Virus record (IMG/VR): IMGVR_UViG_3300032287_002488
Coordinates: 1-26,706 of that record
Length of the DNA stretch: 26,706 nt
Reading direction: 5' to 3' (one strand)
Source of the DNA: a virus
A program made the translations under genes and the position numbers. The notes under the pieces were generated by a model. That model had not been told where the DNA came from. It ran no database searches and was given only the letters and a program-made list of their open reading frames with translations. How positions within the stretch are numbered: the stretch's first letter is position 1; every line of letters starts with the position of its first letter. Below, one piece after another: positions 1 through 26,706 of this stretch.

Positions 1-216
1 GACAAGATATTCAACTGACGTTACACCAGCAGGAACATACCAAGACGTACTTTCATTAAAGATTTGAGAAAAAACACTAAGTGAACGATATGTTGGCCAT
101 GTGTTAGCAAGACTGCTCAAACTTGCTTCATTCGTTTGCCAAAGTCCAATGGCTTCTGTTGTAGAAGTTTGATTTAATCTTCCTATTAAACCGCCGTTAA
201 ATCTTCTTAATGTCAT
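1..216 (-). CDS. Glycine-rich adhesin-like protein, N-terminal fragment
   Basis: The reading frame starts at an ATG at 216 and stays open for 72 codons to the left edge, so only the N-terminus is visible. It is a clear paralogue of the N-terminus of the next gene upstream (220-2667). Both share FNGG near residue 6, a GxWxxxEA block near residues 23-31, a WP pair near residue 40, then QIFNESTSW and VTSVEYLV, which in the sibling run straight into the first polyglycine loop. The ATG lies three bases after the upstream stop, with GGA about ten bases before it. I infer a third member of the glycine-rich, probably receptor-binding, family. Its length and later modules lie outside the window. Confidence 0.8.
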   Translation of the reverse strand, partial: MTLRRFNGGLIGRLNQTSTTEAIGLWQTNEASLSSLANTWPTYRSLSVFSQIFNESTSWYVPAGVTSVEYLV

Positions 217-219
217 TTG

Positions 220-2667
220 TTATGTCCACTTGAGAATGACTGTTCCACTGCCGCCACTACTTCCAGCAACACCAGGATTATAATTACCTATTCCACCTCC
301 ACCTAAACCCGCTACTCCATCGGGTGCGGCCGTCGGACTGTTAAATGAACTATTTCCACCAAATGCGTAATACGTATTTGAGCCTGATATTGTATTAAAT
401 AAACCTAAACCACCTACTTCTCTTGATGGAGAACCGCCTGCCGAACCAGCACCACCGCCTCCGCCACCACCATATTGTCCGCCACCAGTTGATCCGTTAT
501 TCCCTTCAGATGGTGTATATCCACCAAGATTGCCTGTGCCGCCACCTAGAGTATAAGGAGCCACCCCACCTGTGCCACCTGACCCGCCACCACCTGAACC
601 ACCAGCGCCGCCAGGACTTGAAGGACCATTTATACTACCGCCACCACCTCCGCCAGTTGACCATATTGCCGAAAATGGTGATGAACTATACATGCCCGAA
701 TTTGAACCGTTTGAACCTGTGCCTGTGCTACCCGCACCACCCGCACCAACAATAACACTAATTGTGGCGCCCGGTGTCACTGATAATGAAGGACTTACTC
801 GATAACCGCCAGCACCGCCGCCGCCACCTGCCCAAAAATTAATGCCACCGCCACCGCCGCCGCCACCGCCACCACCAGCAACAACAAGATATTCAACTGA
901 TGAAACACCAGTAGGAACGTTCCATGTGACTGTGTTAGAGAATACTGCAATTTTGTTTTGGCCTGCAGATATTTTGATGACAGCAAATCCTGAACCTCCG
1001 GCGCCAGCAGATCCAAAAACTGCCGGATTAGAAGCCCCACCGCCACCGCCGCCACCGCCCATGTTTGTGTTTCCTGTAGTTGCAGACACGGAGCCAGAGT
1101 TTGAACCTGCACCACCACCACCAGTGCCCCCGGCTCCAACTCCTCTAGCATTTGCAGAACCACCGCCACCGCCGCCACCATAAGCGGTGTTCGAACCGGT
1201 GATTGTTGAAAATATTCCTATACCACCGTTGCCACCGCCACCAGGACTGCCTGTTCCATTTTGTCCAATAGCACCCGCACCACCGCCACCACCGCCACTT
1301 GCATTTATTCCAGTACCTCCACCCGTACCACCATTATTTCCTTGAGATGTTGTGCCTAATCCTCCGGCTCCAGAACCATCTCCATAACCACCACCGCCTG
1401 ATCCACCTGCTTGAGCGTGTGAGGGTGGAACACCATATCCACCACCTCCACCTCCAATTGCTGTCAGAAGAATAGCGTTTGCAGTATTACCTGCTGATAG
1501 AATTGTATTTACTCCATTGCTTCCTCTGTTAGAGGCTTGAACAGCGCCACCAGCACCAATCGATACTGTATATAATTGATTTGGACCTACGGGATAACCA
1601 GTGCCTTGCAGAACACCACCGGCACCACCACCACCTCCAATACCTTCACCATGACCACCGGCACCACCACCAGCAACTAATAGATAGTCAATTGTTGTAA
1701 TACCATCTGGAACTCTAAATTGATTTGTGTTTGCAAAAGTAAATATCTGATTTGCTGGGTTAACAAAAGTCCATTTCAAAACGACGATACCGGATCCACC
1801 AGCGCCACCGTAATAATTTCCTGATGAACCTTGACCACCACCGCCGCCACCTCTGTTTGTTGAACCATTATTGCCACCCGGCGCTGGGAATGGTCCAGAA
1901 TTACCTCCATCACCGCCACCAAAAGGTGTACCTGAAGTTGTTGTTGGATTAGAACCCGCAGATCCTGCACCACCGCCACCACCTCCTCCACCACCAGCGT
2001 ATGCTACATTTGCGCCAGATAACGTAGAGAATAATCCTATACCACCAGCAGGAGAACCACCGGCCGCTCCTGCACCGCCGCCACCGCCTTGACCTGGTGA
2101 TGAAGGTCCACCATTATTTCCTTGACCGGGTGTTCCCGAACCCGCTAAACGTGTGCCGTCAAAAGAACCACCACCAGAACCACCGTCTGCTACTGAACTT
2201 CCTGGTGCGGGTGTACTTCTAGCACAACCACCACCTCCACCAGTTGACCATAAACTTGATGATGCGTTATGAATGCCTGAATTAGAACCTTTGCCTCCAC
2301 CGCCTCTGGTACCATCAGCATTACCACCAGCACCGACTGTAATTGTATAACTTTGTCCTGTTGTTACTGGAAATAAACCTGTTCTAAAACCACCAGCACC
2401 ACCACCAGCACCAACATCAGCACCTCCACCACCTCCACCCGCAATGACGAGATATTCAACTGACGTTACACTTTCGGGAACTACCCAAGAAGTGCTTTCA
2501 TTGAAAATCTGAACACCAATAGAAGAAGTGCCATCAGATGGCCATAAATCAGCAACTCTTTTTATATGGGCTTCACTGAGACTCCAAACTCCAGTGGCAG
2601 AACCTCCAATACCTCTAGATGTTAGAGTTCGTGTTCCAAGTATACCACCATTGAAACCAGTTGGCAT
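220..2667 (-). CDS. Three-module glycine-rich adhesin-like tail protein (815 aa)
   Basis: An 815-residue protein dominated by glycine. Residues 1-52 are a short non-glycine head carrying FNGG, GVWSLSEA and LWP. Three homologous modules follow, at about 53-300 (A), 307-566 (B) and 573-815 (C). Each opens with a beta strand of the type VEYLVIAGGGG, continues through a YTVxVGAGG strand and polyglycine loops, holds an STIxGxNxAYxGGG segment, and ends in GGSGxVxxKW. The longest run is 11 glycines (residues 598-608). Glycine-rich loops stacked as polyglycine helices are known from the gp38 adhesins of T-even-like phages such as Salmonella phage S16, so a receptor-binding role is a reasonable inference, but there is no direct gp38 homology I can claim. 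The start ATG overlaps the upstream stop as TAATG, suggesting translational coupling. The gene is much richer in G+C than its neighbours because of GGN codons. Confidence 0.85.
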   Translation of the reverse strand: MPTGFNGGILGTRTLTSRGIGGSATGVWSLSEAHIKRVADLWPSDGTSSIGVQIFNESTSWVVPESVTSVEYLVIAGGGGGGADVGAGGGAGGFRTGLFPVTTGQSYTITVGAGGNADGTRGGGGKGSNSGIHNASSSLWSTGGGGGCARSTPAPGSSVADGGSGGGSFDGTRLAGSGTPGQGNNGGPSSPGQGGGGGAGAAGGSPAGGIGLFSTLSGANVAYAGGGGGGGGGAGSAGSNPTTTSGTPFGGGDGGNSGPFPAPGGNNGSTNRGGGGGGQGSSGNYYGGAGGSGIVVLKWTFVNPANQIFTFANTNQFRVPDGITTIDYLLVAGGGAGGHGEGIGGGGGAGGVLQGTGYPVGPNQLYTVSIGAGGAVQASNRGSNGVNTILSAGNTANAILLTAIGGGGGGYGVPPSHAQAGGSGGGGYGDGSGAGGLGTTSQGNNGGTGGGTGINASGGGGGGAGAIGQNGTGSPGGGGNGGIGIFSTITGSNTAYGGGGGGGSANARGVGAGGTGGGGAGSNSGSVSATTGNTNMGGGGGGGGASNPAVFGSAGAGGSGFAVIKISAGQNKIAVFSNTVTWNVPTGVSSVEYLVVAGGGGGGGGGGGINFWAGGGGGAGGYRVSPSLSVTPGATISVIVGAGGAGSTGTGSNGSNSGMYSSSPFSAIWSTGGGGGGSINGPSSPGGAGGSGGGGSGGTGGVAPYTLGGGTGNLGGYTPSEGNNGSTGGGQYGGGGGGGAGSAGGSPSREVGGLGLFNTISGSNTYYAFGGNSSFNSPTAAPDGVAGLGGGGIGNYNPGVAGSSGGSGTVILKWT
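223..2511 (-). repeat. Three in-gene protein modules A, B, C of the 815-aa adhesin
   Basis: Module A is encoded by about 2511-1768, B by 1749-970 and C by 951-223. Each is 243-260 residues. B and C are joined by the linker GSGFAVIKISAGQNKIAVF, which is repeated exactly in the 852-aa paralogue. The repetition is at protein level. DNA copies are diverged, so these are not recent tandem duplications. Confidence 0.8.
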
Positions 2668-3050
2668 TAACTAATCTCTTCAAAAGATGAAATGAAGTGT
2701 AGACGATTATTTGCATCACCCTTTACTTTGATTTGATCACCTTCTTCTAAGTAAAGTGATTTTGCAAGAATGTCTAGTGATGATTTGGCAGGTACAGTCA
2801 CAACGTTTGCAATAGCATATGTTGAGTTACCACTACCTGTGCTTGTGTTTTGTGCGCCAAATTTAAACAGTTCTACTGAAACATTGCCAGAGTTTGTGCC
2901 GTCAACATTCGAAACAATCAATGTGTTAATTTTGAACACTTTGCCCGAATTAACAGCATTAACAATGACTGACGATGAAACTGTCGTAACGTTGGCGACA
3001 TTACTTTTACCTAAAATATTTGATACGCTAACAATGTTTGGCGCAGCCAT
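2667..3050 (-). CDS. Small beta-rich virion protein (127 aa), cassette 2
   Basis: A 127-residue protein rich in Val, Ser, Asn and Thr, with no signal peptide or membrane segment. It shares a layout with the proteins at 6456-6794 and 7329-7661: a first strand pair ending in L(I/V)(V/A)SN or IAN, a VSV strand, a central strand before VPA, and a C-terminal L(Y/V)LEEGDQIKVK stretch closing with SxxEI. I therefore treat the three as one paralogous family. The gene lies between an M-S-YIGN protein and the glycine-rich adhesin, with which it overlaps as TAATG. The upstream gene's terminal codons Gly-Gly (GGAGGT) supply a strong ribosome binding site for this start. The role is unknown. By position it may be a small decoration or fibre-joining subunit. 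Confidence 0.65.
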   Translation of the reverse strand: MAAPNIVSVSNILGKSNVANVTTVSSSVIVNAVNSGKVFKINTLIVSNVDGTNSGNVSVELFKFGAQNTSTGSGNSTYAIANVVTVPAKSSLDILAKSLYLEEGDQIKVKGDANNRLHFISSFEEIS

Positions 3051-3053
3051 TTA

Positions 3054-3419
3054 TTAACCTCCGAAAATTAACGAGCCTGCAATACTCGAACTAAAAATTT
3101 TTACGTTTGCTGATGGAGCAAAACTTGATGGTGTCACGGAACTAACAGCAGGAACTTGAGTTGCCATTACACCATTACCTAAATGATGAACTACAATATT
3201 GTTTGTTCCTGATCCTGGTGCTGTTGTGAACAACACATTATCCTCATTTAATGTGTAATCAACACCCGGCACTCTATAAGAACCATTCACAAATACTGCT
3301 ACAGATGCTACTGTAGCAGGAGCCCGAACCAATGGTCCAAACTGAGTGTCTGCGCCATTTCCGCTGAATGCATCAACAGTAAATGGTACAGAGGTTACTT
3401 GATTACCAATATATGACAT
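3054..3419 (-). CDS. YIGN-type fibre-associated protein (121 aa), cassette 2
   Basis: This 121-residue protein is paralogous to the N-terminal half of the 172-aa protein at 6811-7329. Both begin M(A/S)YIGN and share F(T)(V/I), a GxGAxTQF block near residues 20-28, a VNG turn near 44-47, a VDY/VDSY strand and a PxSGxNNI strand. Both end in a hydrophobic stretch closing with FGG. This copy lacks the decapeptide repeats found in the longer one and ends at IAGSLIFGG. Proteins starting this way are common in marine T4-like phages, where they are annotated as virion or fibre proteins. The exact role is inferred only. It is the first gene of the second adhesin cassette. Confidence 0.65.
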   Translation of the reverse strand: MSYIGNQVTSVPFTVDAFSGNGADTQFGPLVRAPATVASVAVFVNGSYRVPGVDYTLNEDNVLFTTAPGSGTNNIVVHHLGNGVMATQVPAVSSVTPSSFAPSANVKIFSSSIAGSLIFGG

Positions 3420-3430
3420 TTATTTTCCTA

Positions 3431-3850
3431 TTATTCGTATGTCGGTCTTACTGGTGGTTCACCATCTGGCTTAGGAAACTTATCATTGATTTCTTTGATT
3501 GCTTCATAAAACTTTGTTCCTTTGCCTGGTATTGAACCATCATCTATTGCATCCCACAACAGATTGACAAGAGTAGTAATATCAGGATAGTTTGCAGCAC
3601 GATCAATGAAGTGCTGCCAATATTCAATAAATCTATTCTGATATTCTAACTCTTTATAAATTTCTTCTTTTGTTGGTGGCTTTGTTCCTGCTTCATCTTC
3701 CCAACGTGTAAACTCAAAGTGTCCACCAGAAGCAGACATATCATACCGAGCAGATGGTCTTAATGTTTTAATTGCAGTGTCAATACCACAAACAAGTTTA
3801 TTATTATTACCTACCAGATACTGTGCATAGTTAATATCTTCGTTTCTCAT
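3431..3850 (-). CDS. Charged helical protein between adhesin cassettes; possible fibre assembly factor (139 aa)
   Basis: A 139-residue protein unlike its neighbours: charged and apparently helical, with Glu/Lys/Asp-rich segments and no glycine or Ser/Thr/Asn bias. Residues 1-45 (MRNEDINYAQYLVG onward, with TLRPSARY) form one part. Residues 60-85 look helical (EEIYKELEYQNRFIEYW). Residues 84-132 carry a block, RAANYPDITTLVNLLWDAID, followed by a helix and DKFPKP. A similar YP-I-L/M-aspartate-rich block followed by KP is widespread in small proteins of marine phage tail-fibre regions, by my recollection of those families. Because it is soluble-looking and sits between two adhesin cassettes, a chaperone-like or fibre-assembly role is possible but unproven. 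It has a strong ribosome binding site (AAAGGTGA) and follows the longest gap in this part of the window. Confidence 0.7.
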   Translation of the reverse strand: MRNEDINYAQYLVGNNNKLVCGIDTAIKTLRPSARYDMSASGGHFEFTRWEDEAGTKPPTKEEIYKELEYQNRFIEYWQHFIDRAANYPDITTLVNLLWDAIDDGSIPGKGTKFYEAIKEINDKFPKPDGEPPVRPTYE

Positions 3851-3854
3851 TCAA

Positions 3855-3862
3855 TCACCTTT
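3855..3862 (-). promoter_or_regulatory. Strong ribosome binding site of the 139-aa gene
   Basis: On the minus strand this reads AAAGGTGA, four bases before the ATG at 3850. It is one of the clearest Shine-Dalgarno sequences in the window and sits in an intergenic gap rather than inside an upstream gene. Confidence 0.6.
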
Positions 3863-3871
3863 AAATAAAAA

Positions 3872-3879
3872 TATTTATG
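3872..3879 (-). promoter_or_regulatory. Candidate T4-like late promoter
   Basis: The minus strand reads CATAAATA, one mismatch from the T4 late-promoter element TATAAATA. It lies in the 36-base gap between the 852-aa adhesin and the 139-aa gene, 21 bases before the ATG. That spacing leaves room for a start site and a short leader containing the AAAGGTGA site. AT-rich sequence makes chance matches likely, so this is a suggestion only. Confidence 0.4.
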
Positions 3880-3886
3880 CTGTGTT

Positions 3887-6445
3887 TTAATTCCATTTAA
3901 TAATAACGATACCAGAACCGCCGGCGCCACCACCACCACCCGAACCTGGTTGTGATGATCCAGCACCACCGCCACCACCTCGATTAATTGGTGCATTATC
4001 ACCTACAGTATTGACTGTTGAAACGCCAGCATTTGCACCACCATACTCAGTTGCACCATAACCAAACGTCAGCGGAAAACCTGCACCACCGCCGCCACCA
4101 GCATATCCTACATTAGCACCAGAAATAGTTGAATAGATTCCTATACCGCCATTACCTCCTGTTGTTGGTGATGCATTCACTCCATTTGCTCCAGCACCAC
4201 CACCACCTCCTCCTGCTTGAATTGAAGGTCCACTTCTAAAACCATTACCACCACCATTACCTTGTGCTGGAGAAATACCAGAAAAATTATTATTACTTGA
4301 CCACCAATTTCCTTGTCCACCAACTGCACCAGTGGGAGTTGCTGGACCATTACCACCACCACCTGATCCTCCAGATGAACCTATGCCAGAAAAAGTTGCT
4401 GCGCCACCACCACCACCGCCAGCAGATGTGACTGTGCTAAAGATTGAATCTGTTCCATTTGATGCTCTTGTAGTACCAGGACTTGTTGTACCAGGTGATC
4501 CTGCACCTCCACTACCAACTGTAATTGTGTATGATTGTCCTGGTGTTACTAAAAATCCTGTGCCCGATCTATAGCCACCCGCACCTCCACCTCCACCAAC
4601 ATCTCCACCACCACCACCACCGCCAGCGACAACAAGATACTCGACCGACGTTACATTATTGGGTACATTCCATGTTGCGGTATCTGTAAATACAGCAATT
4701 TTATTTTGACCCGCAGATATTTTAATAACAGCAAAACCAGAACCGCCTGCTGCGGCAAGAGGTGATGATGCTCCAGCACCGCCGCCACCACCGCCAGAGT
4801 TGACTGTCCCCGGAGTTGCATCAATGGTAGCCGGTGTTCCTGAACCACCGTTACCTCCGCCACCAACACCACCAAAACCAGTTACGACAGGAGTAAAGCA
4901 ACAACCACCACCTCCACCTCCGCCGTATGCTACGTTTGAGCCAGTTATGGTTGAATATATTCCACCACCGCCATTCCCGCCAGTTGTGGCTGTGGCATTT
5001 AGTCCGTTTGATGATGCACCGCCACCGCCACCGCCATTACCATTTGCCGGTGAACTAAAACCTGCGCCGCCGTCCGTTCCCTGTGCGGGTGAAACGTTTG
5101 GTATATTTCCTTGACCCCCCGAATAAGCCTGTGTAGGAGAACCGCCTGCTACAGCACCTCCCCCACCACCAGAACCACCACTAAGTCCTGGTCCATTAGA
5201 TTCACCTCCACCACCACCGCCAGAAGCAGTGATAACTGGATTGTTCGCTGTATTACCACCAGAAAGCACTGTGTTTGTACCATTACCACCAGGCATCGAA
5301 GGAGTTGGTGCGCCGCCGCCAGCGCCGATTGACACTGTATATAATTGTCCTGGTCCGACTGGGAAGCCAACTCCTATTCGAACACCACCGGCGCCACCAC
5401 CGCCACCCGATCTACTGTTACTGATTGAGTCGCCACCACCGCCACCACCACCAACTAAAAAGTAATCAATTGTTGTTGCACCTTGTGGTATTCTCAGTTG
5501 ACCTGTGTTCGCAAAAACATAAATGCCATTACCACCAGGAAGTGTTTCAGTGTAACGAACGATGATGACACCAGAACCACCAGCAGCACCGGCTCTAGCA
5601 TTTCCATCACCACCACCTCCACCACCGGTGTTAGTATTTCCCGAAGTTGCAACACCGCTTGGTCCAATAGGCGCACCTTGACCTCCACCACCGACACCAC
5701 CAAGACCACCTTGGTTGGAAGCATGACCTCCACCACCACCACCGGCGTATGCTACATTAGCACCAGATATGGTTGAAAAAGCACCAGCGCCGCCATCGCC
5801 GCCCGCACTCCCGGATCCATTTTGTCCATTTGCTGTTGCACCACCACCGCCACCACCGCCAGCATTAGCAGGACTAGGGTTAGCAGTTCCGCCACCAAAT
5901 CCTTGTGTGGGTGAAACATTTGGTATATTTCCTAGTCCAACTAGACTGTCACCCGCCGAACCCGCTGAACCGCCACCGCCCGATCCACCACTAGCGGCCG
6001 CAGTTGTTCTAATATCGGAGCCATACCCCCCACCAGCCGACCAAACAGCGGGAAATGGTGATGCGCTATAAATTCCAGAATTTGATCCGTTTGCATTTAT
6101 AGCACCTCCAGCACCAACAACAAAAGTATAAGAAGTACCGGGAACAACACTAAATCCTGTTGATGTGCGATAACCACCAGCACCTCCGCCACCGGATCCT
6201 TGAGTTGCATCTGCACCATCGCCACCACCGCCACCACCTGCCACAATAAGATAGTCCACTTGTGACACACTTGATGGTGCTACCCATGTTGTAGTTTCAG
6301 TAAAAATTCTTAATACAGTATAATTAACTGGAAGTCTGCCTAATAGAGGCACAGACATTCTACTTAAAGACAAAAAGACTTTAATAGAATGTGACGTTAA
6401 TCTCCTCGAGGAAGATGGTTTAATATTAAGTCTACGCTGACTCAT
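3887..6445 (-). CDS. Three-module glycine-rich adhesin-like tail protein (852 aa)
   Basis: An 852-residue paralogue of the 815-aa protein. It has the same three-module plan: A at about residues 46-299, B at 307-573, C at 580-852. Module openings are VDYLIVAGGG, IDYFLVGGGG and VEYLVVAGGG, the closing motifs are SGVIIVRY, SGFAVIKIS and SGIVIIKW, and each module has an STIxGxN segment followed by glycine runs. The head (residues 1-45) is basic and Ser/Leu-rich and lacks the FNGG and GVW blocks seen in the two downstream paralogues, so the attachment end may differ. Cys-Cys occurs at about 515-516 in module B. The ribosome binding site upstream of the ATG at 6445 is weak, ten bases after the previous stop. 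A receptor-binding or fibre-tip role is inferred from glycine-rich phage adhesins. Confidence 0.85.
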   Translation of the reverse strand: MSQRRLNIKPSSSRRLTSHSIKVFLSLSRMSVPLLGRLPVNYTVLRIFTETTTWVAPSSVSQVDYLIVAGGGGGGDGADATQGSGGGGAGGYRTSTGFSVVPGTSYTFVVGAGGAINANGSNSGIYSASPFPAVWSAGGGYGSDIRTTAAASGGSGGGGSAGSAGDSLVGLGNIPNVSPTQGFGGGTANPSPANAGGGGGGGATANGQNGSGSAGGDGGAGAFSTISGANVAYAGGGGGGHASNQGGLGGVGGGGQGAPIGPSGVATSGNTNTGGGGGGDGNARAGAAGGSGVIIVRYTETLPGGNGIYVFANTGQLRIPQGATTIDYFLVGGGGGGGDSISNSRSGGGGGAGGVRIGVGFPVGPGQLYTVSIGAGGGAPTPSMPGGNGTNTVLSGGNTANNPVITASGGGGGGESNGPGLSGGSGGGGGAVAGGSPTQAYSGGQGNIPNVSPAQGTDGGAGFSSPANGNGGGGGGASSNGLNATATTGGNGGGGIYSTITGSNVAYGGGGGGGCCFTPVVTGFGGVGGGGNGGSGTPATIDATPGTVNSGGGGGGAGASSPLAAAGGSGFAVIKISAGQNKIAVFTDTATWNVPNNVTSVEYLVVAGGGGGGGDVGGGGGAGGYRSGTGFLVTPGQSYTITVGSGGAGSPGTTSPGTTRASNGTDSIFSTVTSAGGGGGGAATFSGIGSSGGSGGGGNGPATPTGAVGGQGNWWSSNNNFSGISPAQGNGGGNGFRSGPSIQAGGGGGGAGANGVNASPTTGGNGGIGIYSTISGANVGYAGGGGGAGFPLTFGYGATEYGGANAGVSTVNTVGDNAPINRGGGGGAGSSQPGSGGGGGAGGSGIVIIKWN
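5079..5113 (-). repeat. Near-identical 35-base intragenic repeat, copy in module B
   Basis: This 35-base stretch matches 5901-5935 at 31 of 35 positions by eye, with one mismatch in its central 24 bases. It encodes GNIPNVSPAQG. Most other DNA in modules A and B is far more diverged. Confidence 0.65.
5901..5935 (-). repeat. Near-identical 35-base intragenic repeat, copy in module A
   Basis: Partner of 5079-5113. It encodes GNIPNVSPTQG in module A of the 852-aa adhesin. The copies are about 820 bases apart in direct orientation. Confidence 0.65.
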
Positions 6446-6455
6446 TTAAATGTCA

Positions 6456-6794
6456 TTAATAAATTTCAGTACCAAAAGCAGAGAACGCAAGTAATGAACT
6501 ATTAGCATTAACTGAAACAATTGAACCAGCATTTAATGTAATACCTAACGTTAATGTTATAGTATCACGACCAGGTACATTAACACCATAAGCAATGTAA
6601 CTTGCATTTGAAACAGCAGCACTTGATGTGTTGACTGAAATTCTAAATGCACCACCATCCGTAGGATCTTCATCAAGATTTGCAACTGTAATTGATGAAA
6701 TAATTGCTGAGTTACCTGACGGTACTGTATACAGTGTGGTCAACACATTTGCTGATGGATTTGATTGACCTAAAATTTTATATGTTCTTGCCAT
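6456..6794 (-). CDS. Small beta-rich virion protein (112 aa), cassette 1
   Basis: A 112-residue protein beginning MARTYKILGQSNPSANV. Alternating hydrophobic strands include SSITVANLDE near residues 34-43, a central strand before PGRDTITLTLGI, and a C-terminal L(N)AGSIVSVNA strand ending FGTEIY. The strand order parallels the 127-aa and 110-aa proteins (IAN/VAN, then P, then L-AG-I-V), so it is placed in the same family. It sits between the 172-aa YIGN protein and the 852-aa adhesin, exactly as the 127-aa protein does in the other cassette. It has an AAAGGA-type ribosome binding site upstream. Its biochemical role is unknown. A structural subunit of the fibre or baseplate rim is likely. Confidence 0.65.
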   Translation of the reverse strand: MARTYKILGQSNPSANVLTTLYTVPSGNSAIISSITVANLDEDPTDGGAFRISVNTSSAAVSNASYIAYGVNVPGRDTITLTLGITLNAGSIVSVNANSSLLAFSAFGTEIY

Positions 6795-6810
6795 TCGTTA
6801 GTTTTCCTTT

Positions 6811-7329
6811 TTACATTCCACCAAATAAAAATGCGTCATCAAAAATATCTGCTGGTGTGCTGATCTTTTCACCTGTGATTGAATTGTTTGCAATCTTAAT
6901 TGTAGTAATTGAACTGTTTGCAATTTTGGATGTGATGATTGAATCGTCTGCAACTTTAATTGTAGTGATTGAACTGTTTGCAATCTTAGTTGTAGTGACT
7001 GAATCTGTGGCCAACGCTGTTTCTGTTACTGCACCCGCTAAAAGTTGACTTGAAGAAACTTGATTAAAAGTTATAACAACAGGCGCACGATACGTTGCGA
7101 TGACATTATTTGAACCAGAAGAAGGTGGTTCAGTAAAAGTAATTATGCCATTTGTTACGCTATAAGAATCAACCGGAGTTTGTATAACACCATTGACAAT
7201 AATTTCAACAGCATTTGCATCATCAATATCACGTGTTAATGTGAACTGTGTACAAGCGCCAGTTCCGTTGAATTTTTCAACTCCTATTGTAAAAGAATTG
7301 ACTTCCGGATTATTGCCAATATATGCCAT
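6811..7329 (-). CDS. YIGN-type tail-fibre-like protein with decapeptide repeats (172 aa)
   Basis: Residues 1-83 form the YIGN domain, paralogous to the 121-aa protein at 3054-3419, with GTGACTQF at 22-29, VNG at 45-47 and SSGSNNVI at 70-77. Residues 109-157 hold five decapeptide repeats of the form xSITTxKIAN, a pattern typical of trimeric phage fibre shafts. The C-terminus ends DDAFLFGGM. The start ATG shares one base with the stop of the upstream 110-aa gene (TAATG), implying coupled translation. I infer a short fibre or fibre-adaptor subunit, first in a cassette followed by a small beta-rich protein and a glycine-rich adhesin. No enzyme motif is visible. Confidence 0.7.
   Translation of the reverse strand: MAYIGNNPEVNSFTIGVEKFNGTGACTQFTLTRDIDDANAVEIIVNGVIQTPVDSYSVTNGIITFTEPPSSGSNNVIATYRAPVVITFNQVSSSQLLAGAVTETALATDSVTTTKIANSSITTIKVADDSIITSKIANSSITTIKIANNSITGEKISTPADIFDDAFLFGGM
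6859..7005 (-). repeat. Five 30-base (decapeptide) tandem repeats
   Basis: Each unit encodes about ten residues: DSVTTTKIAN, SSITTIKVAD, DSIITSKIAN, SSITTIKIAN and NSITGEKIS. At DNA level the copies share phrases such as TTGCAAACAGTTCAATCA, so the array is recent enough to recombine. Confidence 0.8.
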
Positions 7330-7661
7330 TAGGTAATCTCCAGAACCGAAACAATAACATCCGCCGATGATGCTACAGAAGTATTTACTCGTAAGTAATC
7401 ACCTGCTTCAAGAACTAGTTTTTGATCTCCACCAATAGGTACCAAAGCGCCACCAGGAGCAACTGTAGCATCTTTAATGATAAAAACATTACCCTGAATG
7501 GTACCACCATTTAGTGTAACACTTACACCAATTGGTGTTGTTATAAGATTGGCAATCGTCATACCAATGACGGTTGTTTGAACACCCGCACCGGCAGCAT
7601 ATACATTTTCCGTAGCAGTACCTGCCGATTTGAGTGTGTAGTTTCTAAAATTGTTAGCCAT
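7329..7661 (-). CDS. Small beta-rich virion protein (110 aa)
   Basis: A 110-residue protein beginning MANNFRNYTLKSAG. It contains the strand series VIGMTIANL (near 31-39), IGVSVTLNGG, VFIIKDATVAPGG and KLVLEAGDYLRVN (near 80-92), and ends VSVLEIT. This matches the plan of the 112-aa and 127-aa proteins and is the most typical of the three. Similar short proteins are recurrent in the fibre regions of marine T4-like phages, where they are annotated as virion or hypothetical proteins. It overlaps the next gene by one base (TAATG) and is preceded by a GAGG ribosome binding site and a late-promoter-like element. It may supply the subunit on which the following fibre proteins assemble, but this is inference. 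Confidence 0.7.
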   Translation of the reverse strand: MANNFRNYTLKSAGTATENVYAAGAGVQTTVIGMTIANLITTPIGVSVTLNGGTIQGNVFIIKDATVAPGGALVPIGGDQKLVLEAGDYLRVNTSVASSADVIVSVLEIT

Positions 7662-7680
7662 TAAATCCTCTGTTTTTCAG

Positions 7681-7688
7681 TATTTATT
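7681..7688 (-). promoter_or_regulatory. Candidate T4-like late promoter
   Basis: The minus strand reads AATAAATA, one mismatch from the T4 late element TATAAATA. It lies 19 bases before the ATG at 7661 and its first base is the last base of the 254-aa gene's stop. Position and spacing resemble the candidate at 3872-3879. Both lie near the head of an adhesin cassette. Confidence 0.35.
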
Positions 7689-8452
7689 CAACCTAGAGCA
7701 ATAGCAAAAGCAATTGATTCTTCTGTTATCGTTGCGATTGTATTATAAATTGCCGTGTTTGCTGCGTTGATAGTGTTATAAATTCCCGTGTTTGCTGCAC
7801 CGACTAGTGAAGTGATATTAGCCGTGCTTGCATTTAAGTTGGTGGTATTAACTGAGCCAGCAACACTCAGATCATCGAAACCAATAGAATCTAAAGTGAC
7901 ATTACCCGAAACAGTTAAATTGCCGTGTAAGAATGTGTCGCCACCAACATATAAGTTACTTGAAACATTTGCTGTAGAAATGTTTGAGAAGAAAGATGTT
8001 CCAGTTACATTCAAACTATTGGCAATATTTGCTGAACCTTTGACATCCAAATCGTCAAAGCCAACAGCATCAAGTGTAACATTACCTGAGATTGTCAAAT
8101 TACCGTAGATGAAAGAATCGCCACCAACAAACAGTCTGTTAGTAACATTAATAGAAGCAACGTTACCAATTAAGTTTGCGCTGCGACCAACGATTAAATC
8201 TAAAGGTATTGAAACATTACTGCTTGACACAAGAACGTTAGCAATGTTCGCCGTATTAACCGTTAGAGTATTAATGTTGGCTAGTGTGCGAACATTCAAA
8301 GAAGCAGCAGAACCTTCAATGAAAATTGAAGAGTTCATTACAAAACCGCCACCCGTGTTGTCGGTTAGATTATTTGCAACCGCAACTAAAGTAGATGTGG
8401 TTGTTAACCATTCCGCAAACGTATTGGCTGTTGATATTTGATTTATTGCCAT
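7688..8452 (-). CDS. Tail-fibre-like repeat protein (254 aa)
   Basis: The N-terminus (MAINQISTANTFAEWLTTTS, with a following VAVANNLTD) resembles the N-terminal domain found on many marine myophage fibre proteins. Residues 50-100 are Asn/Val/Ser-rich strands. Residues 107-140 and 167-200 form two copies of a roughly 60-residue unit centred on L(F/Y)VGGD(S/T)F, GNLT(I/V)SGNVTLD and GFDDL. Residues 209-240 hold two short IYNTI repeats, and the last 14 residues are hydrophobic. The protein is short for a full fibre and has no receptor-binding or S74 peptidase domain, so it may be a fibre base or connector. It begins one base after the stop of the coiled-coil gene. Confidence 0.75.
   Translation of the reverse strand: MAINQISTANTFAEWLTTTSTLVAVANNLTDNTGGGFVMNSSIFIEGSAASLNVRTLANINTLTVNTANIANVLVSSSNVSIPLDLIVGRSANLIGNVASINVTNRLFVGGDSFIYGNLTISGNVTLDAVGFDDLDVKGSANIANSLNVTGTSFFSNISTANVSSNLYVGGDTFLHGNLTVSGNVTLDSIGFDDLSVAGSVNTTNLNASTANITSLVGAANTGIYNTINAANTAIYNTIATITEESIAFAIALG
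7853..8134 (-). repeat. Two 180-base direct repeats in the 254-aa fibre gene
   Basis: The unit encodes residues 107-140 and 167-200 with a period of 60 residues. Shared protein blocks are VGGD, GNLT, SGNVTLD and GFDDL. DNA copies are visibly diverged at third positions. Confidence 0.7.
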
Positions 8453-8453
8453 C

Positions 8454-8675
8454 TTATGTTCTCGTTACAAGTTGTTGCAGAAGATTTTTTATATCTGTCA
8501 TATCCTGCTCTAGTTTTTGTACTTTATTTTTCATTTCTTCTTGTTCTTCTATTCTTTTTTTAGCCAGCAGACGTTGAGCCTTGTATTTCTCAAGGCCCTC
8601 AACATCTGTATTTAACAACGCTCGATTCGTGATATCACGAACCAATGTTGGATTATCTTTAATTCTGACTAACAT
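8454..8675 (-). CDS. Short coiled-coil virion-region protein (73 aa)
   Basis: A 73-residue protein. Residues 1-25 (MLVRIKDNPTLVRDITNRAL, then NTD) form a short head. Residues 26-70 are a charged helix with hydrophobic heptad positions (YKAQRLLAKK, KVQKLEQDM, IKNLLQQLV) typical of a coiled coil. Small proteins with this head and a coiled-coil tail are recurrent next to the large virion proteins of marine T4-like phages. The function is not known. The ATG overlaps the stop of the upstream DUF4815 gene (TAATG), so translation is probably coupled to that protein. A structural clamp or trimerisation peptide is one possibility. Confidence 0.75.
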   Translation of the reverse strand: MLVRIKDNPTLVRDITNRALLNTDVEGLEKYKAQRLLAKKRIEEQEEMKNKVQKLEQDMTDIKNLLQQLVTRT

Positions 8676-11600
8676 TATAGTGAATCAGGTAAAGCAACAA
8701 CTCTTAGTTCTTTTACTTTAGGAACATCAGTTGGATCAGGTGATGTCATTACAATTTTAATTGCAAAAGTTCCAAATGATGTGTACGTTACATTTCCTGA
8801 AATGTAATTAATGTTATTAACAGCATTGCCATTTGTACCAGGAGCAAATGTCATTTCACGATAATCATCTTGGTTCGTAGATACAAAAGTGCCTCCGTTA
8901 ATTTGTGTCAACAAAGACCAATTTTTCTCATTAAATATTTGTGGATCACCGGATGCAAGATATTTTGCGTATACGTAGATTCTACCTCTTGGTGGTAAAT
9001 AACCCAACAGATATACACGTAAATCGCCAGAATCAAAGCCCGGTGCCAATTGAACACTACGTGTTAAATAACGAACTAACGCATTACCGCCAGATTTTCT
9101 ATCTTCACCATTATAAATTACCGTAGCACCAGAACCGTCTCCAGTAATTGATACTGTTGGTGATGTAGAATAACCAGAACCGGCGGCGGTCAAATTAATA
9201 CCAACAATTTGTCCACCCGAAATATTTGCAGTAGCGACAGCATCAACTCCGTTTCCACCAGAAATAGCAATACTTGCGGTTGTGTAACCAGTACCCGGAT
9301 TTGTTACTACAAAATCTCCTTGTCTCAGTTGAAGATTATTAATAAGATTTTGAACAGCAAGAAGATTTAATCGAGTTCGATCAATCATTGGCGAAATATC
9401 ACGATTTACTGTTGCCATGGTTGTACGCAACGAGAATGTAGTGTTACCTGTTGCCTTGTTTAAGGAACGACGACCACGACCATCATTCATTTCATAGTTA
9501 GAATTTGGATCGAATTCAATATATGGATGACTTGCTCCTACTGTGTTTTCAGCAATAAATTCATATTTCAAACTTGTATTTGCTAGAACAATATCAGTAG
9601 ACATTACGTGCATCAAATCAAATAATACATTTGCAGATTGACGAGACATGTTTACTTCAAAATGAGCATAACCTGGTGTTGTCGTAGAGTATGCGTTTTT
9701 GTTTATCGCAAACATCATGTCAGACGTTTGATCCGCTGTCCAAGTTGAACCGTTTTGTGACAAGAACAATGAACCAACATAAGGTTGCTCGGAAATTTTT
9801 GTAGAAGATGCAATGTTTGTCTGACCAATTTCAGCACAATATGCTTCATAACCAATAGAGTTCGATAACAAGACGACAGAATGTTCACCCGGCAACAAGA
9901 AAACTGGTACTGGGAATCTAAATTCCGTGTATTTTGTCGGATCGGTTATGCTAGGCACTTGTGTTGTTTTAACTTTATCTGGAGTTAAAGTCACATCAGC
10001 AAATGGATAAACTATGTTAGTAGGATAACCATTTTCAACTGTACGTATCTGACATGTAACTGGCGCTTGTGCATCCTTTGTTCTAACACAAACTCGAATG
10101 CTTGACACCATAATACCTTGTGGATATTGAGCGCCTACAAAGAATGTTTGTGCAAGAGGATCACGTGGTGGTTGCGGTGGCGGTGTGGTACTACTGGAAC
10201 TTCTAGTAGTTCTCACCGTTCTTTCTTCAACCAAGTCTCTGGATTCAACTCTAGGAACAAGAGTCGAAACAATCGTTTCTTGTACAGTTTGAATTAAGCC
10301 TTGTGCAAAGAAAGAAACATCACCGTTAGTTGTTGATTTTTCAACTGAACCACTTGGATCGTCATTTATACGCAACTGTTTTTGTCCGGCTCGGAACACA
10401 TCTTGAGGAATTAAAAATACTCCAGCAGTTGCACCCTCAGCCGTTGATTCTAATCTTCCAATACTATAACCAGAAGTTGTATCGGGGACTGTTGTCCAAT
10501 TTGTAGAAACATTTGCAGTTCTTGTAATTGTGTTATAAGCGTTAATTACTGCTGATTGTCCAGCACCAGTTCCATCAATGATTCTAATTGTTTGTCCAAC
10601 ATAATCGGTTGTGTTTGACGCTCCACCCGCATGATAGCCTAATTCAATAGTCGAAACTGTAGCGGATCTTGCTGTGCCACTAAAGTGTTGCCACTCGGAC
10701 AGTAAATTGTTTGTTTCTGGTGTGCCACCAACAGCATAAACACCTCCTGTAGCACTAGACCAAGAACCATAAGTATCTGAAGGAACAAAACTAACAACAA
10801 ATGCATCGTTGTTTGAAGTTAAAACAACAGTTGCTTCACCCATAACTTGATTAGTTAAGTTGTCACGAAACTCAATTACTTCTTGATCACTTGGTGCCGT
10901 ATGGTATGTTAAATTATTATTGGCAAATTTAAGTAAATTTGCACGGAAAATATACTGATCAATTGTTTCGTTATCGAAAAATGAGAACAGAGGCGTTAAG
11001 GGTTTGAAGCCAGTTCCTGTAAATATAACATACAGTTCTCTCATAAACTGAACAATACTGACATCAACAATTTTATCACCCAAAGATGTAGACAATTCTT
11101 CTGGAATAATTTGTTCAAGTATACCTGTTCTTACTTGCTCTTCTGTTCTTGTCGTTCTTCTTCTTCTTGTCGTTGAGCCATCACTATTTGTTCTTCTTCT
11201 ACTTGATGTGCTAACTCCTGTAAAAGTTGTTTCCCAAGAATTCCAAGTTGTAGTGGCGGCAACTGCATTGATTTTATCCCATGCATCACGTGCTTCTTGA
11301 CCGCCAGTCAAATCGACATTCTGTGCTTCGATTCTGTTATCTGATTTCCAAACATCAGAAGGAGGGTCAAGAACAATTCTTCCAAGATAAGTAATGACAC
11401 TAAATGGATTAATATTTACAGACTTAGACGCTAAATTTTGTGTTAAGAAACTCTCTTCAGAACTTTTTAGTGTAAGAAGAGGACCATTAAATTCAATGCC
11501 AGAATCTGAGGGGCTAGCATTGGAGAACACACCTACAGAATAAATGTTAAATGTGTTTCTTGCTAAATTATCCAGTGTATCAATTGATGCTGAAAAATCT

Positions 11601-14600
11601 GTAGCAGTAAAATCAGCAACAGTTTTATCTGAAAACGGATCAACTAGAATTCCGTTTTTAAATCTAGGTAAACCTGTGCTATCAATTATTGACAAATCTT
11701 GCTTATTCAAAGCGCCTTGTTCCATCAGAGATAGAGAAGTGTAATATTCAAGATTTTGGATACGTTTTTCTAACGCACCGATGTCTTTCATTGTATAACG
11801 TTTGTTATCGAAACTTTGAATTCTCGTCATCTCGGAAAAAGCAAGATATGCTGGATATGTTAAAATATACAGAGTCATTGCTTCCGCTGGCTGTTCAGGA
11901 GCCTTTGGCACAGTTGATGGAACACCAATTAATACATCAAAGTTTCCGTTTGTATTTAAAATAACTCGGTCAATACGAGGTAAATAAAAACCATAATTGT
12001 AATTTAAATCTGTTCCAGGTTCTGGAAGTTTAGGACCAGCACCACGCTCTTCAACATCAAACACATAATTGTTTGCTGTAACTGTGTTTGTTGCATCCAA
12101 ACGAACTGGTCGGAAATCAAAATTGTCGGACAAATCAAGAGAAACACCACCTGCTGTAGTATATCCAGGTATGCTACCGTAATCAAAAACACCAGGACCT
12201 TGGCGTGTATATGAATCAACATTAAAGTAACCAGTGCCTGAAGAAATGAAACGATTATAACGTACAAGCAACGGTCCTTTTGGTGCTGGATAACCAGGCT
12301 TCAGAGTAATTGATCCCCAATCATAATAAGAATCTTTTTGGCCTGTTGTTAGTGTATAGAAAGAAGTTATGTTTGAATACGATCCAGCATTATAACTTGT
12401 TGTGTTAATCTGTACGCCATTAAAATCAAAAATTGCATTAATTGAGTGTATATCTGCTGCAAACAATGACTGAGGAATATCAGGTGTTCTTACAAGAATC
12501 GTGTTTGCATTAATAATTGTTTGACCATCTGGCGATGAAACAAAAACTGCACCATTACCAAAAACATTATTTGATGTTGTTACACCAGTGCCATTTGCTG
12601 CAAGTCTTGTATTTGCACGAACAAATGTTTTTGTTTTTGATGTAGGATTAGTAGTAAGAATGGTGCCGTAAATATTTGCAACCATGTTACCACCATCCGT
12701 AACGGAAATGGTACGAGCAACTGGGTCAACAGACATCACGTGTGCAGGCACAATCGAACCCACATCATAATTACTTGTTCCTTTACTTGTGACAATTAAA
12801 GTATAATATTGTTGTTTATCTGCTGTTGCTGTTGCAGTCAACAAAGATTCACCCGTTCCTAAAGAAAGCGGTGAAGATACACCCGCAGCAAACGATACAG
12901 TCTGATATAAACGACGATACGTATAACTGAAAGAAGAGATTGTATTATCTGCAACATTTTCTTCACCTACTCTTATCAAAAGAGGTTCATTACCAGAATC
13001 GGTAATGGAAGTCATGAGATGCTCGATTGGATTGTAAGAAACGGTCCTTGAATATGGATGAATGTTAGCCGAAACTGATCGTGTTGTACCAGCACCAGTC
13101 ATCATTGCTAGAGATTCCACTTGTCCAAAATCAAAGTCGATAACGAACTGTGACGATGTGCCAATTGCTGTGCTATATGGATTGTCTACAGTTACATTTC
13201 TTGTTGCGCCCTCATAAAATTTAATTGTGCGTGGAAATTGGCCTGCGCCAGGACCAGCAACAATTCTAAATTTAGCACCAAGATACGCATCATTGTTAGC
13301 AGAAAATCCTGATGGCAAAGTAAACGTTGTTGTATTACCTAATACAATATTGTATCCATTACTTGTTGTTGTATTAAACAGTGTACGAACATTAATATCG
13401 GATAAAAATGTTTTGTAGATGTAAGTATTACCATCTTGAGCATTCGCAGATTCCTCAAAAGAAATCATTTTAATTTTAGCAGAGCCGACTCTTACGTTAT
13501 CTAAGTTCGCCGTGTTTGCTTGAATGTTTACAAGTGTACCGGCATCAACCGAATACAATTCTACGTTAGCAAATTGATTTGTTGGGAAAGTGCCAAAAAA
13601 ACTGTTAGCAAAAACATAGTATCCAGGATTTGCTGTTATACGACGACCAGTAACTGTTTGTGTAGTTCTTGGTTTAGGTACGGTAATAGTCGTTGATGAA
13701 GTTTTTTCGTTTTCATAACCACGAACGTATGCTTTACCTGGGCCAAGTACAACATTAGTAAATGCTGTATTTGAAGAATCTGCTAAAGCAAGACTAAACG
13801 GCTTTGTTATATAATCACCAGACTCATCAAAAGTACGTCTTGCTAGAGTATCACCTAGTGGTCCGTAAATAGGAACTTCAATTACCCTCTGAGCAATACC
13901 CTCTTTGAACTGACTCAACTCGATAAACTGAGTTAGGTCTGTACTATCTACGCTACGAGTTGTGAGAGTTAAATCTATTTTTAATCTATCTGCACCAGGC
14001 GCTTGAAAATTTGATGCAGATTGTGCTGGATCAAGTAACGATGTATCTTCGGTATAATCGACAATTTCTTCTGTAACTTGAAAGCCTACAATTACATTTG
14101 AATTCCTATTGTATTTTGACAGGGCAACCGACTGTGCCGAATTGCGAACGAAAACACCTTCATAATAAAACACACCATCATTAATAGAAAACGATTGTGA
14201 ATTACCTGTTGGATTTGTAGAAGCGACATTTGCATAATATTGTGTCGCACCAAACTCAGCGTTGGCGGTAACAATTTCTTCGTTGACTCCAAAATCCGAA
14301 CCGTATAATTGACTAATAATAAGTGTAACAGGCTCACCAGATGTAGTATCAGCATTATATGATTTTAACACATATGCTTTTTTTGTTCCTGTTGTATTGG
14401 TAATATACTGTTTATCAAAAGTATTATAATTAATATCAACGCCAGAATATGATGTAGATACATTAAGATAAGAAGTATTTTGAATAAAGATTTGTCCACC
14501 GGAAACAAGTGAACCTGTTTTAAATACGTGATCGCCAAATTTTTTAATTTGGTCTTGTAAAATAGTTTGAGACTGAATTAGTTCACGGGACTGAACAGCA

Positions 14601-14692
14601 AAGCCGGGCTTATATAAAACTCTATAGTAGTTTTTATCTTCGTTAAAATCATCATAATACGGATCAACATTAAAATTTGTAGTTAGTGCCAT
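8675..14692 (-). CDS. DUF4815-type large virion structural protein (2005 aa)
   Basis: A 2005-residue protein. The N-terminus (PYYDDFNEDKNYYRVLYKPG and then QSRELIQSQT, QIKKFGDHVF) is the signature of the DUF4815 family of phage structural proteins, found in marine myophages downstream of the baseplate wedge genes. Basic or low-complexity linkers lie at about 1161-1186 (Arg/Thr-rich) and 1490-1507 (Ser-Thr-Pro). The second is followed by RDPLAQTFFVG, a motif shared by many marine phage virion proteins. Residues about 1793-1860 hold two GxGY beta repeats. The C-terminal 130 residues (from the RSVQLAPGFDSGDLRVY block) look like a compact end domain. The position after gp8 is where T4 has gp9 to gp12, so a peripheral baseplate or fibre-attachment role is likely. 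The start follows an AAAGG site eleven bases upstream, before the ATG at 14692. Confidence 0.85.
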   Translation of the reverse strand: MALTTNFNVDPYYDDFNEDKNYYRVLYKPGFAVQSRELIQSQTILQDQIKKFGDHVFKTGSLVSGGQIFIQNTSYLNVSTSYSGVDINYNTFDKQYITNTTGTKKAYVLKSYNADTTSGEPVTLIISQLYGSDFGVNEEIVTANAEFGATQYYANVASTNPTGNSQSFSINDGVFYYEGVFVRNSAQSVALSKYNRNSNVIVGFQVTEEIVDYTEDTSLLDPAQSASNFQAPGADRLKIDLTLTTRSVDSTDLTQFIELSQFKEGIAQRVIEVPIYGPLGDTLARRTFDESGDYITKPFSLALADSSNTAFTNVVLGPGKAYVRGYENEKTSSTTITVPKPRTTQTVTGRRITANPGYYVFANSFFGTFPTNQFANVELYSVDAGTLVNIQANTANLDNVRVGSAKIKMISFEESANAQDGNTYIYKTFLSDINVRTLFNTTTSNGYNIVLGNTTTFTLPSGFSANNDAYLGAKFRIVAGPGAGQFPRTIKFYEGATRNVTVDNPYSTAIGTSSQFVIDFDFGQVESLAMMTGAGTTRSVSANIHPYSRTVSYNPIEHLMTSITDSGNEPLLIRVGEENVADNTISSFSYTYRRLYQTVSFAAGVSSPLSLGTGESLLTATATADKQQYYTLIVTSKGTSNYDVGSIVPAHVMSVDPVARTISVTDGGNMVANIYGTILTTNPTSKTKTFVRANTRLAANGTGVTTSNNVFGNGAVFVSSPDGQTIINANTILVRTPDIPQSLFAADIHSINAIFDFNGVQINTTSYNAGSYSNITSFYTLTTGQKDSYYDWGSITLKPGYPAPKGPLLVRYNRFISSGTGYFNVDSYTRQGPGVFDYGSIPGYTTAGGVSLDLSDNFDFRPVRLDATNTVTANNYVFDVEERGAGPKLPEPGTDLNYNYGFYLPRIDRVILNTNGNFDVLIGVPSTVPKAPEQPAEAMTLYILTYPAYLAFSEMTRIQSFDNKRYTMKDIGALEKRIQNLEYYTSLSLMEQGALNKQDLSIIDSTGLPRFKNGILVDPFSDKTVADFTATDFSASIDTLDNLARNTFNIYSVGVFSNASPSDSGIEFNGPLLTLKSSEESFLTQNLASKSVNINPFSVITYLGRIVLDPPSDVWKSDNRIEAQNVDLTGGQEARDAWDKINAVAATTTWNSWETTFTGVSTSSRRRTNSDGSTTRRRRTTRTEEQVRTGILEQIIPEELSTSLGDKIVDVSIVQFMRELYVIFTGTGFKPLTPLFSFFDNETIDQYIFRANLLKFANNNLTYHTAPSDQEVIEFRDNLTNQVMGEATVVLTSNNDAFVVSFVPSDTYGSWSSATGGVYAVGGTPETNNLLSEWQHFSGTARSATVSTIELGYHAGGASNTTDYVGQTIRIIDGTGAGQSAVINAYNTITRTANVSTNWTTVPDTTSGYSIGRLESTAEGATAGVFLIPQDVFRAGQKQLRINDDPSGSVEKSTTNGDVSFFAQGLIQTVQETIVSTLVPRVESRDLVEERTVRTTRSSSSTTPPPQPPRDPLAQTFFVGAQYPQGIMVSSIRVCVRTKDAQAPVTCQIRTVENGYPTNIVYPFADVTLTPDKVKTTQVPSITDPTKYTEFRFPVPVFLLPGEHSVVLLSNSIGYEAYCAEIGQTNIASSTKISEQPYVGSLFLSQNGSTWTADQTSDMMFAINKNAYSTTTPGYAHFEVNMSRQSANVLFDLMHVMSTDIVLANTSLKYEFIAENTVGASHPYIEFDPNSNYEMNDGRGRRSLNKATGNTTFSLRTTMATVNRDISPMIDRTRLNLLAVQNLINNLQLRQGDFVVTNPGTGYTTASIAISGGNGVDAVATANISGGQIVGINLTAAGSGYSTSPTVSITGDGSGATVIYNGEDRKSGGNALVRYLTRSVQLAPGFDSGDLRVYLLGYLPPRGRIYVYAKYLASGDPQIFNEKNWSLLTQINGGTFVSTNQDDYREMTFAPGTNGNAVNNINYISGNVTYTSFGTFAIKIVMTSPDPTDVPKVKELRVVALPDSL
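9113..9316 (-). repeat. GxGY beta repeats inside the DUF4815 protein
   Basis: Residues about 1793-1860 read as two units: NPGTGYTTASIAISGGNG and AAGSGYSTSPTVSITGDG, separated by an ANISGGQIVGINL strand. The same unit occurs in the gp6, gp7-like and gp8 proteins. Confidence 0.7.
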
Positions 14693-14702
14693 TTATTAAC
14701 CT

Positions 14703-16298
14703 TTAAAATCTAACAATAAGTTTGATATTTTCAGCCTGTCCCTCTGCTCTTGTGGACTTGATTGCATTTTCGGTGTAAAGAACATCGCCCGAATAGGGAT
14801 CAAATTCTGGATTTTGAATCCCAATAACCAAACGATCTGCAACACCAGAACTTGCGCCACGTAAAGGAACACCCGTTTGGAATTCACCTATCACGTTAGT
14901 AAGTCTTACTTGAGTTGATGTTTGATCTAACACTGCGCCATATGCAATTGTGTTTGCCGCTGTTGTATCGTTTGGTAAACCCTGATAAGCAAATTCGTCA
15001 ATACTATACAAAGAACCCGCAACTAGAGTCAAAACAGTTGCTTGTGAAATGAAAGCATTAGCATTGGAAGCGGATACGACATTAGCACTACCATATTTAT
15101 GAGGGTTTACAAAGATACCATATTGCCTAAACGTTGTATTTGCTGGTATCTTACCATTTTCGGTAGAATCGATTTCACCGATTCTTGAAACCACCATGAC
15201 ACTATTTGCACCAAGTTCCCTAGCAGGATTTTTTGAATGACCATATTTCATGTCACGGATTACACGAACCGCTGAGTTCGAACGTCCTGCCAAAGGCTCA
15301 CTACCAGTTCCATAAACAAACGCATTTGCTCGACTATAACCTGTACCAATTGTTGTGACTGTAACTTTTGTTAGATATCCAGCAGCATTAATTGCGGCCG
15401 CTCCACGTGCGCCTATACCATCACCATCAATATAAACTCTGGTTGTTAGAGCAACTTGATTTGCGTTTCCGCCAGCACCGATTGTTGGTGTTGAGATAAA
15501 GACATTTGAATTTGCAACGTCTTTTCGTAAGATGTATGTTCCAACAGCAATTCCATTTCCAGAAACTGCCATGTTGGCTGAGATATTACTTAGTATCTGA
15601 ACTGTTGGACTTGAAATTGTAAGCACATTTGCTGACGATGAGAAAGCAGTAACGTTAATATTTGATTCATAATAACCAGCGCCAGAATCAGTAACAACGA
15701 TTGTGGTCAATTCTCCGTCAACAACATTAATGTTATTTACACTATAGTCTAATTGATTTGTACTTGTTGGAACTGGGATCCAATCTTCAGAGAGAAACTT
15801 GTTAGACGGTTTAACATTATACATATACTTCCAGATGTATCCATCAGAAGTAGCAATATTACCGTTTGAAGATGTATAATCGCCCGTTGGTTCTACTGTA
15901 GAATTTGCTGATATATTATTTGACAGGCATTTATATACATTTCTCTCAGATGTAAAAACATACATTGGTTTGACGTTTAGAGAATTGTTTCCCGTCAATA
16001 AATCTTCAAGATCAATTAAATCATCATATTGTTTATATTTTGTATTTGATGTCCATCTAATTTTAGGTATGACAAGTTCCACATCATTGCCCGTAATTTT
16101 CTTAGCGGCAATCATATTGTCCCACACTTGTTTTTCATCACTTACAGAATCTACAATTGAATTTGGACTGCTTTCATTTGCATAGGGTAAATGATTACCT
16201 ACGTAAACATAACCAACTTCAGGAGAAGGCTCGTAAAAAGACTCCTTAAATTGGACTGCTGTAAGATATGATATTTTTTTAGACGTAACTGAAGTCAT
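14703..16298 (-). CDS. 8: Baseplate wedge subunit gp8
   Basis: A 531-residue protein in the gp8 family. Recognisable points are the acidic/aromatic block KQVWDNMIAAKKIT (57-70), the VIPKIRW strand (76-82), VYKCLSNN (121-128), the EP...SDGYIWKYMY block (136-160) matching the EPGDGYVWEY region of T4 gp8, and the C-terminal block with FDPYSGDVLYTEN (499-511) then ENIKLIVRF. T4 gp8 is 334 residues. The extra length here sits mostly in residues 195-345, which contain GxGY-type strands (DSGAGYYES near 204-212, TIGTGYSRAN near 316-325). gp8 dimers join gp7 and gp10 in the T4 wedge. Here the gene lies directly after the gp7-like gene and before the DUF4815 gene. The ATG at 16298 follows the previous stop after 12 bases. 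Confidence 0.85.
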   Translation of the reverse strand: MTSVTSKKISYLTAVQFKESFYEPSPEVGYVYVGNHLPYANESSPNSIVDSVSDEKQVWDNMIAAKKITGNDVELVIPKIRWTSNTKYKQYDDLIDLEDLLTGNNSLNVKPMYVFTSERNVYKCLSNNISANSTVEPTGDYTSSNGNIATSDGYIWKYMYNVKPSNKFLSEDWIPVPTSTNQLDYSVNNINVVDGELTTIVVTDSGAGYYESNINVTAFSSSANVLTISSPTVQILSNISANMAVSGNGIAVGTYILRKDVANSNVFISTPTIGAGGNANQVALTTRVYIDGDGIGARGAAAINAAGYLTKVTVTTIGTGYSRANAFVYGTGSEPLAGRSNSAVRVIRDMKYGHSKNPARELGANSVMVVSRIGEIDSTENGKIPANTTFRQYGIFVNPHKYGSANVVSASNANAFISQATVLTLVAGSLYSIDEFAYQGLPNDTTAANTIAYGAVLDQTSTQVRLTNVIGEFQTGVPLRGASSGVADRLVIGIQNPEFDPYSGDVLYTENAIKSTRAEGQAENIKLIVRF

Positions 16299-16310
16299 AG
16301 GTTATATTTA

Positions 16311-19300
16311 TTACTGTTTGTATATAATTGCTGTTTGTGCATTTGCTGTTTGATTCCAGGAAACCGGGTTAATAGTAATTGCTGCTCCGGAACCAGCAGA
16401 ATTTGGAACAGCATTTGGTGTATAATAGTAAATACCAGCGCCTCGAAGCACACTATTGTTATTTATTGTGACTTTTCTGATAGCACCATTACCCGAATAC
16501 ACCTCAACAATAGCATTTGCTGCCGTATTTCTACCTGTAAATCCTACTGTAATGACAGTATTTGTTTGTGAATTAGCCACACCGAATACACTGAATACAG
16601 CATTCGTGTAAGTATTACTATTGGCTGTAATTGCCACTGTAGCAGTTTGTCCGGCGTTCGCCGAAGTTGTCACCGCAAGGTTGGCTATATTTTCTGTATT
16701 CGCAAAGTGACCAATTCTGAATGATGCAGCAATCGTTGGCGATGTACAGAGCGTTCCTGTTGCACCATTCAGAACACCAATAACAATAATGTCAGCACCA
16801 TTCGCATATAGACCAACATTTCGGATTGACGTATTAGAAATTGCTCCACCAGCATTAACTGTGACAATAGCATTTGCCGTGATGTTTGCTGTTCCTTGTG
16901 TTGTTGAGAACACAATAAAACCGTTTGGATAACCTAATCCGGATTGTAATGGGAAAACTTCAGATACCGAAACTGGTGTGACGTTTGGTGAAACATTTGA
17001 TGGTGCAACACGATATAGTCCTGAGTCTACGATTATGATAGAACTCATGTTGATTACACCATTTGATGGGAATACGTTGTACGTTACGATTGCATCTCTT
17101 ACAGCAATACCTCCGCTGAAAACAAAGCGTCCGTTTGACAAACTTCTACCAACAAATGTATTTGCTACAGTATTTGATGTGATTGAAGATATCGATCTTG
17201 GTGATGTATTCAATACTGCCGTTGGTGCAGACAAATAAAGTCCAGGATCAACAATATCAATCTTACGAATTTGACCATCGAGTGATCTCATTGTTACCGT
17301 GAATGAGGCATTTCCTGAGTTTGCTGTAACTATCGGTGTACCAGAATACAAGCCATTTGCCATCATAACTACATTCTGAATAAGACCAACATCATTTACA
17401 TATATTCTAGCATTCGCTGGAATAACAGCAAACGGATCATCGGTAGAAAACTGAATATAACTATTCACGCCATAAGAAAGACCGTTTGCTGTAATCGAAA
17501 CAACTTGAGCCGAATTTGATGGGAAAGTTTCCACACGTACCAACGCAGCACGACTTGGATTACCACCAGAGAATGTAAGAACACTATTTGAATGTCCATT
17601 ACCCGTGCTTGTAACAGTGACAGCAGAGATTACTACGTTAGGATTTGTATTAGGTGTTGCTGTTGGATTTGATTGGTATAGACCCGAATCGATCACTTGA
17701 ACAGTATTGATAACTGTGTTCGGATGAACAATCAGTCTTACGTTTGCATCTCTTAATGGCGTACCACCAGAGAACACTAACCAACCATTCGAATAACCTT
17801 CGCCACGTGCATTTATAGTAATTCCATTTGCATAAACAACTCGATGAGGATTAGTATCTGGTAATGCAATTGGTGTATTTGCATACAAACCACCGGACAC
17901 TAATGTTAATGTACGAACCGCACCGTTCGATGCATGAACTTCAACACTAGCGACCGCAGGAATTGCTTCATCTGTGCCAGAGAATGACACAAATCCATTT
18001 TCATATCCAGAACCTGCATTGGTAATTGTCAAACTAGTTATTTGGCCTCCACCATTAGAGAATACAAGATAACCATTTGAATAGCCAGAACCCGCATTTG
18101 CAATCGTGAGTTGAGTAACGTTTGATGTTGTAATCAGTGAAGTATTACTTACAACTGCATTAATTGTTCTTGATTCTCCATTAACCGCAATTGCCGATCC
18201 TATTGACAAAATACCTTTTGTATTTGCAATATTAAATTTCGTACCAATACCAGAAACTGTGATTCTATTTTTACCAACGTTTACAGTACCCGATATGGTA
18301 TTTGCAAGAATGTCTTGTACCGCAACGTCTGTAAGTTCAACAGTCGTTTGTTTGTTATAGAAAGAATAGTTAATCAAACCTACGGGATGCAATAACTGCT
18401 TCAGCATTGTTTTATATTTGCTGAATTCAACTTTCGAAGAAAGAATATATGAATAATCTACGTAATAGTTTTCGCCTTGTATTTTTCTTTCAAACGACGA
18501 AAGAATAGAATCAGTTGTTAGCCAACGACCTATACCTGAAAGATAAGAACGCTCAACTTCTGCATTTGCTGTTGCGGTGCCATCACCACCAGAAACTGTT
18601 ACAATAGGATTAAATTCATATCCTGAACCAGGATTTACAACTGCAATCGATACGATTTCACCGTTGGCACCAAATCCTGTTGCTTCTAATCTTTCGCCAT
18701 CGCCAACCAACGAATCAATTTGTACACTGGCACTTGAACCTGTTGAGGAAGATACGGTAATAGAAGGCAACTTATCTTGGTCGTAACCATATCCACCTAA
18801 TGGCCAACGATTGTAAACACCAACTTTTTTATCTAAAGCGGAATATGTAAATACTGAAGAAACAACTACAACTGAGTCTAAAGAATTTGAAGTTACTATT
18901 CTCGATTCGCCGTTAATATCTACAGTATCACCCACTTTTAAATCTTGAGTGAAAAACGTTCCTGTTCCTGTAATTTCATTACAGCCGCTATTCACTGAAG
19001 CAGTTCCACGAATACGTGAGTTTGCGGAATCTATGCGTAAAATGTAACCGTTTGCAGCAACTCTACTAACCGTTGCTGCCGCCATTTGACCATAAGTTCC
19101 TGGCGGATTTGGACCAAAAATAATCTCATCACCAACTCTATAGTTTGAGCCACCGTTGTTAATTTTGTATCGACTAACTGATTTTAAACTTTTTGAAAAT
19201 CTGAAAGGCGCAGCAGGACCATATTCTGCACCAGCGGCATCTAAAACTGTACTTGTTCTCTCCGCTAATGTGACAGTTGATGTGAGAACTTTTGTATTTG

Positions 19301-20627
19301 TAATTGGACCTACTTGAATCGTGATGTAATTTAAAGCATCTGAAATTGAATTTGCTGCACTAAGATTTGATTTGCCAAATACTGCGCCCCAATTTGAACT
19401 GTTTACGTAAACTGTTCCACCAACATTTAAACTTAAATTTGAAACTGCATCTGGCGATACAGTAAAAGTATTTGCCGCATTGGCACCACTCGTATCAATT
19501 CCATCAACAACAACGATCATTGTTGTGAAAGCACTGTTACCACTAACAGAAATCGGTGATGAGTTTGTAAATACTGAACCACCATGTCGAACTAAAACAG
19601 AATCAACTTTACCACTTACAACACGTTCAACTGTTCCTAAAGCATTCGATGAAGCATTACCACCAAAAATATAAACAAGATCGCCTACGCTATAGTTATT
19701 ACCTGATTTTGTTACATTAATTTTTCTAATGATGGAGAATGTTGAAGCAACAATATCAATTGATATGTTATTGACTTCATCATTAATCGGTATAATTACA
19801 ACTTCACCGTTTAGAAACGAACCTCTCAACGATTTTTGATTGATAAGAAGTTCTACTGGCAAACCAATATTTAAAGTATCGGAAACAATTCTTCTACTTG
19901 CAAGTTCAATAATTGCACTTGCATTGGATTTGATGCCTGTAACTTTTCGATTGTTTAGTAAAGCAATATCAAAGTTGTCATATGTAACAGTAATAACTGA
20001 GTTATTTGTTGGAGCATTGACAAAGTTCAACTCACGATATTCTTTATTGATAAAGTAATCTACATTAGGAGTTTTAAGAACGCCATCAATAAAAATATCG
20101 GCTTCACCAATACCAACTATTTGAGCCAAATAAAACTTTTTATTTGTACCATTACCGACATAACGACTTGAGATGTCTGGATTAACTCTTAGTTTGTTAT
20201 CTAATTGCCATGTACTTGCCGATGGACGAAGAATGTTATTTTTGGGTAAAATAACTTCTACATCTTCACCAAAAACAAGTTGAAATAAAAGTTTGTAAGA
20301 ACCTTCACCGCCCTTTGAACGATATAGGTTACCTAGATGTTTAAACAGTAATGCTTTATTTGCCTGAACTTCAAGGGGTATTAAAGCAGCAAAAGTATTA
20401 TAGAAACTCTGTTCGAATCGATCTATTGAGTCATCAACATCAGAAATGTTTCTGAGTGTTTTTGCAGTCGTGACTAAGTTATTTGATGTTATTGAAGTAT
20501 TGGCTTGAGTTTCTAAAAACTCATAGTATGCTTCAAGAAAAGTAATAAACTTAGGATACTCGTCACGAACAAATTCGGGCAGTTGTCTGCCAACAAGTAA
20601 CGATGTTTTTAAATCTGCTGCTGACAT
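16311..20627 (-). CDS. gp7-like baseplate wedge protein with long C-terminal repeat array (1438 aa)
   Basis: A 1438-residue protein between gp6 and gp8, the place of gp7 in T4 (1032 residues). Residues 1-145 (VGRQLPEFVRDEYPKFITFL, then KGGEGSYKLLFQLVFGEDVE) match the N-terminal domain of large virion proteins at this position in marine T4-like phages. Residues about 695-757 hold a second conserved block: SGIGRWLTTDSILSSFERKI, NYYVDYSYILSSKV and LLHPVGLINY. Between and around these are GxGY strands (303-325, 664-690) and two copies of an IT(G)xGTxF/INGESR module (541-605 and 779-838). Residues 838-1416 are a repeat array. The assignment as gp7 rests mainly on gene order and N-terminal features, so similarity to T4 gp7 may be weak. 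The ATG overlaps the gp6 stop (TAATG). Confidence 0.75.
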   Translation of the reverse strand: MSAADLKTSLLVGRQLPEFVRDEYPKFITFLEAYYEFLETQANTSITSNNLVTTAKTLRNISDVDDSIDRFEQSFYNTFAALIPLEVQANKALLFKHLGNLYRSKGGEGSYKLLFQLVFGEDVEVILPKNNILRPSASTWQLDNKLRVNPDISSRYVGNGTNKKFYLAQIVGIGEADIFIDGVLKTPNVDYFINKEYRELNFVNAPTNNSVITVTYDNFDIALLNNRKVTGIKSNASAIIELASRRIVSDTLNIGLPVELLINQKSLRGSFLNGEVVIIPINDEVNNISIDIVASTFSIIRKINVTKSGNNYSVGDLVYIFGGNASSNALGTVERVVSGKVDSVLVRHGGSVFTNSSPISVSGNSAFTTMIVVVDGIDTSGANAANTFTVSPDAVSNLSLNVGGTVYVNSSNWGAVFGKSNLSAANSISDALNYITIQVGPITNTKVLTSTVTLAERTSTVLDAAGAEYGPAAPFRFSKSLKSVSRYKINNGGSNYRVGDEIIFGPNPPGTYGQMAAATVSRVAANGYILRIDSANSRIRGTASVNSGCNEITGTGTFFTQDLKVGDTVDINGESRIVTSNSLDSVVVVSSVFTYSALDKKVGVYNRWPLGGYGYDQDKLPSITVSSSTGSSASVQIDSLVGDGERLEATGFGANGEIVSIAVVNPGSGYEFNPIVTVSGGDGTATANAEVERSYLSGIGRWLTTDSILSSFERKIQGENYYVDYSYILSSKVEFSKYKTMLKQLLHPVGLINYSFYNKQTTVELTDVAVQDILANTISGTVNVGKNRITVSGIGTKFNIANTKGILSIGSAIAVNGESRTINAVVSNTSLITTSNVTQLTIANAGSGYSNGYLVFSNGGGQITSLTITNAGSGYENGFVSFSGTDEAIPAVASVEVHASNGAVRTLTLVSGGLYANTPIALPDTNPHRVVYANGITINARGEGYSNGWLVFSGGTPLRDANVRLIVHPNTVINTVQVIDSGLYQSNPTATPNTNPNVVISAVTVTSTGNGHSNSVLTFSGGNPSRAALVRVETFPSNSAQVVSITANGLSYGVNSYIQFSTDDPFAVIPANARIYVNDVGLIQNVVMMANGLYSGTPIVTANSGNASFTVTMRSLDGQIRKIDIVDPGLYLSAPTAVLNTSPRSISSITSNTVANTFVGRSLSNGRFVFSGGIAVRDAIVTYNVFPSNGVINMSSIIIVDSGLYRVAPSNVSPNVTPVSVSEVFPLQSGLGYPNGFIVFSTTQGTANITANAIVTVNAGGAISNTSIRNVGLYANGADIIVIGVLNGATGTLCTSPTIAASFRIGHFANTENIANLAVTTSANAGQTATVAITANSNTYTNAVFSVFGVANSQTNTVITVGFTGRNTAANAIVEVYSGNGAIRKVTINNNSVLRGAGIYYYTPNAVPNSAGSGAAITINPVSWNQTANAQTAIIYKQ
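16380..18116 (-). repeat. Array of about 55-90-residue repeats in the gp7-like protein
   Basis: Residues 838-1416 carry about eight degenerate units. The unit runs GxGYxNGxLVFSGG, then RDAxVxxxVxPSNG, then a strand ending SGLYxxxPTAxPNTxP. Clear units begin near residues 873, 942, 1009, 1160 and 1230. Others are worn or lack one half. Confidence 0.75.
18114..18293 (-). repeat. GTxF/INGESR module, second copy
   Basis: Residues 779-838: SGTVNVGKNRITVSGIGT, then LSIGSAIAVNGESR and a strand ending LITTSN. It is homologous to residues 541-605 of the same protein. Confidence 0.6.
18813..19007 (-). repeat. GTxF/INGESR module, first copy
   Basis: Residues 541-605: GTASVNSGCNEITGTGTFF, then LKVGDTVDINGESRIVTS and a VVVVSSVFTYS strand. 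It is the partner of 18114-18293. The two copies flank the conserved core block at about residues 695-757. Confidence 0.6.
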
Positions 20628-22684
20628 TATACAGTTTCTAGTGTTGTACTAATTGATGTCGGATCATCTTCATCAATTGTAATAATTGTATTTTTAGTTG
20701 AATTTATGATGTCACTTTCAGACTCAATTGATAGTCGAATGTCACCATCAACAGATTGAACATCTTTGATTAAAATGTCCGAGATTGTAATTGTGCCTGT
20801 GTCATAATTAATTTCACCCGCATTTACATCAACAACCTGTCTCTGTGCAAAAGAATCATAGTAGATTGTTCTAATTGTGCCAACACGACCATCAATGATA
20901 GGAACGGCGCTGGCACCATATCCACCACCACCAGAAATCGTTATCGTTGCACGTGTATAATCGATTCCTCGATTTAAAATTTCAATGCTTCTTATTTGAC
21001 CATTTACGATTGTAGCCGCAGCATTTGCTCCAGTGCCATCGCCGTCAATTGTAATTAATGGTGAAGATGTAAACCCTGTGCCAGGATTTGTTATACTGAT
21101 TGCGGAGATACCAGAGAAAGATTGTGGTATTTCGTCAAACTGAACTTCACGATCAACACCCTGCGAATCTGTTACCGTAAATGCTGTAGACACTAATTTA
21201 TTACCAATTGTTCCTCTACGAAGTGGCACACTAAAATTAATAGTGTATGGAGTAGACTGATTTAAATTTGGTGTAAATCTTTTTTGCACACGAACAGAAA
21301 TACTTGAACCAACAATGGCGTTTGTGTCCACATTGTCAATAGTTTCCTGAACTTTTGATAGGATGAATTGGGAACTAAATTTATTCAGATTGGTTGTTTT
21401 ATAGTTCAAAATTGAATTGCGTATTGCAGTTTTTAATTGTTCTGGTGTAATTGCAACTTTGTTAGCACCATAAACAACTTTAGAAGAAACCAACAAATAC
21501 AAAAAGTCTGGATCACGAACTACAGTTTGTATTGCAACAATCGCCTTTGGCTTAACAATCTCATCGATAATTTTTTGTTTTTCGAGATCGGAAAGATAGT
21601 AGTTTGTTTTAGGTTTTAGTGCAATGTAAACAATACCAAACTTTGGCGGTGTCTCATCTTCACCACCCCAAACGGACACAGAATCAATTGATGGATAACT
21701 TTTTTGAATGTAAGATGAGTAGTCTGAAAAAGTAACCAAACGATTTTGATTTGTATATTGAAGAGGTGCAGAAAACTTTATACTGTCAACAGATTCTCTC
21801 TCTGTGCCACCAGATGCCTGAGAAACAGGAGTAATTACAAAATTTGTATGTATTTGATTTAAAGAATCGGTTAAAAAGTCAGTGGCAACAAAATTGTTTG
21901 CTTTGTTTGCAACATCACCATTTGTTGTCAAGTATTGAATATTGACGATTGAACCGTCTGGTATTTTTTTACCAATAACATTATCGCCAAAATAAATTGT
22001 GTACTTTTCGGCTTTGTTTTCTTGTAAATAAAATACCTGAGCCTGCGTGGATGTATTCGAAGCATCCGAAGCCAAGGTGTAAACAAAAGTATCCGTATTA
22101 GATTCTGATGGTTGAACAGTCACAAAAAGAGATGATGTATCTACCTGTGGATCTGGTAAAGTAAAAACTTGGCTTGGATTTGTAGAGTCATCTTGCACAT
22201 AAGAATAAGATACAAGTTGACCTTCATAGATTTGTAAATTTTTAAATGAAAAATCTGTATTAGATTTAGTTACGGTTGTCTCTGTAAGAGTCACAAAGTT
22301 ATAACTTGCACCATCAATCTCATTTGATAAAAATCTAAAGCCTCTAGGCACTGTTACAGTTGCAACATCTGTTGTGTTGGTTCTAACAGTAAAGTCAACA
22401 ATCGCTTGAGGCGCTCTGCGTGAATATGGAATATAACCTAAAGTTTTTGCATGAGAAACAACCGAATCACGTAACAAAGCGGTATCCATAAACGCTTCAT
22501 TGGCAACCATGTTCAGATAATATGCTTGATAGTGTGTGTTGTATGCCAGTATGTCAAGCAAAACACTAAGACCAGAACCTTCAAAATCATAATCAGTAAA
22601 CTCTGATTGTTGATTTAAAAATGTTCTTAAATTTTGTTTTATCGTATCAAAATCAAGTTCTGTTACTCGTAAACGGTCTGCCAT
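20627..22684 (-). CDS. 6: Baseplate wedge subunit gp6
   Basis: A 685-residue gp6/Baseplate_J family protein. The N-terminus has LDFDTIKQNLRTFLNQQ, then YDFEGSGLSVLLDILAYNTH (33-52) and YYLNMVANEAFMDTAL (55-70), a hallmark of T4 gp6 relatives. The sequence YTIYFGDNVIGKKIPDG at 228-244 is the typical Baseplate_J strand. Residues 313-470 hold the core QNRLVTFSDYSSYIQKSYP and IDEIVKPKAI. T4 gp6 is 660 residues. Residues 525-603 (coding 20876-21112) carry GxGF/GxDY beta repeats (NPGTGFTSSPLITIDGDG) that look like an insertion. gp6 forms the dimeric inner ring of each wedge and works with gp25 and gp53, whose genes are nearby. The ATG at 22684 is two bases after the gp25 stop. Confidence 0.9.
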   Translation of the reverse strand: MADRLRVTELDFDTIKQNLRTFLNQQSEFTDYDFEGSGLSVLLDILAYNTHYQAYYLNMVANEAFMDTALLRDSVVSHAKTLGYIPYSRRAPQAIVDFTVRTNTTDVATVTVPRGFRFLSNEIDGASYNFVTLTETTVTKSNTDFSFKNLQIYEGQLVSYSYVQDDSTNPSQVFTLPDPQVDTSSLFVTVQPSESNTDTFVYTLASDASNTSTQAQVFYLQENKAEKYTIYFGDNVIGKKIPDGSIVNIQYLTTNGDVANKANNFVATDFLTDSLNQIHTNFVITPVSQASGGTERESVDSIKFSAPLQYTNQNRLVTFSDYSSYIQKSYPSIDSVSVWGGEDETPPKFGIVYIALKPKTNYYLSDLEKQKIIDEIVKPKAIVAIQTVVRDPDFLYLLVSSKVVYGANKVAITPEQLKTAIRNSILNYKTTNLNKFSSQFILSKVQETIDNVDTNAIVGSSISVRVQKRFTPNLNQSTPYTINFSVPLRRGTIGNKLVSTAFTVTDSQGVDREVQFDEIPQSFSGISAISITNPGTGFTSSPLITIDGDGTGANAAATIVNGQIRSIEILNRGIDYTRATITISGGGGYGASAVPIIDGRVGTIRTIYYDSFAQRQVVDVNAGEINYDTGTITISDILIKDVQSVDGDIRLSIESESDIINSTKNTIITIDEDDPTSISTTLETV

Positions 22685-22686
22685 TT

Positions 22687-23109
22687 TTATCTAATTCTCT
22701 CTAAGAAAAAATCAATAGTAATTGGATTTGGATTATTAACTATGAAAAATGTCATTGACACATTGTAACGATTTTCATCTGGATACGCTGTGACTAAGAT
22801 ATTTACTATTTCAACTCTTGGTTCATAGTTTATTATTGTCTCTTCAATTGCTCTTTCCAATTGACTGGAAATAATTGGATCTACATTTTCAAATAACAAA
22901 TCTCTTAAACCACTACCGATCTGTGGTCTGAATGGACGTTCAAAATAGTTAGTAGATACTAAGTTTTTTACTGAATTTATTACAGCAAATTCATTGATGT
23001 GTTTAGACACATCTTTCTTTACAGGGTGTTTAGTAAAATTTAAATCCAAGTCACGATAAGTTCTTTCCGTCGATATTCTTGGATTTTGAGATATTATTGT
23101 CGTTGCCAT
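22687..23109 (-). CDS. 25: Baseplate wedge/sheath initiator gp25
   Basis: A 140-residue gp25-like protein, close to the 132 residues of T4 gp25. The family pattern is visible: YRDLDLNFTKHP near residues 18-29, then a helix INEFAVINSVKNLVSTN, ERPFRPQIGSGLRDLLFEN (57-75) and an alternating C-terminal strand region RVEIVNILVTAYP. gp25 shares its fold with the sheath handshake domain and starts sheath polymerisation on the gp6 ring. The gene precedes gp6, consistent with coordinated production. No strong ribosome binding site is seen, the upstream sequence being AATAAATAAAAG. Confidence 0.9.
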   Translation of the reverse strand: MATTIISQNPRISTERTYRDLDLNFTKHPVKKDVSKHINEFAVINSVKNLVSTNYFERPFRPQIGSGLRDLLFENVDPIISSQLERAIEETIINYEPRVEIVNILVTAYPDENRYNVSMTFFIVNNPNPITIDFFLERIR

Positions 23110-23120
23110 CTTTTATTTAT

Positions 23121-23429
23121 TCAGCCAGAAAAAACGTTCGGACATCCTTGTGTAATTATATTTGGTCCATACTCATCACCAATTCTTCCAATACCTTTTC
23201 CACCTATAAACACAGTCGCAGAATAAGAAGATAACGTTGACGTATCCGGTACGCATCCACTTCTTGGATGAGGCGCAACTTGATTGCCTGCTACCACAAT
23301 TGGTGAACCTCCAGCATAAACATTTTCGTTATTTGCTTGCCCTACCGAAGTTCTCATTGGCGACTTACATTTTTTGCCCGAGCCATCTCTTGACATGACA
23401 CGGTCTCCCGTTCTTGCTACTGCTGGCAT
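23121..23429 (-). CDS. PAAR-domain spike-tip protein
   Basis: A 102-residue PAAR protein, the normal size for the family. It begins MPAVARTGDRVMSRDG and holds the repeated G(S)P and VAPHP elements (SPIVVAGNQVAPHP, 42-55), then VFIGGKGIGRIGDEYG (73-88) and a C-terminal CPNVFSG. PAAR proteins cap the gp5 or VgrG trimer and form the sharp tip (T4 gp5.4). Cys21, His54, Cys59 and Cys96 are candidate metal ligands. The gene follows the unassigned 190-aa gene with a one-base overlap (TAATG) and lies close to the spike gene, as expected for a tip protein. Confidence 0.9.
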   Translation of the reverse strand: MPAVARTGDRVMSRDGSGKKCKSPMRTSVGQANNENVYAGGSPIVVAGNQVAPHPRSGCVPDTSTLSSYSATVFIGGKGIGRIGDEYGPNIITQGCPNVFSG

Positions 23430-24001
23430 TAATTTTTCCCCCTTGACACTACTTCTATAACTTTTGCTCTGGCTGAATCATAATTCCAATAATGATACTG
23501 AAATAAATCAAGATCATTAGTTTGTTCGGGTTCTGTTCCACCAGCCGCACTTTTTATTCTAAATGGATATGTGTATTCTATCTCTGTTGGTTGCGGTAAT
23601 TCATAATAATTCAACCCATAGAAATCTTCCGTTGTATTCGGTGGCAAAACTGCTTCCGTAAAATCTGGCATTGTAAATTTATAAAAAGTATTTGGAAAAA
23701 TATTGTTTGTTGCGCCACTCAGTCTAATCGTATCAACATCAATTTTTGTTGCGGTTAATGCGATGCTTGGAAAATCATACAAAACATCTAATTGTAAAAT
23801 GTCAACATAAACTTTAGTAGTTGTCATTGGCTGTATATAATACGCTCTGAAGTTGATATCAACTGAAAATTCAAAACCCTCATAAGCAGAAAAAACATAT
23901 CTATCTTTTAAGTCTTGGTCAAGAATATCATTTCTGTCGTCACCCGGTATTGTCACAAACCCAGTAGCGTTTGTCTGTGACACTTCATAAAGTATAGCCA
24001 T
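23429..24001 (-). CDS. Unassigned baseplate-region protein (190 aa)
   Basis: A 190-residue protein that I do not recognise. It begins MAILYEVSQTNATGFVTIPG and is rich in Tyr, Phe, Asp and Pro, with alternating hydrophobic residues that suggest beta structure throughout. Examples are YVFSAYEGFEFSVDINFRAY near 34-53 and TKVYVDILQLDVLYDFPS near 61-78. There is no signal peptide, membrane helix or catalytic motif. It sits between the spike and PAAR genes, two bases after the spike stop and overlapping the PAAR start, so it is probably a virion part acting at the hub. A spike-tip adaptor or hub-to-wedge linker would fit, but this is only positional inference. Confidence 0.75.
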   Translation of the reverse strand: MAILYEVSQTNATGFVTIPGDDRNDILDQDLKDRYVFSAYEGFEFSVDINFRAYYIQPMTTTKVYVDILQLDVLYDFPSIALTATKIDVDTIRLSGATNNIFPNTFYKFTMPDFTEAVLPPNTTEDFYGLNYYELPQPTEIEYTYPFRIKSAAGGTEPEQTNDLDLFQYHYWNYDSARAKVIEVVSRGKN

Positions 24002-24002
24002 A

Positions 24003-24884
24003 TTAATTAAAATCGATACGTGGTGCGTTAAGTTCCATTCTGCCGCCAGAATTTATTTGGCAAGTTCCACCAATATCGAGTTTATAATTACCATCAACTT
24101 TTACGTTGGCGTTTTTCTTTATCTCAACAACAGCATTCCCGTCAACATATACCGTTGTATCTCCTTTTATATAAACTTGTTCGTTACCTATGACAACTTC
24201 AAATTTGTTTCTCTGCACTCTTTCTGCTCTGTCGCCTTCTGGACCCCATTCTGTATATGAGCCTGAACGATGATAAATGTGAACTCGTTCTGCACCTTTA
24301 GTGTCATCAAATTCTAGTGCATGACCAGATTCAGATTCGTACACATAATTGTATGGATACTGTGCTTTGTAATATGAATCGGGTTCGACTTTACTTGCTT
24401 TCTTTGATTTTTTTGCTTCCACAATTTCAGACTTATAATCAGAATCATTTCGTGCAAGTCTTGATGTCGTTGGCTCATCTAACTTGCGTGGATAATTTGT
24501 TGCGGATTCAGTCGGCTTTACTGGTGCAGAAGAAAGTTCGGAGCCAGTTCTTGGGTCATTAAAACCCTCTTGTGCGTTTGCTGCTTTTAATGGTATGCTC
24601 GGAAAACTTCCTAACATAACAGGTTGTTGGGCACTTTCACCATCAAGAAAAAAACCAAAAACCATATCACCTTCTTTGGGTGTGTACACGACATTTGTGT
24701 TTATTGGTATATTTGGTATAGCCCAAGGTAATAAATCGGTAGCCAATTCCATTTTGTTTGGTGAATGCCAACCCAAACAACGAACACGGCAACGACCTAA
24801 CTTTAATGGATCTTGTCTGCTTTCTACAACTCCAGTCCACCAAATAAAGCCGTCTTTTCCCGCAAAGTTTTTTCTTGTTTCCAT
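24003..24884 (-). CDS. gp5-like central spike protein lacking lysozyme domain
   Basis: I choose the ATG at 24884 (293 residues) over an upstream TTG at 24902, because the ATG follows the hub stop and has GGGGAAGA eight bases before it. Residues about 5-92 form the gp5 N-terminal OB-fold: WWTGVVESRQDPLKLGR, RVRCLGWH, PWAIPNIP, EGDMVFGFFLDG and PVMLGSFP. Residues about 95-175 are a charged linker. Residues about 182-290 hold ESESGHALEFDDTKG and then VxVxGxxxVxVxG strands (VYIKGDTTVYVDGNAV, NVKVDGNYKLDIGG), the triple-stranded beta-helix seen in gp5 and VgrG. T4 gp5 is 575 residues with a lysozyme between these parts, absent here. The protein should form the trimeric needle capped by PAAR. Confidence 0.85.
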   Translation of the reverse strand: METRKNFAGKDGFIWWTGVVESRQDPLKLGRCRVRCLGWHSPNKMELATDLLPWAIPNIPINTNVVYTPKEGDMVFGFFLDGESAQQPVMLGSFPSIPLKAANAQEGFNDPRTGSELSSAPVKPTESATNYPRKLDEPTTSRLARNDSDYKSEIVEAKKSKKASKVEPDSYYKAQYPYNYVYESESGHALEFDDTKGAERVHIYHRSGSYTEWGPEGDRAERVQRNKFEVVIGNEQVYIKGDTTVYVDGNAVVEIKKNANVKVDGNYKLDIGGTCQINSGGRMELNAPRIDFN

Positions 24885-24889
24885 TTTTT

Positions 24890-26275
24890 TTATCTTCCCC
24901 AATAACTACTGCTACCATTATTAACTTTAATATCTCGATCATAACCAGCAAGAACATCTTTTTGATTTTGAGTCGTTGTTGGTTTTCTGGTATCGTTAGT
25001 CGAATCTGTGGCAACTTCAATTACCGTAACATGACGGCTACCACTTAATATATGTCTTGTGCCAACTATCAAATACTTACCGCCTAAACTTCTATCGAAG
25101 TTTGGATCTTCTTGTTTTGAAGATGCACCAAAACCTGGCGTGACAATATTTACAATATATCCTGATGATAGTTGAAAATTTCCCGGCATCACTATCCTAA
25201 TTCTTTTTTCCATTAATCTGGTAATTATTGCTTTTCTTTGCTGTAAAAAAAGTTCTAAAGTTTCATTTTTCGACAATGATGTAGGATCTTTATCTTTAAT
25301 ATACTTACTGTTTTTTTGTTCTTTATTGTTAATACTTAAAACTTGATTCGCATTTAGATTTGTCTTGTTTGTCGTATTATCTGAGTTTACTATTTCAGAG
25401 GGTATTTGATTTCTATTGGCATGATCCATTGCATTGTAAACTTGATTTCCATCAATTTGAGTTTGTCCCACACTTCTTGTTAATGGATCAAATCCAATAA
25501 ACACACCCGTGTCAACACCGTTTTGAATTCTTGATATTGCGTCTGCTTGTGATACAACTTCGAATCCTCTGGCTTGACTCATTTCGGAAAGACCACTATT
25601 CTTTTTTAAGTTTTTCGGTGAAAAGTTAATATCTAATATTGGTTCTTGCTTTAACAAAGTTGAAAGGGAAACAAAGTTATATCCTGCCATGTTAGAATAA
25701 AACACAAAATCTGGAACATTTTTAGGATTTAACGCCCTCTTAGAACACCACTCTATTGCGGGTAATGGTGGTAAATTTGGAATAGTAAGACTTCTAATGC
25801 CGTTTGATTCCTCAATTTTACTAATGCTAGTTCTACTCAGGCCCAGACAATCAGCCGTTTTATCAGTCAATATTTTTTCGACTAACTTGGAGTATTTTCC
25901 ATTAAATCCGAACGAAAGTTTTTTTTGTTTAGAAAAAACAAACTCATCAGCAACGAAGTGCATAATATAGGTTTCACTATTATTGTTTAAATTTTTTCTA
26001 TTGGTAATTTCATAAACTCTAAAGACTTTCTTAAAAGTGCCCACTTCATCATTAGGTGTTTTAGAAATATAAAATTGAATAGGATCATTAATTGGTGATA
26101 TTCTCTCAAGAAGTTTTGCTGCGTCTGTTATCAAAATTTCACCAGATGAAACTGGAAGAAACAGGTTATCATAGAAGTTGATTTCTTCAACCAAGTCTTT
26201 GATTGGAACAGGTCCACCCTTAGATTGAATAACAATCTCTTTTACATAAAACTGTGTTGACTTAGTAATACTCAT
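24890..26275 (-). CDS. Baseplate hub protein (gp27 position)
   Basis: A 461-residue protein directly before the gp5-like spike, the position of the gp27-type hub that receives the spike. The N-terminus (YVKEIVIQSKGGPVPIKDLV, then EINFYDNLFLPVSSGEILIT near 30-49) has strands typical of hub tube-like domains, followed by FKKVFRVYEITNRK and TYIMHFVADEF. Residues about 290-350 form a polar Asn/Lys/Ser-rich linker. The C-terminal part (VMPGNFQLSSGYIVNIVTPG and then GGKYLIVGTRHIL with VTVIEVATDS) resembles the barrel domain end of hub proteins, where a rebuilt barrel handles ring contacts. Similarity to T4 gp27 at sequence level is likely weak. The ATG overlaps the gp53 stop as ATGA. Confidence 0.65.
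   Translation of the reverse strand: MSITKSTQFYVKEIVIQSKGGPVPIKDLVEEINFYDNLFLPVSSGEILITDAAKLLERISPINDPIQFYISKTPNDEVGTFKKVFRVYEITNRKNLNNNSETYIMHFVADEFVFSKQKKLSFGFNGKYSKLVEKILTDKTADCLGLSRTSISKIEESNGIRSLTIPNLPPLPAIEWCSKRALNPKNVPDFVFYSNMAGYNFVSLSTLLKQEPILDINFSPKNLKKNSGLSEMSQARGFEVVSQADAISRIQNGVDTGVFIGFDPLTRSVGQTQIDGNQVYNAMDHANRNQIPSEIVNSDNTTNKTNLNANQVLSINNKEQKNSKYIKDKDPTSLSKNETLELFLQQRKAIITRLMEKRIRIVMPGNFQLSSGYIVNIVTPGFGASSKQEDPNFDRSLGGKYLIVGTRHILSGSRHVTVIEVATDSTNDTRKPTTTQNQKDVLAGYDRDIKVNNGSSSYWGR
24893..24900 (-). promoter_or_regulatory. Ribosome binding site deciding the spike start
   Basis: The minus strand reads GGGGAAGA, eight bases before the ATG at 24884 and inside the last codons of the hub gene. 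It supports the ATG start over the TTG at 24902. Confidence 0.5.
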
Positions 26276-26706
26276 AGAGGGTTCATCAATCTTCTAAATT
26301 CTTCCATTACAGGCGCAACGAATTCTGGTTTTAAAAGTTTTATGACTCTCTTTTCCTCATTTACTTGTGACTCATAATCATAATAAGTCAACTTTTCTTT
26401 TGTGATTGTTTCAGTAATTTGTCTGCCGCTTTGTAAGGTATAGTTTACAGAACCCGTACTTAAATTTGCATATGCATTTGCGGTAATTTGAATTTCTTCT
26501 TTAATTGTTTTGGCGTCAGGGTCAGGCAGAACGGCTTTTCTAGTAATTATTTTATAATAAGAATGAATATTGTTTTGACTCTGTGACCAAGTTAAACCAG
26601 ATTGAACGGTTGTGTTTGATGCTCCATTTGCCGAATATTTTTCATTGACATATTTTATAAAATTTGGATAATCTAAAGGCCAATCGTATTGTGGATCCAC
26701 GATATC
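26272..26706 (-). CDS. 53: Baseplate wedge subunit gp53, C-terminal part
   Basis: The frame is open to the right edge for 144 residues before its TGA stop. A GTG at 26700 is in frame but is probably internal, because the codons before it (Asp-Ile) continue the same frame. The residues WPLDYPNFIKYVNEKY near the left of the fragment match the conserved WPL...F..YV.EKY block of marine-phage gp53 proteins, and the final YYDYESQVNEEKRVIKLLKP with EFRRLM matches the C-terminal Y.YE..LNE.KR.I..L block. gp53 joins gp6 and gp25 in the T4 wedge. Its N-terminal half, which would hold any LysM-like part, lies outside the window. The stop overlaps the hub start by four bases. Confidence 0.75.
   Translation of the reverse strand, partial: DIVDPQYDWPLDYPNFIKYVNEKYSANGASNTTVQSGLTWSQSQNNIHSYYKIITRKAVLPDPDAKTIKEEIQITANAYANLSTGSVNYTLQSGRQITETITKEKLTYYDYESQVNEEKRVIKLLKPEFVAPVMEEFRRLMNPL

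Follow-up and report, generated by a model that had tools for sequence, protein, structure and literature searches.

What is the role of a small protein that stands, twice in one phage region, between a YIGN protein and a long glycine-rich protein? The window, meaning the whole stretch of DNA analysed, is 26,706 nucleotides long (IMGVR_UViG_3300032287_002488, positions 1-26,706). The original prediction described a Y-S-G order (YIGN protein, small beta-rich protein, glycine-rich protein) that occurs twice, followed by an open glycine-rich head. All six ORFs and the head at 1-216 are present. In our reading, to which we assign a probability of about 60%, the region encodes host-binding fibres assembled from plug-in parts: a tagged shaft, an S connector and an exchangeable tip. 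The genes concerned all lie on the minus strand.

7688..8452, minus strand: F, a fibre-like protein and putative first shaft of 254 aa (C-terminus ...ESIAFAIALG, tag AFAIALG)
7329..7661, minus strand: S1 (S110 type), a small jelly-roll family protein of 110 aa (PHROG 1276, E 1.1e-7)
6811..7329, minus strand: YA, a YIGN protein of 172 aa with an anchor-like N-terminal beta domain, repeats and the C-terminal tag FDDAFLFGGM
6456..6794, minus strand: S2 (S112 type), a candidate small connector of 112 aa (PHROG 1276, E 1.3e-7)
3887..6445, minus strand: GA, a candidate tip of 852 aa with a basic N-terminal anchor (MSQRRL..FLSLSRMSVP) and three Gly_rich_2 modules
3431..3850, minus strand: C139, the gene between the two sets, 139 aa, kept in relatives
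3054..3419, minus strand: YB, a YIGN protein of the YA family, 121 aa (C-terminus ...AGSLIFGG, tag SLIFGG)
2667..3050, minus strand: S3 (S127 type), a candidate small connector of 127 aa (PHROG 1276, E 9.9e-5)
220..2667, minus strand: GB, a candidate tip of 815 aa with the head FNGGILG..ATGVWSLSE and three Gly_rich_2 modules
1..216, minus strand: GC, the start of a further candidate tip with a GB-type head (FNGGLIG..IGLWQTNE), cut by the contig end

F keeps its position in relatives, where it follows a 73-aa gene and a 2005-aa gene. The third S (7329-7661, after F) and C139 (3431-3850) had been overlooked in the original prediction.

Paralogous sets and a recurrent gene order

The predicted kinship of the paired genes holds at all three positions. 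The Y proteins share 34% identity (blastp E 2e-11 to 3e-11). The G proteins match each other at E 9e-22, contain 33-35% glycine and carry three PF21722 Gly_rich_2 stretches each (GA: E 9.3e-63, 212.7 bits; GB: E 1.1e-50, 173.2 bits; curated cut-off 24.3). The third glycine-rich head (1-216) is 50% identical to the head of 220-2667 (E 6e-17). The S pair is weak in direct comparison (blastp E 0.02) and is joined by profiles built from relatives. A profile seeded with S1 reaches S2 (E 1.9e-30) and S3 (E 1.9e-29), a shuffle test of S2 against S3 gives a z of 5.9 with none of 1000 shuffles as good, and S1, S2 and S3 each match PHROG 1276 independently (E about 1e-4 to 1e-7).

Dozens of related contigs show the Y-S-G order again, indicating that it is not due to chance. 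The idea of a duplicated cassette survives for paralogous sets but not for the copying of one block. S112 and S127 as a single clade are rejected (AU p = 0.000235), and with them a block duplication of one trio; both subfamilies are also present in other phages. The expectation that the three proteins act as a set is supported, as is the recurrence of the order in many phages, but the conserved core consists of a tagged shaft, S and the tip head rather than Y-S-G. The shaft gene next to S can be F, Y or another fibre gene.

A C-terminal tag and its pairing with S

The protein encoded before S carries a short tag at its C-terminus: AFAIALG, FLFGGM or IIFGG/TGKAIAMAIVFG. In the first set of loci, S follows 118 of 119 tagged genes, a count made with a regular expression that was drawn up after inspecting the same genes; the later scans alone are independent. 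Scans for DNA encoding TGKAIAMAIVFG were run without reference to S. In viral contigs, the peptide lay at the extreme C-terminus in 80/80 rows, which may include near-copies, and S was directly next in 75 of them. Bacterial genome contigs were scanned by tag, as the S alignment was too short of conserved stretches to serve as a query; the peptide was C-terminal with S next in 6/6 cases, from five kinds of MAG. Pooling both scans gives 86/86 C-terminal occurrences and 81/86 with S next. A scan for AFAIALG followed by a stop found S next in 67/80 genes (13/80 without).

The tag has 60 different DNA encodings among 80 genes, with third codon positions free, and thus appears to be selected as a peptide. 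These figures rule out a conserved DNA element such as a recombination or promoter site. Blastp clustering of the tag-protein bodies merged nearly all of them via repeats, and we therefore do not claim that all bodies are non-homologous.

On a tree of 74 S proteins, tag class changes three times, the minimum for four classes. S1 sits in the ALG-tag clade and S3 in the xFG-tag clade. F of T4-like phages, HTVC010P gp23 and two Melnitz genes come together in the ALG clade. Within the Y family, 46/48 tagged members precede S and 17/19 untagged ones do not (Fisher p 8e-12). One relative (L024) has lost both tag and S in slot B, where near-identical relatives retain both. The pairing has exceptions. 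S persists without an adjacent tag, as an untagged G gene (~300 aa) precedes it in L033, L036, L038, L055, L056 and L058-L060. In slot B, the correlation between S127 and tag is not significant after control for the YB domain (shared ancestry).

A match between tag class and S clade could also arise through linkage, if the genes formed a co-inherited fibre block in which tag and S had separate roles and the tag served the folding or registration of the trimer. In line with this, 18/46 matches to FLFGGM belong to short proteins that are encoded at other places in the genome and lack a neighbouring S; for these genes, the connector reading needs S in trans or another tag partner. Linkage does not readily account for the same tag class on different fibre genes of myo- and podoviruses, each with the matching S, nor for the way in which tag presence in the Y family goes with S as the next gene. 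We consider it very improbable as the whole explanation.

The S protein and the exchange of tips

An AF2 model of S2 (pLDDT 89.8) is an eight-stranded beta sandwich, and Foldseek matched it to jelly-roll structures, including those of TNF/RANKL type. A PDB sequence search with S returned no relative, and Pfam and NCBIfam contain no family that describes it. We infer that S is probably a connector, or collar, that would bind tagged fibre shafts on one side and interchangeable adhesin tips on the other.

The TNF/RANKL-type fold would also suit a fibre end knob, in which case S would be a split-off TNF/C1q-like head replacing a covalent C-terminal knob and the glycine-rich proteins would attach elsewhere. 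Only two of the three S copies in the region have their own tip gene, and S1 (7329-7661) has none directly behind it. Two long untagged Y proteins (L033, L060) possess an extra C-terminal domain in place of the tag, and most untagged Y genes are not followed by S, as if a knob and tag plus S were alternatives. The pattern of variation in S argues against such a knob: S127 covaries with the first 45 tip residues (Mantel r 0.75; 0.72 corrected for the YB domain, p 2e-4) and hardly with YB, that is, with the N-terminus of the next tip and not with the shaft. A tip-like gene is found behind S in most tag loci. Unlike a receptor-binding head, S stays highly conserved among phages with differing tips, with S2 retaining 72-94% identity in closer relatives despite different tips and S112 being 80-87% identical in nine relatives with a low-glycine tip body. 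We regard the knob as unlikely.

The tip N-terminus suits the S type and the tip body is exchanged, being either glycine-rich or lectin-like. The one low-glycine tip that was scanned contains Laminin_G_3 and DUF7483, and the ..SLxRMxVP-type anchor of GA is kept on the lectin tips of relatives. Alternative tips, as originally proposed, are supported in relatives both by slots with a lectin-type protein replacing G and by complete tandem G genes with matching heads behind one S. A comparison with the polyglycine type II sandwich formed by glycine-rich motifs in T2/S16-type fibres drew on the glycine content, the PF21722 stretches, weak matches of GA and GB to PHROG 863, 'tail fiber assembly' (E 8e-8 and 4e-4), and a profile of the glycine module, which found no PDB chain at E<0.01, S16 gp38 included. 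A tblastn search of GA against phages gave no match because its low-complexity filter strips out glycine-rich stretches.

The small size of S and its place beside fibre genes could also be those of an assembly chaperone, or of a transient cap, which would fold the fibre C-terminus and be missing from the finished fibre; chaperone caps are known on marine phage fibres (PMC10579305). However, the neighbourhood already has candidates for this task in C139 and in a Phage_tail_APC match (E 3e-22) behind a lectin tip, and the jelly roll of S has no helical trimerisation domain such as that of Tfa proteins. The S protein HTVC010P gp24 is annotated as a virion structural protein. A chaperone role for S is improbable.

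A proposed assembly and its known counterparts

The families, their order, the tag, its pairing with S, the pairing of S with the tip head and the exchange of tip bodies are established at the level of sequence. We propose that a shaft (F, YA or YB), which ends in a short hydrophobic-glycine peptide, would use its N-terminus to attach to the baseplate. S, probably as a trimer or other ring, would recognise this tag peptide and cap the shaft, and would also hold an adhesin tip (GA, GB or GC) by the tip's N-terminal head, with all parts presumably in the virion. Each S subtype would be matched to one shaft-tag class and its kind of tip head, so that different tip bodies could be swapped on an unchanged shaft and several tips carried at once. 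The base, collar and tip roles originally suggested fit a weakly anchor-like Y N-terminus, a small jelly-roll S and a glycine-rich, adhesin-like G.

More tentatively, tailed phages that live in marine and fresh waters and differ in morphology might share orthogonal tag-socket pairs of at least three classes (ALG, LFGGM/LMGG and xFG), with jelly-roll connectors loading exchangeable adhesin tips onto unrelated shafts, also in trans, to give several addressed tips per virion. A kit of tagged shaft, connector and tip may account for the way in which abundant ocean phages switch the host structures to which they bind, with the fibre otherwise kept. It bears on fibre building and variation in phages that infect SAR11, OM43, Synechococcus and further aquatic bacteria, where these genes are mostly annotated 'hypothetical'. 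Isolates with the unit include Melnitz on OM43, HTVC010P and HTVC033P on SAR11, and Bellamy on Synechococcus. A tag that predicts the connector next to it and points to the tip gene would offer a simple rule for recognising the shaft, the connector and the receptor-binding tip in phage genomes from metagenomes. If the reading is true, phage engineering might use tag and S as a docking pair.

The layout resembles gp37-gp38 of T2/S16-type phages, in which a glycine-rich adhesin gene lies behind a fibre gene, the tip is variable and the shaft constant. Studies of gp38 chimeras indicate that the N-terminus of the adhesin has to fit the fibre (PMC12892980). There, the adhesin directly follows the distal fibre gene, whereas here S lies between them in both sets, the shaft carries a terminal tag and the tips have one to three larger modules. 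The myocyanophage Pam3 tail fibre gp24, whose chaperone is gp25, combines TNF-like and glycine-rich receptor-binding domains in one chain (PMC9608196), whereas the region studied here encodes S and the glycine-rich tip as distinct proteins. The PHROG 1276 entry, matched by all three S proteins, records no function, partner or tag, and that of PF21722, present in three copies each in GA and GB, is silent on anchoring heads and S. ExsF/BxpB exosporium proteins are small trimeric jelly rolls that bind a filament protein through one of its short peptides. They match S weakly in fold (PDB 9h3d, 8d02), but have no sequence relation to it, bind an N-terminal peptide and belong to a spore coat. A full-text literature search for the tag peptide returned no paper, and we found no description of a role for tag or S; the literature on glycine-rich pelagiphage fibres and jelly-roll connectors, covered largely outside subscription journals, does not describe the unit.

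The N-terminal domain of YA is modelled with confidence (AF2 pLDDT about 95) and weakly matches the T7 gp17 N-terminus, the HRP29 tail and the TSP4 head in Foldseek. Most of the top Y matches come from portal-tail complexes or from the N-termini of fibres and tailspikes (E 0.008 to 0.4). Y had no Pfam match above cut-off, and its PDB sequence matches, mostly antibody light chains, were dismissed as chance. The modelled domain may bear a weak resemblance to the anchoring domain of T7 gp17 or of tailspikes.

C139 matches PHROGs 20715, 9114 and 1787, each listed with unknown function, and no PDB relative was found. None of 16 family members scored above cut-off against the chaperone families Phage_tail_APC, Tfa and XkdW. 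C139 is perhaps a weak candidate for a fibre assembly chaperone; one of the 16 relatives matches XkdW at E 0.09.

Gene order of the fibre region

The window, 26.7 kb of viral sequence, comes from a T4-like myovirus and carries baseplate hub, gp5, PAAR, gp25, gp6 and gp8-type genes. Its gp6 is ~38-40% identical to those of Methylophilales phage Melnitz and Pelagibacter phages Mosig and HTVC008M. All annotated genes are on the minus strand.

Fibre genes of the window, in gene order
73-aa gene, minus, first in the region, before F
7688-8452, minus, F, fibre-like first shaft
7329-7661, minus, S1, small beta protein (S110 type)
6811-7329, minus, YA, YIGN protein
6456-6794, minus, S2, small beta protein (S112 type)
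3887-6445, minus, GA, glycine-rich tip
3431-3850, minus, C139, 139-aa gene
3054-3419, minus, YB, YIGN protein
2667-3050, minus, S3, small beta protein (S127 type)
220-2667, minus, GB, glycine-rich tip
1-216, minus, GC, glycine-rich tip, cut

The original prediction of a Y-S-G set occurring twice is borne out: both trios are present, and blastp clearly shows the Y and G pairs to be paralogous. For the S pair the direct match is weak (blastp E 0.02), but profiles make the homology certain (about 1e-29). The predicted inventory had the six trio genes right and overlooked S1 and C139. The gene order does recur, as F-S-Y-S-tip-C-Y-S-tip(s), in related viral contigs with near-constant S and C139 sizes, and the 172-kb contig of one relative contains exactly three S copies, all inside the fibre cluster. 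In L029 (11919-12787), two tandem C139 genes, one per subtype, replace the single gene of relatives; the pair seems to mark where two fibre cassettes meet. The window also encodes a 2005-aa DUF4815 protein (8675-14692, E 2e-61) related to the solved phage structural protein ORF65 (PDB 9euf, E 1.6e-40).

A C-terminal tag on the gene before S

The neighbours of every S were listed. The preceding gene nearly always ends in a short hydrophobic-glycine tag, and the recurring unit is more than the Y-S-G trio.

Tags and their occurrence
AFAIALG, before S110-type S
FDDAFLFGGM, before S112-type S
xxIIFGG or TGKAIAMAIVFG(G), before S127-type S and in other phages
LMLMGG or FLLMGA, in phiPsal1 and ct2KA10

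Within the S-bearing loci, S comes directly after 118 of 119 tagged genes, a count whose tag pattern was written after seeing these data; collections were therefore scanned for the tag alone. TGKAIAMAIVFG was C-terminal in 80/80 matches, with S next in 75, and both held for 6/6 in bacterial genome contigs; MAGs carrying it were called Pelagibacter, Maricaulis, Vicinamibacterales, Gammaproteobacteria and Comamonadaceae. S came next in 67/80 AFAIALG-stop and 28/46 AFLFGGM-stop matches, the remaining 18 of the latter being short proteins with the tag that lie at a second site, ahead of the neck gene or a Gly tip. Because third codon positions vary freely in the encoding DNA, it is the peptide that is kept.

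In a phylogeny of 74 S proteins, the tag classes require three changes, the minimum for four classes. One class can occupy different shafts: the ALG clade comprises F of the T4-like group, gp23 of the podovirus HTVC010P and two Melnitz genes. All three tag classes occur among Y-family shafts, where S follows 46/48 tagged members and is absent after 17/19 untagged ones (Fisher p 8e-12). The tagged members that break this rule, L055 and L059 (SNSLFALG), seem to have matched the regex by accident. Slot B (the YB-S3-GB set) of L024 (12354-18114) has neither tag nor S; L027 and L028, with nearly the same Y domain, have both. The untagged YB of L024 bears an extra C-terminal domain, and the slot has three tandem large proteins with the common start MAxVxKxRxKxTSTTTGTGTFTLGAA.

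Tiny proteins of 46-116 aa (L374:2624-2764, L377:641-781, L414:3897-4247 and 15 similar loci) start MIQKV, lack the YIGN domain and end exactly in the YA tail NIVSPPDIFDDAFLFGGM. They sit at the fibre block end before the neck gene, with no S nearby, and some directly precede a Gly tip (MPLLSTFAVGSLPGILGRG); possibly they are partners of S2 in trans. A large downstream fibre ending in TGKAIAMSIVFGG (L374:2-1492, L388:2-1114, L409:3-2165) has behind it, in place of S, a different sort of short protein, starting MTQRI, MPQQY or VPTQR and sometimes with a knob-like C-terminus; this protein may be another partner for that tag.

Predicted structures of S and Y

S matches only PHROG 1276, a family of unknown function, and no Pfam or NCBIfam family. 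S2 is predicted as an eight-stranded beta sandwich (pLDDT 89.8); its best fold matches in the PDB are the pentameric phage protein 4dmi (E 2e-4, TM only 0.4) and jelly rolls of plant-virus capsid, nucleoplasmin-like, TNF-family and ExsF/BxpB type. Compared with predicted viral structures, S resembles numerous small phage proteins, of which some carry a virion-protein annotation, as well as domains embedded in larger 'tail fiber-like' proteins (S-CAM1, P-SSM2). The N-terminal domain of Y is well predicted, with weak best matches mostly to the N-termini of fibres or tailspikes and to portal-tail complexes; modelled as a monomer, the remainder of Y, tag included, has low confidence.

Neither glycine-rich adhesin tips nor the modular exchange of fibres is new. 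As far as searchable papers and family libraries go, a putative dedicated family of small connectors that go with C-terminal tags on the shafts is undescribed, and a full-text literature search found no paper containing the tag sequence.

Tip exchange and a proposed plug-in fibre

At the level of sequence, tips are exchanged on a base that stays constant. In slot A (the YA-S2-GA set), S112 is 80-94% identical across L011-L032, but these loci divide into those with a glycine-rich tip and those with a low-glycine one; the one low-glycine tip scanned, in L016, is of lectin type (Laminin_G_3 + DUF7483), and a Phage_tail_APC chaperone gene comes after it. Both kinds begin with a basic stretch that closes in a motif like SLSRMSVP, NRISLRRFPFP or SRISLKRMTVP. 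The slot B head is FNGGIIG...SGIWSLxE. In L016, L026, L027 and L030 a distant S type (31-38% identity) replaces S3, and the tip head and last tag residue change with it, despite ordinary YB similarity (63-64%). Across 18 loci, S3 similarity correlates with that of the tip head at r 0.75 (0.72 once YB is corrected for; p 2e-4), well above its correlation with YB (r 0.34). Several relatives carry two or three tandem tips behind one S, with heads all matching, as is the case for GB and GC here.

The sequences establish the families, their order, where the tag sits, the association of tag with S and of S with tip head, and the swapping of tip bodies. The simplest account is a fibre built from plug-in parts, in which the shaft tag would enter an S socket that in turn holds the tip head. 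Shaft, S and tip would then bind one another in the virion, presumably as oligomers. The scheme has exceptions: some loci place an untagged G gene ahead of S, some tagged genes have no adjoining S, and S1 lacks a tip. Tips may bind receptors, by analogy with S16 gp38, PP01 gp38 and Pam3 gp24 (PMC12892980, PMC9608196).

A protein of ~125 aa (MAHFAxLDxNNVV..SYN...RK.YAG), whose L016 copy has no Pfam or NCBIfam match, recurs near tips in many phages: at L011:17534-17923 and in homologues, also in Bellamy, Melnitz and MAG contigs L243 and L247.

Follow-up and report, generated by a model that had tools for sequence, protein, structure and literature searches.

A small beta-rich module made of two GxGY units is carried by four consecutive genes in the tail operon of an uncultured T4-like phage, and related copies are found in virion proteins well outside the baseplate. 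The module is probably a mobile, uncatalogued accessory domain that works in the manner of the phage Ig-like domains. The window analyzed here, meaning the whole stretch of 26,706 bases from virus record IMGVR_UViG_3300032287_002488, holds a T4-like tail operon with all genes on the minus strand. The gp25 gene (22687-23109) is followed by genes for a gp6-like baseplate wedge protein with one two-unit module (20627..22684, 685 aa), a gp7-like wedge protein (16311..20627, 1438 aa; PF23786 2.9e-8, phrog_17744 2.8e-42), a gp8-like baseplate wedge protein (14703..16298, 531 aa; PF09215 3.5e-6, phrog_438 3.7e-79) and a DUF4815/VrlC-like virion protein (8675..14692, 2005 aa; PF16075 2.4e-61, phrog_358). 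Kyanoviridae isolates, HTVC008M and S-SRM01 among them, share this gene order, as does Melnitz, where extra genes are interspersed.

Four consecutive genes share the GxGY unit

The unit is about 36 aa long, follows the pattern GxIxxIxVTNxGxGYTxxPxVxIxGGGxGAxAxAxI, and was found in gp6, the gp7-like protein, gp8 and the DUF4815 protein; the computed 36-residue consensus is GxIssIxVTNxGxGYtxapxviigGgGxGAtAxAvI. Two units in tandem form a module of about 76 aa in gp6 and DUF4815. A 36-aa HMM, whose training set included window sequences, scored the main window units at 22-44 bits, compared to best scores of 9.0 bits for shuffled and 5.5 bits for reversed proteins. As an independent test, an HMM was built from gp6 modules of other phages only, with the window excluded and 20 shuffled sets as control. 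Membership in the two-unit module, as defined here, means a significant score against a profile from which the tested protein was left out. The gp6-only HMM gave such scores for DUF4815 (3e-10), the gp7-like protein (1.3e-7) and gp8 (4.5e-5), compared to 5e-3 for the best shuffled set. The gp8 copy is the weakest link in this leave-out test and leans on the compact modules that isolates have in gp8. No significant unit was seen in the window's gp25, gp5-OB protein or remaining ORFs, and complete T4 gave no module match.

AlphaFold strand order supports two tandem units of three strands each in both gp6 and gp8, so that, as far as strand order goes, the differing folds which would have spoken against a common repeat were not seen in these two proteins. 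A chance match between Gly-rich sequences was rejected by the shuffled and reversed controls together with the leave-out HMM. By these comparisons the four genes carry homologous copies of one domain family. The preliminary description, which had read the same repeat in four consecutive baseplate genes, was borne out, with the units lying where it had placed them.

The gp6 insertion

The gp6 carrier matches PF21379 (9.4e-23), PF21871 (4.3e-8), phrog_219 (5e-163) and, in the PDB, T4 gp6 (5.8e-50). Its model (mean pLDDT 80.7) superposes over residues 317-685 on 3h2t_A with a VIA Z of 23.0 and an rmsd of 3.3 over 271 residues. The protein has the helical, II and C-terminal domains of a T4-like gp6; the Pfam models of domain II and C-I score under their cut-offs. 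The module spans aa 525-603 (20876..21112, minus strand) with HMM scores of 39 and 41 bits and a pLDDT of about 80-92. By the 36-aa HMM, its units are aa 525-559 (21008-21112) and aa 562-598 (20891-21001), and the predicted strands are 525-533, 543-548 and 554-560 in the first and 563-571, 579-584 and 592-598 in the second.

When gp6 is aligned to its counterparts in Melnitz, HTVC008M, BUCT-ZZ01 and S-SRM01, the flanks match on either side and the module corresponds to a gap; the gp6 of module-less Kyanoviridae isolates is 608-653 aa long. It appears to have arisen as an insertion and not by whole-gene duplication. T4 gp6 (660 aa) is also without the module. The earlier suggestion that the repeats fall where gp6 and gp8 exceed their T4 counterparts holds for gp8, where T4 has a gap, but is loose for gp6, where T4 has unrelated residues of its own at the site and is only 25 aa shorter than the window protein.

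A tree of the gp6 core (76 sequences) places module presence as one change, with branch support of 100/100. The root decides whether the module was gained or lost at this change; gain is favoured because no isolate in the tree has the module, and neither does T4. Of 2412 phage records that match gp6, not one reaches 80% coverage of the window gp6, and therefore no isolate with the window-type gp6 insert was found among them. The module is kept across the whole clade that carries it. Amino acid identity is 0.655 in the module compared to 0.588 and 0.569 in the rest of gp6. The corresponding median dN/dS values are 0.25 versus 0.32 and 0.29, to be read as a comparison and not as absolute rates because synonymous changes are partly saturated between distant sequences. 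Purifying selection on the module is somewhat stronger than on the rest of gp6.

Modules in gp8, DUF4815 and the gp7-like protein

The gp8 carrier belongs to the Phage-Gp8 family (PF09215, 26.8 bits against a cut-off of 25). Repeats had been described at 15264-15716 and are present, with the correction that they form a single module (aa 195-348; 15255..15716, minus strand) whose first unit is interrupted by a nested beta-barrel. The 36-aa HMM places the units at aa 195-204, 285-303 and 307-348, scoring 21.9 and 22.1 bits. The predicted strands (197-204, 287-292, 298-303 and 309-316, 324-329, 343-348) follow the order seen in gp6; the gp8 model has a mean pLDDT of 51.5, being good at 200-340 and of low confidence outside aa 190-350. 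The barrel, recognized by fold match (aa 211-288, about 75 aa; 15435..15668, minus strand), sits between strands 1 and 2 of the module. It matches domains of phage tailspikes and of the Mystique tail tube with VIA Z 8.7-9.2 and rmsd 1.8-3.1 over 66-77 residues. In S-CRM01 and HTVC008M, gp8 has a compact module without the barrel, and T4 gp8 has neither.

The DUF4815 module (aa 1793-1860; 9113..9316, minus strand) scores 25.4 and 26.9 bits, with units by the 36-aa HMM at aa 1795-1824 (9221-9310) and aa 1827-1858 (9119-9214). It lies at a similar position in eight relatives.

The gp7-like protein carries several units, with an array in its C-terminal 600 aa. The strongest is aa 656-691 (18555..18662, 44.0 bits). 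Pairs lie at aa 837-861 and 861-897 (17937..18119; 24.5 and 40.5 bits) and at aa 936-963 and 1000-1032 (17532..17822; 22.6 and 23.6 bits), and a further unit at aa 300-329 (19641..19730, 23.0 bits), all on the minus strand. Repeats had been reported near residues 664-690 and throughout the C-terminus; units are indeed present, but several are weak, such as aa 489-507 (11.6 bits) and aa 1230-1255 (7.9 bits). Leaving aside three short ORFs (284-360 aa), relatives of this protein are of two kinds: the shorter, at about 770-930 aa, hold 2-4 units, and the longer, at 1343-1531 aa, hold 6-8. The window protein is of the long kind.

Spread beyond the baseplate

Each of 30 modules matched several PHROG families, which represent different parts of the virion. 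PHROG 438, 460, 701, 708, 1922, 2885, 5342 and 19630 are whole-protein families, none of which models the module itself; they cross-match because their profiles contain it. Among related cyanophages, S-SRM01 has the module in the hub lysozyme and the neck protein Hc2. In Syn1 it is present in gp5, the gp7-like protein, gp8, a DUF4815-type protein and a 3381-aa fibre. Restriction of the module to the baseplate was rejected on these neck, hub and fibre copies.

Among unrelated phages, the module occurs in the ep3 tail sheath (gp6-only HMM, 4e-21) and the lambda-type tail tube of the siphophage PseuP_224 (1e-18). The PseuP_224 tube carries it at a site where SC_8_H2H8_2017, with flanks 79% identical, has none; the sheaths of ep3 and Persinger have it, whereas that of ZRG1, 68% identical, does not. 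The Pfam tail-tube profile, of 154 positions, extends over a 243-aa Pseudomonas tube. Such related pairs with and without the module make its function directly testable.

The extent of the module was earlier given as the whole baseplate rim, which is too narrow in view of the neck, hub, fibre, sheath and tube copies. A rim location is also not supported by the T4 baseplate. In T4, gp6 forms a continuous ring around the hub, its C-terminal domain building the inner ring, gp8 sits a little further in, and gp12 makes up the outermost rim (PMC3004832).

Searching 84,980 prokaryote genomes yielded 127 confirmed loci, 80 of them kept, in Bacteroidota, Planctomycetota, Verrucomicrobiota, Chloroflexota, Pseudomonadota and others; the query was one natural module, so matches are biased towards its motif. 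The carriers include prophage sheaths and tubes, lipoproteins of the SusD family (starch-binding type), and large proteins that look secreted and hold as many as 32 units. The plasmid collection gave no module match.

Relation to known domains

The module appears to be uncatalogued, as no Pfam, NCBIfam or PDB entry was found to cover it. No Pfam or NCBIfam family models it, and PDB sequence searches, whether by profile or by individual module, returned nothing credible (the BURRH and spore-coat matches are at chance level). Fold searches with whole gp6 and gp8 models returned matches to the carriers or to the nested gp8 barrel, none of which isolates the module, so its fold may yet be a known one, the Ig fold included. 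Peptide strings of the module were not found in the open-access papers searched, and no paper describing the repeat was found.

Ig-like folds make up most of the accessory domains so far known on phage virions. Like those of the lambda gpV C-terminus and T5 pb6 (PMC8718954), the GxGY module is a small beta-domain on unrelated virion proteins, including tail tubes. Both are inserted patchily among relatives, and a weak surface-binding or accessory role has been proposed for each. Unlike Ig-like domains, the GxGY module is built of two GxGY units, each of three strands, and sits in internal loops, including one in the gp6 ring protein. None of the 30 modules matched a Pfam Ig-superfamily entry above its curated cut-off; the best Ig-like entry, Big_3_3, matched 2 of 30 at an E-value of 0.035. 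At the sequence level, membership in the Ig family is unsupported.

The ep3 sheath (475 aa) is listed as a two-domain sheath in PMC9230969, and the GxGY module is evidently its extra segment. That text treats the additional domains of type 2 sheaths as mostly Ig-like beta-sandwiches and, within the part available, does not identify the GxGY family or its wider spread. It places the extra domains away from the tube and proposes that they aid adsorption or stability.

Possible roles of the module

The reading we favour as probable, an accessory module analogous to the Ig-like domains, would work as follows. Two units of about 36 residues would fold together, probably on their own, and unrelated virion proteins would have taken up the module in frame, at their loops. 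In the present phage, gp6, gp8 and DUF4815 carry it, and it is multiplied in the gp7-like protein. T4 copy numbers suggest dozens of copies per virion. The assembly function of each carrier would be left intact, and the module, presumably exposed, would most likely add a weak multivalent contact surface, whose partner may be host-surface glycans or neighbouring virion subunits. Since close relatives are without it, the module is not needed for assembly in general. Binding of glycans or the cell surface has, in our judgment, a little less than an even chance, the glycan role being suggested by carrier type alone. The module is conserved and not hypervariable, unlike a typical receptor-binding surface, and this counts against the adhesion form of the favoured reading.

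A rather unlikely alternative is that the inserts make no contact with the host and instead bind adjacent virion subunits, stabilising wedge-wedge, sheath and tube contacts. The greater conservation of the module compared to its gp6 carrier is consistent with such cementing, and tail stabilisation is among the proposals for extra sheath domains in PMC9230969. In gp6 itself adhesion is no more likely than cementing because the carrier domain in T4 forms the inter-wedge ring, its C-terminal domains giving the inter-wedge contacts (PMC3004832). However, close relatives assemble their tubes and sheaths without the module, and bacteria carry it as well, in SusD and other surface proteins with no part in tail building.

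The beta-rich sequence with its Gly repeats, and the variable number of units in the gp7-like protein, could also be expected of a passive spacer that is merely tolerated, or of a shared sequence that aids recombination. This is improbable. The module's dN/dS is below that of its carrier and the module is kept clade-wide, which argues against a spacer; against a recombination tract, no long DNA identity is left between copies through which to recombine.

Returning to the accessory module, a broader form of this reading is offered only tentatively. The GxGY module may be a general-purpose contact domain common to phage virions and to bacterial surface proteins of many phyla, built repeatedly into nearly every tail part, including the gp6 ring. 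It would then join the Ig-like fold as a second accessory domain of pan-phage range, distinct in both fold and class of ligand. Among its phage carriers are proteins of the tube, sheath, wedge, ring, hub and neck, and bacterial surface proteins share it.

Origin and age of the copies

Independent origin of Gly-rich beta repeats in each protein is very improbable. The sequences are biased in composition towards Gly, Ala, Thr and Val, short repeats converge easily, and the tree of 95 modules over 76 columns is mostly unresolved. However, the leave-out E-values are lower than those of shuffled controls, gp6 and DUF4815 share the same two-unit architecture, and gp6 and gp8 share the same predicted strand order. 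Donors cannot be named from the module tree because of its low resolution.

Between gp6 and DUF4815, unit identity is 41.4% for copies from one genome and 41.5% for copies from different genomes. The values are 30.4% and 30.6% for gp6 and gp7-like units, and 31.4% and 32.0% for gp6 and gp8 units; orthologous units are 55-66% identical. The copies are old, because those in the same genome are no closer than those in different genomes. The preliminary description had called the domain dispersing; as a process ongoing in this phage, this is not supported, given the equal identities and the lack of any long DNA match between modules. Recent copying from one baseplate gene to its neighbours in this lineage would fit the run of four consecutive genes but was rejected on the same two comparisons, and it is the least probable of the alternatives. 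The gp6 profile also scores the ep3 sheath and PseuP_224 tube modules above the neighbouring genes.

The gp7-like gene of HTVC008M is annotated as 'head closure Hc2', and the Hc2 family profile includes the GxGY module. In cases such as this one, the module seems to mislead annotation.

A beta-barrel nested in the gp8 module

Window positions 15435-15668 (gp8 residues 211-288) encode a separate beta-barrel. It interrupts the first of the units that make up the GxGY module of gp8, so that one domain sits within another. The barrel, which is missing in T4 gp8 and in gp8 of the isolates compared, displays likeness to domains found in phage tailspikes and in the Mystique tail tube.

Two long window proteins (220-2667 and 3887-6445) each carry three glycine-rich stretches of the PF21722 (Gly_rich_2) family. 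DNA repeats inside their genes are spaced 768-819 nt apart in the former and about 822 nt apart in the latter.

GxGY units in other phage and bacterial proteins

In some relatives (L079 1782-4046; L080 7019-9568; L077 526-3078), a protein of 755-851 aa encoded upstream of gp6 bears one GxGY unit; it has no match among the window proteins. Four units, arranged as two tandem pairs, were observed in a 662-aa protein of MW202825 (L085 12635-14623), a 34-kb phage from Manatee Spring.

HTVC008M gp055 (L082 15846-18896) occupies the gp7-like position and is labelled 'head closure Hc2'. The likely reason for this label is that the PHROG profile of Hc2 includes the shared GxGY module. Another protein of this phage, gp016 (L254 1-558), is labelled curlin-associated and weakly matches the gp6 module (E 0.0015).

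Two GxGY units were also seen in SusD-like lipoproteins of Bacteroidota (loci L095, L104, L111 and L145, as well as L099, L115, L119 and L151), at about residues 430-520 in the four with listed positions. An unexpected type of carrier was a DUF2589 protein with two units, encoded in a metagenome-derived Flavobacteriaceae genome (L117 3776-4618).
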